DNA of 64,000 nt from Vampirovibrionales bacterium (lineage in GTDB: Bacteria > Cyanobacteriota > Vampirovibrionia > Vampirovibrionales > Vampirovibrionaceae). The stretch spans positions 186,001 to 250,000 of the forward strand of contig JARXAD010000013.1 in assembly GCA_029866025.1 (NCBI GenBank). Direction: 5' to 3'. The translations under genes were made by a program, and so were the position numbers. The notes below the pieces were generated by a model. The model saw only the letters and a list, made by a program, of their open reading frames with translations. It searched no databases and had not been told where the DNA came from. Of this stretch, positions 1 through 64,000 are shown in pieces (within the stretch, counting starts at the first letter, position 1; each line of letters begins with the position of its first letter).

Positions 1-1
1 C

Positions 2-916
2 GTCCATTGCCGCACCAGTGGCGTCACGGATCACTACGCCCACAACGACGAAGACGCTCTGGCACTGGCCCGTAACGTGGCCGAAAACCTCAATCGCTCT
101 AGCGCCAACCGTTGGAGCAGCGTGATTGAGCGCAGCGACGTTAAAGACCCCCTTTACCCAGCCGAAGACCTCTATCGCATCGTCAATGCCGATGCCCGTA
201 AACCCTTTGACATCAAGGCCATCATTGCTCGCCTCGTGGATGGCAGTGAATTCCACGAGTTTAAAGAACTGTACGGCACCACCTTGGTGTGCGGCTTTGC
301 CAAGTTGTGGGGCTTGCCTATTGGCATTGTGGCCAACAATGGCGTGCTGTTTAGCGAAAGCGCCGTAAAAGGGGCTCATTTTATTGAACTGTGCTGCCAG
401 CGGGGTATTCCGTTGTTGTTTTTGCAAAACATTAACGGCTTTATGGTGGGCAAAAGCTATGAGGCCGGCGGCATTGCCAAAGACGGCGCCAAGCTGGTGA
501 TGGCTGTAAGCAACGCCAACGTGCCCAAAATTACGGTGGTGGTGGGCGGAAGCTACGGTGCGGGCAATTACGGCATGTGTGGCCGCGCCTTTAACCCACG
601 ATTCCTCTACATGTGGCCCAACGCCCGCATTAGCGTGATGGGGGGCGAACAAGCCGCCAACGTGCTGTGCACCGTTAAGCAAGACCAACTGGAAGCCCAA
701 GGCAAACCGGTGATGACGGACGCCGAAGCCGCCGCCTTTAAACAACCCACGCTGGATAAATACGAGGCCGAAAGCAGTGCCTACTACAGCACCGCCCGAT
801 TGTGGGATGACGGCATCATCGACCCCAAAGACACCCGCACCGTGGTGGGCCTTAGCTTACTGGCCAGCCTCAATGCCCCTATTAAGCCCCACACCCAAGG
901 TGTGTTCCGGATGTAG
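2..916 (+). CDS. mccB: Acyl-CoA carboxylase carboxyltransferase (beta) subunit, probably methylcrotonoyl-CoA carboxylase; 5' end missing
   Basis: The frame is open from base 2 and gives the last 304 residues of a biotin-dependent acyl-CoA carboxylase beta subunit. Its usual length is about 530, so the N-terminal half lies left of the window. It transfers CO2 from carboxybiotin to the acyl-CoA; in the leucine pathway the substrate is 3-methylcrotonyl-CoA. Family-specific stretches include [59 protein letters not shown] and the C-terminal WDDGIIDP...FRM ending. This pattern fits the methylcrotonoyl rather than the propionyl branch. The gene codes to the window edge, so the GTG at 77 is not a real start. 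The partner alpha subunit is not in view. The branched-chain dehydrogenase genes at 56.6-60 kb would supply the same pathway. Confidence 0.9.
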
Positions 917-1043
917 TTGGCAAGCTACCTTTCTACCTTTTTTTAACGGGCACCATTATTTTCTCTAACAACTCGTTTTCAAAGCGTATTCCATCCATCA
1001 GTTATCTCTCTTACACTGGGTTTAGCTGTAAGGAGATGGTTGG

Positions 1044-2063
1044 ATGGATGATGTAACATCAACATGGTTAAGGCACCTGCCCAAGGCAGAGCTGCATTTG
1101 CATATTGAGGGGACTTTAGAGCCTGACCTCATGCTAACGCTTGCGGAGCGTAATAAAATTGCCATCCCCTATTCATCTATGGATGAGATTAAAGCCGCCT
1201 ACCAGTTTGAAAACTTACAGTCGTTTTTGGATATTTATTACCAAGGGGCTTCGGTGTTAAAAACCGAACAAGATTTTTACGATTTAACGTGGCGTTATTT
1301 ATTGCATGCCGAACAAGATGGCATTGTTCATACCGAACTATTTTTTGATCCCCAAACCCATACGGATCGTGGTATTTCCTTTGATACGGTGATTCATGGC
1401 ATCCATGCAGCGCTGCAAGAAGGTCAACGCAAGTTACGCATCTCTTCTCGATTGATTCTCTGTTTTTTACGCCACCTCCCCGAAGCGGCTGCCTTTGAAA
1501 CTCTCAAACAAGCAAAGTCCTATAAACACTGGATTACCGCTGTTGGGCTGGATTCGTCTGAGGCAGGGCATCCCCCAAGTAAATTTGAAGCGGTATTTAA
1601 ACAAGCCCGCCATCAGGGCTATTTAACAGTGGCCCATGCCGGTGAAGAAGGCCCTGCCAGTTATATGTGGGAAGCCATTCAGTTGCTGAAAGTAAAACGC
1701 ATTGATCATGGGGTGCGTTGTACAGAAGATCCTAAGTTAATTCAATTTTTAAAAGAAACACAATTACCGTTAGCGATGTGTCCTTTGTCCAATGTGAAGT
1801 TGCGTGTGTTTGATTCGTTGGCAGACCATCCAATCAAAACCCTGCTACATCAAGGGTTGTGTGTAACGGTTAGTAGTGATGATCCTGCCTATTTTGGCGG
1901 GTATTTGCACCAAAATTTGGTAGAAACGGCTGATGCACTGTCGCTTACTAGCAGTGACCTCATCCAACTTTGTCGTAACAGTATTCAGGCCAGTTTTTTA
2001 ACACCCAGCGAAAAACAGCACTGGCTTCAGAGATTATCGTTAGCCACGACCGCCTTTCAATAA
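1044..2063 (+). CDS. Adenine deaminase (adenosine deaminase superfamily, type 2)
   Basis: This 339-residue cytosolic zinc enzyme hydrolyses adenine to hypoxanthine and ammonia in purine salvage. The metal and catalytic residues are visible: ELHLHIEGTLEP near residue 16, VGLDSSEAGHPPSKF, TVAHAGEEGP, RIDHGVR and SSDDPAYFGG. The ERN segment after HIEGTLEP and the FFDPQTHTDRGI segment resemble the Pseudomonas and fungal adenine deaminase branch more than true adenosine deaminases. Adenosine as substrate cannot be excluded. AGGAG at 1031-1035 lies 8 bases before the ATG. The gene stands alone, convergent with sfsA. The 99-base gap after it contains the perfect palindrome TTATTCTTAGAATAA (2071-2085) without a following T-run. 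Confidence 0.88.
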   Translation: MDDVTSTWLRHLPKAELHLHIEGTLEPDLMLTLAERNKIAIPYSSMDEIKAAYQFENLQSFLDIYYQGASVLKTEQDFYDLTWRYLLHAEQDGIVHTELFFDPQTHTDRGISFDTVIHGIHAALQEGQRKLRISSRLILCFLRHLPEAAAFETLKQAKSYKHWITAVGLDSSEAGHPPSKFEAVFKQARHQGYLTVAHAGEEGPASYMWEAIQLLKVKRIDHGVRCTEDPKLIQFLKETQLPLAMCPLSNVKLRVFDSLADHPIKTLLHQGLCVTVSSDDPAYFGGYLHQNLVETADALSLTSSDLIQLCRNSIQASFLTPSEKQHWLQRLSLATTAFQ

Positions 2064-2162
2064 CTGTCGCTTATTCTTAGAATAACCTCGCAACAAGCGT
2101 AGAATTTTCTGAAGTACCGACAGATTATTTTCGTATTTCTATACAGTACGGGTGTTTATAAC

Positions 2163-2957
2163 TTAAGGCTCAAGCCGTATTGGAATGGAGGCTTCTAAAC
2201 GAAACCCTTGGTTGATATCCAAGGTAAGGGGTTGGGCTAATATCTTTACGCCAGCTTTGGCAGCGTCATGCAAGGCTTGTGCAAACACCGGGTCGCGCTG
2301 CCAGTGGGGCCTAAATTCCACGGCGTCGGGGCGCTGCACGATAAACACCACCCACGTTTCCATACCTTGTGAGGCCATTTCTCCCAGTTGGCGTATTTGC
2401 CTCGCTCCACGGCTAGTTACAGCATCGGGAAACTGGCACACGCCGTCTTCCACCAAACTGGCACCTTTCACCTCTACCCACACAGGGCTTTGATGGTTTG
2501 GCGATTGTAGCAAGGCATCAAAGCGGCTTTTTTCACCCGAGATGGGATCTTCCCAGCTCGGTTCGATTTTTATCAGCTCATAGCCTAAAAACTCGGGGAT
2601 GAGCTTTGCTCTAATGGCAGTGGTAAACACATGGTTGGGCAATCGAGAAAATATGGAGACCACATGACCCTCTGCACTTTGCATCTGACTTTGCACGAGC
2701 GGCATGGAGTAGCGCATTTTTCGATGCGTGTCTAGTCCGTGGTCCACGACCCACACACGAGCGTTGGGCAAGAGTAGCTCTTGCAGTCGGCCGGGGTCGG
2801 CAATGTGGGCTGTAAAGGTGGTGGTTGGGTCGTCATCCCAGCAAAACACACCAATAAAACGATTGGGGCGGGCCACAAACCGAGCCGGTAATAACGGCAA
2901 AGGCCCCCATGGATATGGGAGCCACGCCGATTTTGATTTGTTTGTAGCAGCAGTCAT
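2163..2957 (-). CDS. sfsA: SfsA family protein (sugar fermentation stimulation protein homologue)
   Basis: The 264-residue product matches the SfsA fold. It has an N-terminal OB-like part (RPNRFIGVFCWDDD, HIADPGRLQELLLP) and a C-terminal nuclease-like part (RFDALLQ, WVEVKGASLV, FPDAVTSRGARQIRQL). The D...EVKG arrangement resembles PD-(D/E)XK nucleases; the physiological role of SfsA is unsettled (DNA or nucleic-acid binding has been proposed). It is the last gene of a minus-strand run, beginning 11 bases after the stop of the BcsC-like gene, so it is probably co-transcribed. No strong ribosome-binding site is visible, which fits translation coupled to the gene before it. Confidence 0.88.
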   Translation of the reverse strand: MTAATNKSKSAWLPYPWGPLPLLPARFVARPNRFIGVFCWDDDPTTTFTAHIADPGRLQELLLPNARVWVVDHGLDTHRKMRYSMPLVQSQMQSAEGHVVSIFSRLPNHVFTTAIRAKLIPEFLGYELIKIEPSWEDPISGEKSRFDALLQSPNHQSPVWVEVKGASLVEDGVCQFPDAVTSRGARQIRQLGEMASQGMETWVVFIVQRPDAVEFRPHWQRDPVFAQALHDAAKAGVKILAQPLTLDINQGFRLEASIPIRLEP

Positions 2958-2968
2958 GAAAAATGGGG

Positions 2969-5900
2969 TTAGTAATAGCTGCTGTGAATATCGTAGGCGA
3001 AGGGAAATTTGCTGTCTTGCTTGCGGAAATTGTCATCCTTGGGTGTTTTTTCACCAAACACGGGGGATAACGCTTCAATGTAAGGCCGTAAGATGAGACC
3101 ACCTTCAAAGCGATACCGAGTAAACACACCGCCACTATCCAACAGGGCAAAACGACCATAGCTGCTGAGCCAATCCGTCCAGTTTAAGCGTACTGCTGCG
3201 TCGGCTTGGTAAGCTACCGTGTTGGGAGAGCTATCGGTAATACCGCTGCCTTGGCTAAAGCTTTGCAAGCCAATACTGCCGCCCAATTGGTACTCCATAA
3301 ATCGGTCAAAGGCGCTGCCGTGGTAGTCTGCCCGAATGGCGTTGAGGAAGAAGTTGTCTGGGCTAAAGTAGCCGCCAAACCCAAAGCCGGGGTTCGCTGC
3401 AATGGAAGGATTCATGCCCACCACGGGAGACGTGCCCCCAAACTGGGTCACGTCGTAGTAGCCGTTGGTGGTGTTTTTATCAAAGTTCATCCATAAAAAT
3501 TGATACCCCAAACGGGCCCAGTGTTTCTCATTAAAGCGATGGGTGTAGCCTGCGGATGCAAACACCTGATTTTTGGTGTTGCTATCGATGTTATTGCCAC
3601 CAATAAAACCCAGCTCGTACAGTACGTTTACATCCACATTGGTAAAAGGAATCAGGTTGAGTTCTGCAAAAATGGAGGTTTCGTTGGCAGGGCCCAGCTT
3701 ATCGCCATCAAAGGATCCGGCGGTGGCTTTTAATCCCGCCACTGATTGGAGTGAGTTGGCCAAGGTCAACCGTTTGGAGCCCAACTGAAAACGCACCCGA
3801 TCCCACGGATCCAGAATCAAGCGAGCGCGGTAGTTAAAGGCCAAATCATCGGAGGTGGTGAGTTGCAACAAGCCCACATCGCCATCCACGGTAATACGAT
3901 CACCCAGTTTGGCGTTGGCACCCATGGAGTACAGCAAGCCAAAGTTGCTTTTGGGGGAGATGTTCCCCTTGGGCAGGTAATAGCGCTGGGGCGTAATGCC
4001 ACCACGTACTCTCAAGGAAGGCAATAACGAAACGCTTAATTGAGTAGGCACTTCCCAAATGTTCAGTTTGTTTAGGTTCCGGTTGCCATCTTGAATTTGA
4101 TAAGCAAAGCCGGTGCGCAGCTCAGGCCGAAGATCGGAATACAATTGATTTTGCAAATTGCTTAAGCGATCTTTTAAATACGGAGGCAATGTTTGGGCGC
4201 TAGGATCTTGGCTTTCTGTCATGCTTTGTCCGTACAAATAAGCGTCCGCTTCTCGTTGCAAGGGGGTGGCAGTATCTACCAAACGCGGTACCATACGCCC
4301 CGTTTTACTGGTAGCAGCATCACTTTCCGTAAAAGCCACATTAATAACGTTGCTTTCCGTCATGCTTTGGCGCGTATCCCAAACTTGGCCTTTTAGCTGC
4401 TGTAAATCGTCTTCCGATTGGCTTTGCAAGGTATCTAGCGCACTAAGAGCAGCATTAAGGGCTTCCAAGTCGGATTCAATTTGCTGGGCTTCTTCACTGG
4501 TGGTGGTTGCCGACGCAGAGTATTGCTTGCTGTTGTCGATGGAAAAGTCAATGGGAGCGGCAAAGCCTTGGTAACGGCCCGCGTATTCAGCAGGGGCCGC
4601 AGAGCGTTTGTTGGAGCGGATGCCACCGGGCTCTAAATCTCGCAATAACTCCAAGGCTTTGTCTTGGCGGCCTAGGCTTTGGTACATCTCTGCCAGGCTG
4701 GTGGTAATTTCGGGGTCGCCGGGGTACTGCTCATGCAGTTGGCTTAAGATACTTTTGGCTTGAAACTTGCGGCCACTGTACAACAAGGCCATTGCTTTAC
4801 CCAAACGGGCATCGCGGTTGGCTGGGTCGTCTTTTAATACGCCATCAAACAGCGCAAAGGATTTATTGTATTGGCGGTCATACGACAGCTGCTTGGCTTC
4901 TTCAATACGGCTACTGGCAGTACCATCGCTGTGAGTGGGTTGAGGCGCGGGTCTATTTTCGTTAAACGTCGTTTTTTTGATGGGTGCTTGAGCTGTATTG
5001 GCCCACTCGCCCGAATCCGATTGAATGCGCACTCGATCGTTGGCATAAGTTTTTTGAGCTGGTGTTTCGTAAGGTTCAATGGCTGCGGTTGATGCGGACG
5101 CGTTGGACTTTTTCCACGACGAGGCAGAGCCTGCATTAACGGTGGGGTGCTGCACTGTGGTTCGCCCTGCCCCCGGAGCACTGGTGGCTTGCTCTACGGT
5201 CCAAGGGTCGTTATCCAAAGAGGTGGGAACCAGGGTTTTGGTGGCTTGGGTCTCCGTCCGGGTCCCCCACGCACCCTCGCGCTCTACAATGGCAGGGCTA
5301 CTGGTTGATGAAAAACCAGTGCTGCGGGTTGTGGTATTAACCATAGGCCGCTGCACCACACTGCGACCGGCCCCCGGTTTTACAATACCAATTTCTGTGG
5401 TGGCAGACGATTGCCCCGTGGCCGGTCCCCAAGAAGAGGAACGGGTGGTGGCGGAGGTAGTGGTGGTAACGACGGTGGGCTTATTGCTTAGATTGGCATT
5501 CTGGCTGTTAAAATAGGCTTTCAGGCGTGGCTGAATATCCGCATCGTTTTCGTACTTAGGGTTGCTGGCCACGTCGCGAAACAAGCCATCAATGTAGTTA
5601 GCTTTAGGAAAACTAGAGCTAGGCAAGTTTTGCCCACGAAAGACTTCGGCAAATTCTAGTTTTTCGTCGGCAGTTACTTCGCCCAATTGGTACAAGTTAT
5701 CAAAGGTCGTAATGGCTTCAGGCCATTGGGTCAGTTTAATGTGGGCGCGCGCGTTGCGCAGTTGCACGTCGTGGTTGACTTTCATCTCGGGTGGTAATTT
5801 TTCCGTCAGGGCAATGCTGGTCATAAATTCGTTCAGGTCATAGGCCACGCCACCCAAACTGTTGAGTAGGTTGGCATCGCCATTGGCCAACACACCCGCT

Positions 5901-6676
5901 TGCACCTTGCCAAACAACTGGCGGGCTTTGGGTTGTTGATCGGCATAGCGAAGAGCATATAAATAGTCCAGCTGCCATTGCAGGCTTTGGACCGTGGGGG
6001 GCTGGACATCAAAAGGCTTGATGTAGTTTTCATACAACGGCACGGCCAAAGGGGCTTTGCCCAAATGGCTTAGTAAGCTGGCGTACACCGCTTGCGAGGC
6101 CGGTGTTTTGGCAAATTCCTGGCGGATAGGTTCAGCAAACTGAGCGGCATCGGTGTAGCGTCCGTCCCACATGAGTAGCTGGACCAAGTTTCGGGTGATG
6201 TTGACGGATTCTTTCGCCACTTCCGGTGATTGGCTCTTCAATTCCAAGGCACGAGTGAGCAAGCGAATGGCTTGCGACCGACGCGAGGGATCCCAACCTG
6301 TAATAGTGCCTAAGTGCATCAACGCTTCGGCATTGTCGGCATTAAATGTTAGGGTTTGGATGAGATAATTTTTGGCTTGGGTGTAGTTTTCTTCGCCGCC
6401 TTGCTTCATAAGTGCTTTGGCTAACCACAGATTGGCCTCATCACTACCCGCAGAAGCACCGGCTACTTTTTGAAAGCCCTCCAGAGCGGCTTGAATATCC
6501 CCTTTGTCATACTGGGCTTTGGCCTGAGCAAAGGTGGATGCTTGAGAGGGTTCTACCGGAACAGCCCAAGCACTGATGGGGGTAAGGGCTACCGTGGTGG
6601 CAAGGGTGAGCGCTGTCACCCACTGGCTGGTTGTGTTCCGTAACAGTGATGAAGAAAAACCGGCAATGGCTGTCAT
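2969..6676 (-). CDS. bcsC: BcsC-like outer-membrane exopolysaccharide export protein (TPR + beta-barrel)
   Basis: The protein has 1235 residues. It starts with a Sec signal peptide (hydrophobic stretch about residues 18-36, ending AWAVP). TPR-like repeats follow at about 45-390, then a Ser/Thr-rich low-complexity linker (about 395-590), a second TPR block (about 590-690) and a C-terminal region (about 850-1235) rich in alternating polar and aromatic strands. The segment GFGFGGYFSPDNFF resembles the BcsC C-terminal porin domain. By family analogy the TPRs would guide a nascent glucan through the periplasm to the barrel. The gene lies directly downstream of bcsA on the same strand and before sfsA. 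No BcsB or BcsZ is seen here. The two internal repeats around GAGR(S/T)(V)VQ(R/H)P(M/T)VN in the linker are unusual. Confidence 0.8.
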   Translation of the reverse strand: MTAIAGFSSSLLRNTTSQWVTALTLATTVALTPISAWAVPVEPSQASTFAQAKAQYDKGDIQAALEGFQKVAGASAGSDEANLWLAKALMKQGGEENYTQAKNYLIQTLTFNADNAEALMHLGTITGWDPSRRSQAIRLLTRALELKSQSPEVAKESVNITRNLVQLLMWDGRYTDAAQFAEPIRQEFAKTPASQAVYASLLSHLGKAPLAVPLYENYIKPFDVQPPTVQSLQWQLDYLYALRYADQQPKARQLFGKVQAGVLANGDANLLNSLGGVAYDLNEFMTSIALTEKLPPEMKVNHDVQLRNARAHIKLTQWPEAITTFDNLYQLGEVTADEKLEFAEVFRGQNLPSSSFPKANYIDGLFRDVASNPKYENDADIQPRLKAYFNSQNANLSNKPTVVTTTTSATTRSSSWGPATGQSSATTEIGIVKPGAGRSVVQRPMVNTTTRSTGFSSTSSPAIVEREGAWGTRTETQATKTLVPTSLDNDPWTVEQATSAPGAGRTTVQHPTVNAGSASSWKKSNASASTAAIEPYETPAQKTYANDRVRIQSDSGEWANTAQAPIKKTTFNENRPAPQPTHSDGTASSRIEEAKQLSYDRQYNKSFALFDGVLKDDPANRDARLGKAMALLYSGRKFQAKSILSQLHEQYPGDPEITTSLAEMYQSLGRQDKALELLRDLEPGGIRSNKRSAAPAEYAGRYQGFAAPIDFSIDNSKQYSASATTTSEEAQQIESDLEALNAALSALDTLQSQSEDDLQQLKGQVWDTRQSMTESNVINVAFTESDAATSKTGRMVPRLVDTATPLQREADAYLYGQSMTESQDPSAQTLPPYLKDRLSNLQNQLYSDLRPELRTGFAYQIQDGNRNLNKLNIWEVPTQLSVSLLPSLRVRGGITPQRYYLPKGNISPKSNFGLLYSMGANAKLGDRITVDGDVGLLQLTTSDDLAFNYRARLILDPWDRVRFQLGSKRLTLANSLQSVAGLKATAGSFDGDKLGPANETSIFAELNLIPFTNVDVNVLYELGFIGGNNIDSNTKNQVFASAGYTHRFNEKHWARLGYQFLWMNFDKNTTNGYYDVTQFGGTSPVVGMNPSIAANPGFGFGGYFSPDNFFLNAIRADYHGSAFDRFMEYQLGGSIGLQSFSQGSGITDSSPNTVAYQADAAVRLNWTDWLSSYGRFALLDSGGVFTRYRFEGGLILRPYIEALSPVFGEKTPKDDNFRKQDSKFPFAYDIHSSYY

Positions 6677-6848
6677 GGAATCTCAATCCTAACTCTTTAT
6701 GGAGCACTGGGTGCCCAATTTGTGCAAAACTGGCCACACGAACACACACTATTGCCATATATTATAGAGAGTGTCTGCCCAATGAGGAAGGCCTACTCCT
6801 ACAATGGAAAAGCCTTCATAAGGATTTGATGGAAATGTATGATATTGG
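6677..6848. other. bcsA-bcsC intergenic gap
   Basis: The 172 bases between two minus-strand genes contain a T/A-rich patch (around 6755-6770, including atattatagaga). It could hold a promoter for the BcsC-like gene. No gene, riboswitch or clear terminator hairpin was seen. Confidence 0.4.
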
Positions 6849-9695
6849 TTAAGCCGCGGGTTGGTGTAGGCAGTGGCTCAATACGTCTAGAGACCGTAAA
6901 TCTAGGTTTTTAAAGTACACCAAGATTAATCCGGGGGAACCATCGGGGGCTTCCGCAATATCTTTAACCACAGCTTGATACGTGGTTTTTTGCCCCGCGC
7001 CAGCGCTTTGGGTTGGCCAGTCAAAGGTTACGGTAACGTTATCGCCCAAGCGTAAGCTTTGGCCGCCGTTGCGTAAACGAAGTACCGCACCCATTTCACT
7101 CACTTCTTGGGTGACGCCATCCAGCCGTTGGCCGTTCACCACCAATTCGGTGGCCACTTGCATGGCAATCACAGGAGCCACGCGCACAATGTCTTCCGAC
7201 TCTTGATATAAATTGCGAATGATGATGAGACGCTCGTCTTTGGACAGATCCGAGAAATTCATACCAAACAGGGTTTGTCCACCGCCCAGCGGCACTTCCC
7301 GTTTAATTTCGGCGCGCACGCTTTGTGGAGCAGCGTTGGCCGCGCCATCTTGCTGGCTCCAATCCATTATAACCTCCACCGTTTGTCCCAATTCTAGGTG
7401 CTGGGCACCATCGCGCACCACCACAGCCACTCCGGTTTCACTAATCTGATCCGAGAAACCTTGAATGCGTTCGCCATTGGCTAAAATGGCGCAGGGCAGG
7501 TTTTGGCGCACACGAAGGGTTCTGCGACGAGAGGCGTTTTCTTTGGTTTGAGCTAGGCGCAGCGGTGTGGATAGCCATTTACCGAAGGATTTACCCGTAG
7601 TGCTTTCGCGGTGGTATTTACGCCACACGCGGGCATCGCTAAACATGTGACGAATCAGGGATTGGTGCTGTTCATCAGACCGGTTCACAACCCGGAAGCC
7701 CACGTAGAAGCGGCCATTGTCATCGCGGCTGCTACGAACGGCCTGCACTTGGTATACGCTTAGTTCGTCCAAATCCCAATCGAGAATTTTAAGGCTGAGG
7801 GTGCCGGAGATGGGGATGGGTTGATCAAACACGACCGCCAAGCCGCTTTCGCTAATGTTGGTGGTGTACCCCACGGCAATGGAGTCATCCAGCAAGCGCA
7901 ATTCGCAGCGCACTTGCCGATAAATACGAGGAGAGAGGCGGAACTGGGGGCGTTCTTGGGCCACGTACACCGCTCCAATAATAAGGGCCAAGTTGTAGGT
8001 AGACCAGAACACGTTGGTGAGAATACCGCCCAGCATGGCTTGATCTGCCATGGCACGCACCACGGCAAAGCCCAAGCCAAAGGCAATCAAAAAGCCAATG
8101 ACAATTTGGGGGAAGACGATGGCCCAGTTAAAAGACATCCCTTCGTTCAGGCCTTCTTTAGGCGTTACTTGAAACTTGGCGCGCCAGGGGAAAAGCATGG
8201 TGAGGACGTTGGTTTGAAACATATACACGCAGGTGGCCGTTTCGTACACTTCTGCCCAAAAGGTGTGGCGCAAACCATGAGACAGCACCGTATACCCAAA
8301 GGTACTGGCCAAAAAGGCAGGACCAAAGAAGGTGATGATTTCCACAATACCGGCATCAATGGGTTTAATGCCAAAGTACAAATACGTTAGCGGCACCAAC
8401 AAAAAGACGAGACGAGCGGCCCCAAAAAAGAAATACCAAATGCCGGCAAAGTAGCACAGGCGCTGGGCAATGCTGAGACCACCCACAAACAAGGGATTAT
8501 CAAAAAACAGAATTTGCGCCATGCCGCGGCCCCAGCGAATGCGCTGTTTCACAAAATCGCCAAAACTATCTTGCGCCATTCCGGCAGAGAGATCTTTGTT
8601 GTAATAAGCCGACTCCCACCCTTTGGCGTGCAAACGCAAGCCGGTGTGAACGTCTTCCGTAATGGTCTCCACAGCAAAGCCGCCAATGTCTTCCAGTGCA
8701 GACCGGCGAAAGAGTGCTCCGCTGCCTGCAAAAAAGGCAGCCCCCCAGTAGTCGTTGCCCGGTTCAATCACGTGGAAGAACAGATCCTGTTCGTTGTTCA
8801 TCACGTCTTCCGATACCAAGTTACGTTGGAACGGATCCGGTGTGAAAAAATGCTGCGGGGTTTGCACAAAAGCCATTTTGGGATCGTTAAAATACCCCAC
8901 AATGTCTTTAATAAAAGTGCTGGCAGGCACATGATCCGCATCAAAAATGGCAATCAACTCACCTGTAGTATAGGGCATCGCATTGTTCATATTGCCCGCT
9001 TTGGCGTGTTTGTTGTTGTCTCGTGCAATGTATTTAACGCCCAGTTTTTGGGCTAAATCCGCCATTTCGCTGCGGTCACCGTCATCCAGCAAATACACGG
9101 TTTTATTGGCATAGTTTAAGGCTTGGCAGCCCACCAAAGAGCGATAAATAACATTAATGGGTTCGTTGTAGGTACACAAAAACACATCCACACTGGGCTG
9201 GGCTTGGCCTTCGGCCAACGGTTTGGCAGGGCGATTAGTTTCGCCCACCATTTGAAAATAACCCAACAATAGCGTTGCAAACGAAAGCAACTCAGCACCG
9301 TAAATAATGTAACCCACCACGGTGCTTTCGGGGGTTTTAAAGGTGAGGGTTTCAAAGGTACGCCACAACAAGTAGCGGATCATCAGAGCAATGACGACCA
9401 GCATGATAAGCGAGCGCTGTTTTTGGCACGTGCTAAACACCACGGCCATCACAACCAATGACACCACCGAGATGGCAATTTGCAGCCAGAAGGGCAACCA
9501 GAGGGAAATATCTGGGAAGAGAGGGCGAGACAAGCCTTCTTCAAACTGAGTGGCCAAGTCCAACATGGAAAAATCGGCCCACGACGGAGAACCGAGCAAC
9601 CATAGGCCTACTACCAGTAGTAGAGGCAATAGCAATCCTTGTAAGGACGGCGTAGTCGATAGGAATCGGCGGCAAATCGATGGCAAAAAGCGCAT
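6849..9695 (-). CDS. bcsA: Cellulose synthase catalytic subunit (BcsA-like) with three PilZ-type modules
   Basis: This inner-membrane family 2 glycosyltransferase should polymerise UDP-glucose into beta-1,4-glucan. With the ATG at 9695 it has 948 residues. An open frame continues upstream to a TTG at 9812, but that is a poor start. The GT2 core shows LLDDGDRSEM, AIFDADHVPAS, TITEDVHTGLR and QRIRWGRGM, i.e. the D, DxD, TED and QxxRW signatures. Hydrophobic helices lie at the N-terminus and after the core. Three C-terminal segments resemble the c-di-GMP-binding PilZ fold: one around NISESGLAVVF, one around QISETGVAVVV preceded by an Arg-rich stretch, and a degenerate one around VSEMGAVLRL. Ordinary BcsA has one PilZ domain. 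It heads the bcsA-bcsC-sfsA run. Confidence 0.85.
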   Translation of the reverse strand: MRFLPSICRRFLSTTPSLQGLLLPLLLVVGLWLLGSPSWADFSMLDLATQFEEGLSRPLFPDISLWLPFWLQIAISVVSLVVMAVVFSTCQKQRSLIMLVVIALMIRYLLWRTFETLTFKTPESTVVGYIIYGAELLSFATLLLGYFQMVGETNRPAKPLAEGQAQPSVDVFLCTYNEPINVIYRSLVGCQALNYANKTVYLLDDGDRSEMADLAQKLGVKYIARDNNKHAKAGNMNNAMPYTTGELIAIFDADHVPASTFIKDIVGYFNDPKMAFVQTPQHFFTPDPFQRNLVSEDVMNNEQDLFFHVIEPGNDYWGAAFFAGSGALFRRSALEDIGGFAVETITEDVHTGLRLHAKGWESAYYNKDLSAGMAQDSFGDFVKQRIRWGRGMAQILFFDNPLFVGGLSIAQRLCYFAGIWYFFFGAARLVFLLVPLTYLYFGIKPIDAGIVEIITFFGPAFLASTFGYTVLSHGLRHTFWAEVYETATCVYMFQTNVLTMLFPWRAKFQVTPKEGLNEGMSFNWAIVFPQIVIGFLIAFGLGFAVVRAMADQAMLGGILTNVFWSTYNLALIIGAVYVAQERPQFRLSPRIYRQVRCELRLLDDSIAVGYTTNISESGLAVVFDQPIPISGTLSLKILDWDLDELSVYQVQAVRSSRDDNGRFYVGFRVVNRSDEQHQSLIRHMFSDARVWRKYHRESTTGKSFGKWLSTPLRLAQTKENASRRRTLRVRQNLPCAILANGERIQGFSDQISETGVAVVVRDGAQHLELGQTVEVIMDWSQQDGAANAAPQSVRAEIKREVPLGGGQTLFGMNFSDLSKDERLIIIRNLYQESEDIVRVAPVIAMQVATELVVNGQRLDGVTQEVSEMGAVLRLRNGGQSLRLGDNVTVTFDWPTQSAGAGQKTTYQAVVKDIAEAPDGSPGLILVYFKNLDLRSLDVLSHCLHQPAA

Positions 9696-10030
9696 GTGGG
9701 TGTCTAACCTGCTTGCTAAGAATGAAAAGTTAAGAGAGATACCAGAGAAATAATGGGTAATCTGAAGCGATGGAGGGCGACCCTCTACTATCCGTATCAA
9801 AACCGGTGGCAAGCTTCAATTGCTACAGGTGTCGACACGCGAGATTGTTACATGGGACAACCCCGCGATTGGATTCATAAAACCCTTAACAAGGGCACTC
9901 TAACGGTTCTCTAAGACCACACTGCAGCGCCAAGACAATACCGTCCTAACCTACACCATGAACGCCCCCCATCATCCTTAGTTTCTCAGGACGAAACATC
10001 CTCCCATAGGTGGGTCTTCAAGCAGAGGGA
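9696..10030. other. Intergenic region between rlmD-like gene and bcsA
   Basis: There are 335 bases without a convincing gene. The promoter of the bcs operon should lie here on the minus strand. I looked for a c-di-GMP riboswitch, as is sometimes seen before such operons, and did not recognise one. A weak inverted repeat (cccataggtggg, about 10003-10014) lies just past the 3' end of the methyltransferase gene. Confidence 0.35.
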
Positions 10031-11614
10031 TTAGCGAAGCAGGTGAGGAGCCGAGGGATCTTCGGTCTTGGGTGCAGGGGTCAGTAGCGCCACGCACTCA
10101 ATGTGGTAGGTTTGGGGAAAACAATCCACGGGTTGAACCCACGCGAGCTGCCAGCCGTTGTCGGTCAGGTGGCGGCAATCACGGGCCAGCGTGCTTGGGT
10201 TACAACTAATGTAGATGATGGCCTTGTCGGTGTGTTCGGCCAGCCAATCCAGCACTACGGGCTTGGCGCCTGTGCGGGGGGGATCAATAATGCCAATGGT
10301 GATTCGGTTGGGGGCAAGATTTTCGGCCAAAGAAGCCTCTAAATACCAGTCGGCAATGTAGTCTTCCACGGCTTGGGCGTGCCATTGGCTGCGATGACTA
10401 ATGCCCAATTGAGCGCTGTTCAGGCTGGCCAGCTCCACGCTGGTTAAATCGCCTTCCACGCCAATGACCTTGCTAAACTGGGCGCCCAAGGGGCTGGCCA
10501 TAATACTTAGGCCAAACAGGCCCATACCGCAGTAGCCATCCCACACAATGGTTTTGCCAGCCGTAGTTTTTGCTTCGGTGGGCATCACACTGGCAATGGC
10601 TTGATGCAAAGTGGTGAGTAGCTGTTCGGTGCCTTGGGGTTGGGCTTGCGTAAAGTGGGGGAGTGAGATGCTGTACTCTATGTTTTGCAGGCGGGTGGTT
10701 ACAACAGACTCTCCCCACAACAGTTGGGGTTCGGAACCTTCGGGAGCATCTTCAGTGGGAATCAACTGCCATAAGGCTTTTAAATTGGGATGGGTTTCGC
10801 GCAAGGTTTGAAAGACTTCCAAAGCTTGGGTAGAATCCCATACTTCTGCTTGAGGGGCTTCAGCCACCGTGTTGGGTTCATAGGAGGTGTCAATCGGTTC
10901 TTCGTCGGTACGCGGCTCTAACCCCAACAAAATGGTAGTTTCATCGGTGGCACGAGCTTTGACGCGCTGAATCCCTTGCAATAACTCGTTGGCCAATTCC
11001 GGTTGATTATTAATGGTCTTTAACAAAGCTTCTAAAGGCGGGGCCGCAATGGGACATTCGCTAATGGCAATGGTGGTATTAGATTCTCGCTGATGGAAGC
11101 CCAAACGTAAGTTGCCATTCGGTAAGGTCACGACTTCCCAGGTGATGGTGTGGCGGTAGTGCCAGGGAGAATTGCCCAAGGTGGGTTTAATGGTCACGTT
11201 GGGTAATTTGGCCAGTCGTTCAAAGGATTCGGCAACAATGGTGCCTTTCCACTCCAGTTGAGCTTGGGTATCCATGTGTTGCCACTGGCATCCACCGCAG
11301 CGTTCGGGGGCTTGGGCAAGGGCATGCTGGCAGGTGGGCTGAACACGATGGACCGAAGGAGCCTCTATGGACTGAATGATCCCCTTGAGTGGCGCTTTTT
11401 TGGAACGGCTGGTGGCTGCGGCTTCAATGGTTACGGTTTCACCCGGTATGCTATCGGCCACCCACACAATGGCTTTGCGAGGGTCTTCGGGGTTCTGGCT
11501 GTCCATGCGGGCCAAGCCGTCTCCGCCATACACCAATTTTTCAATGTTAACGGTGGTGGTTTTAGACTGTTTGGGGGCTTGTTGGCGTGCACGAAAGGTT
11601 TTGGAGGATGGCAT
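10031..11614 (-). CDS. rlmD: 23S rRNA (uracil-C5)-methyltransferase, RlmD/RumA family
   Basis: This SAM-dependent enzyme of the TrmA/RumA family methylates C5 of a uridine, most often U1939 of 23S rRNA. The order is a TRAM-like OB domain (about 25-85: VNIEKLVYGGDGLARM), then a 4Fe-4S cluster motif with TCQH, CGGCQWQ and a later SECP cysteine. A Rossmann domain follows (WDGYCGMGLFGL), then the catalytic part IIDPPRTG and YISCNPSTLARD, whose Cys is the nucleophile. ATG 11614 gives 527 residues; an in-frame extension to 11650 is unlikely because family members begin just before the TRAM domain. The family is paralogous, so RlmC, RlmCD or TrmA-type specificity is possible. Confidence 0.85.
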   Translation of the reverse strand: MPSSKTFRARQQAPKQSKTTTVNIEKLVYGGDGLARMDSQNPEDPRKAIVWVADSIPGETVTIEAAATSRSKKAPLKGIIQSIEAPSVHRVQPTCQHALAQAPERCGGCQWQHMDTQAQLEWKGTIVAESFERLAKLPNVTIKPTLGNSPWHYRHTITWEVVTLPNGNLRLGFHQRESNTTIAISECPIAAPPLEALLKTINNQPELANELLQGIQRVKARATDETTILLGLEPRTDEEPIDTSYEPNTVAEAPQAEVWDSTQALEVFQTLRETHPNLKALWQLIPTEDAPEGSEPQLLWGESVVTTRLQNIEYSISLPHFTQAQPQGTEQLLTTLHQAIASVMPTEAKTTAGKTIVWDGYCGMGLFGLSIMASPLGAQFSKVIGVEGDLTSVELASLNSAQLGISHRSQWHAQAVEDYIADWYLEASLAENLAPNRITIGIIDPPRTGAKPVVLDWLAEHTDKAIIYISCNPSTLARDCRHLTDNGWQLAWVQPVDCFPQTYHIECVALLTPAPKTEDPSAPHLLR

Positions 11615-11731
11615 AATGAGAATTTCTAAACATGGGTAAAGGGGTGGCAATAATTATGAACAGTTTGCCATCATACGCAGAAAGCACCCAAAATTCTTAC
11701 AATAATCGCCTACAAAGGATGCTCCAAGCCT

Positions 11732-11998
11732 TTACGATGCTAAGGGATACTGGGTATCGGCCGATGTTAGGGCGGTTGCTGGCAAGGGTTTTTTGGGGCA
11801 TTCGTCCACCAACTCATCCAGTGTGCAGCCCAGTGCGTGACAAATAGTAAGCATCATGGGTAAACGAGGAAAGGCTCGCCCCTGATTCCAGTACATGACG
11901 GTTTGGTGATCCACGTCCAAGTGCTCTGACAACAGACGCATGGTCCAGCCACGATGAGCCATTGCCAATTCTGCGACCCGTAAACGTAATGGTGTCAT
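11732..11998 (-). CDS. Small Cro/C1-type (XRE) helix-turn-helix protein
   Basis: The 88-residue protein is almost entirely one HTH_3 domain. Helices run through RVAELAMAHRGWTMRLLSEHL, and the recognition region is DVDHQTVMYWNQGRAFPRL, followed by MLTICHALGCTLDELV. It is probably a DNA-binding regulator that may bind the shared upstream region. It is transcribed divergently from a second HTH gene starting at 12182. The intervening 183 bases contain inverted and helically spaced repeats, the usual setting for mutual or auto-regulation. Target genes are unknown. Confidence 0.75.
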   Translation of the reverse strand: MTPLRLRVAELAMAHRGWTMRLLSEHLDVDHQTVMYWNQGRAFPRLPMMLTICHALGCTLDELVDECPKKPLPATALTSADTQYPLAS

Positions 11999-12108
11999 TA
12001 GCTCTCTCTCCAGTTTGTGATTCTACAGATATTGGGTATAGTCCAACAGGTTGCGAACCTATTGTGGTGATTGAACGTCAATAAAAATTGATTGTAGCAA
12101 TTATAGCA

Positions 12109-12139
12109 CTATTGAAATATACTTTTCAATATCGAAATA
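12109..12139. promoter_or_regulatory. Candidate operator between two divergent HTH genes
   Basis: The AT-rich divergent promoter region contains the perfect inverted repeat ATTGAAA-N6-TTTCAAT at 12111-12130. A near-direct repeat of its left arm (ATCGAAATA) begins at 12131, exactly 20 bases, about two helical turns, after the first. This spacing fits two dimers bound on one DNA face. That the neighbouring HTH proteins bind it is inference. Confidence 0.5.
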
Positions 12140-12181
12140 GTATAGACTTTGTAAGTTGACTCCGCGAGAGATGTTTATTCC

Positions 12182-12592
12182 ATGAAACCTTCGGATACAT
12201 TATTGGGCCATGAAATTCAATTGTTCTTGGTGCGTCAGGGGGTCACGTTAGAAGCGTTGGCCTCTCAAATGGCAATGTCTCAAGAGGCGTTGTCTAATCT
12301 CATTCACGGGCGCCGTCGTTTTAAGGATGATACCTTGCGGCGTTTGGCAGCAACGCCCCTATTTGTTTCTGGGTGTTTTAGTGAATCGCGCTTGAAGGCA
12401 CTGCGTGCTGTGGACGAGTACGCAATGAGTGACTTGGTGCTGGCGGTGGTGGAGTTGGTAAAGCGAGGCGCCTTGGATACGTTGCCAAACGAGTTTTTTG
12501 ATGACATTCGTCAAGAGTTAAGTCGTTTTGTAACCTCTCACCGAGAGCCGTTGAAGAACCTTCGCTCAGTATTTGATGCATTCCCTGAATAA
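12182..12592 (+). CDS. HTH (XRE-like) protein with C-terminal helical domain
   Basis: The 136-residue protein has an N-terminal helix-turn-helix region at about residues 10-55 (FLVRQGVTLEALASQMAMS and ALSNLIHGRRRFKDDTLRRL). An acidic helical tail of unknown role follows (about 65-136). The start is the ATG at 12182, preceded by GAGAG at 12167-12171. It diverges from the small XRE gene at 11998. It resembles regulators of the phage-repressor or plasmid-addiction type, but no partner toxin or phage gene is adjacent. Confidence 0.65.
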   Translation: MKPSDTLLGHEIQLFLVRQGVTLEALASQMAMSQEALSNLIHGRRRFKDDTLRRLAATPLFVSGCFSESRLKALRAVDEYAMSDLVLAVVELVKRGALDTLPNEFFDDIRQELSRFVTSHREPLKNLRSVFDAFPE

Positions 12593-12848
12593 AGGTGTCG
12601 AGGTTCATGATTAGGATCTCCCAAGTACGTTTAAATAGGCTTTCAATCGGGGGCTCATGGCTAAAGGTGTTTCCTATAAGCCATTGGATAGCATTGTTAT
12701 AGCCTGAATGAAACCGAAAGGTTCAGTGTAAATCTTCGGATTTTTGAAAAATAGGGTCCCAAAGGAATCCGCTTTCAGAAAATCCGATGAAATGCCGAAT
12801 CAGAGGAGTGTCCAAATGGCTCGCATCTCTCCCTAATGGACTATGTTG

Positions 12849-13979
12849 TTAGGGTGTGGGAACTGGAGATGCGACTGCTGTGGGATGATTGGGGGAGGTT
12901 GCTGCAATGTGGGGGTCGCGCATGCGGTAATGGCGGGCCACTCGCTCATCCAAGGTTTCGGGGCTTTGTTTCCATAAACCCAGGGAATAATCCAAATTCG
13001 TATCCTTCATAGGCTCTTGTCCTGAGGAGGATACGTAATCTTTGGCCCAAGCCCAAAATTCGATTTTGGTTCGGTAGCCGTCTTGTTCTTCTGTTACGGA
13101 GGTATAGGGGTCGTTATCCAACGCATGCATGCCTTCATGAATCCAATAGGCTGCCAATACGGCTGGGTGGCCAAAGGCCAAGGCGGGGTCAAAACGGATG
13201 GCAGGCTCTGTGTTGTGGTAGCGATATTCGGCTAGGTTGGGCACATTGTCGGCTTTTTGGGTGGGGGCAAAGTGGCATACCACGCGGGTCATGGCCCTCA
13301 GCAGGTCTGGTCGCTGGGTTTGAGTGCAAAAAGCCGTGGCCCACAAGCGCGCTTGCTGTAGGTTGGCTTGCCCCAGCCGTTGCACCATCGTGTCTAATGG
13401 CAGTCCGCTTTGGGTGGCCCACAAGCGCAAGGCCAAATAGTCTCGTTGCCGCTTGGCAGAATCCAACCGGGGGCTTTTTTTAATCAACGTATCAAACTGC
13501 TCAATGGCTTCCGTCCAAAGCCCTTCGGTTTGCAGCTGTTCGGCTAAATTTTGTCTGGCTTCGTCATCGGTGGGGTCAATGCGTAGCAGCTCTTCAAAGG
13601 CCAAAATGGCGCTGGGAGCTTCTCCCAGGCTAATGTAAGTGTGGGCCATGTTAAACCACAGGTCGGTATACGTGGGGTCGTAACGCAGGGCTTGCTGATA
13701 GAGCCCCACGGCCTTGCGGTAGTCTCGGTGGGTTTGGGCCGTATTGGCTTGCTCTTTTAGCCTGCGGGCGGTTTCTCTGTCTCGCACCAGCCCTTGTGCA
13801 CCCAAGGGAAAATTTTTGGGTAGGGCCACCGTGGCGTACAGGGGCGAGTAAAAATCGGCAGGGTGGGGATCTTTATGCACCCCAGGAGCACTAGGCTGGG
13901 GGGGCAATGCAGACAAAACGCCCCGCGGCGGGGGAGCCAGCGGGGCGAATGTGGGGGTAGGTGTTGCTGAAAAAACCAT
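12849..13979 (-). CDS. TPR protein with a putative zinc-metallopeptidase (HEGMH) motif
   Basis: I do not recognise the 376-residue product as a named family. It begins with a Pro-rich segment (1-40) without a clear signal peptide. TPR repeats occupy about 70-170 (KAVGLYQQALRYDPTYTDLW, SAILAFEELLRIDPTDDEAR, EAIEQFDTLIKKSPR). Near the C-terminus WIHEGMHALDND (H281, E282, H285) is followed by TEEQDGY about a dozen residues on. This gives an HExxH zincin motif with an acidic third-ligand candidate. The spacing resembles peptidases in which the helix after HExxH carries Glu/Asp. A catalytic role is inference; it might be a degenerate fold. The start at 13979 has AAGG just upstream. It is probably co-transcribed with the gene at 14501. 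Confidence 0.6.
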   Translation of the reverse strand: MVFSATPTPTFAPLAPPPRGVLSALPPQPSAPGVHKDPHPADFYSPLYATVALPKNFPLGAQGLVRDRETARRLKEQANTAQTHRDYRKAVGLYQQALRYDPTYTDLWFNMAHTYISLGEAPSAILAFEELLRIDPTDDEARQNLAEQLQTEGLWTEAIEQFDTLIKKSPRLDSAKRQRDYLALRLWATQSGLPLDTMVQRLGQANLQQARLWATAFCTQTQRPDLLRAMTRVVCHFAPTQKADNVPNLAEYRYHNTEPAIRFDPALAFGHPAVLAAYWIHEGMHALDNDPYTSVTEEQDGYRTKIEFWAWAKDYVSSSGQEPMKDTNLDYSLGLWKQSPETLDERVARHYRMRDPHIAATSPNHPTAVASPVPTP

Positions 13980-14018
13980 GCCTTATTAAAGACCGCTAAA
14001 AGTCTTTATTTGCCTTTA

Positions 14019-14501
14019 TTATTTAACAAAGGGTAACACCTTTTTTTCTCGCTGCTTTTGAAACTCGGTTTGCTTGGGGTTGCATTTAACCTCTATGACG
14101 TCGCCATCGCCGTTTAAAAATACCTCTAATTCGCCTTTAGCTTTAAGAAATAAATTTTGGTCTATATTAGCTCCGTTCGTCGGATTTTTATTAAACTTAT
14201 GATGATCCTCGTAATCTTCATTGGTTGCTAATATTTTGAAGGCAAATGTATCTTCTTTTGGCTGAACATTTAACCTATGAGTCATAAAAATGTCGCACTT
14301 ATAATGATCGGTTAAGTTACCCTTATTATAGTCTATTTTGTCTTTTTCAATTTCTTTAATGGGAGCTAAGCCTTCAACCTGGTTTTGAAGCAAGTAATTA
14401 TAAATTTTTTTGTCTGCGCCTTTGGGAACCGCTGCTTCATTTTTTGCCATTTCCCCGTCAACGTAAACAACAACGGGCATGGCTTGTCCAAATTGAATCA
14501 T
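14019..14501 (-). CDS. Hypothetical protein, Lys/Asn-rich
   Basis: The 160-residue product is not recognised. It is charged (Lys, Asp, Glu), has no signal peptide or membrane segment, and starts MIQFGQAMPVVVYVDGE. CGGAGA 8 bases before the ATG supports the start. The gene is visibly AT-richer than its neighbours, with lysine AAA/AAG codons common, which hints at recent acquisition or relaxed constraint. It lies just upstream of the HEGMH/TPR gene on the same strand, only 39 bases away, so the two may form a small operon. Its leader carries a hairpin (14544-14557). Confidence 0.55.
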   Translation of the reverse strand: MIQFGQAMPVVVYVDGEMAKNEAAVPKGADKKIYNYLLQNQVEGLAPIKEIEKDKIDYNKGNLTDHYKCDIFMTHRLNVQPKEDTFAFKILATNEDYEDHHKFNKNPTNGANIDQNLFLKAKGELEVFLNGDGDVIEVKCNPKQTEFQKQREKKVLPFVK

Positions 14502-14543
14502 GGGGAAATCTCCGAGGGGTTAGGGGGTTTAAAATGATAAAGG

Positions 14544-14557
14544 GGGAGCTTGCTCCC
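14544..14557. other. Leader hairpin GGGAGC-TT-GCTCCC
   Basis: A perfect 6-bp stem with a 2-nt loop lies about 43 bases upstream of the start at 14501. It is of the same short-loop type that recurs in the flagellar leaders of this window. It has no T-run, so it is unlikely to be a simple terminator. Confidence 0.4.
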
Positions 14558-14633
14558 TATTTGAATACACGCCCCTGAATGGGATAAGGTGTTAGGGTGC
14601 CGCTTTTAGTATAAGAAATTGTTACAAATCGTG

Positions 14634-16208
14634 ATGACCTTGCTGGAAACCCTGCCTCCCCTTACCTTATACAATTCGTTGTCTCGCAGCAAAGAAGCCT
14701 TTGCCCCCGAGCATCCCCCCACCGTGCGCTTGTATGTGTGCGGCCCCACCGTGTACGACGATGCTCACTTGGGCCATGCGCGGTGTTACATCACGTGGGA
14801 TGTGCTGATTCGTACCTTGCGAGCGTGGGGCTACGAGGTGCAAGACGCCCGCAACATTACGGATGTGGACGACAAGATTTTGGCCAAAGCCTCTGCCACA
14901 GGCCAATCGCCTGCCGAAGTGGCGAAACACTTTACCCAGCGCTTTCATGACGACATGGCGGCCTTGAATGTGCTCCCTCCAAACCTGGAACCCAAAGCCA
15001 CCGAACACATGGAGGCCATCATTGAAGGTTGCCAAGAGCTCATTACTAAAGGCGCCGCCTACGTAACCAGCAATGGCACCGTGTATTATCGCACCGCCAG
15101 CAAGGCAGATTATGGCAAGCTGAGCCAAAAGCCCCTAGAAGATTTGCGCTCTAGTGGCCGCGTGGAAGCAGACCCGGAGAAAGAATCCCCGCTGGATTTT
15201 GCCCTGTGGAAGCACGTGGCCCAAGACGACCCCAACTATTGGGAATCGCCTTTTACAACAGAGAACAACCCCCAAGGGAAAGGCCGCCCTGGCTGGCATA
15301 TGGAATGCAGCGCCATGAACCAGCGTTTGTTTAACGGAAAGCTGGATATTCACGCCGGTGGTGCGGATTTGATGTTCCCCCACCATGAAAACGAGATAGC
15401 CCAAAGCGAAGCGTGGACAGGCCACGATCCCTTCGCCCGCTTTTGGCTTCACAACGGCTTTGTGACGACTGATGGCGAAAAAATGTCTAAAAGTCTGGGC
15501 AACGTCAGCAATGTGCGGGGCCTGTTGCAGCACTTTGATTCCAACACCTTGCGGTATTTTTTGTTGGCCCACCACTACCGCATGCCCGTGGATTTTACTC
15601 CCGATGCCTTGCAAGCTGCCGCTAACCGTATGGCTAAAACCCATCGCGCCATTCAATCGGCTTGTGAGACGTTGGGTTTGGTGAAAGACGTCGCCTTGCA
15701 CCTAGACCCGTGGACGCTGGATAAAGAAAACTCAACCGTTCAGGCCTTTGTAACGGCCATGAGTGATGACTTAAACACGCCTCGTGCCTTGGCCGCGTTG
15801 GATGACGCCATTGCTACCCTCAATACCAAGCACCACGACGATCCCAACAACCTACCTGCCATTAAGTTGGCCTTGATGGCTGTATGGACGGTGTTTGTGA
15901 CTCTAGGATTTTCCATCCCCTTGGTGTTTGAAGGCAAGGCCTTGCCCGAAACGGTTGTGATGGGGGTGAATGCCTTGATGAGAGCTTATGGCCTCCCCCT
16001 GACCGATGGTGAGGCTGTGGAAAGCCGGATTGATGGCTTGCTCAATCGGCGCCATGCCGCCAAACAAGCCAAAGAGTGGGCCATTGCCGATGCCATTCGT
16101 AACGGGCTTACCGCCCTGGGCGTTCAGGTGCAAGATTCGCCCAATGGTTCCTCGTGGTTTTACCAAGCGCCCAGTGTTTCTATCGAATCTGTGGCTGCCC
16201 GTGTCTAA
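14634..16208 (+). CDS. cysS: Cysteinyl-tRNA synthetase
   Basis: This class I synthetase charges tRNA-Cys. Diagnostic parts are CGPTVYDDAHLGHAR (zinc Cys and HIGH-type HLGH), the zinc-binding PGWHMECSAM, HAGGADLMFPHHENE and the KMSKS loop DGEKMSKSLGN. A C-terminal DALR/anticodon region follows. The frame extends to a TTG at 14619, but ATG 14634 or GTG 14631 is more plausible, giving about 524 residues. No strong ribosome-binding site precedes it. The stop codon overlaps the GTG start of mrnC within GTGTCTAA (16201-16208), a strong sign of translational coupling. Confidence 0.93.
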   Translation: MTLLETLPPLTLYNSLSRSKEAFAPEHPPTVRLYVCGPTVYDDAHLGHARCYITWDVLIRTLRAWGYEVQDARNITDVDDKILAKASATGQSPAEVAKHFTQRFHDDMAALNVLPPNLEPKATEHMEAIIEGCQELITKGAAYVTSNGTVYYRTASKADYGKLSQKPLEDLRSSGRVEADPEKESPLDFALWKHVAQDDPNYWESPFTTENNPQGKGRPGWHMECSAMNQRLFNGKLDIHAGGADLMFPHHENEIAQSEAWTGHDPFARFWLHNGFVTTDGEKMSKSLGNVSNVRGLLQHFDSNTLRYFLLAHHYRMPVDFTPDALQAAANRMAKTHRAIQSACETLGLVKDVALHLDPWTLDKENSTVQAFVTAMSDDLNTPRALAALDDAIATLNTKHHDDPNNLPAIKLALMAVWTVFVTLGFSIPLVFEGKALPETVVMGVNALMRAYGLPLTDGEAVESRIDGLLNRRHAAKQAKEWAIADAIRNGLTALGVQVQDSPNGSSWFYQAPSVSIESVAARV

Positions 16209-16638
16209 CGAAACCTCGATCGCTCTTGCTGCTTTGGAGGCCGATACCTTTGCGCCCTCCATTGCCGCGTATTTAGGGGATGCGGTGTATGAGCTTGCCG
16301 TGCGCCGTTGGACTATTAAAACCTTGGCAGCTCAGAGAGCCCTCACACCCAAGGCCATACACTTTGCCACCATTGCTCGGGTTCAAGCGGCGTATCAGGC
16401 CAATTTACTTACTGCAATAGAGCCCCAACTCACCGATTCTGAAAAAGACTGGGTTCGTCGCGCTAAAAATGTCTCAACCAAAACAGCCCGCAAGCAAGAT
16501 CAAGCCGTGCACCGCCATGCCACAGCCCTGGAAGCCTTGGTGGGTTGGTGGTCGGTCCATGCGCCCGAGCGGATGGCAATGCTCACGCCTTATTGGTCAC
16601 AAGCTGTATTAACTTCGGTTATAGAGACCCACGACTAA
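16201..16638 (+). CDS. mrnC: Mini-ribonuclease III
   Basis: This dimeric RNase III catalytic domain lacks the dsRNA-binding domain; in Bacillus it matures 23S rRNA. The signature AYLGDAVYELAVR lies at about residue 20. The basic helix TPKAIHFATIARVQA, the segment ARKQDQAVHRHATALEALVGW and the total length of 145 fit the family. I place the start at GTG 16201 inside the cysS stop overlap, because upstream in-frame sequence is cysS coding sequence read in another frame. The cysS-mrnC pairing is the conserved gene order in Firmicutes and cyanobacteria, which supports the call. Confidence 0.85.
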   Translation: MSNETSIALAALEADTFAPSIAAYLGDAVYELAVRRWTIKTLAAQRALTPKAIHFATIARVQAAYQANLLTAIEPQLTDSEKDWVRRAKNVSTKTARKQDQAVHRHATALEALVGWWSVHAPERMAMLTPYWSQAVLTSVIETHD

Positions 16639-16640
16639 GC

Positions 16641-17255
16641 CTAATAGCGTGTTGCTTGGCAAGCCGGAAAATCGGCCACCCATACGTGGGTTTTGTCTTG
16701 AATGAGGAGACGACCGTCTTGAATCGAGACGGTAGGCGTTGTGACTGCTGCGTCGGTGGCAAAGGGTTGGCCGCTTAGCGGCAGTATTATAAGGGTTCTT
16801 CCTGCTTGGCTGAGCACGGCGGTGGCTGCGGTGGCAGTAGCGCCGCGTTGCAATTGAGCCAAGTAAATGCCTGAGGGCAATGTGAGTCCATTGAGGCAAA
16901 CAGGAGCAAAGAGTCGAAGGAGGCTGCCCGTAGTGTCGGCGTACTGGCGAGGCCCCACTTGCATCAGTTTATCCACATCTACGGGGGGCTCTTTTTTCTT
17001 AAAGAGATTTTTAAATTGAAAGCCTTTTTGTTGGTACGCCGGTGGGGGCGATTGGGGTAATGCGAGTGAGTTGGGATTTTGTGCCTCATTTGAAGGGGTT
17101 TCCAGGGTTTCGTTGCCGGTGGGTAAGTTCCAATCCACCGAGTCACTCCATTCTTGGGCCTGAAGTGGCGGAATGAATAAACAATGACAAACCATACCTA
17201 CTATTGCCGCTGTTAAGACGGTCCAACGAAGGCGAATGCTTGGGTGCAGTGTCAT
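16641..17255 (-). CDS. Secreted or membrane-anchored hypothetical protein
   Basis: The 204-residue product is not recognised. ATG 17255 places a basic N-terminus and a hydrophobic segment (about residues 10-33, ending at LQAQ) at the front, consistent with a signal peptide or anchor. A low-complexity linker and a small compact domain follow (about 100-204: VDKLMQVGPRQYADTTG through to the C-terminal VWVADFPACQ). An in-frame extension to 17372 is possible but would bury the signal. It converges with mrnC, with a 2-base gap between the two stops. Confidence 0.55.
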   Translation of the reverse strand: MTLHPSIRLRWTVLTAAIVGMVCHCLFIPPLQAQEWSDSVDWNLPTGNETLETPSNEAQNPNSLALPQSPPPAYQQKGFQFKNLFKKKEPPVDVDKLMQVGPRQYADTTGSLLRLFAPVCLNGLTLPSGIYLAQLQRGATATAATAVLSQAGRTLIILPLSGQPFATDAAVTTPTVSIQDGRLLIQDKTHVWVADFPACQATRY

Positions 17256-17400
17256 GGAAAGTAGAATCTCTCCCCTGTTTAAGGGGTCTCTGGTGTCTAG
17301 TGGGTCATTACAATAGAAGCGTATGGCTTTTAGTGTAAAAGAGGTGATGGCAGGTTCGCATCCCACGCCCACTGTAGCGGCTTAGAGAGGTTTGGTTCTG

Positions 17401-17595
17401 ATGGCTCACATTTCCCTAAAAACACGCCTGATGTTGGTGGTTACCAAAGTATGTGCGTATGGCCTCAATACGGTGCTGATTGCACTAGTATTGGCGGGGA
17501 TTGGTGTGTTGATTTGGGGCAGCATGTTTGGTCTGGATAGCAGCGGCTTAACCACCGGTGTTCCCGATGGGGCCGCCAGACACGCCCAGCCGTAA
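17401..17595 (+). CDS. Small single-pass membrane protein
   Basis: The 64-residue product has a basic start (MAHISLKTRLMLVVTK), one clear membrane helix (about 20-43) and a short polar tail. GAGAGG at 17385-17390 precedes the ATG. It lies between a divergent secreted-protein gene and serS. Its function is unknown. It is short enough that chance cannot be excluded, but the hydrophobic pattern and ribosome-binding site favour a real gene. Confidence 0.5.
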   Translation: MAHISLKTRLMLVVTKVCAYGLNTVLIALVLAGIGVLIWGSMFGLDSSGLTTGVPDGAARHAQP

Positions 17596-17701
17596 AGGGC
17601 TCCCTCGCCGCGTGGATAAAGGCTATAATAAATCACTTTCGCTACCCTTATGGGGCTTTATGCCTTAACGTTGTTCATAAACACAATTGAAAGACAGTGC
17701 C

Positions 17702-19078
17702 ATGTTGGATATTCGATGGATTCGTCAGGATGCTGAGGCGGTGAATGCCGGCTTAAAACGTCGTTCACTTCATTTAAGTGTGGATGCCATTGTGGCCTTG
17801 GACAACCAACGCTTGGCCTTGCTGCAAGAAGAAGAAACCTTGCGGAGCCAGCGCAATGCCCTGTCTAAAGAAGTGGGGCAGCGAAAAAGCAAGGGCGAAA
17901 ACGCCGATGAACTCATGGCTCAAACCAAAGCCATCGCCGAACGCATTAAAATATTGGAAGCGGACAAAGATGCCTTAGAGGTTCAGCAAAATGCTTTGTT
18001 GCTGGATATTCCTAATATCCCGTCGATGCAGTCTCCTGTTGGGGCTGATGAGAACGCTAACGTGGAAGTGCGTCGTTGGGGAGATGAGTTAAAAAACCGT
18101 GCTCCAAAAGATGCCTTGGCCCACTGGGATTTGGGCCCTGCCATGGGTATGCTGGATTTTGAGCGCGGTGTCAAAGTGGCTCAATCACGCTTTACCTTGC
18201 AGCGTGGCTGGGGGGCCAAGCTGTCTCGGGCGCTGATTAACTTTATGCTGGATACCCATGAAGGACTGGGCTACGAAGAATTGCGTCCGCCGTACTTGGT
18301 GAATGCGGACGCCATGAAGGGCACAGGACAACTACCTAAATTTGAAGCCGATATGTTCCGCTGCCAAGATGATGCGTTGTACCTTATTCCGACGGCGGAA
18401 GTACCCGTCACCAATTTGTATGCCAATGAAGTACTGCTAGAAAGCCAATTACCCTTTTGTTTTTCGGCTTACACACCTTGTTTTAGGCGTGAAGCCGGTA
18501 GTGCTGGGCGCGATACGCGTGGGTTTATTCGTCAGCACCAGTTTGACAAAGTGGAATTGGTGAAACTCACCACGGCAGAACAGGCTGAGGCCGAGCATTT
18601 AAAACTGGTGGCCGATGCCGAACGGATTTTGCAATTGCTGGAATTGCCGTATCGCGCCATGGAACTGTGCACGGGGGATATGGGGTTTTCGGCACAACGG
18701 TGTTTTGATTTGGAAGTGTGGTTGCCGGGCCAGCAGGCGTATCGAGAAATTTCCAGCTGCAGCCATTTTGGTGATTTTCAAGCCCGTCGGGCGGGGCTTA
18801 AATACCGCTCAGAAGCCACCAACAAATTGGAGTGGTGTCACACCATTAATGGCTCGGGCTTGGCCATTGGTCGTACCGTGGTGGCGATTTTGGAAAACTA
18901 CCAACTGCCTCCCGATGCCCAAGGCCGTTACCGCGTGGCGGTGCCTACCGTGTTGCAGCCCTACTTAAAAACCGAGATTTTGGAAGCCACCGAAGCGGTT
19001 CATCCCTTTGGGGTGGTGGAGAGTGATTCCTCATTAACGTTGCTGCAAGGGGCCGAAAAAGGGAGAGTCAATGTCTAG
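17702..19078 (+). CDS. serS: Seryl-tRNA synthetase
   Basis: This class II synthetase charges tRNA-Ser (and tRNA-Sec where present). The N-terminal coiled-coil arm spans about 25-105 (Gln/Glu/Lys-rich). The catalytic core shows motif 2 (TPCFRREAGSAGRDTRGFIRQHQF) and motif 3 (NGSGLAIGRTVVAILENYQ), with IPTAEVPVTNLY between. The conventional start MLDIRWIR is ATG 17702, giving 458 residues, rather than the upstream in-frame codon at 17687. TATAAT at 17624-17629 may be a -10 element, though no good -35 is seen. The stop overlaps the pilT start (ATGTCTAG, 19071-19078). Confidence 0.94.
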   Translation: MLDIRWIRQDAEAVNAGLKRRSLHLSVDAIVALDNQRLALLQEEETLRSQRNALSKEVGQRKSKGENADELMAQTKAIAERIKILEADKDALEVQQNALLLDIPNIPSMQSPVGADENANVEVRRWGDELKNRAPKDALAHWDLGPAMGMLDFERGVKVAQSRFTLQRGWGAKLSRALINFMLDTHEGLGYEELRPPYLVNADAMKGTGQLPKFEADMFRCQDDALYLIPTAEVPVTNLYANEVLLESQLPFCFSAYTPCFRREAGSAGRDTRGFIRQHQFDKVELVKLTTAEQAEAEHLKLVADAERILQLLELPYRAMELCTGDMGFSAQRCFDLEVWLPGQQAYREISSCSHFGDFQARRAGLKYRSEATNKLEWCHTINGSGLAIGRTVVAILENYQLPPDAQGRYRVAVPTVLQPYLKTEILEATEAVHPFGVVESDSSLTLLQGAEKGRVNV

Positions 19079-20297
19079 CAATGCTCCTCAGCCATCGGCA
19101 TCAGGGCAGCCCAACTCGGGGTTGTTTACCAGCGGTGGTGGGGCGGCAGCTCCTAACCCCATGAGCGCCTTGGCCAGCAAACCTTTGGTGATTGAAGACT
19201 TGGAAGCCGTATTGCGCCAAAGTGTGGCTCAAGGCGCGTCCGATATTCATTTGCATGTGGGGCACCCTCCCATGGTGCGCTTGTATGGGGCCATGCAAAC
19301 CTTGGCCATGGCTCCGGTTACCGAACGTCTGTTGTACGAGTTTGTTCAAAAAACCATTCCAGCCCGATCACTGAAACTGGTGGATGATCAAAAAGAAGTG
19401 GATTACGGTTTTGGGGTTCCCAATCTGGCGCGTTTTCGGGCCAATTTGTTTTACGAATTGAGCCGCCCGGCCCTCGTGCTGCGTATTGTGGCCATGGAAA
19501 TCCCCAGTTTGGAGGCTTTGGCACTGCCCAGTATCGTACGTCGGTTTTCCAATCTAAATAATGGGTTGGTCTTGGTAACGGGTCCGACAGGGTCGGGTAA
19601 ATCCACCACACTGGCATCATTGATTAATGTGATTGTGAAGGAACGTGCCAAGCATATTATTACGGTGGAAGATCCCATTGAGTATTTGCACACGTCGGCA
19701 AAATCCTTTGTAACCCAGCGAGAAATTGGGGTGGATACCAATGATTTTTCCAGCGGGGTGAAGTACGCGCTACGGCAAGATCCAGATGTGATTTTAATTG
19801 GAGAGTTGCGAGACCGAGAAACGGTGGCAGCTGCCCTCCATGCGGCAGAAACAGGCCATTTGGTATTCTCCACCTTGCACACCTCGGATGCGGTGCAAAC
19901 CATTCATCGCATTATCAATATTTTTCAGCCCCACGAGCGTGAGCCTGTGAGGATGCAGTTGTCCAACATTTTACGGGGGACCATTTCCCAACGGTTGCTG
20001 CCTAAAAAAGATAACAGCGGCCGCGTACCCATTGTGGAGGTGATGACGGCTACCCCCACCGTGATGGATTACATTCAACAAAATCAAATTGAACAAATTT
20101 ATGATCTCATCCGCGAAACGGAAATGGGCGAAATGGTGAGTATGAATTTGTCACTCTACCGAGCGGTGCAAGAAGGCTGGATTGATCCCAAAGAAGCCAT
20201 GGAGCAATCCAACAACCCTGTACAATTGGGCCAAATGTTGCGCGGTGCCTATCAAGGAACAGCCTCAAATTTAGGCCAGTCGGGAGGGCTGTATTAA
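19071..20297 (+). CDS. pilT: Type IV pilus retraction ATPase PilT
   Basis: The hexameric cytoplasmic ATPase drives pilus retraction and twitching. The Walker A is GPTGSGKST; the Asp box (ITVEDPIEYLH), Walker B (LIGELRDRETV) and His box (GHLVFSTLHTSDAVQT) follow in order. The AIRNLIRE-type C-terminal motif appears as QIYDLIRETEMGEM, which marks PilT rather than PilB. It has 408 residues with a Gly/Ala/Pro-rich N-terminal extension. The ATG overlaps the serS stop by 8 bases, with GGGAGAG just upstream, so translation is coupled to serS. Other pilus genes are not in this window. Confidence 0.92.
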   Translation: MSSNAPQPSASGQPNSGLFTSGGGAAAPNPMSALASKPLVIEDLEAVLRQSVAQGASDIHLHVGHPPMVRLYGAMQTLAMAPVTERLLYEFVQKTIPARSLKLVDDQKEVDYGFGVPNLARFRANLFYELSRPALVLRIVAMEIPSLEALALPSIVRRFSNLNNGLVLVTGPTGSGKSTTLASLINVIVKERAKHIITVEDPIEYLHTSAKSFVTQREIGVDTNDFSSGVKYALRQDPDVILIGELRDRETVAAALHAAETGHLVFSTLHTSDAVQTIHRIINIFQPHEREPVRMQLSNILRGTISQRLLPKKDNSGRVPIVEVMTATPTVMDYIQQNQIEQIYDLIRETEMGEMVSMNLSLYRAVQEGWIDPKEAMEQSNNPVQLGQMLRGAYQGTASNLGQSGGLY

Positions 20298-20298
20298 C

Positions 20299-22206
20299 TT
20301 GAAGGGGTTTTGGCAAATTAAAACGACGATGAGTTTTTGGGGTGCTGTTGCCTTGGGATTATTGCTTTTGTTATCTGGGGTGCCCGTTCACGCGGCGATT
20401 TCTACGATGGTGGAAAGTGTGCAGATGGATGCCCAAGGTGGCTTGGTGATTCGTGCCAATCAATCCTTAGAAGCTTATGCGCCTTTTGCCACATTGCGCT
20501 TATTAAACCCCACCCGTTTGGTGGTAGATTTACCCAACGCGGAACTCAAGGCCGGTGGCATTCCGGGGGTGGTGTTGAGTGCAGAACAACGTAAAAAACT
20601 GGGTGTGGAAAAAATTGAGATTAAAGAGTCGAAGGGGCTGTTTTACCGCTCTGTACGGTTAACGATCGTTGCTGCTAACATCGAAGCTTTGAGCCGTTTA
20701 ACGGTTCAGTTTGCGGGTGCCACGGCCAGAGTTGTATCGGAAGAACCGTCCGCGGTGGCGTCTCAATCGTCTCCTGTTAAGGCTTCTAAACGTGGGCCGC
20801 CCCAAGTGCCCGTTAAAATCTCTGGTAAGGCTTCCCCAAGCACAAAAGATAAAAAAGAAGGGTTGTCCCCCGTTCCCACCATTCCTCCAACACCGATGGA
20901 ACCGGCCAAGCCTGTATTGTCCAATTCAGTGTCTCAGGCCATTCCACAACAAGTGGGTGCCACCCTCATTACCAAAGTGGGGTATCGTCAGCAAGCGTTG
21001 TGGTTGGAATCGGCACCAGGCTCACAGCCGTTACGCTTGAGCCAACGGTTTGTATTAAAAAGCCCCAGCCGCTTGGTGGTGGATTTCTCTCCCGCCACTT
21101 TGGCGGATAAAAGCTTGCAGGGTACCACGTCGGTTTCTGATGAGCCGGGCACCAGTCAAATTCGTGTGGGCCAGTTTGAAGATGCCACCGTGCGCGTGGT
21201 GATTGAAACGGAACACCCGGAGCGCTTTGCCATTGAGCAAAAAGGCCAGCAGGCCCGTATTAGCGCAGACACTACCAATCCAAACTCACAAAACAACACC
21301 GGTAATACCACAGGGATTCAATCCATTGGGTTGGATTTGGTGCAAGGGGTGACTCAGTTGCGCCTGAATACCCAAGGGCCCTTGGTGCACCGTTGGGTGA
21401 AGGATGGCAATGCGGTGGTGATTCAACTGCTGAATGTGGCGGCAGAGCCCGGCCAAGTAAGCTTTGATGCCAAGCGTTTTCCGCATGTGCAAAGCATGGC
21501 AGTGCGGCCCTTGGTGGCGGGTCAACCCAACAGCCAGTTTGTGTTGCTGCTAGAAAATGCCGACGCTTTTCAAATTCGTTCCGACAGCCAAAACGGTGGC
21601 AAAACACTGTTGCTGAGCCTTACTCCCAACGAATTGACCCAAAAAGCCTCGCCTCCCGTGCGGGGGTCGGGTAAATACCGCGTGGTGGTGGATGCGGGCC
21701 ATGGGGGCAAAGATGGCGGTGCCACCCGTGACGGCGTGCAAGAAAAAGATCTTAATTTGGCCATTGCTTTGCGCCTGCGCGATGCCTTGGTATCGCGGGG
21801 TGTGGACGTGGTGACGACCCGGAGCACCGATGAGTTTTTAACCTTGCAACGTATTACCGAAATTAGCAACGCCCAAGCCCCCGATGCCTTTGTGAGCGTG
21901 CATCACAACTCCAGTACCAACCCCGCCATTAACGGTATTGAAACGTACTTTTACCACGACCGCAGCCGCCCCTTGGCCGATGCCGTGCACGCCAGCATGG
22001 TGAATAGTCAGGAACGCCCCGACCGCAGTGTGCGCCGTGCCCGCTTTTACGTTATTAACCACACCCCTTACCCCGCCATTTTGTGTGAGGTGGGCTACGT
22101 GAGTAACACCGCCGAGCGCAACCAGCTTACCAAAACCAGTAACCAGCAGGCGGCCGCCAATGCCATTGCCGAGGGTGTGATTAAGTACTTGAACAGCCGC
22201 AAGTAG
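20299..22206 (+). CDS. amiC: N-acetylmuramoyl-L-alanine amidase with two AMIN-type domains
   Basis: This periplasmic zinc amidase cleaves peptidoglycan side chains during cell separation. The N-terminal hydrophobic segment (about 10-33, ending VHAA) is a signal peptide. Two AMIN-like beta domains follow (about 35-140, and about 220-330 around PSRLVVDFSPATL), separated by a Pro/Ser/Lys linker. The Amidase_3 domain occupies about 450-635: VVVDAGHGGKDGG (zinc His), a Glu in VQEKDLNLA, VSVHHNSS, and the catalytic CEVGYVSN. I chose TTG 20299 because GGAGGG at 20283-20288 is well placed; ATG 20329 lacks a site. The start is 1 base after the pilT stop. Confidence 0.85.
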   Translation: MKGFWQIKTTMSFWGAVALGLLLLLSGVPVHAAISTMVESVQMDAQGGLVIRANQSLEAYAPFATLRLLNPTRLVVDLPNAELKAGGIPGVVLSAEQRKKLGVEKIEIKESKGLFYRSVRLTIVAANIEALSRLTVQFAGATARVVSEEPSAVASQSSPVKASKRGPPQVPVKISGKASPSTKDKKEGLSPVPTIPPTPMEPAKPVLSNSVSQAIPQQVGATLITKVGYRQQALWLESAPGSQPLRLSQRFVLKSPSRLVVDFSPATLADKSLQGTTSVSDEPGTSQIRVGQFEDATVRVVIETEHPERFAIEQKGQQARISADTTNPNSQNNTGNTTGIQSIGLDLVQGVTQLRLNTQGPLVHRWVKDGNAVVIQLLNVAAEPGQVSFDAKRFPHVQSMAVRPLVAGQPNSQFVLLLENADAFQIRSDSQNGGKTLLLSLTPNELTQKASPPVRGSGKYRVVVDAGHGGKDGGATRDGVQEKDLNLAIALRLRDALVSRGVDVVTTRSTDEFLTLQRITEISNAQAPDAFVSVHHNSSTNPAINGIETYFYHDRSRPLADAVHASMVNSQERPDRSVRRARFYVINHTPYPAILCEVGYVSNTAERNQLTKTSNQQAAANAIAEGVIKYLNSRK

Positions 22207-22235
22207 CCGAATGGTTTACAGTTGTTTGCAGCTAT

Positions 22236-22385
22236 TTACAGTGGTTTTTTGCCTTGAATAATGCGAATAAGCACCACTACAATGGCTAATACTAGCAAAA
22301 TATGGATGAACCCTTGGATGGTATAGCCAGACACGATGCCAAGTAACCACAAAATAATAAGTATGCTAAAAATAGACCAAAGCAT
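22236..22385 (-). CDS. Small hydrophobic protein, lmo0937-like family
   Basis: This 49-residue gene is shorter than usual ORF cut-offs. It begins MLWSIFSILIILWLLGIVSG, has a second hydrophobic stretch (HILLVLAIVVVLIRII) and ends QGKKPL. The pattern LWLLG-VSGYT-hydrophobic-IHILLVLAIVVVLIR is that of the lmo0937/DUF5670 small membrane proteins, which are widespread and of unknown, possibly stress-related, function. GGGAGAAA lies just before the ATG. It is convergent with the amidase gene. Confidence 0.8.
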   Translation of the reverse strand: MLWSIFSILIILWLLGIVSGYTIQGFIHILLVLAIVVVLIRIIQGKKPL

Positions 22386-22485
22386 GGCTTTCTCCCAGAA
22401 AAAAGAGCGTAAAAATTACCGGTTGAGTACACCGTAGCGCGAATACCAGTAATAGCTACTAAATGTTTTGGGCGTTTGTTATTCG

Positions 22486-23439
22486 CTAGTAGTGAGTTCG
22501 ATATGGGATTTCACTGCGTTTAACTTCAACGTATTCAAGGTCTTGATCTTTCAAAAACATGTTTATTCCTAATTCGCAAAGTTCTGCATTATTAGTTGGC
22601 CCAATGATGATTTTTTTTAAGGCGGCTTTGGGGATTTCCAGCTCTTTATACGGTTTGAGAATATTATTAGTATGTTTGAATTTAGGGTCACTTATATCTG
22701 TATAAATTACTCTCCATTCATTTTCTTCTTGGAATGAGAGGTGTTTATAAAATGGAATTAACTCTAAAATACCATTATAAAAGGCTGTAGATAAAGTAAG
22801 CTCCATTACCCATACTTGAGTTCTTTCATCATTTAATTCTTCAACGCTTTTATTCTTTGGTAAGTTTGTAAAACTCATTAAGCCTCCCCTTGGGATAGAT
22901 ACAGGATCGTAGTCCCAATCTGGAACTAACGTCTCAAAGCTGTTAATAAAATCGTCAAAGAAATCTAAAAAATTGGGCGGACTATCTATTTCGGTTAGAT
23001 AAGAAACGGAATTAAGTTGTAATTTCCCGTCGTTTTCTATTTCTTGAAGTGAACTCTTTGAAAAGCCAAGGCTATAACCACCCCCTAAACAGTAACCTCT
23101 CCATTGGCTCAATTTGTCTCCTTCTTCGCAAAAACTAGCGATAAAGGGAGAAAAAAATTCTTTTAATTCTGTATTTAGTTCTTCTAGTTTTTTGATCATT
23201 CTACTAATTGAGTTTCGTCTAAGTCCCATTGGTTTATCACAATATTTTTCTTTAAGGCCGTTTTTTACAATCTCTAAGGTTAGATAATATTCTTTGCTGT
23301 CATTTAAAAACAAAACATTTGTACAATGCATGACCAAATTTTTTTGTTTTTCGTGGCCAATAATCCCGTACAACCCTTCGGCGTTGGTGTAGTGCCAAAT
23401 TAAATCGTCATCGTCGGCGGTTGCTGGCTCGGTGGTCAT
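22486..23439 (-). CDS. DUF2971 domain protein, AT-rich
   Basis: The 317-residue product has the DUF2971 pattern. An N-terminal WHYTNAEGLYGII is followed by a hydrophobic strand and LNDSKEYY (the family's ND..E motif). A middle FCEEGDKLSQWRGY segment and a C-terminal I(I)IGPTNNAEL segment follow. Family function is unknown; some members occur in defence or accessory islands. The gene is clearly AT-richer than the photolyase and amidase genes on either side, consistent with horizontal acquisition. AAGGGA before the ATG supports the start. It diverges from the photolyase gene. Confidence 0.75.
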   Translation of the reverse strand: MTTEPATADDDDLIWHYTNAEGLYGIIGHEKQKNLVMHCTNVLFLNDSKEYYLTLEIVKNGLKEKYCDKPMGLRRNSISRMIKKLEELNTELKEFFSPFIASFCEEGDKLSQWRGYCLGGGYSLGFSKSSLQEIENDGKLQLNSVSYLTEIDSPPNFLDFFDDFINSFETLVPDWDYDPVSIPRGGLMSFTNLPKNKSVEELNDERTQVWVMELTLSTAFYNGILELIPFYKHLSFQEENEWRVIYTDISDPKFKHTNNILKPYKELEIPKAALKKIIIGPTNNAELCELGINMFLKDQDLEYVEVKRSEIPYRTHY

Positions 23440-23597
23440 GCGCTGTCCCTTATGTCCCTACCCCTTCAGCCTATCTAAATGTTGCCACAACGTCTATGGT
23501 GCTGGTTTACCAAAGGCTGCCCCGCGGCCCTACCGAACGGTACACTGCTGCGGTACACTAGTGGCTGTTTGGTGTCTATTGGGTGGCGGTGGTTTGT

Positions 23598-25106
23598 ATG
23601 GTGGCTCCGGTACTGTGGTGGGTGCGCAACACCTTGCGCTTGGCGGATAACCCGCCGTTGGTAGCGGCGTTGGAGTTGGCAAATGCTGCCGGAGTCGGCG
23701 TGATTCCCGTGTTTGTGTGGCCCACAAATAGCTCCGATCTTTGGCCACGGGGTGCGGCCAGTCGATGGTGGCTGCATCACAGTTTGGGGGCCTTTCAACA
23801 ATCGCTACAAGCCAAGGGGTCCACGTTGATTGTGCGATCGGCTCCCACCTCACAAGAAGCCTTGTTGGCTTTGGTAGCCGAAACGGGCGCCACCCACGTG
23901 GTTACGGATGAACGCTTGGAGCCTGCGATTGTTACCGAAACCACAGCCATCCAAGAGGCTTTGAAACAAGCAGGTGCCTCTCTTCACGTAGTGCCCAACG
24001 CCAACCACTTGCTGGATGTAAGCGCTATTAAAAACCTGCAAGGCAAGGCGTATCAGGTATTTACCCCTTTTTATAAAAATGCTTTAACCCTACCCCGTGC
24101 CGAGGTGCTGGCTGCCCCTTCCGCTATCCCTGCGCCGAGTGCTTGGCCTATGTCGGAGTCGGTGGATGCGCTGGGCTTGTTGCCCACTATTTCGTGGGAT
24201 ACCACCATGGGTACCACCTGGACTCCGGGTGAACAGGGCTCTCCGCAGGTGCTCAATCAATTTTTAACGGGCGGCCTTTCAAAATATTTAGACCAACGGG
24301 ACCTACCCGCGCTAGACATTGGTGAGGGTGTGTCGGGATTATCGCCCTACCTTCATTTTGGGGAAATTTCACCACGGCAGATTGCTGACGCTGTTCGCCA
24401 CAAGGTGGCCAATGAAGGGCGAGCGCTGAACCGTAGTGAAGAGGGCTATTTACGCCAGCTGGTGTGGCGAGAATTTGCACATCATTTGTTGGTGCATTTT
24501 CCCACAACGCCCACTCAGCCCTTGCGCCCCGAATTTAGTGCCTACCCGTGGGCCGATGAATCCTTACCGGAAACCCAAGAGCAGTTAAAGCGCTGGCAGC
24601 AAGGCCAAACGGGGTATCCTTTGGTGGATGCAGGCATGCGCCAGTTGTGGGCCACGGGTTGGATGCACAACCGGCTGCGGATGGTGGTGGGTAGCTTTTT
24701 GGTGAAGCATTTGCGCATCCACTGGTTGCGTGGCGCCGAGTGGTTTTGGGATACCTTGGTGGACGCCGATTTGCCCAACAACACCTTGGGCTGGCAGTGG
24801 ATTGCCGGTTGTGGAGCCGATGCGGCGCCGTACTTTCGGGTGTTTAATCCCATTACTCAAAGCAAAAAATTTGATGCCCAAGGCGATTACATTCGCCGTT
24901 GGGTGCCCGAGTTAGCGGGTGTATCCGCCCAGTGGATTCATTGTCCGTGGGAAGCGCCGCCGCTAGAGTTGCTGAAAGCCAAAGTCACGCTCGGAAAAAC
25001 CTACCCCTACCCCATCGTGGATCACACCACTGCGAGAGATTGTGCGTTGGAAGGCTACGAGGCGGTAAAGCGAGAATCGGCAAGCCTTAAAGCGAGTGCG
25101 GGTTAA
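23598..25106 (+). CDS. phrB: Deoxyribodipyrimidine photolyase (class I CPD photolyase)
   Basis: This flavoenzyme uses blue light to split cyclobutane pyrimidine dimers. The N-terminal antenna domain starts VLWWVRNTLRLADNPPL. The FAD-binding helical domain shows GLSPYLHFGEISPRQI, LVWREFAHHLL, GYPLVDAGMRQLWATGWMHNR, LVDADLPNNTLGWQW and GADAAPYFRVFNP. ATG 23598 gives 502 residues; a GTG at 23583 is also in frame. The 3' end overlaps the convergent LhgO-type gene by 20 bases. Cryptochrome function is an alternative for this family, but the conserved Trp/Asn pattern favours repair. Confidence 0.9.
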   Translation: MVAPVLWWVRNTLRLADNPPLVAALELANAAGVGVIPVFVWPTNSSDLWPRGAASRWWLHHSLGAFQQSLQAKGSTLIVRSAPTSQEALLALVAETGATHVVTDERLEPAIVTETTAIQEALKQAGASLHVVPNANHLLDVSAIKNLQGKAYQVFTPFYKNALTLPRAEVLAAPSAIPAPSAWPMSESVDALGLLPTISWDTTMGTTWTPGEQGSPQVLNQFLTGGLSKYLDQRDLPALDIGEGVSGLSPYLHFGEISPRQIADAVRHKVANEGRALNRSEEGYLRQLVWREFAHHLLVHFPTTPTQPLRPEFSAYPWADESLPETQEQLKRWQQGQTGYPLVDAGMRQLWATGWMHNRLRMVVGSFLVKHLRIHWLRGAEWFWDTLVDADLPNNTLGWQWIAGCGADAAPYFRVFNPITQSKKFDAQGDYIRRWVPELAGVSAQWIHCPWEAPPLELLKAKVTLGKTYPYPIVDHTTARDCALEGYEAVKRESASLKASAG

Positions 25107-26331
25107 GTTGCTGCGCCACATACTGCCCAATGGCCAAACTGGCCGTCGCTGCGGGTGACGGCGCATTGAGCACATGCAATACTCGCCCTTGATGTTCAAT
25201 CCAAAAATCATCCACCAAACTGCCATTGGGTCGTAACGCTTGGGCACGTATGCCCGCAGGATACGGTGTTAAATGATGCGACTGCACCTCGGGTACCAGC
25301 CGCTGCAAGGCTTTGACGAATAAGGGTTTAAAGGTGCTTCGCAGCATTTCTTGCACGCCTTCGGCGGTGTAGTTAAGGGCCACGCGCCAAAATCCTTCGT
25401 AGGTCAGGGCGTCTAATGCGTCCCGCAGGTTGATGTTGGTTTTCGTGTAGCCTTCTCGCGCTAAGGCCAACACGGCGTTGGGGCCGGCTTTCACGGTGTC
25501 GTCTATTTTGCGAGACAAATGCACCCCCAAAAAAGGAAACTGCGGGTTTGGCACGGGGTAAATAAGCCCCTTTACCAGTGGCGCTGCCTCGGGCGACAAG
25601 GCGTAATACTCGCCACGAAAGGGGATGATTTTCCCCCCGCTCCCTCCCAAGGACGGCTGAGTGAAGTGCTTGGCTTCCTTAACCCCAGATAAAGTTTTAA
25701 ACAAACGATCGCTATACAGCCCACCGCAGTTAATAACGCGCTGGCAGTGAAACTCGTGGCCTTCGACGGTGGTAACCACAAGACCATCAGGGTTTTCCAC
25801 TAATTTTGTAAGCGTAGCGCCTAAAGTAATCGTACCACCTGCGGCGGTAATGCGTTTGGCTAGGGCTTGGGCCACCAAAGCATAATTCACCACGCCGGTT
25901 TCTGGCACCCATAGGCCTGCCAAGCCTGTTACGTGGGGCTCGTATTGTTGCAAGGCGGTTTTACTGGTCAGTTGTTGCAGGGCCAAACCATTGGCCAAGC
26001 CTCGTTCATAGAGGGATTGGAGCCGAGGGAGTTCATCGGTCGTGGTGGCCACAATGAGTTTGCCGCAGCGCCGCCAGTCAATGCTTTCTTCGGTGCAAAA
26101 GGCTTCCATCATGTGTCGGCCCGTGGCGCACAAGGTGGCTTTTAGGCTGCCGGGGGCATAATACAACCCAGAGTGAATAACCCCGCTGTTGCGTCCTGTT
26201 TGGTGCTGGGCAAGTTCGGGTTCTTTTTCCACCACGGCAATACTGTAGCCCGGCTGCTGTTGCAACAAGGCGTGGGCGGTGGCCAAGCCCACAATGCCGC
26301 CCCCAATAATTAATGTATCAATTTTAATCAT
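25087..26331 (-). CDS. lhgO: L-2-hydroxyglutarate oxidase/dehydrogenase (FAD-dependent)
   Basis: The 414-residue product is a DAO-type flavoenzyme that oxidises L-2-hydroxyglutarate to 2-oxoglutarate. The FAD dinucleotide-binding motif is IIGGGIVGLATAHALL. Family stretches include HQTGRNSGVIHSGLYYAPGSLKA, VINCGGLYSDR, PFRGEYY, VPNPQFPFLGVHLSRKID and GPNAVLALAREGY. The C-terminal GIRAQA and VLNAPSPAATASLAIG match the same family. Metabolically it may return a side product of 2-oxoglutarate metabolism to the TCA cycle. It converges with and overlaps photolyase. Confidence 0.88.
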   Translation of the reverse strand: MIKIDTLIIGGGIVGLATAHALLQQQPGYSIAVVEKEPELAQHQTGRNSGVIHSGLYYAPGSLKATLCATGRHMMEAFCTEESIDWRRCGKLIVATTTDELPRLQSLYERGLANGLALQQLTSKTALQQYEPHVTGLAGLWVPETGVVNYALVAQALAKRITAAGGTITLGATLTKLVENPDGLVVTTVEGHEFHCQRVINCGGLYSDRLFKTLSGVKEAKHFTQPSLGGSGGKIIPFRGEYYALSPEAAPLVKGLIYPVPNPQFPFLGVHLSRKIDDTVKAGPNAVLALAREGYTKTNINLRDALDALTYEGFWRVALNYTAEGVQEMLRSTFKPLFVKALQRLVPEVQSHHLTPYPAGIRAQALRPNGSLVDDFWIEHQGRVLHVLNAPSPAATASLAIGQYVAQQLNPHSL

Positions 26332-26698
26332 CCACTTGTTTTAAGCCAAACCGCATTGCAAATAAAGCATTACCTTTGTTCTTTGTTCCTTCACCCACAT
26401 AGTATCCAGGTTTACGCCATAAACCAGCATAAAACCGGCGTTGCCGGATCGTAAAAGTTATTTGCTGTGCATTTATTACTTCAGCTGTTATGGTTTTGCT
26501 ATCCTGGCCGGATCAGGTGTTCCTGGATGATTTTTTATTGGGACGCTTGCTCTGCAGGCCTTCTGAAGCCGCGTTCCTGTAGAAGCGCTGGTTGGCGTCC
26601 CATGTAGCCGGGCCTGCTATGCCAGTTGGAGTTTACGCCAACGGCTTGTAGGCAAACCCAGTTTGCCCGGCGTTTTGGTGTACCCAATAACACGGGTG
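26332..26698. other. Intergenic region with multiple inverted repeats; no gene seen
   Basis: The 367 bases hold several palindromes: GGGACGC (26540-26546) pairs with GCGTCCC (26595-26601), enclosing further short stems (cttctgaag; ttctgaagc with agaa). ATCC-TGGCC-GGAT occurs near 26500. The phrase gtttacgcc occurs twice (about 26411 and 26631). It could encode a structured RNA or be a decayed repeat. I could not match it to tmRNA, 6S, SRP RNA or RNase P. Confidence 0.35.
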
Positions 26699-26887
26699 TT
26701 AAGTTCTTGTTTTTTTTACAACGACAGTCGGTTTATTTTCCCTAACAAAAAATTTTGAGACTACTTCACCGGGTTTAACAAGCACAGCATTAGCTTTTTT
26801 AGGTTTAGTATTGATTTTCGGCGGGTCTTTTTTTTCCCCAAACTGAGGGCGCGCGGAGGCAAAACGAATGGGGGACAGGTTCATCAT
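26699..26887 (-). CDS. Small basic hypothetical protein
   Basis: The 62-residue product is Lys/Pro-rich and starts MMNLSPIRFASARPQFGEKK. AAGGAG lies 9 bases before the ATG at 26887, a strong ribosome-binding site. No domain, signal peptide or membrane helix is seen. The RF...FG start resembles the N-termini of other orphan genes here (MIQFGQ at 14501, GNQFGHH at 53098), which may be coincidence. Function unknown. Confidence 0.55.
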   Translation of the reverse strand: MMNLSPIRFASARPQFGEKKDPPKINTKPKKANAVLVKPGEVVSKFFVRENKPTVVVKKTRT

Positions 26888-27021
26888 GGTCGGAGACTCC
26901 TTGTAAAAGAAACGATATAACAATGTAGTACAAACTACCCAAAAAGATGCTTGTTGTTGCTATAGAGTAACTAAAAATCATTTAAGGGCAATTGAATAAA
27001 CGCAATTCAATTTTTAAATTG

Positions 27022-27060
27022 CCTATGGATTACACCTATGGGTTACGCCTATGGATTACA
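27022..27060 (+). repeat. Three tandem 13-bp repeats upstream of the epimerase operon
   Basis: Three consecutive copies are cctatggattaca, cctatgggttacg and cctatggattaca, with no gap. They lie about 210 bases before the epimerase start in the promoter region of the sugar operon. They could be a regulator binding array; their role is unknown. Confidence 0.6.
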
Positions 27061-27270
27061 GAGTGGGTAGCCCCCTCTGTTGTTACCCAAAGTAAAGGGA
27101 GCCATCGTTATCGACAGCGTTTGCCAGGCTGCCATAAATTTTGAAGCGCAATGCTTTGATTTCTGTAACACTGCGATTTTTGTAGTGAATACTACCGACT
27201 CTGGGCCGTGTTTACGTTACAATAGCCCTGTTTTTCCCATCTGTATCACGCATTGAAAGGCAGGCGGCTT

Positions 27271-28347
27271 GTGTCTCAAATTCCTTCAAAATCGGTTTCC
27301 ATTGCGGGCAAACGGTTTCTCGTCATTGGTGGGGCGGGGTTTATTGGCTCTCATGTGGTGGATCAACTGCTGGCCGCCGGTGCGGGCGAAGTGCGCATCT
27401 ACGATAATTTCTCTCGAGGCCGCACCGATAACTTAAAAATGGCCTTGGCCAACCCCCGCTGCAATATTTTTGGGGACGGTGGCGACATACTCCATCGCGA
27501 CACCCTGACCAAAGCCATGGAAGGCATGGATGGCGTGTTTCATCTGGCCGCTGTGTGGCTCCTTCAGTGCCACGAATACCCCGACACCGCCTTTAAAGTG
27601 AATGTGGAAGGCACCTACAACGTTATTCAAGCCGCCATTGATAGCGCTGCCAAGTTTAACCAGCCCATTCCTAAAATTGTGTACTCCTCCAGTGCTTCTG
27701 TGTATGGCGATGCGGTTGAGCTGCCCATGACGGAAGCCCATCCCTACAACAACGATACGTTTTATGGGGCCAGCAAAATTGCCGGCGAACATTTCTTTAA
27801 GTCGCTCGGGGCGCGCTATAACTTTAACTGGGTGGGCCTGCGTTACATGAATGTGTACGGCCCTCGCCAAGACTACCACGGCGCCTACATTGCCGTGATG
27901 CACAAAATCATTGACCGCATTGAGAGCGGCCAAAAACCTATTCTGTACGGCGATGGCAGTCAGTGTTACGACTTTATTAGCGTGGAAGACATTGCTCGCG
28001 CCAACGTGTTGGCCATGCAGGCCAATGCCAGTGGCCAAAACTACAACGTGGGTCGTGGTATTGGCACATCCCTCAAAGAGCTGTGCCAGCTCTTGCTGGA
28101 TCTCAAAGGTTCGGATCTGGGTATTCACTACGAGCCAGCAGGCCTCACCTTTGTCACCAATCGCATTGGTTGCCCCAAAGCTGCTAGCACCGATTTGGGA
28201 TTTGAGTGGACCATTGATTTGAAAGACGGTTTGCAGGCCCTAATTGACTGGCGTAATAACGACCGGGCGGCTGTCCAGGCACGCCGCCGTGAAGCGGGTA
28301 TTCCCGACGATGCTGTCCATAACACCAAGGAGCTTGCCCGTGTCTAA
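27271..28347 (+). CDS. NAD-dependent sugar-nucleotide epimerase/dehydratase
   Basis: This extended SDR enzyme acts on a nucleotide sugar for surface polysaccharide synthesis. The Rossmann motif is GGAGFIGSH. The active site is the SSSASVYG serine with the YGASK Tyr-Lys pair, and RYMNVYGPRQDY marks the UDP-glucose 4-epimerase/dehydratase group. Length is 358 from GTG 27271, which has AAAGG upstream; a TTG at 27253 is in frame but less likely. It is first in an operon with a DegT aminotransferase (8-base overlap) and an asparagine-synthase-like amidotransferase. The exact substrate cannot be read from sequence. Confidence 0.85.
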   Translation: MSQIPSKSVSIAGKRFLVIGGAGFIGSHVVDQLLAAGAGEVRIYDNFSRGRTDNLKMALANPRCNIFGDGGDILHRDTLTKAMEGMDGVFHLAAVWLLQCHEYPDTAFKVNVEGTYNVIQAAIDSAAKFNQPIPKIVYSSSASVYGDAVELPMTEAHPYNNDTFYGASKIAGEHFFKSLGARYNFNWVGLRYMNVYGPRQDYHGAYIAVMHKIIDRIESGQKPILYGDGSQCYDFISVEDIARANVLAMQANASGQNYNVGRGIGTSLKELCQLLLDLKGSDLGIHYEPAGLTFVTNRIGCPKAASTDLGFEWTIDLKDGLQALIDWRNNDRAAVQARRREAGIPDDAVHNTKELARV

Positions 28348-29509
28348 CGCTACTATTGCTGAAAAGCCCATTCATATTGCCTTGCCCAGCTTGGGAGACG
28401 ACGAGTGGCATGCCACCAAAGCCGTGTTTGATAGCGGCTGGCTCACTCAAGGGCCTCGTGTGGCCGAGTTTGAGAAGCTCTTTGCAGAGCGGCATCAGGT
28501 GAAGCATGCGTTGGCTACCACCTCGTGCACCACAGCCTTGCACCTCATTTTAGCTGCCTTGGGCATTGGCTCCGGCGATGAAGTGCTGGTACCGGCCTTT
28601 ACTTGGGTGGCTACGGCCAATGTGGTTCTCTACTGTGGTGCCACCCCCATTTTAGTGGATGTGGACCCTATTACCTTTAATATTTGCCCCAAAGACTTAG
28701 TTAAAAAGCTAACGCCTAAGTCCAAAGCCATTATTCCCGTGCATTTGTTTGGCCTGTGTGCCGATATGGATGCCATTAAGGCTGTGTTGCCCGAATCTGT
28801 TGCCATTGTGGAAGACGCCGCTTGCGCTGCAGGAGCCACTTACAAAGGTATCCCTTCCGGTGGTCTTGGAACGGCGGGCGCCTTTAGCTTTCATCCCCGT
28901 AAATCCATTACTACCGGCGAAGGCGGCATGGTGACCACCAACGATACCGCCCTGTTTGAGCGCATGGATAAATTGCGTAATCATGGCGCGGAAATTTCGG
29001 AAGAGCAACGCCACAATGGACCTCGCCCGTATTTATTGCCTGAATTTAACTTGCTGGGCTACAACTACCGCATGACGGACTTGCAAGGTGCCGTGGGCGT
29101 GGTGCAACTGGGTAAATTGGATAGACTCATTACCGAACGACGTGAGTGGGCGGCTTATTATCGCGAACAGCTTTCGGCGATTCCATGGTTGCGCTTGGCC
29201 CAAGAGCCTATGGGCGGTACCCATGCCTGGCAAGCCTTTGTGTGTGGCGTGGATGAAGCGCAAGCCCCCATGCCCCGTAACGCCATTATGGAAATCCTTC
29301 AATCCAAAGGCATTGCCACGCGCCCCGGTACCCATGCAGTTCATATGTTGGGCTATTACGCCCAAACCTTTGGCTTGAAACCCGAAGACTTTCCCGGTGC
29401 CCAGTGGTGCGACGCCCAAACCATGGCCATTCCTCTCCACAACCGCATGACGCGCGAGGATTACGATCGCGTCATTGCAGCCCTCAAAGCCATTGATTCC
29501 AACGCTTAA
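28340..29509 (+). CDS. DegT/DnrJ/EryC1/StrS family PLP aminotransferase
   Basis: This family transfers an amino group to a keto-sugar nucleotide. The 389-residue enzyme shows TTSCTTALHLILAALGIGSGDEV, PAFTWVATANVV, DVDPITFNI, VEDAACAAG and the PLP-lysine region FSFHPRKSITTGEGGM. I start it at GTG 28340, because AAGGAG (28327-28332) is ideally spaced and the frame upstream is epimerase sequence. The start overlaps the epimerase stop in GTGTCTAA. Together they would make an amino sugar for LPS, capsule or glycoprotein. Confidence 0.88.
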   Translation: MSNATIAEKPIHIALPSLGDDEWHATKAVFDSGWLTQGPRVAEFEKLFAERHQVKHALATTSCTTALHLILAALGIGSGDEVLVPAFTWVATANVVLYCGATPILVDVDPITFNICPKDLVKKLTPKSKAIIPVHLFGLCADMDAIKAVLPESVAIVEDAACAAGATYKGIPSGGLGTAGAFSFHPRKSITTGEGGMVTTNDTALFERMDKLRNHGAEISEEQRHNGPRPYLLPEFNLLGYNYRMTDLQGAVGVVQLGKLDRLITERREWAAYYREQLSAIPWLRLAQEPMGGTHAWQAFVCGVDEAQAPMPRNAIMEILQSKGIATRPGTHAVHMLGYYAQTFGLKPEDFPGAQWCDAQTMAIPLHNRMTREDYDRVIAALKAIDSNA

Positions 29510-29530
29510 GATGTAAAAGGTTAACCCCCT

Positions 29531-31486
29531 ATGTGCGGTATTACCGGCGTTTTTCATCGTCATGGCGAACCGGTGTCACCGGTACGCTTGCGTCGTATGA
29601 CGGACGCTATTGCTCACCGCGGACCCGATGGCGAAGGCTTTTATCTGGATGGTGGTGTGGGCTTGGGCCATCGCCGCTTGGCCATTATTGATTTGTCTCC
29701 GGCCGGCCATCAACCCATGATTTACAGCCCGGACGGGGCTGCTGAATCTCCCTACGTGCTGTGCTACAACGGCGAAATTTACAATTTCCAAAAACTGCGG
29801 TTGGAATTGGAATCGTTGGGGCATCAGTTTCGTTCGCGCACCGACAGCGAGGTGGTGCTCCATGCCTATGCCCAATGGGGCAAAGAGTGTGTGAAACGCT
29901 TTAACGGCATGTTTGCCTTTGCCTTGTGGGATGCCAGCTGCCAAGAACTGTTTTTAGCGCGGGATCGTTATGGCATTAAACCGCTGTACTACACCCAAAA
30001 GGAATCAGCCCAAGGAACGACCCTGCTGTTCGGCAGTGAAATCAAGGCCATTTTGGCTTATGGCCAAGGCACGCCTGCCATGGATAAAGAAGCCTTGCTG
30101 GAATATTTTACCTTTCAAAACTTTTTTACGGAGCGCACCTTATTTGAAGGCATCTCCCTACTACCAGCAGGTTGTACCCTCACCTTTACCCTGGGTGGTC
30201 GTGAGATGCCAGAACCCCAGCGGTATTGGGATTATCATTTTGAAGAGCCGAACAATCCTAAAAGCGATGCCGAGTATTTAGAAGAGCTCAAGCGGTTGTT
30301 TCAGCAAGCGGTGCAGCGCCAGTTGATTAGTGATGTTCCGGTGGGGGCGTATCTTAGTGGTGGTATTGATTCCTCCGGTATTACGGCGGTTGCGGCTCAA
30401 CAGTTGCCTTACATGCATACTTTTACCGTGGGATTTGATTTGCACAGTGCCAGTGGTTTAGAGCTGGCTTTTGACGAACGCCGCGCCGCCGAGCTGACGT
30501 CGTACCTGAACAAAACCGAGCACTACGAGATGGTCCTCAAGGCTGGGGATATGGAACGCTGCATGCCCAAACTGGCCTATCACTTGGAAGAACCTCGTGT
30601 AGGGCAGAGTTATCCCAACTATTATGCGGCGCAACTGGCCAGTAAATTTAACAAAGTGGTACTCAGTGGTACGGGTGGCGATGAGTTGTTTGGCGGCTAC
30701 CCATGGCGTTATTACCAGGCCGTGGTTAATAATGATTTTGAACATTACATTGATCAGTACTATGTGTTTTGGCAACGCTTGGCGGATAATAGTGAGCTGA
30801 AAAAGCTATTTGCTCCCATTTCGGGCGATGTAAAAAACGTGTGGACGCGGGATATTTTTCGCGACGTGTTTATCAATCGCCCCAAAGCACTCCAACGCCC
30901 AGAAGATTACGTGAATGCCTCGCTTTATTTTGAGGCCAAAACCTTTTTACCGGGCCTATTGGTGGTGGAAGACAAGCTGAGCATGGCCCACAGCATAGAA
31001 ACCCGCGTGCCCTTTTTGGACAACGATTTAGTGGACTTTGCTATGAAGCTGCCGGTGCACCTGAAGTTGGGCAATTTGGCTGATGTGGTGCGCCTGAACG
31101 AAAACGAACCCGCCAAAGCCAATAAATATTTTGAAAAAACCAAAGACGGTAAATTGTTGTTGCGCAGGGCGCTAGAGCAGTGGGTGGCCCCCGAAATTAC
31201 CGATGGTACCAAGCAAGGCTTTAGCGCCCCCGATGCCAGCTGGTTTAAGGGGGAAAGCATGGATTTTGTGCGCCGTAGCTTGGGTAACCGCAAAGCCCCT
31301 ATCTACGACTATTTGGATTTTGATGCGACTCAAACCCTGATTAATGAGCATTTGGACGGCAAGGTAAATCGCCGTTTGCTGATTTGGTCTCTCCTGAATG
31401 TGAACTTATTTTGCCAGCAATTTTTGAGTGACTCTGCTGTGGTTTCCCCTCGGATGGCGCCTTCGACTGTTTTAATGGGACATTAA
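29531..31486 (+). CDS. asnB: Asparagine synthase (glutamine-hydrolysing) family protein
   Basis: The 651-residue class II amidotransferase begins MCGITGVFHR, so after Met removal Cys is the N-terminal nucleophile. RRLAIIDLSPAGHQPM and CYNGEIYN follow. The synthetase domain has the PP-loop YLSGGIDSSG and later GGDELFGGYPWRYYQ. The length, slightly above typical AsnB, and the position behind an epimerase and a sugar aminotransferase suggest it may amidate a surface sugar rather than make free asparagine. Both are possible. It begins 21 bases after the aminotransferase stop. Confidence 0.88.
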   Translation: MCGITGVFHRHGEPVSPVRLRRMTDAIAHRGPDGEGFYLDGGVGLGHRRLAIIDLSPAGHQPMIYSPDGAAESPYVLCYNGEIYNFQKLRLELESLGHQFRSRTDSEVVLHAYAQWGKECVKRFNGMFAFALWDASCQELFLARDRYGIKPLYYTQKESAQGTTLLFGSEIKAILAYGQGTPAMDKEALLEYFTFQNFFTERTLFEGISLLPAGCTLTFTLGGREMPEPQRYWDYHFEEPNNPKSDAEYLEELKRLFQQAVQRQLISDVPVGAYLSGGIDSSGITAVAAQQLPYMHTFTVGFDLHSASGLELAFDERRAAELTSYLNKTEHYEMVLKAGDMERCMPKLAYHLEEPRVGQSYPNYYAAQLASKFNKVVLSGTGGDELFGGYPWRYYQAVVNNDFEHYIDQYYVFWQRLADNSELKKLFAPISGDVKNVWTRDIFRDVFINRPKALQRPEDYVNASLYFEAKTFLPGLLVVEDKLSMAHSIETRVPFLDNDLVDFAMKLPVHLKLGNLADVVRLNENEPAKANKYFEKTKDGKLLLRRALEQWVAPEITDGTKQGFSAPDASWFKGESMDFVRRSLGNRKAPIYDYLDFDATQTLINEHLDGKVNRRLLIWSLLNVNLFCQQFLSDSAVVSPRMAPSTVLMGH

Positions 31487-31492
31487 TTCACC

Positions 31493-32491
31493 ATGACGAA
31501 TAAACTGGATCAAACCAAGAAACGCGTCATGTCGGGCATGCGCCCCACGGGCCGGTTGCATGTGGGCCATTATTTGGGCGTTTTAAAAAATTGGTTGTTG
31601 TTGCAAGACACTCACACCTGTTTTTTTATGGTGGCCGATTGGCATGCGCTAACCACCCAGTACGCTGCCACCGAAAATATTGCCCAAAACCGATTGGAAA
31701 TGGTGTTGGATTGGTTGTCGGTGGGTGTGGATCCCACCAAGGCCACGTTGTATGTGCAATCGGATATTCCCGAAATTGCTGAGTTGCATTTGCTACTGAG
31801 CATGCTGGTGCCCAAGGCCTGGCTGGAAGGGAGTCCGACTCTGAAAGATTTACTAAAAGGTGGCGAATGTAACTACGGTGTGCTTGGCTACCCTGTGTTG
31901 CAAACGGCGGATATTTTAACGCCTCGTGGCGAATTTGTGCCCGTAGGTAAAGATCAGCTGCCTCACTTGGAAATTTCTCGAGACATTGCCCGCCGTTTTA
32001 ACCATGTGTATGGGGGGGATATTTTGCCGGAGCCCAAGCCGTTGCTCACTGAAACACCGTTGGTGAAAGGTGTGGACGGTAATAAAATGGGAAAATCCAG
32101 TAACAACGGTATTTTGATTAGTGATACCGATGACGAAACGGCACGGAAAATTAAAACTGCCATCACGGATCGCAACCGTATTTTAAAAACGGATCCCGGT
32201 GATCCCAACAACTGTGAAGTCGTCTTCCCTTATTATCAATTGTTTGCCGATGAAGCCGCCATTGCTTTGGCTGATAGCGAATGCCGCCAAGCGCTTCGGG
32301 GGTGTATGGATTGTAAAAAACAGCTGGCTGAAATCGTCAACGAGTGGCTGCGCCCCATGCGCCACCGTCGCAACGAATTTGCCCAAGACATGGGTGCAGT
32401 GCAGGCTATTTTAAACGCAGGTCGGGATCATATGCGAGATGAAGCCCAATACACTTTGGGTTTGGTCAAGACTTCCATGAAACTGATTTAG
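31493..32491 (+). CDS. trpS: Tryptophanyl-tRNA synthetase
   Basis: This class I synthetase charges tRNA-Trp. The 332 residues are the normal length. The HIGH-type motif is in SGMRPTGRLHVGHYLG, the KMSKS-type motif in GNKMGKSSNN, and GYPVLQTADIL together with the DQLPHLE segment are typical. It follows asnB after 6 bases, so it is probably at the end of the same transcript. It converges on the FG-rich gene with a 4-base gap. Confidence 0.94.
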   Translation: MTNKLDQTKKRVMSGMRPTGRLHVGHYLGVLKNWLLLQDTHTCFFMVADWHALTTQYAATENIAQNRLEMVLDWLSVGVDPTKATLYVQSDIPEIAELHLLLSMLVPKAWLEGSPTLKDLLKGGECNYGVLGYPVLQTADILTPRGEFVPVGKDQLPHLEISRDIARRFNHVYGGDILPEPKPLLTETPLVKGVDGNKMGKSSNNGILISDTDDETARKIKTAITDRNRILKTDPGDPNNCEVVFPYYQLFADEAAIALADSECRQALRGCMDCKKQLAEIVNEWLRPMRHRRNEFAQDMGAVQAILNAGRDHMRDEAQYTLGLVKTSMKLI

Positions 32492-32495
32492 GATC

Positions 32496-32996
32496 TTAAA
32501 AAAGGCCAGATATCGAGCCAAAAGGCCCGGCTCCGCCGCCAATAACACTGCCTCCACCAAAGCCGTTAAATAAGCTGGGAGGAACAAGACCTGTTCCAGC
32601 AATATTAACGCCGCTGGCACCTGTTAAACCTAATAAAATATTTACCATATCGGGTGAGCTTGCTGGGAAAAGGCTAAAGGCACCTAATAATGGGCTTGGA
32701 AAAGTGACAGGGCCTGGAGAAGAAGGTTGACCGGTCCAGTTGCTTAATATGTAGGGAAAAGGGTTGTTGGTAGGCCCAAAAGCATTGAAAAAAGGTCCTT
32801 GGGCAGGAAAGCCACCGATACCCCCCAGTTGGTTAAAGGCTTGAAAGGTTGGATTAACGGGGCCAAAACCACCAAAGCTATTAAAACCACCACTAGGACC
32901 AATGGGTAAACCAAAAAAGGCCTGTCCACCTCCAATTTGGCCATTACCAAACTGATTAAAGCCGCCGCTAAATTGATTCATTCCAAACATGGACAT
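32496..32996 (-). CDS. Low-complexity Gly/Phe (FG-motif) protein
   Basis: The 166-residue product is dominated by Gly, Phe, Pro, Asn and Ser, with about ten FG or GF dipeptides (for example MSMFGMNQF, GGFNQFGNG, FNSFGGFGPV, FNGFGGGS). A mid-section (about 100-135) is less repetitive and hydrophobic (SPDMVNILLGLTG). No signal peptide is seen. GGAGAG 8 bases before ATG 32996 supports that start over the upstream in-frame codon. It resembles disordered cohesive proteins in composition only. Function unknown; a surface or matrix role is a guess from the similar proteins at 39-45 kb. Confidence 0.6.
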   Translation of the reverse strand: MSMFGMNQFSGGFNQFGNGQIGGGQAFFGLPIGPSGGFNSFGGFGPVNPTFQAFNQLGGIGGFPAQGPFFNAFGPTNNPFPYILSNWTGQPSSPGPVTFPSPLLGAFSLFPASSPDMVNILLGLTGASGVNIAGTGLVPPSLFNGFGGGSVIGGGAGPFGSISGLF

Positions 32997-33220
32997 AGTA
33001 TTTGCTCTCCTAGATGGGGGGATTCTCTTCTCTACGGCGGCACGTGTTTTAAATAAGTACACAATGCACAAGATGAATTATAAAATAATAAAAACAATCT
33101 AAAGGGGTAAATTGCGCAATAGCTTTACAATGTGTTACATAGGCAATTAAATGTATAAAAATGTTTTAATAAAATATAGAGTGATTAATTAAACAAACGC
33201 GCAAGGAGAGTTGAGAGTTA

Positions 33221-33769
33221 ATGAGTAGTCATATTACGGGTGGTTTGCCTTTCCCTCCCTATCCCAATGCCAATCATTGCACCTTAGCGTATTCGGTTTA
33301 TCGGCAAGTGTTTAACGGTGCCGATGTGGATATGAGTGGCCGCATGACCGGCGAGGAATTGGCAGGCTATCAAAATCAGCTGGATAGTATTCGCACCTTG
33401 GTGGCCGATCCCAAACTGGATGCCCAACGAGAAGCGGCCCGTAACCTGATGGTGAATTTTGATAAAATTGCCAACCGCGCTCACCTGCCTGGCGAAATGT
33501 ACAGCATGGACTCGCCCCCTGAAGACGGCACCATCGAGCTGTCTGAAATCCAAAAGTTAACGCGTGCTGGCGACACCAATTCCAATGACATAAGCCAAAA
33601 AGACTGGCAACGATTTTTAGGTAAGGGGCAGTCATCGCCCAATCCGCCGCAACCGGCACCCCCGCTGCCCAAGCCTTACCCTACCACGCCAGCACCCCGC
33701 CCACAGTCAAAGTATGATTCGTTTTTGCAGTGGCTCCACACTTTTGTGCAGCAATACAACCGACGTTAG
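33221..33769 (+). CDS. EF-hand-like calcium-binding protein
   Basis: The 182-residue protein has one canonical EF-hand loop, DVDMSGRMTGEE (35-46), with Asp/Asp/Ser/Gly at 1/3/5/6 and Glu at 12. Two degenerate loops follow, around EDGTIELSE (101-109) and DTNSNDISQKDW (118-129), the latter dockerin-like. A Pro-rich linker (139-163) leads to a short amphipathic tail. There is no Sec signal. AAGGAGAG upstream supports ATG 33221. Calcium binding is inferred from the first loop; the partner is unknown. Confidence 0.6.
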   Translation: MSSHITGGLPFPPYPNANHCTLAYSVYRQVFNGADVDMSGRMTGEELAGYQNQLDSIRTLVADPKLDAQREAARNLMVNFDKIANRAHLPGEMYSMDSPPEDGTIELSEIQKLTRAGDTNSNDISQKDWQRFLGKGQSSPNPPQPAPPLPKPYPTTPAPRPQSKYDSFLQWLHTFVQQYNRR

Positions 33770-33804
33770 TCCGCAACGGTAATTTGTGTATACCAGAACC
33801 TGAG

Positions 33805-34113
33805 TTACAGTAGCGGTTGCTCCACAACAAACCGCTGAAACCACTGGTGTTGCGGTGGGGTGTGTTGCTCTATACCGTGTAGGGCTTTTTGTTGTTGCAA
33901 GGCATAGCCTCGTGGGTTGCTATTCGCATGATGATGCTGGGCCACCGCCAGTTGAATAAGACGCTGATAAAACCGCTTTTGCTGGGGGTCTAACTCATTT
34001 AGCCAGAGTTGAGTTTCAATCCATTCATGGCACTCAAAATACTGACCCGCTTGAAAGAAGGTTAGCGCCTTGTTTAGTAAACGCGCGGTCTCAACAGAAA
34101 AATCAGTGTTCAT
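33805..34113 (-). CDS. DUF309 family protein
   Basis: The 102-residue protein matches DUF309: KALTFFQAGQYFECHEWIE near residue 15, then RFYQRLIQLAVAQHHHANSNPRGA-like sequence and QQKALHGIE. The family is helical, with conserved His/Glu that could bind metal, and its function is unknown. It lies 11 bases after the gene at 34520 on the same strand, so the two are probably an operon. Confidence 0.75.
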   Translation of the reverse strand: MNTDFSVETARLLNKALTFFQAGQYFECHEWIETQLWLNELDPQQKRFYQRLIQLAVAQHHHANSNPRGYALQQQKALHGIEQHTPPQHQWFQRFVVEQPLL

Positions 34114-34124
34114 TGAGGTAACGG

Positions 34125-34520
34125 TTAGGCGTCAGTGTTGGGTGTTTCTACCGCTTTGCTAAGGCCCTGCTTTTTTACCGATTCTAAAAATCGCATGGCG
34201 GCTTGGCGTTGGGCATCGGGGGGGACCACGCGGAGCAGTTCCACTGCACGAGAAATCACGGGGTCTTTATCGTACCAGCGGTTGCCAAACTTTTCTGGGC
34301 GAGACACGCGATAAAACTCTTCCAATGCCTCTTTGCCCACTTGGCCTTCAATTTTTTCTAAAAACAGTTCCGCTTGCACACGCACATCGCTTTGAAAGGA
34401 GCGCAGGAGTTCCAGCACTTCCATCAGCACGGGGTCTTGGTCATACCAGCGCTGGTAGCTGCGGTCTTCTTCGGTAGAGGATGCAGAGGTGCTTTGGGGT
34501 GTTGAGTCGGTTGGGCTCAT
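34125..34520 (-). CDS. Hypothetical protein with two RWYDxDPV repeats
   Basis: The 131-residue protein contains two copies of a ~40-residue helical module, starting at R24 (RWYDQDPVLMEVLELLR) and R81 (RWYDKDPVISRAVELLR), 57 residues apart. Each continues with a D..(R)xQA...FLE segment. The N-terminus is Ser/Thr-rich. No catalytic motif is seen. It is upstream of the DUF309 gene and downstream of murA on the same strand. I do not recognise a named family. Confidence 0.6.
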   Translation of the reverse strand: MSPTDSTPQSTSASSTEEDRSYQRWYDQDPVLMEVLELLRSFQSDVRVQAELFLEKIEGQVGKEALEEFYRVSRPEKFGNRWYDKDPVISRAVELLRVVPPDAQRQAAMRFLESVKKQGLSKAVETPNTDA

Positions 34521-34602
34521 AACGGTTCTCGCAAAGTAAGACAGAGGGGTAAGCGCTCAGTGTACAGCGTATGAACACCCGTGTCGTCCGACAAACAGTG
34601 GA

Positions 34603-35925
34603 TTATTCGGAATGGGCTAGGCTGGTATCCACGCCGCCCATACGGCGCTCAATGGTGCCGCCCAGTTGACGAATTTTCCCAATAAGGCCTTCATAACCAC
34701 GATCGAGGTGATGCAGGTTCTCAATGGTGGTATAGCCATCGGCCATCAGGCCCGCAATCACCATGGCAGCGCCCGCACGCAAATCGGTGGCTTTTACGGA
34801 AGCGCCTGACAGGCGTTCAACGCCCGTAACAATGGCGGTATTACCATCTTGTTCAATGTTAGCAGCCATTCTACGTAATTGGCCCACATGGTTAAAGCGA
34901 TTTTCGTAGATGGTTTCTTTAATAACGCTGCTTCCCTCTGCCGTGGCCAGCAGGGTCATCAGCGGTGCTTGTAAATCGGTAGGGATGCCAGGATAAGGCA
35001 ACGTGGTAATGTTTTGGGCTTCCAATCGTAATGGGGCACTAATGGTGAGGGCTGTGGGGGTGGGCATGGTAATGTCGCAGCCCGCTTCCGTTAACTTGGC
35101 CAACACGGCTTGCAAGTGGGCAGGACGAACACCTTCCACTGTGACGGTACCGCGTGTGGCTGCTCCGGCAATGAGGTAGGTTGCGGCTTCAATGCGATCA
35201 GGCATCACGGCATAACGCACGCCGTGCAATGCAGATTGAGGCACGCCATGGATGGTAATTTCACTGGTGCCCGCGCCTGTAATGTCGGCACCCATGGCGT
35301 TCAAAAAGTCGGCTAAATCCATAATTTCTGGTTCTTGGGCTGCGTTGGCAATGCGGGTCATGCCATTGGCAAGCACGGCAGCTACCATGACGTTCTCCGT
35401 GGCGCCTACGCTGGGTAGGTCAAACACAATATCGGCACCCACCAGCTGTTGGGCTTTGGCCACTACCATGCCATGTTCAATGTCAATCTCGGCACCCAGG
35501 GCTTCCAAGCCTTTAATGTGTAAATCTACCCCGCGCTTGCCAATGGAGCACCCGCCGGGAAGCGATACGCGCGTTTCTCCGCAGCGGGCAAGTAACGGTG
35601 CCAGCACATTAAAGCTGGCACGCATTTTGGTTACCAGTTCGTTGGGGGCTTCGTTGCGCGTAATTTTGTTGGCGTTAATGGTGAGTTCATCTCCGTCTTG
35701 GGTAACGGTAACCCCTAGGTGGCTAATCACATTGGCCATCGTTGTGACATCGGAGATGGTGGGAACATTGGTCAGGGTCACGGTTTCTTGAGTGAGTAGG
35801 GCTGCCGCCATAAGCTTGAGCACGCTGTTTTTAGCACCCCCAATGCGAACCGTTCCTTGCAGAGGGCGTCCACCCGTAATGACCAATTGATCGGTGGATA
35901 AAAAGCAGGAGGTGGGTTGGGGCAT
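34603..35925 (-). CDS. murA: UDP-N-acetylglucosamine 1-carboxyvinyltransferase
   Basis: The enzyme makes the first committed step of peptidoglycan synthesis, transferring enolpyruvate from PEP to UDP-GlcNAc. The 440-residue product (ATG 35925, with AAGGAA upstream) has GGAKNSVLKLMAAALL at the N-terminus. The catalytic cysteine is in LPGGCSIGKRGVDLH, i.e. the fosfomycin-sensitive Cys form. PYPGIPTDLQAP and the C-terminal DRGYEGLIGKIRQLG also match. An in-frame extension to 36030 is not needed. Some genomes carry two MurA paralogues, and this could be either. Confidence 0.92.
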   Translation of the reverse strand: MPQPTSCFLSTDQLVITGGRPLQGTVRIGGAKNSVLKLMAAALLTQETVTLTNVPTISDVTTMANVISHLGVTVTQDGDELTINANKITRNEAPNELVTKMRASFNVLAPLLARCGETRVSLPGGCSIGKRGVDLHIKGLEALGAEIDIEHGMVVAKAQQLVGADIVFDLPSVGATENVMVAAVLANGMTRIANAAQEPEIMDLADFLNAMGADITGAGTSEITIHGVPQSALHGVRYAVMPDRIEAATYLIAGAATRGTVTVEGVRPAHLQAVLAKLTEAGCDITMPTPTALTISAPLRLEAQNITTLPYPGIPTDLQAPLMTLLATAEGSSVIKETIYENRFNHVGQLRRMAANIEQDGNTAIVTGVERLSGASVKATDLRAGAAMVIAGLMADGYTTIENLHHLDRGYEGLIGKIRQLGGTIERRMGGVDTSLAHSE

Positions 35926-36110
35926 GGCCAGATTCCTTACAGCGGCGCTGTGCGTTGATATTACTTTTACTAAGTTTACCACGTATGTGCTGGCTGAGGG
36001 ATTGTCTGAATGGGGTTTTGGTTTAATCAAAACACAATAGACACTTTTTTAAAGTTTTAGGATAATGCCTCCCTCTTCCTTCCGTGGGTTTGTATGGGTA
36101 TGCTAAACAC

Positions 36111-36716
36111 ATGCACTGGATGACTGACACGCAATGGCTTGGGCAATGGGCAAGTTCTCTCAGACTTAGAGATGTTGCTTGTTTGCCTTTCAGTATGGGA
36201 TTGGCACTTGGTTTGTGCCTTTCATCTGCTGCTGAAGAATTTTCACTGGCGCCCTATTCCCCTTCTACCTTTGTGCCCTCCGCCCGAATGGCTGCAACAC
36301 CAGCCACGCCCCCAGTATCTTTGTCATTACAGCGTGCTAAGCAATTATGGGAGGCTTATCAGGCCTACGAGGCCTCTTACAGCCCAGAATTAGCCACTAT
36401 TTATGCTGATGAAGCCACGGTGCAAATTCAGCATCAGCGAGGGAACGGTCCTTCTCTTACAGAAATTATTCCGGCAGGGCAGTACCAGCAATCCATTCGG
36501 CAGCTAATGTCTGTGGCTAAATCCTCGGGCGATTGTAGCCTGTATGAAAACGTGCGCTTTGTGGAAAAAGGATCGTGGGTCATTGTTCAAGCCACTCGTG
36601 TGGATGGCCGGGGCGGGTATCGTGTGCCCCATTGGTTGACCATTTTGCCCGATTCAACAAGTCCCTTGGGCGGGCATGTGGTGGCAGAAGTGGCTGTTAT
36701 TCAAGAGGCGCAATAG
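36111..36716 (+). CDS. Exported protein, possibly NTF2/SnoaL-like domain
   Basis: The 201-residue product starts with a basic, then hydrophobic, stretch ending about SSAAEE, a signal peptide. The mature part (about 75-200) has QLWEAYQAYEASYSPELATIYADEATVQI and a beta-rich remainder, including VRFVEKGSWVIVQATRVD. This layout resembles NTF2-like cone-fold domains; that is a guess from pattern only. The start could be ATG 36111 or 36120; an upstream GTG at 36084 is less likely. It stands alone, divergent from murA. Confidence 0.5.
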   Translation: MHWMTDTQWLGQWASSLRLRDVACLPFSMGLALGLCLSSAAEEFSLAPYSPSTFVPSARMAATPATPPVSLSLQRAKQLWEAYQAYEASYSPELATIYADEATVQIQHQRGNGPSLTEIIPAGQYQQSIRQLMSVAKSSGDCSLYENVRFVEKGSWVIVQATRVDGRGGYRVPHWLTILPDSTSPLGGHVVAEVAVIQEAQ

Positions 36717-36831
36717 CGCTCTTTCTATTAATAAATGTAAAGCACTTTCATCTCAAAAAGGCACCGCTGATTTATTACGGGTATGTGGGTGAATACGATA
36801 CCCTATGAAATAATCTCTGAGGATTTGATGA

Positions 36832-37056
36832 ATGAACACAACCCAATTTAGCGGCACCTTTCAGCTTAAGAGCAGCGGCTCAATCAAAAAAATGGACCGT
36901 GTGTGAGGGGGTATCGTTCGTGATTTGAACGAAAAAAACAAGGCCCTTCACCTTCAGGAAAACCATGACGTCTCTTCACAGGCGATGTTTACAGTAAACG
37001 ATGAATTCGATGGGCAAGTAAAAGAAGCCTTAAAAAAAGGGCAAAGCTTACTTTAA
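36832..37056 (+). pseudogene. Small gene interrupted by an in-frame TGA
   Basis: From ATG 36832, which has GAGGA 8 bases upstream, the frame reads MNTTQFSGTFQLKSSGSIKKMDRV, then TGA at 36904-36906 (codon 25). It continues in frame to TAA at 37054-37056 with sensible composition (GGIVRDLNEKNKALHLQ... ending EALKKGQSLL). Total would be 74 codons. A nonsense mutation (for example from CGA or GGA) is the simplest explanation. Readthrough, recoding or a restart are alternatives. A small stem TTCGT/ACGAA lies at 36917-36933, just after the TGA. Confidence 0.5.
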
Positions 37057-37125
37057 ATACACTGGCCCTACCGTCCACAATGTTATAACGAGTGCGGCAA
37101 GGTTGTTGGGGTTTTATGATGGGTA

Positions 37126-37443
37126 TTAAAGCTTGGGTGGTTTTGGGGTTTTGGGTAGTTTGTTCGATGTGCCCTTGGGGGCATCCTCATCGTCCCATTC
37201 ATCCCACACCACCACAATTTGGGGGTTCAATACCAGCTTTAATACAATCAGGGTGGCAAGCCATAGCAATAAGCCTTGGTGTAAAGCAATAAAAGGGCCA
37301 TGCAGCCCTTCAAATACCACGGCATTCCATAGCACCATCCAAAAGGTGGCGGGCACCACAAAAATAATGGTAATGGCCAGCAACACCGAAAGTAAACTGA
37401 CAAAGACACCGCTGAAGCTGGAACAATCAAAACGTAAAGGCAT
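37126..37443 (-). CDS. Small two-pass membrane protein
   Basis: The 105-residue protein has two hydrophobic segments, at about 12-43 and 55-72. The C-terminal tail is acidic, then Lys/Pro-rich (WDEWDDEDAPKG...). No family is recognised. It is transcribed divergently from the cobalamin-riboswitch gene. The hydrophobic pattern and the continuous frame in a well-composed region support a real gene; the ribosome-binding site is weak. Confidence 0.55.
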   Translation of the reverse strand: MPLRFDCSSFSGVFVSLLSVLLAITIIFVVPATFWMVLWNAVVFEGLHGPFIALHQGLLLWLATLIVLKLVLNPQIVVVWDEWDDEDAPKGTSNKLPKTPKPPKL

Positions 37444-37561
37444 AGAGACACCACGTGTGTGGATAGCAACAAGCTAACCACGGAATAATATCACGATTTG
37501 GGCGTTGATACTTTTACAGGTGTCGTTTTAAGCGTGTGTTTAGGGTTTAATTATTTCTCTC

Positions 37562-37672
37562 GTGGAGACGGGTGGGACAGTCGGTGCAATTCCGACGCGG
37601 TGCCGCCACTGTGACCTGAGGATGATTGGCTTTGCCATCGCATCTCTTAGCAGCCAGAACGCCGCCTACTCC
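37562..37672 (+). promoter_or_regulatory. Cobalamin (B12) riboswitch
   Basis: The conserved core is visible. GGGAC at 37574-37578 is followed by the stem GTCGG (37580-37584)/CCGAC (37592-37596) enclosing TGCAATT. GCGGTGCCGCCACTGTGACC follows, then an arm around gatgattggc/gccatcgcatc and the B12-box-like AGCCAGAACGCCGCC at 37652-37666. This matches the class RF00174 layout. The next start codon on this strand is the TTG at 37737. A possible TCAGC/GCTGA hairpin (37705-37730) in between could act as an expression platform. It should respond to adenosyl- or other cobalamin. Confidence 0.88.
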
Positions 37673-37736
37673 AGACAAAGGGCTTTCCCTTGTTCAATCG
37701 AGAATCAGCTCTGCGCGCACAGGTCGCTGAATCTAA

Positions 37737-39254
37737 TTGAATCTCCCTTTCAGTTTGCCGTTGCTTTTGTCGCGGGTCTCTGCATTTGTTGCTCTTTTTC
37801 TTATTGGTGTTGTTGTGTCGTTGCCGCTTACGTCTGTTAACCAAGCTTTTCACCGTTTTGCTTTATCGCCAAACGAACAGCCTCCCAACTCATGGCATGC
37901 TTCACCGTTTCGGGAATTTGGTAACAGCCCAGAGAGCGTTAAATCCTTTGAACCCAGTGAGACAGCCTTGAAACCTTTGGATAACGCCGATGTGGATTTG
38001 GGCGTTCAAGGATTTTTATCACCAGCCAGGTTAGTGTGGGCAGCCGGCTTATTTGCGGCCGGTTTGGCCTTGCCCTTAGTTTTTAGAAAACCAATTGGGC
38101 GTTGGTTGTTTAAAGGGGCCGATGAGGCCCTTCAATTAACCAAAGCCAAAATCACTCCAACAAAAGGGATAATAGAAAAATCCGTTAATGAGGGCCATGA
38201 TTTAGAATATACCCAGTTTAATACCATTCAAAATCCTATTTTATCCACGGCTATTTTGGCAGTAGACCCAGCCATGAAACCAGTGGTGGCACTGTATGCC
38301 CTCGTAAGCGTGTTGGGGGTTGTGGGCGGTGCCTTTGTGGAGGGCCTACAAGAAACCTGGGTGCGTTCGGAAGAGACCCATATTCGTAAGCGTGCCTTAG
38401 AAAGCTTGGTCACAACGTATCAGCAAAGTATTCAACGCAAAGAACAATTATTGCAACAGTTACGCGAACGAACCTGGAATACGTTGGCTGGTTTTCTTAC
38501 CGAAGCAGGGGTGTCCAATGTAGCGGCGTATCATCCGCGTTGGGCCGGTATTCCTTCGCTAGATGCCTTAAATAAGGAACATCGTAAAAATTATTTGCTG
38601 GAGCCAAGACCCATTGGTGTACCCTTTGGCGTTGGTATCAACAAACATCTTTCATCCTTTGGTACAAATAATTCTCCGCCGCTGCTTAACACACCCGATT
38701 GGATGAATGTTCTTGCGACGGTGTTTCCTTTTGGGTTTGGTGCTGTGGTGGGGCTGTTGTTATCGGGTGCCTCTCAAACTTGGGGGCGTTTAAAAGCCGT
38801 TATTGATAGCACCACTCAAGCGGCGAATAAAAAAAGCATGGTCACCAGTGTGGTGGCGTATGATTTGGAGGCGTTGGCTGCTATTTCGAAGCGCCTAGGA
38901 ACCCCCACCTTATTGCTAGGGTATGGCTTATTGGTAGGGGCGGTTGGGGCGGGAAAATCCTTGATAAGTGGCCTGCGAGAAATAGTCGTGACCCAGAAAA
39001 ATGCCCATACCGAGGTGGCATTTCAGCGTGAAAACTGGCTGAATATTAGTACGCGTATGATGTTGGCTGCAGAAACGGCGTGGACCACCACGGCCTTACA
39101 ACGCTTTCAGGGGGATTTACCCTATCTAAAAGCCTACCCTCAAGCGTTGCGGCAGCGGGTGCATGGGGTCATCAATAGTATAGGGTTTAATTCCACTCCG
39201 CCTCATTACCTGACTTCGTTGGGCCTTACCATTACGGAAGGCAGCCGCCGCTAG
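37737..39254 (+). CDS. Multi-pass membrane protein of unknown function, under a cobalamin riboswitch
   Basis: The 505-residue protein has about five hydrophobic segments: near residues 12-32, 88-112, 178-207, 320-345 and 388-410. Between them lie charged helices (a Glu/Gln/Arg-rich stretch about 225-255 could be coiled coil). No cobalt transporter, TonB receptor, ribonucleotide reductase or Met synthase signature is seen, although these are the usual riboswitch targets. The start must be near the N-terminal hydrophobic stretch; the first available codon is TTG 37737, and no ATG occurs until far into the protein. The next gene starts 230 bases on. Confidence 0.6.
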   Translation: MNLPFSLPLLLSRVSAFVALFLIGVVVSLPLTSVNQAFHRFALSPNEQPPNSWHASPFREFGNSPESVKSFEPSETALKPLDNADVDLGVQGFLSPARLVWAAGLFAAGLALPLVFRKPIGRWLFKGADEALQLTKAKITPTKGIIEKSVNEGHDLEYTQFNTIQNPILSTAILAVDPAMKPVVALYALVSVLGVVGGAFVEGLQETWVRSEETHIRKRALESLVTTYQQSIQRKEQLLQQLRERTWNTLAGFLTEAGVSNVAAYHPRWAGIPSLDALNKEHRKNYLLEPRPIGVPFGVGINKHLSSFGTNNSPPLLNTPDWMNVLATVFPFGFGAVVGLLLSGASQTWGRLKAVIDSTTQAANKKSMVTSVVAYDLEALAAISKRLGTPTLLLGYGLLVGAVGAGKSLISGLREIVVTQKNAHTEVAFQRENWLNISTRMMLAAETAWTTTALQRFQGDLPYLKAYPQALRQRVHGVINSIGFNSTPPHYLTSLGLTITEGSRR

Positions 39255-39255
39255 G

Positions 39256-39270
39256 GGTGCCAAAGGCACC
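39256..39270 (+). terminator. Hairpin after the riboswitch-controlled gene
   Basis: GGTGCC-AAA-GGCACC directly follows the stop codon, then GTTTAAAAG. The T-run is short, so termination may be weak. It separates the membrane-protein gene from the repeat protein at 39485. Confidence 0.45.
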
Positions 39271-39463
39271 GTTTAAAAGAAATTTTAAATATTTAGCCTC
39301 TTTTTGCATTATAAACAGAATCTTAAGCAAGATTTTCTTAATGAAAAAGCGATCACATTACTCTTGTAGCTCGTTTTTATATATATAAGACGTTTATCTT
39401 GTCGACAGGGTGCTGAGGCCTTGTCGTGTCCTTTATTGAATCATTTTTGAGTGTAGGATTATC

Positions 39464-39480
39464 GAGAGAGAGAGAAAAAA
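39464..39480 (+). promoter_or_regulatory. GA-dinucleotide leader before the repeat protein
   Basis: gagagagagagaaaaaa lies 4 bases before ATG 39485 and is the only purine-rich stretch that can serve as ribosome-binding site. A similar but longer GA tract precedes the gene at 41867. Confidence 0.5.
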
Positions 39481-39484
39481 GATT

Positions 39485-41788
39485 ATGGGATCGTATTTTA
39501 ATAACCAACCAATGACCAATTGCTATCCCGCGCCAGTGGCCCCTTCGCGCAAGGTGATTCTTCCCTATTCTGGGCCCAATGGTCCACAGGCCGAGCCGAC
39601 GGTCTCGGTACCGGTTGCGAGTGTTTTTAATTTAATTAAAGGCGTATTGGATTATTTAAATCCATCGTCGTCCGTTTACCAGAATGCGTGTGCATTGCCA
39701 CCCATTCCTCAACAGGGGTATCCCACCCTGGGCCCTGATGCACAGCATCAGTACCCCGGTTGGTACTATGATGTGCCTTCGGAAGAAATACCGGTGCCCT
39801 GCACCAATAAGCAGTACCCATTGCCTGGAGAGCAGGAAGAAAACATTTATAAAAATCCTGTTAACAAGCCGGTTGTTAAACCGCCAATAAAAGACTTACC
39901 CGCCGTTAAACCTAAAAAACCGGTGGACACGGATGGTCTAACGGTGACGGATGCCACCCATGAAGAGGATCCGTTTGATACGGATGAGGGTATTTTTGAC
40001 AACGATGAGTTTGGCAACGACGACGAAGACAACTTCTCTTCGCCCGTAGCAACCTCCCCCCCCTTAGGCAGCACTGGCACAACCGGCACCACCGGCACCA
40101 CTGGTACAACCGGCACTACTGGTACAACCGGAACTACTGGTACAACCGGAACCACCGGCACAACCGGCACTACGGGAGCCCCAAGCACGGTGTTTACCGA
40201 CACTGTTGGGAACGATTTAACCAAAACCGTAGTGGATGCAGACCCCTACACCCAGTACGATTTGTTGGATGGTAAAGATAAACTAACGGTTCAGTCCAGT
40301 AGTAAAAATCTAACTGTAAATGCAGGCGCTGGAGAAGATAATCTGAGTATCTCCGGCAATAGCAATACCCTCGTTGTGAATGGGGGTGATAATTCCGATG
40401 TTTTTGATGTGATTGGAAACAATAATACGGCTACGGTCAATGGAGACGAAGGCATAGATACTCTGACCGGTTATGGAAATGGACAGAACAATACGTTAAC
40501 CGTTAATTCAGTAGAGACGATGAGTGATTATGGCTCTCATAATACCTATCATTATACGGGTACAGACGCTAACGATCGTATTGATTTAAGAGGAAACAGT
40601 ACCAGTTGGACCAGTAACATGGCGGGTGGCAATGATATTGTTTCGGTTTACTCCACCACGGGCAATACGGGTACCTTTGATTTAGGTGCTGGCGCCGATC
40701 AAATAGAAGTGGGTATTCGTCACAATGGCAATGCTGGTAATGTGGTAACCAAAGACAACACTTTAACCTTTAATGGGGATGCCAACGATAAGTTTAGAGC
40801 CTTCTGGAATCAAGGCACTGCGCCTGTCGTGCAAGATATTTCTCAAACGGCGACGGGTTGGGTGATTAAAACGGAAGGAAACAACACCTTTACGCTGAAT
40901 GGCATCGATAAAATTACCACCGATGGCAACAATAGTATTGCCATTGCCGATTACAAAGCTCAGTACAATATTCCAGGCAATTTAATTTCGGGTCCCAATA
41001 CGACGTTTACCGATACGGCTGGCAATAATTTAACCAAAACCGTTGTAGATGCGGATCCTTATATTCAATATGATTTGCTGGATGGCAACGATGCATTAAC
41101 CGTTGAAGTGAATAATAAAACACTTGCGATTAATAGTGGTGATGGTGACGACATAAACCATATAAAAGGCACCGGTAATACATTGGCAATAGATGGGGGT
41201 AGTGGCTTAGTTGATACAATTAATGTGGATGGAAATAATAATACTATTACAGCCAGTAATTCTGAATTATTTAACTTCGGCAGCATAAATAGTACGGAAC
41301 ATAATACCCTTATTTTTAATGGGACAGATGCCTATGATAGGGTGAATCTTTTTACGAAAGCAAAAAACAATAATTTAAATATTAGTATGGGCAAAGGCAA
41401 TGATAGAATCGATTTGCATGGTACGGGTAATACTGGAACCGTTAATCTCGGTGAAGGAAGTGACTATTTTGTTGTGCGGCAGATTGCTGCATCTGCTACC
41501 GAGGGTGGTGGTAATATTTTAGATATTATTGGAGATGATAATGATGTTCTTCAGATGGAGCCTTCAAACACCTCTGTTACAGACCGTATAAAGGGAATTA
41601 CTCCGCTGGCCAATGGTGATTGGAAAGTGTATTTGAGAGGCGCTAATAACAATGGCAATATAAACTACAATGTACTGACCCTAAAAGGGGTAAATAAAAT
41701 TTATTATTACGACCCCTTTACAACAGGGTGGCCTACAAAAACAATTCAAGAGTTTAAGACAGAATACAACATTCCAGATGTACCTTAA
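39485..41788 (+). CDS. Large repeat protein: GTT collagen-like stretch plus duplicated Asn/Gly/Asp-rich domain
   Basis: The 767-residue protein has no Sec signal. Regions in order: a Pro/Tyr-rich N-terminus with a hydrophobic helix (VASVFNLIKGVLDYL, about 40-54); a PGWYYDVPSEE box (about 92); an acidic DGLTVT...EEDPFDTDE box (about 155-180); about eleven Gly-Thr-Thr triplets (about 198-230). Two large repeats follow, each opening FTDT(V/A)GN(D/N)LTKTVVDADPY, at about 233 and 507. They are built of Asn/Gly/Asp-rich short strands (GNSNTLVVNGGDNSD, GNNNTATVNGDEG) typical of beta-roll or beta-helix proteins such as RTX. It is probably cell-surface or secreted, and calcium binding is possible. Exact RTX nonapeptides are not clear. 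Confidence 0.6.
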   Translation: MGSYFNNQPMTNCYPAPVAPSRKVILPYSGPNGPQAEPTVSVPVASVFNLIKGVLDYLNPSSSVYQNACALPPIPQQGYPTLGPDAQHQYPGWYYDVPSEEIPVPCTNKQYPLPGEQEENIYKNPVNKPVVKPPIKDLPAVKPKKPVDTDGLTVTDATHEEDPFDTDEGIFDNDEFGNDDEDNFSSPVATSPPLGSTGTTGTTGTTGTTGTTGTTGTTGTTGTTGTTGTTGAPSTVFTDTVGNDLTKTVVDADPYTQYDLLDGKDKLTVQSSSKNLTVNAGAGEDNLSISGNSNTLVVNGGDNSDVFDVIGNNNTATVNGDEGIDTLTGYGNGQNNTLTVNSVETMSDYGSHNTYHYTGTDANDRIDLRGNSTSWTSNMAGGNDIVSVYSTTGNTGTFDLGAGADQIEVGIRHNGNAGNVVTKDNTLTFNGDANDKFRAFWNQGTAPVVQDISQTATGWVIKTEGNNTFTLNGIDKITTDGNNSIAIADYKAQYNIPGNLISGPNTTFTDTAGNNLTKTVVDADPYIQYDLLDGNDALTVEVNNKTLAINSGDGDDINHIKGTGNTLAIDGGSGLVDTINVDGNNNTITASNSELFNFGSINSTEHNTLIFNGTDAYDRVNLFTKAKNNNLNISMGKGNDRIDLHGTGNTGTVNLGEGSDYFVVRQIAASATEGGGNILDIIGDDNDVLQMEPSNTSVTDRIKGITPLANGDWKVYLRGANNNGNINYNVLTLKGVNKIYYYDPFTTGWPTKTIQEFKTEYNIPDVP

Positions 41789-41835
41789 GTAAGACAAATT
41801 AATATTTGAATTTGCAAACTAGTTTTTTACAATAC

Positions 41836-41857
41836 GAGAGAGAGTGAGAAAGAGAGA
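41836..41857 (+). promoter_or_regulatory. GA-rich leader before the YG-rich protein
   Basis: A 22-base stretch of almost pure G and A (gagagagagtgagaaagaga and onward) ends 9 bases before ATG 41867. It parallels the leader at 39464 and probably provides ribosome binding. Confidence 0.5.
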
Positions 41858-41866
41858 ATAACTATT

Positions 41867-43000
41867 ATGGCTTTATCCGGTTTTCCTTTCCAAATGATGC
41901 AAAATGCCACTTTTATGGGCGGTCAGTTGGGCGCCCCCCAAATGGCGCAAACCATGTCGATGGGTATGCCTCAACAATCTATGTATGGGCAGCAACAGGG
42001 CTATGCCCAGCAACAACAGCAGCAATCACCGGCCAACATGATTCAAACCATGGTGGTGCTGTTGCAGGCTGTTATTGGTTTGCTCACCAAGCTCATTGCG
42101 TCGGCTCAAGGCCAACAACAAGGGCAGCCTTGTGGGCAACCAAGCCAATCTTACGGTGGTGGTAGCCCCATGGGCGCGGGTGGTGGTTACTCACCAGCGA
42201 TGGCTAGCCCGCAACAAGACCCCATGCAACAGTTTGCCCCAGCGGCTAGTAGCCCGTATGCCTCTCAGCCTCAATATGGCAGTGGCCAACCTGCTTATGG
42301 TGCTGCACCGTCTTATGGTCAAATGCCTAGTTACGGTGGGGGCATGCCTGCCTATGGCCAGGCTCAACCCTCTTATGGCGTTGGACAACAGCCCTCTTAC
42401 GGCCAAAATCCTGGTTATGGTAGTATCCCACCCGAGGCTCCTTATGGTGCCGCACCTACTTACGGGGCTCAACCTCAATACGGCGGTGGTCAACCTGCTT
42501 ATGGTGGTGGTGCTCCTGGCTATGGTTGTGGCATGCCCCCAGGGCCTTACCCTGGATGGTACTATGATGTTCCCTCACAGCCCGAGCCAGTTCATTGTGG
42601 CCCTTACCCACAAATAGAACCCCCTTATCCTATTGACCCAGGCATTGGTGGTGAAATTCCTTATCCTATCGGTAGACCGATTCCTATTGACCCAGGCATT
42701 GGCGGTGAGCCTTACCCTGAAACGGAAGTGGACCCCTTTGATGGAGAGGATCCGTATTCAACGGAACAACCTCCTTCCGTTATTGAAACGGTGGATGGCC
42801 TAACCATTACCAATGTTGATGACGACACCACAGAGGATGATCCCTTTGGTGAGACTGACAACTCGGATGATCCCTTTGGGAATAGCGAGTCGACGGATGA
42901 TTTCGACACCGATGTGGATGAGGATTTTGATACGGATGTAGACACCGATACCGAGGAAGACGACACCGACGGTGATAATGAGGACTTTGAATTTCCCTAA
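41867..43000 (+). CDS. YG/Gln/Pro-rich low-complexity protein with acidic tail
   Basis: The 377-residue protein shares its plan with the gene before it. It has a Gln/Met-rich N-terminus, a hydrophobic helix MIQTMVVLLQAVIGLLTKLI (about 58-77), then a long (A/P)-(S/A/T)-YG repeat (about 95-220). PGPYPGWYYDVPSQPEP follows (about 225), then two IDPGIGGE repeats and an acidic tail with DGLTITNVDDDTTEDDPF (about 310-327) and runs of DTDVD. The shared WYYDVPS and DGLT(V/I)T...EDPF boxes make the two genes paralogues in their flanks. No signal peptide is seen. Surface or matrix function is inference. Confidence 0.6.
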   Translation: MALSGFPFQMMQNATFMGGQLGAPQMAQTMSMGMPQQSMYGQQQGYAQQQQQQSPANMIQTMVVLLQAVIGLLTKLIASAQGQQQGQPCGQPSQSYGGGSPMGAGGGYSPAMASPQQDPMQQFAPAASSPYASQPQYGSGQPAYGAAPSYGQMPSYGGGMPAYGQAQPSYGVGQQPSYGQNPGYGSIPPEAPYGAAPTYGAQPQYGGGQPAYGGGAPGYGCGMPPGPYPGWYYDVPSQPEPVHCGPYPQIEPPYPIDPGIGGEIPYPIGRPIPIDPGIGGEPYPETEVDPFDGEDPYSTEQPPSVIETVDGLTITNVDDDTTEDDPFGETDNSDDPFGNSESTDDFDTDVDEDFDTDVDTDTEEDDTDGDNEDFEFP

Positions 43001-43021
43001 TCACCCGTTGCGTTAAACTGT

Positions 43022-43948
43022 TTACGATAAAAATTTTAGGCGTTGTTGTGCGATGGTTTTGCGCAGTAGCGCCTGAAATGTTTTATCTGAATACGTGTAC
43101 ACGATTTCTTTGTGGTCAAAATCTTCAAACAATAAGGCATGTTCGTTAATAGGGTGTACCCATTGGCCGTGATGCCGCTGAATGTATTTGGCTAATTTTT
43201 CTTCTCGTTTATGGCGCGGGTTTATGGCCAAATTTAAATGGACCAAATTGACCGTATTGATTTTGCCACGCTTACCGGCACAACCAATACTGGTGTGCCC
43301 CACTGCTTCAGGAAACCTTAACAAGGTGGGGTCGTTTTTAAACAATCGCATCTGGAAATCTGGGTACAGGTAGCCATCTGGGCTCCAGTAAAGGGTATCT
43401 GCTTCCGCATGGGTAAGGTGGAGACGAGGAAGTTTATAATGCGTAAAGCGTTGTTGGTGAATAAGCCCTGGTAGCAGTTCCCACACGTGGGGCTCGGGAA
43501 ATTCATCGTCGTCCAGGCGTAAAATCCACGGTTGATGACAATGATCCACCAGTGCTTTTAGGCCACCGTTACACGTCGCGGCATTGTTTTCAATGGTAAA
43601 CAGTTCGTCGGCCAGCCCTTCGCAGGCCTGCCAGGTGGTATCGGTGGTTTTGCTATCCACACCCACCACAATTTCAGCCACATACGGGCGTAGGTATTGA
43701 AGTAAGGGGGCAATGCGATCCGCGCTGTTCATGGTGATGATGCACACGGACAATGGCAACGTTTCTGTTAATGGTTGAGAAGCCCATTGGGGTTTCCAGA
43801 CAAGTGTTTCGTATAAGGAAGCCAGTTGATGCACCCAGCGACGGATCCCTTGCCTGCGTAGGTCGTGGCGTAGGGTGGATTGGTAAGCCTTGTCTCGAAT
43901 GAGCGATTGGGTAACAGGGCTGTGTTGGGTAGGAGTTAAACGTGCCAT
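43022..43948 (-). CDS. Family 2 glycosyltransferase
   Basis: The 308-residue protein has a GT-A core: LSVCIITMNSADRIAPLL, then VGVDSKTTDTTW, and the metal-binding WILRLDDDEFPE (DxD). The C-terminal half contains VNLVHLNLAINPRHKREEK. Such enzymes add sugars to surface polymers or proteins. It lies convergent with the YG-rich gene and downstream of the collagen-like gene, so it might glycosylate one of them; that is inference. ATG 43948 is preferred over the GTG at 43957. Confidence 0.75.
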   Translation of the reverse strand: MARLTPTQHSPVTQSLIRDKAYQSTLRHDLRRQGIRRWVHQLASLYETLVWKPQWASQPLTETLPLSVCIITMNSADRIAPLLQYLRPYVAEIVVGVDSKTTDTTWQACEGLADELFTIENNAATCNGGLKALVDHCHQPWILRLDDDEFPEPHVWELLPGLIHQQRFTHYKLPRLHLTHAEADTLYWSPDGYLYPDFQMRLFKNDPTLLRFPEAVGHTSIGCAGKRGKINTVNLVHLNLAINPRHKREEKLAKYIQRHHGQWVHPINEHALLFEDFDHKEIVYTYSDKTFQALLRKTIAQQRLKFLS

Positions 43949-44018
43949 AAGTTTCACATCATACCAACAGCGGTCTTGAGAATCCCATACCTTAATGTAC
44001 CCATATCTTCATGTATAA

Positions 44019-44066
44019 GGGCGGCAAAGCCGCCCAAAAAGAAAGGGCACCTTGGAGGAGGTGCCC
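44019..44066 (-). terminator. Tandem hairpin terminator of the collagen-like gene
   Basis: Read on the minus strand, GGGCACC (44066-44060) pairs with GGTGCCC (44051-44045) and is followed by TTTCTTTTT. A second perfect hairpin GGGCGGC-TTT-GCCGCCC (44035-44019) follows. The first is a standard rho-independent terminator for the gene ending at 44141. Confidence 0.8.
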
Positions 44067-44140
44067 GATACCATACAAAAAGGGGTGTAGGAGTACGGAG
44101 GGGGAGGGGAGTAAAGATTAGTGAAGTAAATGGAGGAGGT

Positions 44141-45361
44141 TTAAGCCACGAAACTGTCGTCGCCTGATTCGAGGAATTTGACGAATTCGGCAACACCGGA
44201 GGTTTGGGTCGAGTTCATCATGTCGGCAACGCTTAGTTTGACGTTAACGCCGCCCACAGGAAGCTCGAACTTGTAGCCTTTGGCACCTTTAGCAGAATCT
44301 GCTTTTACTTCGCAGAAGGTGCTTTCTAGTAAGTAACCTTTACCGTCTTTGCCATCTTTCAAGTCAATGGTGCGAGGAATGTAAGCGGCTTCGTACTCGG
44401 TACCCACCATTTTGGATTCAAACTTGAATCCTTTGGTTTTTACAGCAGGGTCAACGCCGTCTTGCAAATCATCCACCAGTTTAAGCACACCGGATTTGTC
44501 GGGCAATTCAAAGCTGGTAATGGCTTCACTCAGTTCAATGGTTTTGATGACAGCGTTGGCCACATCTTTAACAACGGCTTTGGGCTTGTCGCCGCTGCTA
44601 ATCTCAATGGTGTAATCGCCATTTTTAATAATGGAGGCACTGGTTGCAACGCCACCGGCGTTGGCAGCTCCGTTAATATCACCCATGACGTTTTTAATTT
44701 CAAATTTCTTACCGTTGGTTGCGGTGTCTGATAACAAGGTGTAGGTTTTGCCGGCTTGCATTTTGGAATCGAAACCATTGGTGAGGGTGCTGGCGAAGTG
44801 TTGGCCATTGATGGGGTTAATCTTCACGGTGGGGTCGCCGTAGATTCCGACACAAATTTGTTCGTCTTTATCGCAGCACACGCCGTCTTTACCGTCTTTG
44901 CCGTTGATGCCGTCCTTGCCATCTTTACCGTCATAGCCATTTTTGCCGTCTTTGCCGTTGATGCCATCTTTACCGTCATAACCATTTTTACCGTCTTTAC
45001 CGTTGATGCCATCTTTACCGTCGTAACCATTCAGGCCATCTTTGGGGGGGCAATTGTAGACAGGGGGCTGAGGGTAATATTCTTGAGGGTAGGGCTGGTA
45101 AGGAGACTCTGGTTGGCAAGGCGTGGAAGGGTATTGCTGTTGGGCATAGCTGCTGGGAGCTTGGTAGTTGTTGCGGCCTGCGAGCATGCTAAACAGTAGC
45201 TGCATTAGGATTTGGGGCTGTACACCAAAAAAGTTATTGTTATTGTAGATTGTAGGTTGTGGGCTGTATTGGGGGCGGGCATAGCTTACAGGCAGTTGGT
45301 ACGACTGAGGCTGAGCCACGTTGTAGCCACGGTAAGAATTAGCGTATTGGTTATTCCACAT
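44141..45361 (-). CDS. Collagen-like GKDG-repeat protein
   Basis: The 406-residue protein starts with a Tyr/Gln/Pro-rich segment. A short hydrophobic helix (QILMQLLFSMLAG, about 51-63), more Pro/Tyr-rich sequence (PQEYYPQPPVYNCPP) and about 17 collagen-type Gly-X-Y triplets follow (about 110-160; units GKDGINGKDG and GKNGYDGKDG). The C-terminal part (about 165-406) is globular and beta-rich, perhaps a trimerising head. GGGAG 8 bases before the ATG supports the start. Collagen triplets with charged Lys-Asp pairs can form triple helices in bacteria. Surface location is inferred; no Sec signal is present. Confidence 0.7.
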   Translation of the reverse strand: MWNNQYANSYRGYNVAQPQSYQLPVSYARPQYSPQPTIYNNNNFFGVQPQILMQLLFSMLAGRNNYQAPSSYAQQQYPSTPCQPESPYQPYPQEYYPQPPVYNCPPKDGLNGYDGKDGINGKDGKNGYDGKDGINGKDGKNGYDGKDGKDGINGKDGKDGVCCDKDEQICVGIYGDPTVKINPINGQHFASTLTNGFDSKMQAGKTYTLLSDTATNGKKFEIKNVMGDINGAANAGGVATSASIIKNGDYTIEISSGDKPKAVVKDVANAVIKTIELSEAITSFELPDKSGVLKLVDDLQDGVDPAVKTKGFKFESKMVGTEYEAAYIPRTIDLKDGKDGKGYLLESTFCEVKADSAKGAKGYKFELPVGGVNVKLSVADMMNSTQTSGVAEFVKFLESGDDSFVA

Positions 45362-45792
45362 CGATCGGACTCCCTATGTATGTATGTGCTGTATGGATGC
45401 TGAGTTTGGAAGGGGTGAAGCAGATAGTTAAGCCACCCGGTTTGGATACTTGAATAAACAATTTAGAAACAGAAAGATTGCTAAAAGATATGCTTTTTGT
45501 AACATTTCTTTACAATTTAAATGAGGAAAAATAAAATTCTCTAGTAATAGATTGAAAAAAATAAACTAGAGAAAAACGGAAGGGCTTGAGATTTATAGTT
45601 TGTATATATTCACAGGGGAGTTAATGTAACAAAATAGTTATAAAAACAACAGAATGACTCGCAATGCGTCGAAGCTTAAGATGAGCCTGCTCTTTCTTTA
45701 GAGAAGGAGCTGTTTTTTATCCTTATTTAAGACTCGTATTTAGAGTCAACCTTTTTTTATGTCCTGCCAATAACGCGAGAGATGTGATTTTT
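45362..45792. other. Divergent AT-rich regulatory region with internal hairpins
   Basis: The 431 bases separate the collagen-like gene (minus) from the TPR gene (plus). They include the 9-bp perfect inverted repeat TTCTCTAGT (45537-45545)/ACTAGAGAA (45565-45573), which on the minus strand is followed by TTTTATTTTT. On the plus strand there is a terminator-like hairpin (45689-45710) and a weaker one GACTC/GAGTC (45731-45747) with a T-run at 45752-45758. Promoters for both genes must lie here. Confidence 0.5.
45689..45718 (+). terminator. Terminator-like hairpin upstream of the TPR gene
   Basis: GCTCTTTCT-TTAG-AGAAGGAGC with one G-T pair is followed by TGTTTTTT. No gene ends here on the plus strand, so it may end a short RNA or act as an attenuator in the TPR gene leader. 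Confidence 0.5.
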
Positions 45793-47409
45793 ATGGAACA
45801 GTCAGTTTCGGGAATGGTAACGAAGAACGGTGTGTCTTTTATTTCTGGCATATCGTCTGACTCAGGAGTGTCACAATTACCTGAATTAATGGCTAGTTTT
45901 ATTGCTCCTACCCAACCCAGTAATACGTTGGCTGAGTGGTGGGAAGAGGCTCCTGCTCTCGTATCACAGGGTGTGGATTGCCCCGAAACCTTAGTAATGA
46001 CAGGATGGGCTGCTTATTTTATGGGGCAACCCCAGCAAGCCGAGTGGGCTTTAAAGCAGTATCAGTATCAGTTTGGTGTTCATCATTCAGCCTCCTATCC
46101 CTCGGCTCAGGCGTTGCAGGGTGTTTTGGCGGAACGTCGCGGAAACTCAGAAGAGGCGTGGCAGCACTTAGCCAGTGCTTTGCCAAACGTGGGCCATGAC
46201 GGACTAAAGTATGCCGTTATTTTAGGCCAAGCCCGTTTAGTTGCTTGCCGATGGGGCCAAGAGACCTCCTTACGGCACCAGGCAACATGGTTGGGCCGTG
46301 CTGTGGCATTATTGCCCAAGTGGGTTGTTACCCAGTGGGGACAGTGGATAGCTCCCCAATCCCAAGTACCTCAACAGCCTTCTTTTATGGGATTGGTTCA
46401 GTACGTATTCCAAACCGTACGCCATGCACAGCGCTTGGACTCCTCGGCGGAATCTCGCCAGCAATTTTTAGACCGTTTGCACCAATTGCACCAGTGGTTT
46501 CCGGGCTCTGGGCTATTAATGGATGCTTTGGGGGTGTTGTATCAACAACAGTACAATGTGGATCAGGCCGTGTACTGGTTCCGTAAAAGTTTGTACCGTA
46601 AGCCTTTTAACGCCAGTGGCTGGGCACGCTTGGGGCATTTGTTAGAATCCTTGGGCCAGGCCAGCGAGGCCACCCAATGCTATGACCGTTGCTTAAGCAT
46701 CATGCCCAATCATGTGGAAGCCTTGTGCGCTCGGGCCGGTATTTATTGGCTGGCAGGGGAGTCTCAACCGGCCATGGCCTTGTACCGCCAAGCCCTGCAA
46801 CATGTGGAGAACCCCCGCGAAGAAGGCATGTTGGCCGCCACCTTGGCGGAATGCTACGAGCAGGTGAATCCTCAATCCGATGCCATTGAACCGTTGTACG
46901 AAACCGCGGTGGCCCGTTGCCCCGATGATGTGGGTTATGCGGTGCGCCTTGGGGTGCGTTGGTATGCTCAAAACAAATTGGCAGAATCCGAGCAGTTGTA
47001 TCGCAACACGTTGGCATACCACCCTGGCAATGCGTTGTTGCTATGCAGCATTGGCTACTTGCGCTGGATGCAAAACGATCAAGACGACGCGATGACCTGT
47101 TACCGTATGGCCATCGAGTCCGATGCGTCGTATGACGTGCCTTACAACAACCTGGGTGTGATTTACTTGGATGAAATGGGCGACTGGGATATGGCCGAAA
47201 AATTGTTTGAGAAAGCCATTGACCGCAACCCCGAGTATGCGATGGCTTACTACAATATGGGCCGTGTGCACCGCCTGCAAGGCAACATGCTGGAAGCTGC
47301 CGTGTGCTTTCAGTGGGCCAAAGAGCTTTCCGATGCCTCCTTTGAGAACGTGGGCACCAATTTAGAAGGCGAACTCCATCAGCTCTTCCAAACCCAACCC
47401 GCCGCCTAG
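45793..47409 (+). CDS. Large TPR protein
   Basis: The 538-residue cytoplasmic protein (no signal peptide or membrane helix) contains several TPR units. They are clearest from about residue 235: QAVYWFRKSLYRKPFNASGW, EATQCYDRCLSIMPNHVEAL, PAMALYRQALQHVENP, DAMTCYRMAIESDASYDV, MAEKLFEKAIDRNPEYAMAY. TPR arrays scaffold protein complexes; no enzyme domain is seen. The ATG at 45793 follows GAGAG. It ends with a hairpin just after the stop and a strong terminator at 47441. Confidence 0.8.
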   Translation: MEQSVSGMVTKNGVSFISGISSDSGVSQLPELMASFIAPTQPSNTLAEWWEEAPALVSQGVDCPETLVMTGWAAYFMGQPQQAEWALKQYQYQFGVHHSASYPSAQALQGVLAERRGNSEEAWQHLASALPNVGHDGLKYAVILGQARLVACRWGQETSLRHQATWLGRAVALLPKWVVTQWGQWIAPQSQVPQQPSFMGLVQYVFQTVRHAQRLDSSAESRQQFLDRLHQLHQWFPGSGLLMDALGVLYQQQYNVDQAVYWFRKSLYRKPFNASGWARLGHLLESLGQASEATQCYDRCLSIMPNHVEALCARAGIYWLAGESQPAMALYRQALQHVENPREEGMLAATLAECYEQVNPQSDAIEPLYETAVARCPDDVGYAVRLGVRWYAQNKLAESEQLYRNTLAYHPGNALLLCSIGYLRWMQNDQDDAMTCYRMAIESDASYDVPYNNLGVIYLDEMGDWDMAEKLFEKAIDRNPEYAMAYYNMGRVHRLQGNMLEAAVCFQWAKELSDASFENVGTNLEGELHQLFQTQPAA

Positions 47410-47422
47410 CCGACAAGTCGGC
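47409..47422 (+). terminator. Hairpin overlapping the TPR gene stop codon
   Basis: GCCGAC-AA-GTCGGC begins within the TAG stop and is followed by CTTTATAAATTTT. It is weak alone; the main terminator lies 20 bases further. Confidence 0.45.
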
Positions 47423-47440
47423 CTTTATAAATTTTGATTT

Positions 47441-47477
47441 GGCGTGAACGTCTAAGATTGGAGGTTCACGCCTTTTT
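47441..47477 (+). terminator. Rho-independent terminator of the TPR gene
   Basis: GGCGTGAAC (47441-47449) pairs perfectly with GTTCACGCC (47464-47472), followed by TTTTT. Confidence 0.85.
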
Positions 47478-47520
47478 GCTGCTTAAGCTTCAATTATTTT
47501 AAGATAGATTGTTGGGTCTG

Positions 47521-47720
47521 TTTTGTTGAGAGGCCCGCCCCTCAATGCTCCCCGCACAGGGACTGCGTCCCTTGTGTATCCCGCAATGGATCATGACTAT
47601 TTATGCTGTGGGATTTCGGGTGTCGCCAGAGTTGCGGCTGCGCTTTGCTTGCTGGCAAACAGGCGTTGTGAGACTTGTACTTTGCACAGTGTGCGCCTCA
47701 CAACCCACCCTCACCCACAG
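47521..47720. repeat. Intergenic repeat, copy 1
   Basis: About 200 bases are alike with 56195-56393. The shared blocks are the start (ttttgttga...cccctcaa), the segment ctccccgcacaggg...ccttgtgtatcccgcaa and the end (caacccaccctcacccacag). Two stems are conserved by compensating changes: GGGAC/GTCCC here against GGGGC/GCCCC there, and GTTGTGAG/CTCACAAC here against GTTGCTGGGTT/AACCCAGCAAC there. The short open frames inside are not conserved beyond the first third and are probably not genes. Confidence 0.75.
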
Positions 47721-47760
47721 AATCTACCTTATAAAAATTTTTTAGAGTAAGCGAAGCCTT

Positions 47761-47860
47761 CCAAGCGTAGCTTGGATACCGATAGGGGTCCGGGGGGATT
47801 CGGAACCCCCCGGCGGGGGTTGTAGGGGGCAGGTGCCCCCTACGTATTGGCCGTAAGGCC
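47761..47860. repeat. Cluster of four perfect hairpins
   Basis: CCAAGC-GTA-GCTTGG (47761-47775), CGGGGGG/CCCCCCG (47791-47812), the 10-bp stem GTAGGGGGCA-GG-TGCCCCCTAC (47822-47843) and GGCC-GTAA-GGCC (47849-47860) lie in series between convergent genes. They may act as a bidirectional terminator or be a REP-like element. Confidence 0.6.
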
Positions 47861-47909
47861 CCAAGGTTTTAAACAGTTGAATAATTAGAGGACTGTCCTT
47901 CAAATAAGC

Positions 47910-48560
47910 CTACTGGAAGAATTGATAGAGCTTGTTGTAAATGCCGTCGCTTTGCTGGCGGCTAATCACACCTTTGCCATCGGTTAACAGCTGAAAGTTA
48001 CCCACCCGATTGGATGCAATGGTGTTCATATCGTCTAAAAAGAAGGGATTGACGATGCCCATGACCGTGAGGTTGGTGCGGTCTCGGTTAATAAACACCA
48101 CTTTTTGGCCTTGCACCATTAAATTACCATTGGGTAGCACTTCCACCACTTGGCAAGTTATGGAGTCGGTCAGTTCACTGGTGCGGCTGGCCTTGGCGGT
48201 ACTGCTCATTTCGTTGTTGGTGTTTACGCCATCCAGCAAGGGGGCGCTGACTTTGGTAATGCCAATGTTGGTGAGTATGCGGTTAATAATGCCAGAGGAG
48301 TTTTCGTTAATCACTTGGCTGCGGTCGGTTTCCAGCGAGGATTCATTATTAAAAGTAGTTATTTCCGATACCCGAATGGTGACAATATCACCGACGGCTT
48401 TGGGAATGGGTTGGGTAAAGTAAGAGGCGGGGGTAAACCCCATGGATTCTTGTTGGACGCTGGCGTTGGCTCTAAAGAGAGATTCGGCATGGCTAGGGGC
48501 GGCTATGGCCACACTAACGGCAAGGGCTAGCAATACGGTGGTGGTGATGGGTTTTTTCAT
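47910..48560 (-). CDS. flgH: Flagellar L-ring protein FlgH
   Basis: FlgH forms the outer-membrane bushing of the flagellar rod. The 216-residue product has a signal peptide (about 1-25, ending SHAES). It then has family stretches: YFTQPIPKAVGDIVTIRVSE, ASRTSELTDSITCQVVEVLPNGNLMVQGQK and FFLDDMNTIASNRVGNFQL. Unlike enteric FlgH it has no lipobox cysteine after the signal, so it is probably not lipidated in the usual way. It is last in the minus-strand flagellar run. Its presence indicates an outer membrane. Confidence 0.88.
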   Translation of the reverse strand: MKKPITTTVLLALAVSVAIAAPSHAESLFRANASVQQESMGFTPASYFTQPIPKAVGDIVTIRVSEITTFNNESSLETDRSQVINENSSGIINRILTNIGITKVSAPLLDGVNTNNEMSSTAKASRTSELTDSITCQVVEVLPNGNLMVQGQKVVFINRDRTNLTVMGIVNPFFLDDMNTIASNRVGNFQLLTDGKGVISRQQSDGIYNKLYQFFQ

Positions 48561-48658
48561 GGGCTTGTTTCTCTCTTGCTGATTAAAACAGTCGTTAATC
48601 CACTCGGCGGGGTGAAGCAGGTTACGCTAGAACCAAGTTAATAAAGGGGCGTTGCCCC

Positions 48659-49963
48659 TCAGAGTTTGACGGAGACCCGGTTGTCGCCAATGACGACACC
48701 GGTGTAGATTTTGGAGGGGTTGAGTTTGTTTTGGATGCGGATGCGGTCTCCAATGCGGCCATCTTCCATGGCTTTGCCTTCCAGTAACATGTGGACGCCG
48801 TTGGGGGCGCTCATCACCATATGCACCTGGCTGTAGCTTTTCACCATCATGGGGGTCATGATTTGGTATTGGTGTAATACCATACCGGGGTTGAGCATGA
48901 GTCGGGCGGCTTTGCCTGTTAAGGGCTGTTGGGCGGTAATCACGCTGGTAATGTCGTGGGTCAGCTCTCGTTTTTCTATTTTAAATTGGTTGGCTTGAAG
49001 GGTTTGGTTGGGGGCAATGGGGGTGGTGCCCACCACCCAAACGGGTCGGGTAAGGGTCACTTTAAAGGGGATGGCGATGGTGCGCGCTTCTCCTTGGGGA
49101 GTCGACAGTTTTAATTTGGCCATGCTTTGGTGGGTAAAAAACTGATCGAGGCTGGAGTTGACTTGGATTTGAACAGCGTTGGGATCCAGACCCACCTCAA
49201 AAAATGTGAGGGGGGTGGGATTAATGTAGGGAAATTCTACTTTAATGGTATCGGTGGCGGGTAAAAAATAACCTTGTTTGTGGGCAATGGCTTTAACGTG
49301 GGCGGTAATGGCGTATTCCACTCGTTTTTGAGGAACCATCACTGCCAAGTCATCGTTGTGGGTGGTGGTTTTGGCTGGGGTGGTTGGAAGAATATCGAGG
49401 GAGAATTCTTCTACGGCGGCAGCTGCCACAGGAATGGGAGCTGTGGGCGCAGGGGGAGATTTTTTAGGCATCTCTTTGGGAATCGGCTTGGAAAGGGCGT
49501 GGGTCACACTTGCCACGGGGGGGGTAATGACGGTTTTTTTAACGGGTGCTGGAATGGGAGCAACCTTTGGGGTGGCTGTCATCGTGTTGGTGGCAATTTT
49601 TGTCGGTGTGGGTTTGGAGGCGTTCGGCTTCGCCGGGGTCGTTTTAGGGATGCCAGCGGTTTTTGCAGGCGCCGGGCTGTACTGAGAGGTTTGAGCGGTG
49701 TAAGACGCAAGGGCTTGGGGGGCGGGTTGCTCGTTAAACAAGGCGTCGGTTATTTCAAGGTGGGGCGTCGTTCCGTAATCGCTAGCATAGTTGGGCTCGG
49801 CAGAATGGGCAGATAGGGTGAGCCCACCATGAAGCAACCCGCCGATAGTAACTTGAAAAATGGTAAAGGCTATGGCCACGCATAGCAAACGATCCAGCCA
49901 GCGAAACCAGTTGGGATGGACGGCATGAATAGAATGTTCCGAGAGTGGGAGAGGTGTTTTCAT
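48659..49963 (-). CDS. flgA: FlgA-like P-ring assembly chaperone with long Pro/Lys-rich extension
   Basis: FlgA assists assembly of the periplasmic P-ring. The C-terminal SAF-type domain (about 300-434) is recognisable: PVWVVGTTPIAPNQTLQANQF, LTGKAARLMLNPGMVLHQYQI, then QNKLNPSKIYTGVV. A membrane-spanning start (about 25-48) and a long Pro/Ala/Lys/Thr linker (about 85-185, TonB-like) precede it, making 434 residues against about 220 for enteric FlgA. The extension suggests inner-membrane anchoring across the periplasm. It lies between flgG and flgH. Confidence 0.82.
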   Translation of the reverse strand: MKTPLPLSEHSIHAVHPNWFRWLDRLLCVAIAFTIFQVTIGGLLHGGLTLSAHSAEPNYASDYGTTPHLEITDALFNEQPAPQALASYTAQTSQYSPAPAKTAGIPKTTPAKPNASKPTPTKIATNTMTATPKVAPIPAPVKKTVITPPVASVTHALSKPIPKEMPKKSPPAPTAPIPVAAAAVEEFSLDILPTTPAKTTTHNDDLAVMVPQKRVEYAITAHVKAIAHKQGYFLPATDTIKVEFPYINPTPLTFFEVGLDPNAVQIQVNSSLDQFFTHQSMAKLKLSTPQGEARTIAIPFKVTLTRPVWVVGTTPIAPNQTLQANQFKIEKRELTHDITSVITAQQPLTGKAARLMLNPGMVLHQYQIMTPMMVKSYSQVHMVMSAPNGVHMLLEGKAMEDGRIGDRIRIQNKLNPSKIYTGVVIGDNRVSVKL

Positions 49964-50059
49964 GAAGGCCTTGAGTAAGTATGTGTTTAAAACCCAGATG
50001 ATTAGGCCGTTAACGCCAAAACCAGTGACTTAAGAGATTGACGACAAAACTAAGTAACC

Positions 50060-50079
50060 AAAGGCCCCTTTGGGGCCTA
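50060..50079 (-). terminator. Hairpin at the flgG stop codon
   Basis: On the minus strand the TAG stop merges into AGGCCCC-AAA-GGGGCCT, followed by TTGG. It is short and lacks a long T-run, so it may tune flgG/flgA expression rather than stop transcription. Confidence 0.45.
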
Positions 50080-50871
50080 GCGGATGATGTTGTTGATGGT
50101 TTGAAGGGCTTGGTCGCCGGAGGAGATGACCTTGCTGTTGGCTTCAAAGGCGCGCTGGGCGGTAATGAGGTTAACGAGTTCTTCCACAATTTGAACGTTG
50201 CTGCCTTCCAACGAGCCTTGCTGAATGTTGGTAGCGGCAAAAGCGCCTTGGCCGGGCTGGCCTTGTAAGGCGGTGCCGGAACCGGGGGTTTCCATAAACA
50301 GGTTACGGCCAACACTTTCCAAGCCGGCGGGGTTGGCAAAGCGGGCTAGTTGAAGGTTGCCGACGGCATTAAGGGTGTTGCTGCCAGGCTGGCGAACCGA
50401 AATACTGCCATCCCCCGAAATAACCACCTGGGTGGCATCCGTGGGAACAGTGACGTTGGGAGACATGGGGTAACCATCGCTGGTAACCAACAAGCCGTTG
50501 GCGTCCATTTTAAAGCTGCCATCGCGGGTGTAGGCGGTTTCGCCGCTGGGCATCAACACTTGAAAAAACCCTTCGCCTTGAATGGCGATGTCGAACGTGT
50601 TGCCGGTTAAATTGACGGAGCCGGGTAAAAACACCCGTTGGGTGGCCGATACTTTGGTACCCAAACCCACCTGAATGCCGGTAGGAACCGTGGTGCCTTG
50701 AGCAGTGAGGGCGCCGGGAGCCTTAAAGGTTTGGCTTAGTAGGTCTTGAAATTCGGTGCGGACTTTTTTAAAGCCAGCCGTGTTGACGTTGGCCACGTTG
50801 TTGGCAATCACGTCAATATTAAATTGCTGGGCCAAGGTGCCACTGGCGGCCGAATACAGGGCTCTCATCAT
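50077..50871 (-). CDS. flgG: Flagellar distal rod protein FlgG
   Basis: The 264-residue protein forms the distal rod. The N-terminal helix MMRALYSAASGTLAQQFNIDVIANNVANVNTAGFKK and the C-terminal LEGSNVQIVEELVNLITAQRAFEANSKVI are FlgG hallmarks, with the central TAYTRDGSFKMDANG region. GAGAGA precedes the double ATG. It is encoded downstream of the FlgF-type gene, separated by a hairpin-rich leader. Confidence 0.92.
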   Translation of the reverse strand: MMRALYSAASGTLAQQFNIDVIANNVANVNTAGFKKVRTEFQDLLSQTFKAPGALTAQGTTVPTGIQVGLGTKVSATQRVFLPGSVNLTGNTFDIAIQGEGFFQVLMPSGETAYTRDGSFKMDANGLLVTSDGYPMSPNVTVPTDATQVVISGDGSISVRQPGSNTLNAVGNLQLARFANPAGLESVGRNLFMETPGSGTALQGQPGQGAFAATNIQQGSLEGSNVQIVEELVNLITAQRAFEANSKVISSGDQALQTINNIIR

Positions 50872-50892
50872 AATCGTCGGTCTCTCTCTTGA

Positions 50893-51003
50893 GCCGCCAC
50901 GGCGGCTTATTTACGGGGAAAGTGTTTAGGTGTTCTCTCGGAAAGGTTCAGGTGTTTTCTGCCGCCAAGGCGGCTTTTACGGGGAAATGCTTTGCTCTCT
51001 CTG
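50893..51003 (-). promoter_or_regulatory. flgG leader: two hairpins each preceded by TTTCCCCGTAAA and associated with GAGAGA
   Basis: On the minus strand the order is: CAGAGAGAGC at 51003; TTTCCCCGTAAAA + hairpin GCCGCC-TT-GGCGGC (50974-50961); GAGAGA; TTTCCCCGTAAATAA + hairpin GCCGCC-GT-GGCGGC (50906-50893); then AAGAGAGAG and the flgG start. The unit is duplicated. Confidence 0.6.
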
Positions 51004-51047
51004 TTTCGAAAAATCAAGGGATGTTTACGCCAAATGAAAGTTGAATA

Positions 51048-51064
51048 AAGGCCCTTCGGGCCTT
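51048..51064 (-). terminator. Hairpin after flgF
   Basis: Directly after the TAA, AAGGCCC-GAA-GGGCCTT is followed by TATTCAACTTT on the minus strand. It is a plausible weak terminator between flgF and flgG. Confidence 0.5.
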
Positions 51065-51827
51065 ATTTGTAGCGACCGACTTGACTGACGGCCAGCTGGA
51101 GGGAGGCGTCTTGGGAATTGATGCTTTTTTGCATGGTTTCGTAGCGGCGAGAGCCCATAATGTTGCGAATGAGCTCTTCCACCACGTTGACGTTGGAGCC
51201 TTCCAGGTAACCTTGAACCAAGGATGAATTGGCTGGGGTTTCGGTAGAGACTTTCGTATCGGCGGAGCCTTTAAACAAACATGTTCCTTGGGCCACCAGG
51301 GTGTCAGGATTATCGATGTTAGAAAGTTTGAGTTGACCCAACTGTTGGCCATTGGTCATAACGGCGCCGTTGCTGCCAATGGTAATATCTCGGGCATCGG
51401 CGGGGATGAGAATTGGCGCATCGTTGGCATCCATCACGGTGTGGCCATCCAAGGTGGATAAGGTGCCATCGGCGCTGCGGGTAAAGGAGCCATTGCGGGT
51501 GTAAAAGGCATTGCCTTCAGCATCTTGCACGCTAAAAAAGCCGTCGCCTTGAATGGCCACATCCAGCGGATTACCCGTTGGTTTGAGTAGGCCTTGGCCA
51601 AAGTGAATTTTGCTACCCGCCAGTGCCACGCCGTTGTTAACATTCCCAATGTTTTGGGTGCCGCCGGGGCCCATGCGTTGCATCATCATTTCGCCAAAGG
51701 CGTTGTAGTTAACCCCTACTTTTTTAAATCCGGTGGTGTTGACGTTGGCCAAGTTGTTGGCCACGATGTCACTTTCCATCAGGTTGGCGGTAATGCCGCT
51801 GGCGGCGCTGTACAATCCACGAATCAT
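51063..51827 (-). CDS. flgF: Flagellar rod protein FlgF (FlgF/FlgG family)
   Basis: The 254-residue rod protein starts MIRGLYSAASGITANLMESD (ATG 51827, with GAGAGA upstream). It contains IVANNLANVNTTGFKKVG, and ends with LEGSNVNVVEELIRNIMGSRRYETMQKSI. Its position before flgG suggests FlgF, the proximal rod. By sequence alone the FlgF/FlgG distinction is soft. An in-frame extension to 51893 is leader sequence, not protein. Confidence 0.85.
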   Translation of the reverse strand: MIRGLYSAASGITANLMESDIVANNLANVNTTGFKKVGVNYNAFGEMMMQRMGPGGTQNIGNVNNGVALAGSKIHFGQGLLKPTGNPLDVAIQGDGFFSVQDAEGNAFYTRNGSFTRSADGTLSTLDGHTVMDANDAPILIPADARDITIGSNGAVMTNGQQLGQLKLSNIDNPDTLVAQGTCLFKGSADTKVSTETPANSSLVQGYLEGSNVNVVEELIRNIMGSRRYETMQKSINSQDASLQLAVSQVGRYK

Positions 51828-51833
51828 CGAATG

Positions 51834-51945
51834 TCTCTCTGCACCTCCAAGGAGGTGTTTATTAAGGGGCTTTAGGTTTCTCTCTCCCGCCATCGGCGGG
51901 TTTTTATAAAAGGCTTTGTTTGTTTCTCTCTGCCCCCAAGGGGGC
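51834..51945 (-). promoter_or_regulatory. flgF leader: three hairpin-AGAGAGA modules
   Basis: On the minus strand, three successive units each consist of an A/T-rich lead (TTATAAA type), a perfect short hairpin and AGAGAGAAAC or AGAGAGAC. The hairpins are at 51945-51932 (GCCCCC-TT-GGGGGC), 51900-51886 (CCCGCC/GGCGGG) and 51857-51842 (CACCTCC-TT-GGAGGTG). Only the last AGAGAGA is in ribosome-binding position before ATG 51827. Confidence 0.65.
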
Positions 51946-51993
51946 CTTTATAAGGGAATGGTTTGTAACAGGTAAGATGTTTGGTTATGGTGC

Positions 51994-52563
51994 TTACAAG
52001 GCTTTTTGGTAGCGGGTCATTACTTTGTCTACGTAGTGTTGGGTTTCTGCGTAAGGAGGGATACCACCGGCTCTATCCACGGCGCCGGGGCCTGCATTGT
52101 AGGCGGCTAAGGCCTTGGGTACTGATTGATACTTGGTCAAAAGTTCTTTTAAGTAACGGGTGCCACCGTCTAGGTTTTGGAGAGGATCAAGGGCGTCTTT
52201 AACGCCCAGGCTTTGGGCGGTGCTAGGCATTAGTTGCATCAATCCCTGAGCACCCGAGGAAGAAATAGCGTCAGGGTTAAAGCCCGATTCTGTCGCCACA
52301 ACAGATTCCAGCAACTTGGCATCCACCCCGTGCTTTTGGCCCAGGGCTTCAATCCATTGCTTTACTTGGCCGGTGGGGGCTAGGCTACGTTCGGCAGGGC
52401 TGAGAGTTTGGGCCGATTCCAGCACGTTGGCAAAGTCTTGGGTGGGTGCTGCTGTGCTTATAGGTGCTTCAGAGGCTGTCTCTTTAGCGCGCATGCCTTT
52501 TAGGGTGGCTTGCAATTGGGCCACACGCTGTAGGGTTTGCTGCATGCTAATGGGCATTGGCAC
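51994..52563 (-). CDS. Lytic transglycosylase (SLT domain), flagellar-associated
   Basis: The 189-residue protein has an SLT domain in its C-terminal half: LLESVVATESGFNPDAISSSGAQGLMQLMP (catalytic Glu in ATESGF), NLDGGTRYLKELL and ALAAYNAGPGAVD. The N-terminal 60 residues are low-complexity and there is no classical signal peptide. As in other flagellar transglycosylases it may be exported through the flagellar apparatus to open peptidoglycan for the rod. It is first in the flagellar run. GTG 52563 has AGGA upstream; ATG 52557 is the alternative. Confidence 0.82.
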   Translation of the reverse strand: MPMPISMQQTLQRVAQLQATLKGMRAKETASEAPISTAAPTQDFANVLESAQTLSPAERSLAPTGQVKQWIEALGQKHGVDAKLLESVVATESGFNPDAISSSGAQGLMQLMPSTAQSLGVKDALDPLQNLDGGTRYLKELLTKYQSVPKALAAYNAGPGAVDRAGGIPPYAETQHYVDKVMTRYQKAL

Positions 52564-53097
52564 CGATTGGGTGTCCTGTCTCTCTGTTGCTTATTGATTG
52601 ACGTCGTTTGTTTATCACCACCTGTGGCACGCCAATAGGGGTGCATACCTCCACCGTAGCCCAGCACGTGGCAAACGGGTATCCAATAAACAAAGGAAAT
52701 TAAGCCCGTTGCTCTAAAGTCTCGGGTTGGCTTAAAAGCCTTTGGGTGATTGGGTTCGTCGATTTTCGTGTCATAAAACCGTCGTTCATGAAGAGGAGAA
52801 GGGGGGGCTGCTCTCCACCACCAATATGAATAAAAAGTGACGAAAGCTGCCTCTTTTTAAATCCAGCGCTATACTATTTTTAGTATGTGTAAACTGTTCT
52901 TAATGGTCCCACATGCATTCTAAACAGTGGATTGAATCCAACAGTATTGGCAAGACCGGCGTTGAACCCTTCAGGGGGTGAAGCAATGGTCGATACAAAC
53001 TATAGTTCCCCCGGTGGTGGACAGTTCCCAATGTGAGGTTGGGCCCATGCCGGTTTTGTTTGGTAGCAGGCGATAGAGATTAAAGAGGTTTTTGACA
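52564..53097. other. Divergent intergenic region between flagellar operon and gene at 53098
   Basis: The 534 bases contain no convincing gene. The perfect inverted repeat ATACTA-TTTT-TAGTAT lies at 52871-52886. ACCGGC (about 52956) and GCCGGT (about 53050) could close a ~100-nt structured leader ending in TTTTGTTT before the plus-strand gene. I recognised no known riboswitch class. The flagellar promoter should lie at the left side on the minus strand. Confidence 0.35.
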
Positions 53098-53472
53098 ATG
53101 ACTGGTAATATTCACGGCAATCAATTTGGTCATCATAGTGCGGGCAAAGTTAATAAAACGCACAAAGATTCCAGCGCTCCAGCCCCTCACGAGGCGCATC
53201 AAAAAAAAGAAGAATCGTCTGTTCTCCCAGCTTTTCAAGAAAATCCTGATGCGTTGCGCCATCACCTTGCCCAAAGTGCAGACATTGGCTTTGGCCAAGT
53301 GGCCAGCAAACGGGTGGGTGATTTTATCGCTCAATTGCCCGATCCAGAAGCGTTTAACAAGCAGTTTCAAGAGGTGATGGGGGCTAAAGCGAACCTTAAT
53401 AACCCATTAACGGCTATGGCGTATAGTGATGCTTATGTGAATGCTCACTTAGGCCTTCCTACTGCGGGTTAA
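53098..53472 (+). CDS. Hypothetical small His/Lys-rich protein
   Basis: The 124-residue product starts MTGNIHGNQFGHHSAGK, with a charged His/Lys/Glu-rich first third. A helical second part follows (ALRHHLAQSADIGFGQVASKRV, FNKQFQEVMGAKANLNNP). No family, signal peptide or membrane helix is recognised. AGAGG (53084-53088) precedes the ATG, and a strong terminator follows, so it is an independent transcription unit. It diverges from the flagellar operon, but a flagellar role is not shown. Confidence 0.6.
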   Translation: MTGNIHGNQFGHHSAGKVNKTHKDSSAPAPHEAHQKKEESSVLPAFQENPDALRHHLAQSADIGFGQVASKRVGDFIAQLPDPEAFNKQFQEVMGAKANLNNPLTAMAYSDAYVNAHLGLPTAG

Positions 53473-53492
53473 GTTTGAGTCATCATGAAAAA

Positions 53493-53518
53493 GCCACCTG
53501 AATTCAGGTGGCTTTTTT
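53493..53518 (+). terminator. Rho-independent terminator
   Basis: The perfect stem GCCACCTGAA/TTCAGGTGGC (53493-53512) is followed by TTTTTT and preceded by AAAAA. It is nearly symmetrical. Confidence 0.9.
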
Positions 53519-53564
53519 AATACATACTTTGCGTGGATGCCACTAAACCCGCTACAATAGCAGC

Positions 53565-54227
53565 ATGATTAATCAACTGACAGGCACCCTTCTCCACGTT
53601 GGTACGTCTCCCTTTAAGGGGCCTTATGTGGTGTGTAATCTGAATGGCATGGGGCTAGAGTGCCTGGTGCTTCAGCGTTCGCTTCCGTCGTTGCAGGCTT
53701 CTCTCAATCAGGAGACCACCCTGTTCACGGTGCTCATCGTGCGCGAAGATTTGCTGCAGTTGGTGGGCTTTGTCACTCCTACCGAGCGAGACTTGTTTGC
53801 CTTGCTTCAACAAGCCAGTGGGGTTGGCTTACGCACGGCTTTGGCGCTTATGGATGCCTTGAGTGTTAGCGAGTTGGCCAGCGCCATTGTGGCCAATGAG
53901 TCCAAGCCGCTTACCGTGGCCAAAGGGGTGGGGCCTAAGCTGGCTCAAAAAATTGTATTAGAGCTGAAAGAAAAAATTGCTACTTTTCAGCAGTCTGTAG
54001 CGCTGTTAGGGGATAGTACGGCCATGCCTTTACCGGCTCACACCTTGCCTGCGGATGTCGCATCCGAAGCCGAGGCGGTGCTACTATCGCTGGGGTATCA
54101 CCCTCAAGAAATTGCCCAAGGCCTGCGCGCCATTCACGGAGCGGGTACCGGAGAAACCCTCGATAAAAAGTTAACAGCTGAGTGGGTTCTTCAAAAAGCC
54201 TTGCAGTGGTTGGCTACCCACGTTTAA
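53565..54227 (+). CDS. ruvA: Holliday junction helicase subunit RuvA
   Basis: RuvA binds Holliday junctions and loads RuvB for branch migration. The 220 residues show the N-terminal OB domain (MINQLTGTLLHVGTSPFKG...), the helix-hairpin-helix domain (LLQQASGVGLRTALALMD, TVAKGVGPKLAQKIVLELKEK) and a C-terminal domain III (SEAEAVLLSLGYHPQEIAQ). Length is typical. RuvB and RuvC are not adjacent here. Confidence 0.92.
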   Translation: MINQLTGTLLHVGTSPFKGPYVVCNLNGMGLECLVLQRSLPSLQASLNQETTLFTVLIVREDLLQLVGFVTPTERDLFALLQQASGVGLRTALALMDALSVSELASAIVANESKPLTVAKGVGPKLAQKIVLELKEKIATFQQSVALLGDSTAMPLPAHTLPADVASEAEAVLLSLGYHPQEIAQGLRAIHGAGTGETLDKKLTAEWVLQKALQWLATHV

Positions 54228-54352
54228 GGAAGCGCCCTAAAAGCGGCTGTTTTTTAAAGATTGAGAGCGTTTTGCCGATAGTAAAGCCAAGAGCAATGGC
54301 TTAAGGGGCGTTGCGTGTTTTAAAGCGTTATTTATTGGATTGGATTGAAACG

Positions 54353-55075
54353 ATGGGCCTGGCCAACTGCCGGCGATGCAAACAACCGTACGTCAGTCAT
54401 AACAATCTGACGATATGCAACAATTGCCAGTCTCGAGAGCAGCATTTATATGAAAGTTATTATTTCCGACTCATTCGTGACTTTGAAAGTCTGAATCTGG
54501 AGCAGGTGGCTAAAAGCACGGGGTTGGATTGGGAACGGCTGGTGGAGGCCATCCATGTTCGTTTGGGAACGTCTAAAAAGTTCCGCCACCTAAAATACTG
54601 GAAGGCTGGAATTTGCTATGTTTGCCGTAACAGGCAGAGCAGCCCCGATTCGAAAGAACCGATTTGCTTAACGTGTTTGGACTCCTTTATGAAGAGTGTG
54701 GCGAATGATAAGCAACCCACTCTTGAAGAGCTTGTACCCGGACAAAATGCACTGGTTGTTGCTAAGCGACTGTCGAGTATGGATGAGGCTCGTGTGGCTA
54801 TTGTTCAGGCGCACCAGCAGCTTAGCCGTTATAAAAGCTTATTTGGAGAGCTGGTACCGCAGCCTTTTCAGCGAATAGAGCCTTTTATCATCCCCTGCAG
54901 CGATGCACAAGTAGCGTTATGGGAACAAAAAACCAATGAGGTGATGACTTTAATGACGCAGCCCGACAGTGCATTGGCCTTAAGCTATGATGAATGGGTG
55001 GCAATAGAGATGGAGCTGGGGCTTCAAGAGTTTATGATGATGAGCGTCCTTAAAATTAAGGGGTTTCGGCGGTAG
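54353..55075 (+). CDS. Zinc-ribbon protein related to flagellar operon protein YvyF
   Basis: The first 70 residues (ATG 54353) have LANCRRCKQPYVSHNNLTICNNCQ followed by a helical DFESLNLEQVAKSTGLDWERLVEAI. This matches the layout of the Firmicutes flagellar operon protein YvyF/TIGR03826: a CxxC...CxxC zinc ribbon and a small HTH-like part. A second CxxC pair (ICYVCRN...ICLTCLDS, about 88-112) and a C-terminal helical domain make it longer, 240 residues. YvyF is an ortholog-like partner of flagellar chaperone genes; the function is uncertain. The frame extends to TTG 54311. Confidence 0.6.
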   Translation: MGLANCRRCKQPYVSHNNLTICNNCQSREQHLYESYYFRLIRDFESLNLEQVAKSTGLDWERLVEAIHVRLGTSKKFRHLKYWKAGICYVCRNRQSSPDSKEPICLTCLDSFMKSVANDKQPTLEELVPGQNALVVAKRLSSMDEARVAIVQAHQQLSRYKSLFGELVPQPFQRIEPFIIPCSDAQVALWEQKTNEVMTLMTQPDSALALSYDEWVAIEMELGLQEFMMMSVLKIKGFRR

Positions 55076-55213
55076 GCTCATACCTTAAGATATGGCTTCT
55101 GTTTCAATGACATGCAATGGGCTTAATAAAGGCTAGGATTAAGGGCTGTTGGTGGCATACAATGGCGGCTTACGATTGCGCTGCCTATAGCTGCCTATAA
55201 GAGGGCCTTACGA

Positions 55214-56158
55214 ATGACAACCTGTGTGAGCTCACCTGCCATGGATGCAACACCCCTACCCAAGCTGGCTAAGCCGTCGTGGCTAAAGGTGCGCCCCCCT
55301 ACCGGCGAACGCTACCATTGGATTAAAGAACAAGCCCGTCAAACGGGCATTGCTACCGTGTGCGAAGAGGCCCGCTGCCCCAACATTGGCGAGTGTTGGA
55401 CGGTGGGTACCGCCACCTTTATGATTATGGGGGATACCTGCACCCGTGGGTGCCGTTTTTGCGCCGTTAAAACCGGCAACCCCAACGGGTGGCTGGATAC
55501 GGAAGAGCCCTTAAAATTGGCCACCACCATTGCTCAAGCCGGCTGGCAATATGTGGTCATTACCTCGGTGGACCGCGATGATTTGCCCGATGGGGGCGCT
55601 GCCCACTTTGCCCAATGCATTGCCGAAGTGAAGCGCTTGAGCCCAGAAACGCTGGTGGAAGTGCTGATCCCTGATTTTAAAGGCGACAAAGCCCATTTGC
55701 AGCTGGTGATAGACGCCAAGCCCGACGTGATTGCCCAAAACATTGAAACTGTAGAGCGTCTGACGCATCCCGTTCGGGATCGTCGTGCGGGGTACCGCCA
55801 AACGATGGATGTCCTGGCGTACATTAAAGCGGCAGCGCCTCACATTATTACTAAATCCTCCATCATGCTGGGCTTGGGAGAAACCGCCGACGAATTACGC
55901 CAAACTATGAAAGATTTGCGCGACAGCAACGTTCAAATCCTCACGTTGGGGCAGTACTTGCAGCCCACTTCCAAACATTTGGCGGTGGAAGAATACATCA
56001 CTCCCGAAGCCTTTGAAGCCTGGCGCGTGGAAGCCGAAGACCAGTATGGTTTTTTATACTGTGCCTCGGGCCCTTTGGTGCGTAGTTCTTACCGTGCCGG
56101 CGAGTTTTTTATGACCCGCTTGCTCAAAGGTGAGCAAGAGATTATTCAACGAGGCTAA
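55214..56158 (+). CDS. lipA: Lipoyl synthase
   Basis: This radical-SAM enzyme inserts two sulfurs into protein-bound octanoyl groups to make lipoyl. The auxiliary cluster motif is CEEARCPNIGEC and the radical-SAM cluster CTRGCRFC. VITSVDRDDLPDGGA and LGQYLQPTSKHL are also typical. 314 residues is the normal length. GAGGG precedes ATG 55214; a Met at 55241 is an alternative. Clients encoded in this window are the E2 acyltransferase (58806) and GcvH (62301). Confidence 0.94.
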   Translation: MTTCVSSPAMDATPLPKLAKPSWLKVRPPTGERYHWIKEQARQTGIATVCEEARCPNIGECWTVGTATFMIMGDTCTRGCRFCAVKTGNPNGWLDTEEPLKLATTIAQAGWQYVVITSVDRDDLPDGGAAHFAQCIAEVKRLSPETLVEVLIPDFKGDKAHLQLVIDAKPDVIAQNIETVERLTHPVRDRRAGYRQTMDVLAYIKAAAPHIITKSSIMLGLGETADELRQTMKDLRDSNVQILTLGQYLQPTSKHLAVEEYITPEAFEAWRVEAEDQYGFLYCASGPLVRSSYRAGEFFMTRLLKGEQEIIQRG

Positions 56159-56194
56159 TTAACGATAGCCGTTTTAAACCTTGGTGCTAAAGAA

Positions 56195-56393
56195 GTTTTG
56201 TTGAAGGGCCTGCCCCTCAACGCTCCCCGCACAGGGGCTGCGCCCCTTGTGTATCCCGCAACGGATCATTACTGCCGTTACTGTGGGCTTTTGGGTGTCG
56301 CCTTGCTGCGGCTGCCCTATGCTTGCCCGCAGGCAGGCGTTGCTGGGTTAATGCTAGCGCATGGTAAACCCAGCAACCCACCCTCACCCACAG
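56195..56393. repeat. Intergenic repeat, copy 2
   Basis: This is the second copy of the element at 47521-47720, in the same orientation. Its stems are CACAGGGGC/GCCCCTTGTG (56230-56251) and the 11-bp GTTGCTGGGTT (56339-56349)/AACCCAGCAAC (56367-56377). Confidence 0.75.
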
Positions 56394-56607
56394 GATCAAG
56401 CTAACTCTAAACGACAAAAACCCATCTTGTTTGTGATTTATGCCTAGGTCCGTTTATAGACCCGCCTTGGCGGGCTTGCGTTGGGGGCGTGTGGCCGATA
56501 CGCTGAAGAGGTTGGGTGCGGGTAGAAGCTGCTTTCTTTGAAGTCTTTCTGTACACCCGTCGATACGCTTATTGACCCCTTTGTTACGTGCTTTTGGACC
56601 TTTTGTT

Positions 56608-57738
56608 ATGGTAACCAAGACCCCTAAGATGACCGACCCTAAGATGACCGACCCTAAGATAACCGAAAAGCCCAACCCCGCTTTGCCTTCAGGGTACTCT
56701 GGCCAACAGCTGGTGGACCTGTACAAGGGCATGGCCCTTATTCGCGCCTTTGATGAGCGGCAGCTGAAGCTGCAACGCTCGGGCCGCATTGGGTTTTGCG
56801 TGGTGTCTACCGGCGAAGAAGCCGTCCAAGTAGGTGTGGCGGCTGCCCTTGAAAAACAGGACTGGATTTTCCCTACCTATCGCCAACACGGCATGATTTT
56901 GCAGCGTGGTGTAAGCGTCACCGATATGGCCAACCAACTGTACGGTAACGCCAACGATCGATGCCTGGGCCGCCAAATGCCCGTGCATTACAGCTTTAAA
57001 GAGATTAACTACGTCAGCCTCTCTAGCGTGATTGGTACTCATCTAAGCCATGCCGTTGGGGCTGCCATGGCGGCCCAATACAAGGGCGATGATGCGGTGA
57101 TGGTTACTTTTATTGGCGATGGCGGCACGTCCTCCAATGATTTCCACGCGGCGCTGACTTTTGCGGGCGTTCAAAAGGCCCCCGTGGTGTTTTACATTGT
57201 AAATAACCACTATGCCATCTCCCATCCGGTGGAAGAACAATGCGCGGCCGAATCGTTGCACCTCAAAGGCGTGGGCTACGGCATTCCTTCCATTAAAATT
57301 GATGGCAACGATTTGCTGGCCGTGCATCAAGCCACCCAAGAGGCCTTAAATCGCGCACGAGCGGGCGAAGGCCCTACCCTCATTGAGTGCGACACCTATC
57401 GCATGGGTCCGCATTCATCCTCGGATGATCCTACCCGCTACCGCGATGCTGCCGAACAAGAGGCGGCCAACAAAGCATGCCCCATTGGGCGCTTTGAAAA
57501 ACAGCTGGAAAGTTGGGGCCTGTGGGATGACACCCAAGACAAAGCCCTATGGACAGAGCTGGAACAAACAATGGTGGATGATACCAATTTAAGCGAAAAC
57601 GTGGGTGAACCCACATGGGAAAGCCTGTTTGATGATGTGTATGCGGAAGTGCCACCAGCACTGGCCCGTCAGCGCGATGAGTTTATGGCGCGAGAGTCCC
57701 AATTTCCTCGTGAAAATGAGGGTGAATTCCCCCTTTAG
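56608..57738 (+). CDS. bkdA1: Branched-chain 2-oxoacid dehydrogenase E1 component, alpha subunit
   Basis: This TPP-dependent subunit decarboxylates the 2-oxo acids of Leu, Ile and Val. The TPP motif is IGDGGTSSNDFHAA...NN (GDG...NN pattern). YRMGPHSSSDDPTRYR is typical of the branched-chain group rather than pyruvate dehydrogenase. It has 376 residues from ATG 56608. The N-terminus carries three near copies of the pentapeptide MTDPK encoded by 15-bp tandem repeats (56626-56664), so starts at the later Met codons are possible. It is first of three genes (E1 alpha, E1 beta, E2). Confidence 0.88.
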   Translation: MVTKTPKMTDPKMTDPKITEKPNPALPSGYSGQQLVDLYKGMALIRAFDERQLKLQRSGRIGFCVVSTGEEAVQVGVAAALEKQDWIFPTYRQHGMILQRGVSVTDMANQLYGNANDRCLGRQMPVHYSFKEINYVSLSSVIGTHLSHAVGAAMAAQYKGDDAVMVTFIGDGGTSSNDFHAALTFAGVQKAPVVFYIVNNHYAISHPVEEQCAAESLHLKGVGYGIPSIKIDGNDLLAVHQATQEALNRARAGEGPTLIECDTYRMGPHSSSDDPTRYRDAAEQEAANKACPIGRFEKQLESWGLWDDTQDKALWTELEQTMVDDTNLSENVGEPTWESLFDDVYAEVPPALARQRDEFMARESQFPRENEGEFPL

Positions 57739-57776
57739 TCTCGTTTTTTAATCTTCTACTCTCAAAGGACTGAGAT

Positions 57777-58757
57777 ATGGCAACGAAAACCCTCCTCCAA
57801 GGCGTGAATGATGCCTTACTGCAAGAAATGACCCGCGATGACCGCGTGCTGGTGTTTGGTGAAGATGTGGGCCTGAATGAAGGCGTGTTTAGGGCCACCA
57901 GTGAGCTTCAAAAACGCTTTGGCAAGCAAAGGGCCTTTAGTACGCCCCTTACCGAGACCGGTATTATTGGGGTAGCCATTGGCATGGCCTTGTATGGCCT
58001 CAAACCCGTCCCCGAAATTCAGTTTGCCGACTTTATGTACCCCGCCTTTGATCAAATAGTCTCGGAGCTGGCCAAGTTTCGATACCGCTCCGGTGGTGAA
58101 TACCCTTGCCCCGTAGTCGTCCGTATGCCTTATGGAGGCGGAATCCGTGGTGGACTGTATCATTCTCAAAGCCCCGAGGCTTATTTTTGCCACACCCCCG
58201 GCTTAAAAGTCGTGATTCCATCCACCCCTGCCGATGCCAAGGGCCTCTTGGCCAGCGCCATTCGTGGCGATGATCCGGTCATTTTTATGGAGCCCAAAAA
58301 AATCTACCGCAGCGTAAAGGGCGAGGTGCCTGATGATGAAGTCCTCATCCCCATTGGTCCTGCGCGCATTGCCCAAACCGGTACCGATGTGACCCTGTTT
58401 AGCTTCGGTGCCATGATTCCTGTGTGTATGGAAGCGGCTGAAAAAGCCCACGAAAAATTGGGTGTGAGCGTGGAAGTGGTGGACCTGCGCACCTTATACC
58501 CCTTGGATGAAGCCACCATTATTGAATCGGTGCAAAAAACGGGGCGCGCCATTGTGGTAACCGAATCGCCTAAAACCTGCGGGTATGGGTCGGAAATTGC
58601 GGCACTGATTGCAGAACGCGCCTTGGACAGCTTGGAAGCGCCGGTGGTTCGGGTGGCTGGCTTTGATACGCCTTTCCCTTACACGCTGGAAAAATTGTAC
58701 GTACCCGATGCGTTGCGCGTGTTTTTGGCCATTCAGGATGTGGTGAACTATCAGTAA
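57777..58757 (+). CDS. bkdA2: Branched-chain 2-oxoacid dehydrogenase E1 component, beta subunit
   Basis: The 326-residue beta subunit completes the E1 heterotetramer and carries GEDVGLNEGVFRATSELQ, PLTETGIIGVAIGMAL, EIQFADFMYPAFDQIVSELAKFRYRSGG and the DLRTLYPLDEATI segment. It starts 38 bases after the alpha stop, with AAAGGACTGAG just upstream. Pyruvate dehydrogenase E1 beta is the close alternative; the alpha subunit favours the branched-chain role. Confidence 0.88.
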   Translation: MATKTLLQGVNDALLQEMTRDDRVLVFGEDVGLNEGVFRATSELQKRFGKQRAFSTPLTETGIIGVAIGMALYGLKPVPEIQFADFMYPAFDQIVSELAKFRYRSGGEYPCPVVVRMPYGGGIRGGLYHSQSPEAYFCHTPGLKVVIPSTPADAKGLLASAIRGDDPVIFMEPKKIYRSVKGEVPDDEVLIPIGPARIAQTGTDVTLFSFGAMIPVCMEAAEKAHEKLGVSVEVVDLRTLYPLDEATIIESVQKTGRAIVVTESPKTCGYGSEIAALIAERALDSLEAPVVRVAGFDTPFPYTLEKLYVPDALRVFLAIQDVVNYQ

Positions 58758-58805
58758 GTAAGCAGTAACTCAGGTTTTAGACCGGTTTGCCGGTTGGAGG
58801 TTGGT

Positions 58806-60077
58806 ATGGCATTGGAATTTAAGCTACCGGATATTGGTGAAGGCGTGGCTGAGGGCGAAATCGTTCAGTGGTTGGTTAAACCCGGCGATGCGATTAAAGA
58901 AGACCAAGCCATGGTGGAAATTATGACGGACAAGGTGACGGCGGAGATTCCATCGCCATGCACCGGGGTGATTACCGAACTGCGGGGCGCTGCCGGAGAC
59001 GTCATTGCTGTGGGTACGGTGATTGCGGTGATAGACACCACCGGCAAGCCGGCTTTTTCAACCGAGTCAAAGGTGACTTCCAAAGAATTAGTTGCTGCCG
59101 CCCCAAGCCCAGTGGCTTCGTGTGCCACGCAAGCGCTTATGAGTGGCTTGATGAATGGGATGGCAGGCGGTGTTGCCCGTACAGAAAAGATAGCCACCAC
59201 AGCATTGGGCAAAGTATTGGCGGCCCCTGCCACACGTAAACTGGCCACCACTATGGGTGTTGCTCTCACCTCCGTGCCAGGAACAGGCGAACGTGGCCGT
59301 GTGACGCCCGATGATGTGCGCCGCGCTGCTGCGGGCGGGAATGTTGCGGTGTCCAGTCGCCCTTCGATGGTGGCTCGCAAAACGGAACAGCGGAAGCCTT
59401 TTTCCGGCATTCGCAAAAAAATTGCCGAGCATCTCACGCTGTCCAAACACAAGGCGCCACACTTTGCCTATGTGGAAGAAATTGACGTGACGGAGTTGGT
59501 AAAGCTTCGCAGCCAGGTGAAGGTTGATGGCGAACAACGCGGCATTAAGCTCACCTACCTGCCTTTTATTGTTCAGGCGGTTGTGTCGGGCCTTAAAGCC
59601 TTCCCCATGCTGAACAGCACCTTGGATGAAACCACCAACGAGCTGGTGGAAAAGCACTATTACAACATTGGTATTGCTACCGATACGCCCAACGGCCTCG
59701 TGGTGCCGGTGATTCCTCATGCGGAAACCTTGGACCTCTGGGGCATTGCCTCGGCCATTCAAGCCACGGCAGAAAAAGCCCGCAGCGGTAAGTTAACGCC
59801 TGCTGATATGACGGGTGGCACCTTTACCCTCACCAGCATTGGCTCTATGGGGGGGTTGTTTGGCATCCCCATTATTAACTTCCCTGAGGTGGGTATTTTG
59901 GGCATCAATCGTATTGTGCCGCGGCCTGTGGTGCGCGATGGCCAGATTGTGGTGCGCGATATTCTTTACCTCTCATTATCCTGCGATCACCGGGTTGTGG
60001 ATGGCGCTGATGGGGCGCGGTTTATTAACCACGTCAAGAACCTGCTGGAGCAACCCTACCGCTTGCTGATGGGCTAG
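58806..60077 (+). CDS. bkdB: Dihydrolipoamide acyltransferase (E2) of the branched-chain 2-oxoacid dehydrogenase
   Basis: The 423-residue E2 has one lipoyl domain (1-77; lipoyl-lysine in MTDKVTAEIPSP). A peripheral-subunit-binding domain follows (ATRKLATTMGVALTSVPGTG...GRVTPDDV, about 138-172), then a catalytic CAT domain ending DHRVVDGADGARF, with the active His. GGAGG (58796-58800) supports ATG 58806. An E3 gene is not adjacent, so dihydrolipoamide dehydrogenase must be encoded elsewhere. Confidence 0.9.
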   Translation: MALEFKLPDIGEGVAEGEIVQWLVKPGDAIKEDQAMVEIMTDKVTAEIPSPCTGVITELRGAAGDVIAVGTVIAVIDTTGKPAFSTESKVTSKELVAAAPSPVASCATQALMSGLMNGMAGGVARTEKIATTALGKVLAAPATRKLATTMGVALTSVPGTGERGRVTPDDVRRAAAGGNVAVSSRPSMVARKTEQRKPFSGIRKKIAEHLTLSKHKAPHFAYVEEIDVTELVKLRSQVKVDGEQRGIKLTYLPFIVQAVVSGLKAFPMLNSTLDETTNELVEKHYYNIGIATDTPNGLVVPVIPHAETLDLWGIASAIQATAEKARSGKLTPADMTGGTFTLTSIGSMGGLFGIPIINFPEVGILGINRIVPRPVVRDGQIVVRDILYLSLSCDHRVVDGADGARFINHVKNLLEQPYRLLMG

Positions 60078-60108
60078 CTCATCAGCATCTTATTGTGGCT
60101 ACTAGCCC

Positions 60109-60690
60109 CTAAACAAGCTGCCTTTTTGTTGGCTGGGCGGCAGTGCGGGCGGTGGCGCTGGCAAGCAAGGCACGGCAAAAGGCAGGTAAGTCGGCTGGGG
60201 TGCGAGAGGTAATCATGGGGCCGTCCACCACCACCTCGCTGTCTTCCCACAGGCCACCGGCGTTCACCATGTCATCTCGTATGGCGCGGTAACCCGTTAC
60301 GCGGCGCCCTTTGATGACGTTGGCACTGGCCAACACCCAGCCCCCATGGCAAATAGCACCCACGGGGCAGCCGCGGTCTACGGCGTGGCGCACAATGGTG
60401 AGGACCGCTTCGTTCATGCGTAGTTTATCCGGAGCCCACCCGCCGGGAATGATGACCATGTCCCAGTGGCCCACCACAAAGTCTTCCGCGGTGCCGTCCG
60501 TAGGCATAGGGTAGCCGTGCTTGCCTTTGTAAATGCGGTCGCCTAGCCCCGCTACCTTCACCTCGGCGTCGGCTTCCAGCATGCGGTAGTAGGGCACCAC
60601 CAGCTCGGCGTCTTCAAAATCGGGGGCAGCAAACAGTAATACCCGTTGAGAACTGAGCGGAAGGCTTTGCTGAGTGTGGGTGGACGGCAT
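60109..60690 (-). CDS. DJ-1/PfpI family protein
   Basis: The 193-residue protein has the class I glutamine-amidotransferase-like fold: VLLFAAPDFEDAELVVPYYRML, the nucleophile elbow VGAICHGGWVLASA (Cys), and RRVTGYRAIRDDMVNAGG. Family members are described as stress-related proteases, glyoxalases or deglycases; the specific activity here is unknown. It converges on the E2 gene. Confidence 0.85.
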   Translation of the reverse strand: MPSTHTQQSLPLSSQRVLLFAAPDFEDAELVVPYYRMLEADAEVKVAGLGDRIYKGKHGYPMPTDGTAEDFVVGHWDMVIIPGGWAPDKLRMNEAVLTIVRHAVDRGCPVGAICHGGWVLASANVIKGRRVTGYRAIRDDMVNAGGLWEDSEVVVDGPMITSRTPADLPAFCRALLASATARTAAQPTKRQLV

Positions 60691-61022
60691 GGACGGAGCT
60701 CCTAAAGTAGAGACTATGGGAAAAATTGGAGAGGTTGCCCGCTAATCATAAGGGACAATAGCAATGCGTGCTAGGCCACATTCAAAAAAGCCCTATATGA
60801 AGGGCGCAAGCGCCCTGCGTAACAGTTGAGTTACAAAACGGCATCGAAACCCTATAAATTGTTTTTATGCAAACACGAGATGTTTAACTTCTACGGTAAA
60901 CACTCGGTTCTAAGCGTGAGTGTTGCGTAACACACCTGGTTAAAGGGCGCTGTGTTGTGTGGGCTATCGAGCGATTAGAAATGTGTCCCTGTGTCGTGAT
61001 TTTGTGGAGGAGTATTTGTTTT
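60691..61022. other. Divergent intergenic region
   Basis: The 332 bases between the DJ-1 gene (minus) and the small membrane protein (plus) contain the perfect hairpin AGGGCGC-AA-GCGCCCT (60801-60816). On the minus strand a T-run follows it after a further 9 bases. No gene was seen. Confidence 0.4.
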
Positions 61023-61517
61023 ATGAAGCGTCGTCAACAATCGGTGGATTTGAATAATTTGGTGTTGGAATGCGATACCCGTCGTTTTGATGGGGGTACG
61101 GAAGGCGAACTGATTCGTCAAATTGAAGAACGTCAGCGTCGTCAAACCATTTTGTCGGGTGGCAGTGGTGGCGGACGAGTGACGCAGCCGCCTTCGTCTC
61201 AGCGCATGGCAATTCGATCTCACGAGTCTCCTTCGTCTGAAGGGATTACGGCCATTCCTCTGGCAAATCGTCATCCCAAGCGGATTCGCTTGGCGTTGGA
61301 TTGCTTGATTGTGGGCCCCTTACAGGTTGCCGTGGGCATTGTGGGTGTTTTAACCGCAGTATTAGCCTTAGCGGCCTTTATTAAAAGTAAAGATGAGGCG
61401 TTAACAGCGCAGAGTCATCATATTTTAAAAGAGTGCAGTATGACGTTGGCGCGTGGCGTAGTAGAAACAGTGTTGTCTCCCTTGAAGGTTTTAAAAGCCT
61501 TGATTTGGGGAGCTTAA
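61023..61517 (+). CDS. Membrane-associated hypothetical protein
   Basis: The 164-residue protein starts MKRRQQSVDLNNLVLECD (ATG 61023, GGAGGAG about 10 bases upstream). A polar region with a Gly/Ser stretch (SGGSGGGRV), then one or two hydrophobic helices (about 92-120, IVGPLQVAVGIVGVLTAVLALAAF) and an amphipathic tail follow. No family is recognised. The frame extends upstream to 60957, but that lacks a ribosome-binding site. The unusual AATTA array starts 57 bases after its stop. Confidence 0.6.
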   Translation: MKRRQQSVDLNNLVLECDTRRFDGGTEGELIRQIEERQRRQTILSGGSGGGRVTQPPSSQRMAIRSHESPSSEGITAIPLANRHPKRIRLALDCLIVGPLQVAVGIVGVLTAVLALAAFIKSKDEALTAQSHHILKECSMTLARGVVETVLSPLKVLKALIWGA

Positions 61518-61573
61518 TAGTGCTAAACACCCGATAGAAGCGATTATTCGGCTATGGGTGGGGAAGACCCTTT

Positions 61574-61744
61574 AATTATGATGAATTATGGTTAACTAGT
61601 GCTAATTACGTTTTAATTATTCTCAATTACTGTTAATTAAAGTAAATTATGGTTCATTAAATCTCAATTATTGGTTTTAATTACCGTTAATTACTCCTAA
61701 ATTACGGTCAATTATAACTCAATTAGCCTCAATTAGTTCAATTA
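61574..61744. repeat. Helically phased AATTA array (17 units)
   Basis: AATTA (twice as AACTA or CATTA) begins at 61574, 584, 594, 604, 615, 625, 635, 645, 655, 666, 679, 689, 700, 710, 721, 731 and 740. Intervals are 9-13 bases with a mean of 10.4, i.e. one per DNA turn. The bases between units are not conserved. It lies between convergent genes and contains no coding frame. Phased AATT steps are known to bend DNA. Confidence 0.85.
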
Positions 61745-61764
61745 TTAATCGCCTATGCCTGTCC

Positions 61765-61793
61765 GAGACTCACCGTAATTGAAGGTGGGTCTC
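61765..61793 (+). terminator. Terminator-like hairpin after the AATTA array
   Basis: GAGACTCACC (61765-61774) pairs with GGTGGGTCTC (61784-61793), with one T-G pair, followed by CTTTGG. It could terminate the gene ending at 61517, which would place the array inside the transcript. Confidence 0.5.
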
Positions 61794-61833
61794 CTTTGGC
61801 GTTTGTAAGCTTAAAAAAGAAAATAGACAAGCC

Positions 61834-61872
61834 GAAAAAACAGAAACCCGCCGATACAAGAACAACGGGTTT
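61834..61872 (-). terminator. Rho-independent terminator of gcvH
   Basis: On the minus strand AAACCCG (61872-61866) pairs with CGGGTTT (61850-61844), followed by CTGTTTTTTC. Confidence 0.7.
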
Positions 61873-61896
61873 GATGCAGATGCTTAATAGCCAAGG

Positions 61897-62301
61897 TTAG
61901 TGGCTGTTTTCCACAAACTCGGCGTATTTGGCGGGAGCCAATAACTGCTCCGCTTCGTTCACATCCGTCAGTTGAATTTCAATCATCCAGCCATCGCCAT
62001 AGCAGTTGTCGTTTACCAGCTCGGGTTCATCTTCTAGGCGAGTATTGATGGCCACAATCTCACCACTAATAGGCATGTACAAATCACTGGCAGCTTTCAC
62101 AGATTCAATCGACCCGAAGCTATCACCTTTGTCTAGTTTGTCACCAATGCTGGGAAGATCCACATACACAATGTCGCCTAAGGCTTCGGCGGCATAATGG
62201 CTAATGCCCACCCGTGCGCGATTGTCATCCAAAAGGACGTATTCATGGGTTTCGTTTAACAGGGCGTCTTCAGGAATTGCGTCTACGAGTGCCAGTACCA
62301 T
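61897..62301 (-). CDS. gcvH: Glycine cleavage system H protein
   Basis: The 134-residue lipoyl carrier shuttles the aminomethyl group from the P to the T protein. The lipoyl-lysine is in GSIESVKAASDLY, followed by PISGEIVAIN; the N-terminal part has EYVLLDDNRARVGISHYA. GGAGG 5 bases before ATG 62301 fixes the start; the in-frame extension to 62406 is not protein. It follows gcvT on the same strand after 184 bases. gcvP is not in the window. Confidence 0.93.
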   Translation of the reverse strand: MVLALVDAIPEDALLNETHEYVLLDDNRARVGISHYAAEALGDIVYVDLPSIGDKLDKGDSFGSIESVKAASDLYMPISGEIVAINTRLEDEPELVNDNCYGDGWMIEIQLTDVNEAEQLLAPAKYAEFVENSH

Positions 62302-62485
62302 AAGTCCTCCGATAAGACCGTTGCTAGCCCAGTGGCTAACAGTGTTATAAACAATAAACAACCGTGTAAAAAATCGCTCGCTATCCGTCCGACGATGCGG
62401 ACTCAAACTCTATTACAAATTATCCAGCGAATAGGGCATGAACGACAAGCCCCCCAGTGGTAATCATGCAACATTGGATGGGATT

Positions 62486-63655
62486 TTATAGGCCGCTGTA
62501 AAAAGGCCGCTTCACCCGTGTGGCGGGTATGGCTTTGCCGCGGACGAGCACGCAGACGCTTTCGTTCAGGGCTGGGGCTTTAGACTTTTCCACAAACCCC
62601 ATAGCAATAGGGTAGCCAAGGGTTGGTGACTGGGTGCCGCTCGTCACTTCGCCAATGACAGTACCGTCTTCTAGCGTGATGGCATCGTGCTGGCGGGCAA
62701 TGAGTTTGCCATCCAGCTTGAGGCATACAAACTGACGCGTGAGCCCATTGGCCTGTTGTTGTAAGGCGTGTTGTCCAATGTAAGGTGTGGTCTTTTCCAG
62801 TTTAACGGACCAACCCAAGCCAGCTTCCAGTGGGGTGATGGTGGGGTCAATATCATGCCCATGGAGGGAATAGGCGGCTTCGGTACGTAAGGTGTCTCGT
62901 GCGGCCAAGCCAACAGGCAACAGCCCCAAGGGTTTTCCAGACTCTAGGAGTCCTTCCCAAATGGCCAGCATGTCTTTTTGGTGGGCCAATAGCTCCACGC
63001 CATCTTCGCCGGTGTAGCCGGTGCGGCACACAACCACCGAGGCGGTTTTGCCTGAGGGTAGAGTCAGGGTGGTTTCGGCTACGGTAAAGCGGGCCGGAAT
63101 CGACGACTCCGCAACACCCACCGAAGCCAGTACTTGTTTAAAGGCGGGGCCTTGTAAGGCCATGAGCCCATATGTAGGAGACACCTGAGTGAGTTGAATA
63201 CCGGCCGTGAGGTGTTGCTTTAACCACGCCATGTTGGCACTGGTATTAGAGGCGTTGCACACAATAAAGTACTGGGTAAAGGGTTTAAATGTTTCCGATA
63301 AAGGCGCTTGTGGTACCCGATACACAATGCAGTCATCCAAAATGCCACCTTGGTTATTAAGGAACTGGCTGTACACGGCTTGGCCAGGGTGTAAGGGGGC
63401 AATGGCGTTGGGTACTACGCTATCAATCCAACGGGCAGCGGCCTCTTCGGTGGGGCCCGTTACTGTTAATACGCCCATGTGGCTCACATCAAATAACCCG
63501 GCGGCAGTGCGCACAGCGGCATGTTCATCAAACACACGTCCGTATTGTAGAGGCATATCCCAACCGGCAAAGGGTACCAATTTACCGCCGTTGGCCTGGT
63601 GCCATGCATGAAGAGCGGTGGTCTGTAAAGTCGGCGATTCGAGTGTTGTGGTCAT
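62486..63655 (-). CDS. gcvT: Glycine cleavage system T protein (aminomethyltransferase)
   Basis: GcvT releases ammonia from the aminomethyl-lipoyl group and passes the one-carbon unit to tetrahydrofolate. The 389-residue product (ATG 63655, GGGAGA upstream) shows GGKLVPFAGWDMPLQYG, GLFDVSHMG, GGILDDCIVYRV, CRTGYTGEDGVELL and ARDTLRTEAAYSLHGHD, all family hallmarks. It heads the gcvT-gcvH run. The region upstream was inspected for a glycine riboswitch and none was recognised. Confidence 0.93.
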   Translation of the reverse strand: MTTTLESPTLQTTALHAWHQANGGKLVPFAGWDMPLQYGRVFDEHAAVRTAAGLFDVSHMGVLTVTGPTEEAAARWIDSVVPNAIAPLHPGQAVYSQFLNNQGGILDDCIVYRVPQAPLSETFKPFTQYFIVCNASNTSANMAWLKQHLTAGIQLTQVSPTYGLMALQGPAFKQVLASVGVAESSIPARFTVAETTLTLPSGKTASVVVCRTGYTGEDGVELLAHQKDMLAIWEGLLESGKPLGLLPVGLAARDTLRTEAAYSLHGHDIDPTITPLEAGLGWSVKLEKTTPYIGQHALQQQANGLTRQFVCLKLDGKLIARQHDAITLEDGTVIGEVTSGTQSPTLGYPIAMGFVEKSKAPALNESVCVLVRGKAIPATRVKRPFYSGL

Positions 63656-64000
63656 GAGATGACGATCTCCCAATAATGGTAAACAACTGATAGAAGCGTA
63701 AGGCACACACACCGGTTTTGCCAGTTAAAAGTTCTTCTCTGTACAGGGCGTATTAGATAAGAGAAAATAGGAAAGTTGACTCTGTAAATCAAAAAAGTAT
63801 CCATTCATTTCGTCAGTATTTTCAATGCTAGAGAGTGGCTACAAAAATACAAGTGAAAACGGGTTAAAAAAGGGGGTTGTCAGCAAGTGTCTTTGTGTCA
63901 CTATCTTAGACCCGGTTGATGAACGCACGACGCGAAGGACATCACCAAGTAGGTTTTGTGAAGGACAGTTGAAACAAACTGTTACAAACAACCCACTTGA
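63656..64000. other. Region upstream of gcvT to window edge
   Basis: The 345 bases contain no supported gene. The gcvT promoter should lie on the minus strand; an AT-rich patch runs about 63750-63800. No glycine riboswitch consensus was recognised. The last 150 bases could belong to a leader or RNA continuing to the right. Confidence 0.3.

Follow-up and report, generated by a model that had tools for sequence, protein, structure and literature searches.

Seventeen direct repeats in a single-copy array behind a small membrane-protein gene in Vampirovibrionales, a candidate landing strip for a cooperatively binding protein

The window analysed here, a stretch of 64,000 nucleotides from a Vampirovibrionales bacterium, holds 17 short direct repeats spaced at the pitch of the double helix between a small-protein gene and the convergent gcvH. 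We interpret them as a single-copy, cis-acting array just past the 3′ end of a small membrane-protein gene, with 17 head-to-tail sites for a putative protein that binds cooperatively; we give this a probability of about one half, a confidence limited by the sample of two genomes. The array is real, looks selected, is present in a single copy and is kept in place in two genera. Its recognition by a protein, the cooperativity of binding, and a boundary or scaffold function are what we infer from these properties. For the array in the window, a landing strip of this kind is probably a likelier explanation than chance AT-rich or merely bent DNA.

The genome holding the array (G000; 2.19 Mb in 13 contigs) has its nearest relatives among the Vampirovibrionales, the order of the predatory Vampirovibrio. 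The array begins 55 bp past the stop codon of a gene for a 164-aa protein and is followed by a G+C-rich hairpin and by the probable terminator of gcvH, which a simple terminator scan with a loop limit of 8 did not list (Table 1). Its neighbours are this small conserved protein, a PfpI-family protein and gcvH/gcvT. The small-protein gene is kept in all ten family genomes, and its product has no Pfam match. The protein family, of small and probably single-helix membrane proteins, shares the motif RRFDGGxExxLI; a scan of 85k species genomes found it at six loci only, all in its own bacterial family, and in the g5 genomes that were read the gene stands upstream of Flp-type pilin genes. No further copies of the hairpin behind the array were found in the contig stretches read, and a repeated hairpin or transposon end was rejected on this ground.

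Table 1. The repeat array and the features surrounding it, in window coordinates.
Feature	Position	Strand	Description
Small-protein gene, 164 aa	61023-61517	+	Left of the array; probably one membrane helix (read from sequence)
Repeat array	61572-61746	+	17 direct repeats T-N-AATTA-N3/4 in a single orientation; pitch 10.5 bp
Degenerate unit 3	61594-61598	+	AACTA (one mismatch); fills gap between exact words
Degenerate unit 9	61655-61659	+	CATTA (one mismatch); fills gap between exact words
G+C-rich hairpin, 10 bp	61765-61793	+	GAGACTCACC-9-GGTGGGTCTC; fold z -3.7; 20 nt past the array
Probable intrinsic terminator of gcvH	61845-61872	-	AAACCCG ... CGGGTTT, then CTGTTTTTT on the minus strand (read from sequence)
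gcvH	61897-62301	-	Convergent right-hand neighbour; Pfam PF01597

Exact AATTA words begin at 61574, 61584, 61604, 61615, 61625, 61635, 61645, 61666, 61679, 61689, 61700, 61710, 61721, 61731 and 61740. Together with two one-mismatch copies, these 15 words make 17 units with the same orientation throughout. The successive spacings are 10, 10, 10, 11, 10, 10, 10, 10, 11, 13, 10, 11, 10, 11, 10 and 9 bp (range 9–13 bp, mean 10.4 bp), and the regression slope gives a pitch of 10.51 bp per unit, a value that matches one turn of B-DNA. Among 5000 shuffles of this 180-bp segment that kept its dinucleotide composition, AATTA occurred 1.5 times on average and seven times at most, and no shuffle came close to the observed phase coherence. 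The latter was 0.86, compared with a maximum of 0.77 when 15 words were placed at random in 20,000 trials. Outside the array, 410 kb of the same contig contain no pair of AATTA words 10 or 11 bp apart and at most three such words per 60 bp. A whole-genome pattern search returned this array and one chance match, with no second array.

The conserved unit is somewhat longer than AATTA, because 16 of the 17 units have a T at position −2, and is better written T-N-AATTA. Each core base is kept in 16 or 17 units, and there is little information elsewhere, except for a mild preference for G at +7. Pairwise identity between units is 0.95 in the core and 0.26 in the three bases after it (0.33 is expected by chance from composition), and a history of tandem duplication and later uniform decay therefore does not account for the array. 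The site is not a palindrome. The A at +4 is present in 17/17 units and its palindromic partner, T at −1, in 8/17; the T at −2 is present in 16/17 and its partner, A at +5, in only 2/17. Since the site is asymmetric, all units point one way. The simplest account of this pattern would be that some factor recognises each core and so keeps it under selection. The sequence-only reading had described seventeen AATTA elements between 61574 and 61744 at ~10.4 bp, with variable intervening bases and an order unlikely to arise by drift in simple AT-rich sequence, and this observation was confirmed.

The nearest relative, JAUIEU01 (G001; single contig JAUIEU010000001.1), belongs to another genus, and its proteins are 73% (gcvH product) and 49% (small 164-aa protein) identical to those of G000. 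It has a regular array after the orthologue of the small-protein gene, in the same orientation relative to that gene and also followed by strong hairpins (fold z −3.3). This array comprises ten strict units TYAAYYTA and several weaker ones, with a shifted core TYAAYTTA. Its pitch is 11.28 bp, and its phase coherence is 0.97 at 11.3 bp. Identity between units is 0.29 in the spacer and 0.84 in the core, the latter value partly by construction because the strict units were chosen by their core pattern. The right-hand neighbour differs, and gcvH lies elsewhere in this genome, at 2,121,494 and out of synteny; therefore, the array goes with its left-hand neighbour. Between the two genera the core has changed in nearly all units and the spacers have not become uniform, a pattern consistent with a recognising factor that co-evolved with the sites.

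Pattern searches and a sequence profile found arrays in 2 of 18 Vampirovibrionales genomes, one each in G000 and G001; the profile, being derived from both arrays, was expected to match them. Neither form of the array occurs in the other 16 genomes of the order. The other genera of the family have ordinary 3′ ends after the small-protein gene, several with an apparent terminator hairpin, and because eight family genomes keep the gene without the array, the array is not needed for the gene. The arrays of G000 and G001 could conceivably have arisen independently. Loci of two or three units elsewhere (G000:C3:85425; G001:C1:90751) are as frequent as in the reversed-pattern control. The first of them (85425-85455) has three like units, TTAATTA, TTAATTA and TTCATTA, in steps of ~11 bp, ~60 bp 5′ of a flagellin-like gene. 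No array was found in plasmids, and phages gave only matches with E 0.6, in four Synechococcus phage records.

In the interpretation that we prefer, one sequence-specific putative protein would bind every unit with the same polarity, and bound neighbours would touch each other to form a continuous nucleoprotein patch of ~175 bp. Such a patch could mark a boundary by blocking converging transcription, or it could serve as a scaffold. Some observations count against a protein array: it occurs in two genomes only, the two pitches (10.5 and 11.3 bp) lie far apart for a rigid protein filament, and the depletion of G on the gene strand in G001 could point to RNA.

Direct repeats of 10–11 bp are a hallmark of OmpR/PhoB-type operators and ParR centromeres (PMC1906773, PMC7866108, PMC9241938, PMC5016525). 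The cyanobacterial Pho box is CTTAACCT (8 bp with a 3-bp linker), and Streptomyces PHO boxes consist of 11-nt direct repeat units (PMC1906773, PMC7866108). The array shares with these operators the head-to-tail repeats of 10–11 bp and the AT-rich asymmetric core with TTAA, and the cooperative occupancy of several units, which is theirs (PMC1906773, PMC7866108), is what we propose for it. It differs in having 17 units after a gene, whereas the operators typically have 2–6 units in promoters. Both genomes encode four OmpR-family regulators, and no array-type units were found upstream of the regulators' own genes. A PhoB-like protein is encoded, although its score of 249.9 bits is below the PhoB cut-off of 296.2. 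The Pho box scores 4.25/8 per unit in G000 (z 0.7) and 5.6/8 in G001 (z 4.7), and control words score similarly. A cyanobacterial Pho box (SphR operator) was rejected because the literal consensus is absent (partly present in G001) and because PstC (TIGR02138), of the high-affinity Pst transporter, was not found in either genome in a search with positive controls. The HLR1 element of RpaB also consists of direct repeats at a 10-bp pitch (PMC9241938), and the genome encodes, among its OmpR-family regulators, an RpaB orthologue (NF045944, 346.5 bits; NCBIfam cut-off 330). HLR1 differs in having two units instead of 17, and the array is not in a promoter. The HLR1 motif KTTACAWW is not enriched on the plus strand (z 1.0 in G000 and 0.6 in G001) and scores no better than control words, for which reason this operator was rejected as well. 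The array resembles OmpR/PhoB and ParR arrays in architecture, and we file it in none of these families.

The main rival to a DNA-binding array is an element that acts at the RNA level. The membrane-protein mRNA would then carry the array as an extended 3′ untranslated region, and its words, UYAAYUUAY or UNAAUUA, would be targets for an RNA-binding protein or a nuclease ahead of the terminal hairpin. If the small-protein gene is transcribed to the hairpin, both arrays would indeed lie in a 3′ untranslated region. The order of stop codon, array and strong hairpin is the same in both genera, and the orientation of the array follows the gene and not replication. The G001 array is also unstructured (MFE −5.9 kcal/mol, z +0.4) and poor in G on the gene strand, with 17 G against 52 C in 215 nt. 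In contrast, the G000 array is not strongly G-poor (19 G and 26 C in 185) and folds slightly better than its shuffles (z −1.9). An RNA tract would have no need of the nearly exact helical pitch seen in G000 or the nearly perfect 11.3-bp regularity of G001, and no known RNA family matches the array. On this balance we consider an RNA element unlikely. No Rfam model matched the array at its gathering threshold; a sub-threshold match to SNORD64 was dismissed as chance, and a conserved RNA structure was rejected because the G001 array is unstructured. Elsewhere in the window, the AdoCbl-II cobalamin riboswitch model gave a sub-threshold match at 37564-37672 on the plus strand (28.2 bits, gathering threshold 36.5, E 1.3e-4), 65 bp before an ORF at 37737.

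A functionless minisatellite, decayed or evolving, whose 10–11 bp unit multiplied by slippage in a shared ancestor, seems to us somewhat less likely still. Tandem arrays that contain AATTA are common in viral contigs, with 56, 30, 28 and 46 stretches at 9, 10, 11 and 12 bp, respectively, and the reversed word forms 33 stretches at 10 bp. Because these arrays are spread over 9–12 bp and the reversed word is as frequent, the counts show no overall bias towards the helical period, and a helical preference of AATTA arrays in viral DNA was discarded. AT-rich phage minisatellites thus resemble the array in having AATTA words at a 10-bp pitch; however, the viral arrays repeat the whole unit with its spacer, as plain tandem duplications do, and their spacers are nearly identical (median identity 0.83–1.0). 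The G000 array repeats the core and not the whole unit, its spacers being no more alike than expected by chance, whereas uniform decay would strike core and spacer equally. Selection is also favoured by the persistence of an array at a single locus in two genera whose proteins share 49% identity. The tandem repeats at 40076-40173 and 44882-45043 of the window are protein-coding, Gly-Thr-Thr-rich and collagen-like GKDG-rich stretches of neighbouring large proteins.

The phased AATT tracts might also bend the segment, so that the shape itself is the function. With the De Santis parameters, the G000 array has a net bend of 125°, compared with 47 ± 24° in shuffles, and lies at the 99.8th percentile of the contig; its pitch of 10.51 bp suits phased A-tract DNA. 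In the Bolshoy wedge model, it lies at the 83rd percentile, without excess over shuffles, 41% of which are at least as compact. Both values are predictions from dinucleotide parameters. The same contig has places with higher predicted curvature, and the G001 array is predicted to be straight in both models. With a pitch of 11.3 bp and a coherence of only 0.23 at 10.5 bp, the sites in G001 do not lie on one face of B-DNA. The likeness to phased A-tract DNA is therefore confined to G000, where it depends on the model. Judging from these predictions, curvature is not the property common to both arrays and may be a by-product, and curved DNA as the function is very improbable. The phased T-tracts at ~124500-124850 of contig C2 in the same genome, outside the window, belong to the minus-strand coding sequence of a histone-H1-like protein rich in lysine and alanine; read by eye, this protein is a candidate nucleoid protein of the genome.

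The poorest prospect is a plasmid-type centromere or another segregation or replication element on the chromosome (parC/ParR-like iterons), to which we give a small probability. In centromeres of the ParR type, dimers arranged as a ring or helix bind to an array of ~10-bp direct repeats (PMC5016525), similar in unit number and pitch to the G000 array, but the array here is chromosomal and has no par genes or parMR operon adjoining it. The ParM profile PF06406 gave no match in the genome, although the controls gave none either. The switches of GC skew in G001 fall near 0.6 and 1.7 Mb; its array, at 0.13 Mb, lies at mid-replichore without a switch, and no switch occurs at the G000 array in contig C2. 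Gene and array are co-oriented with the skew in one of the genomes and opposed to it in the other. The lack of a skew switch and the opposite orientations make origin, terminus and direction-dependent replication roles unlikely, and an origin or terminus element was rejected because neither array is at a switch.

The proposals of the sequence-only reading fared unequally. A protein-binding array between convergent genes is supported by the conserved core, the random spacers and the array found at the orthologous place in another genus. A partition-type role keeps a small probability. The results did not bear out strong bending as the function, the placement of all sites on one face as a common feature, or a role at the origin or terminus. 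That reading had suggested looking for similar arrays, and the search found a single one in each of the two genomes and none in 16 other members of the order. It had also named two outcomes that would weaken its case. The first, that relatives have only irregular AT-rich sequence here, is contradicted by the regular array of the nearest genus and agrees with the other 16 genomes; the second, that curvature is no higher than in shuffled sequence, was found with the Bolshoy model and not with that of De Santis.

Where short direct repeats form multi-site arrays, they usually point to an important nucleoprotein machine such as an origin, a centromere or a complex operator. The array described here occurs once per genome on the chromosome, stands after a gene, fits no known box and has cores that changed co-ordinately across two genera, features that make the putative binder identifiable by a single pull-down. 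Rho (PF07497) is absent from four family genomes, G000 and three others, and was found in 9 of 14 controls; a Rho utilisation (rut) site was excluded on this basis. This bacterial family seems to terminate transcription by hairpins or in some other way. In a more specific and quite speculative version of our interpretation, these Rho-less Vampirovibrionales would use the 17-site array and a dedicated putative DNA-binding protein as a roadblock between convergent genes, a bacterial insulator resting on cooperative occupancy and on neither a hairpin nor Rho. The array may reveal how a Rho-less lineage closes off converging transcription or anchors a locus.
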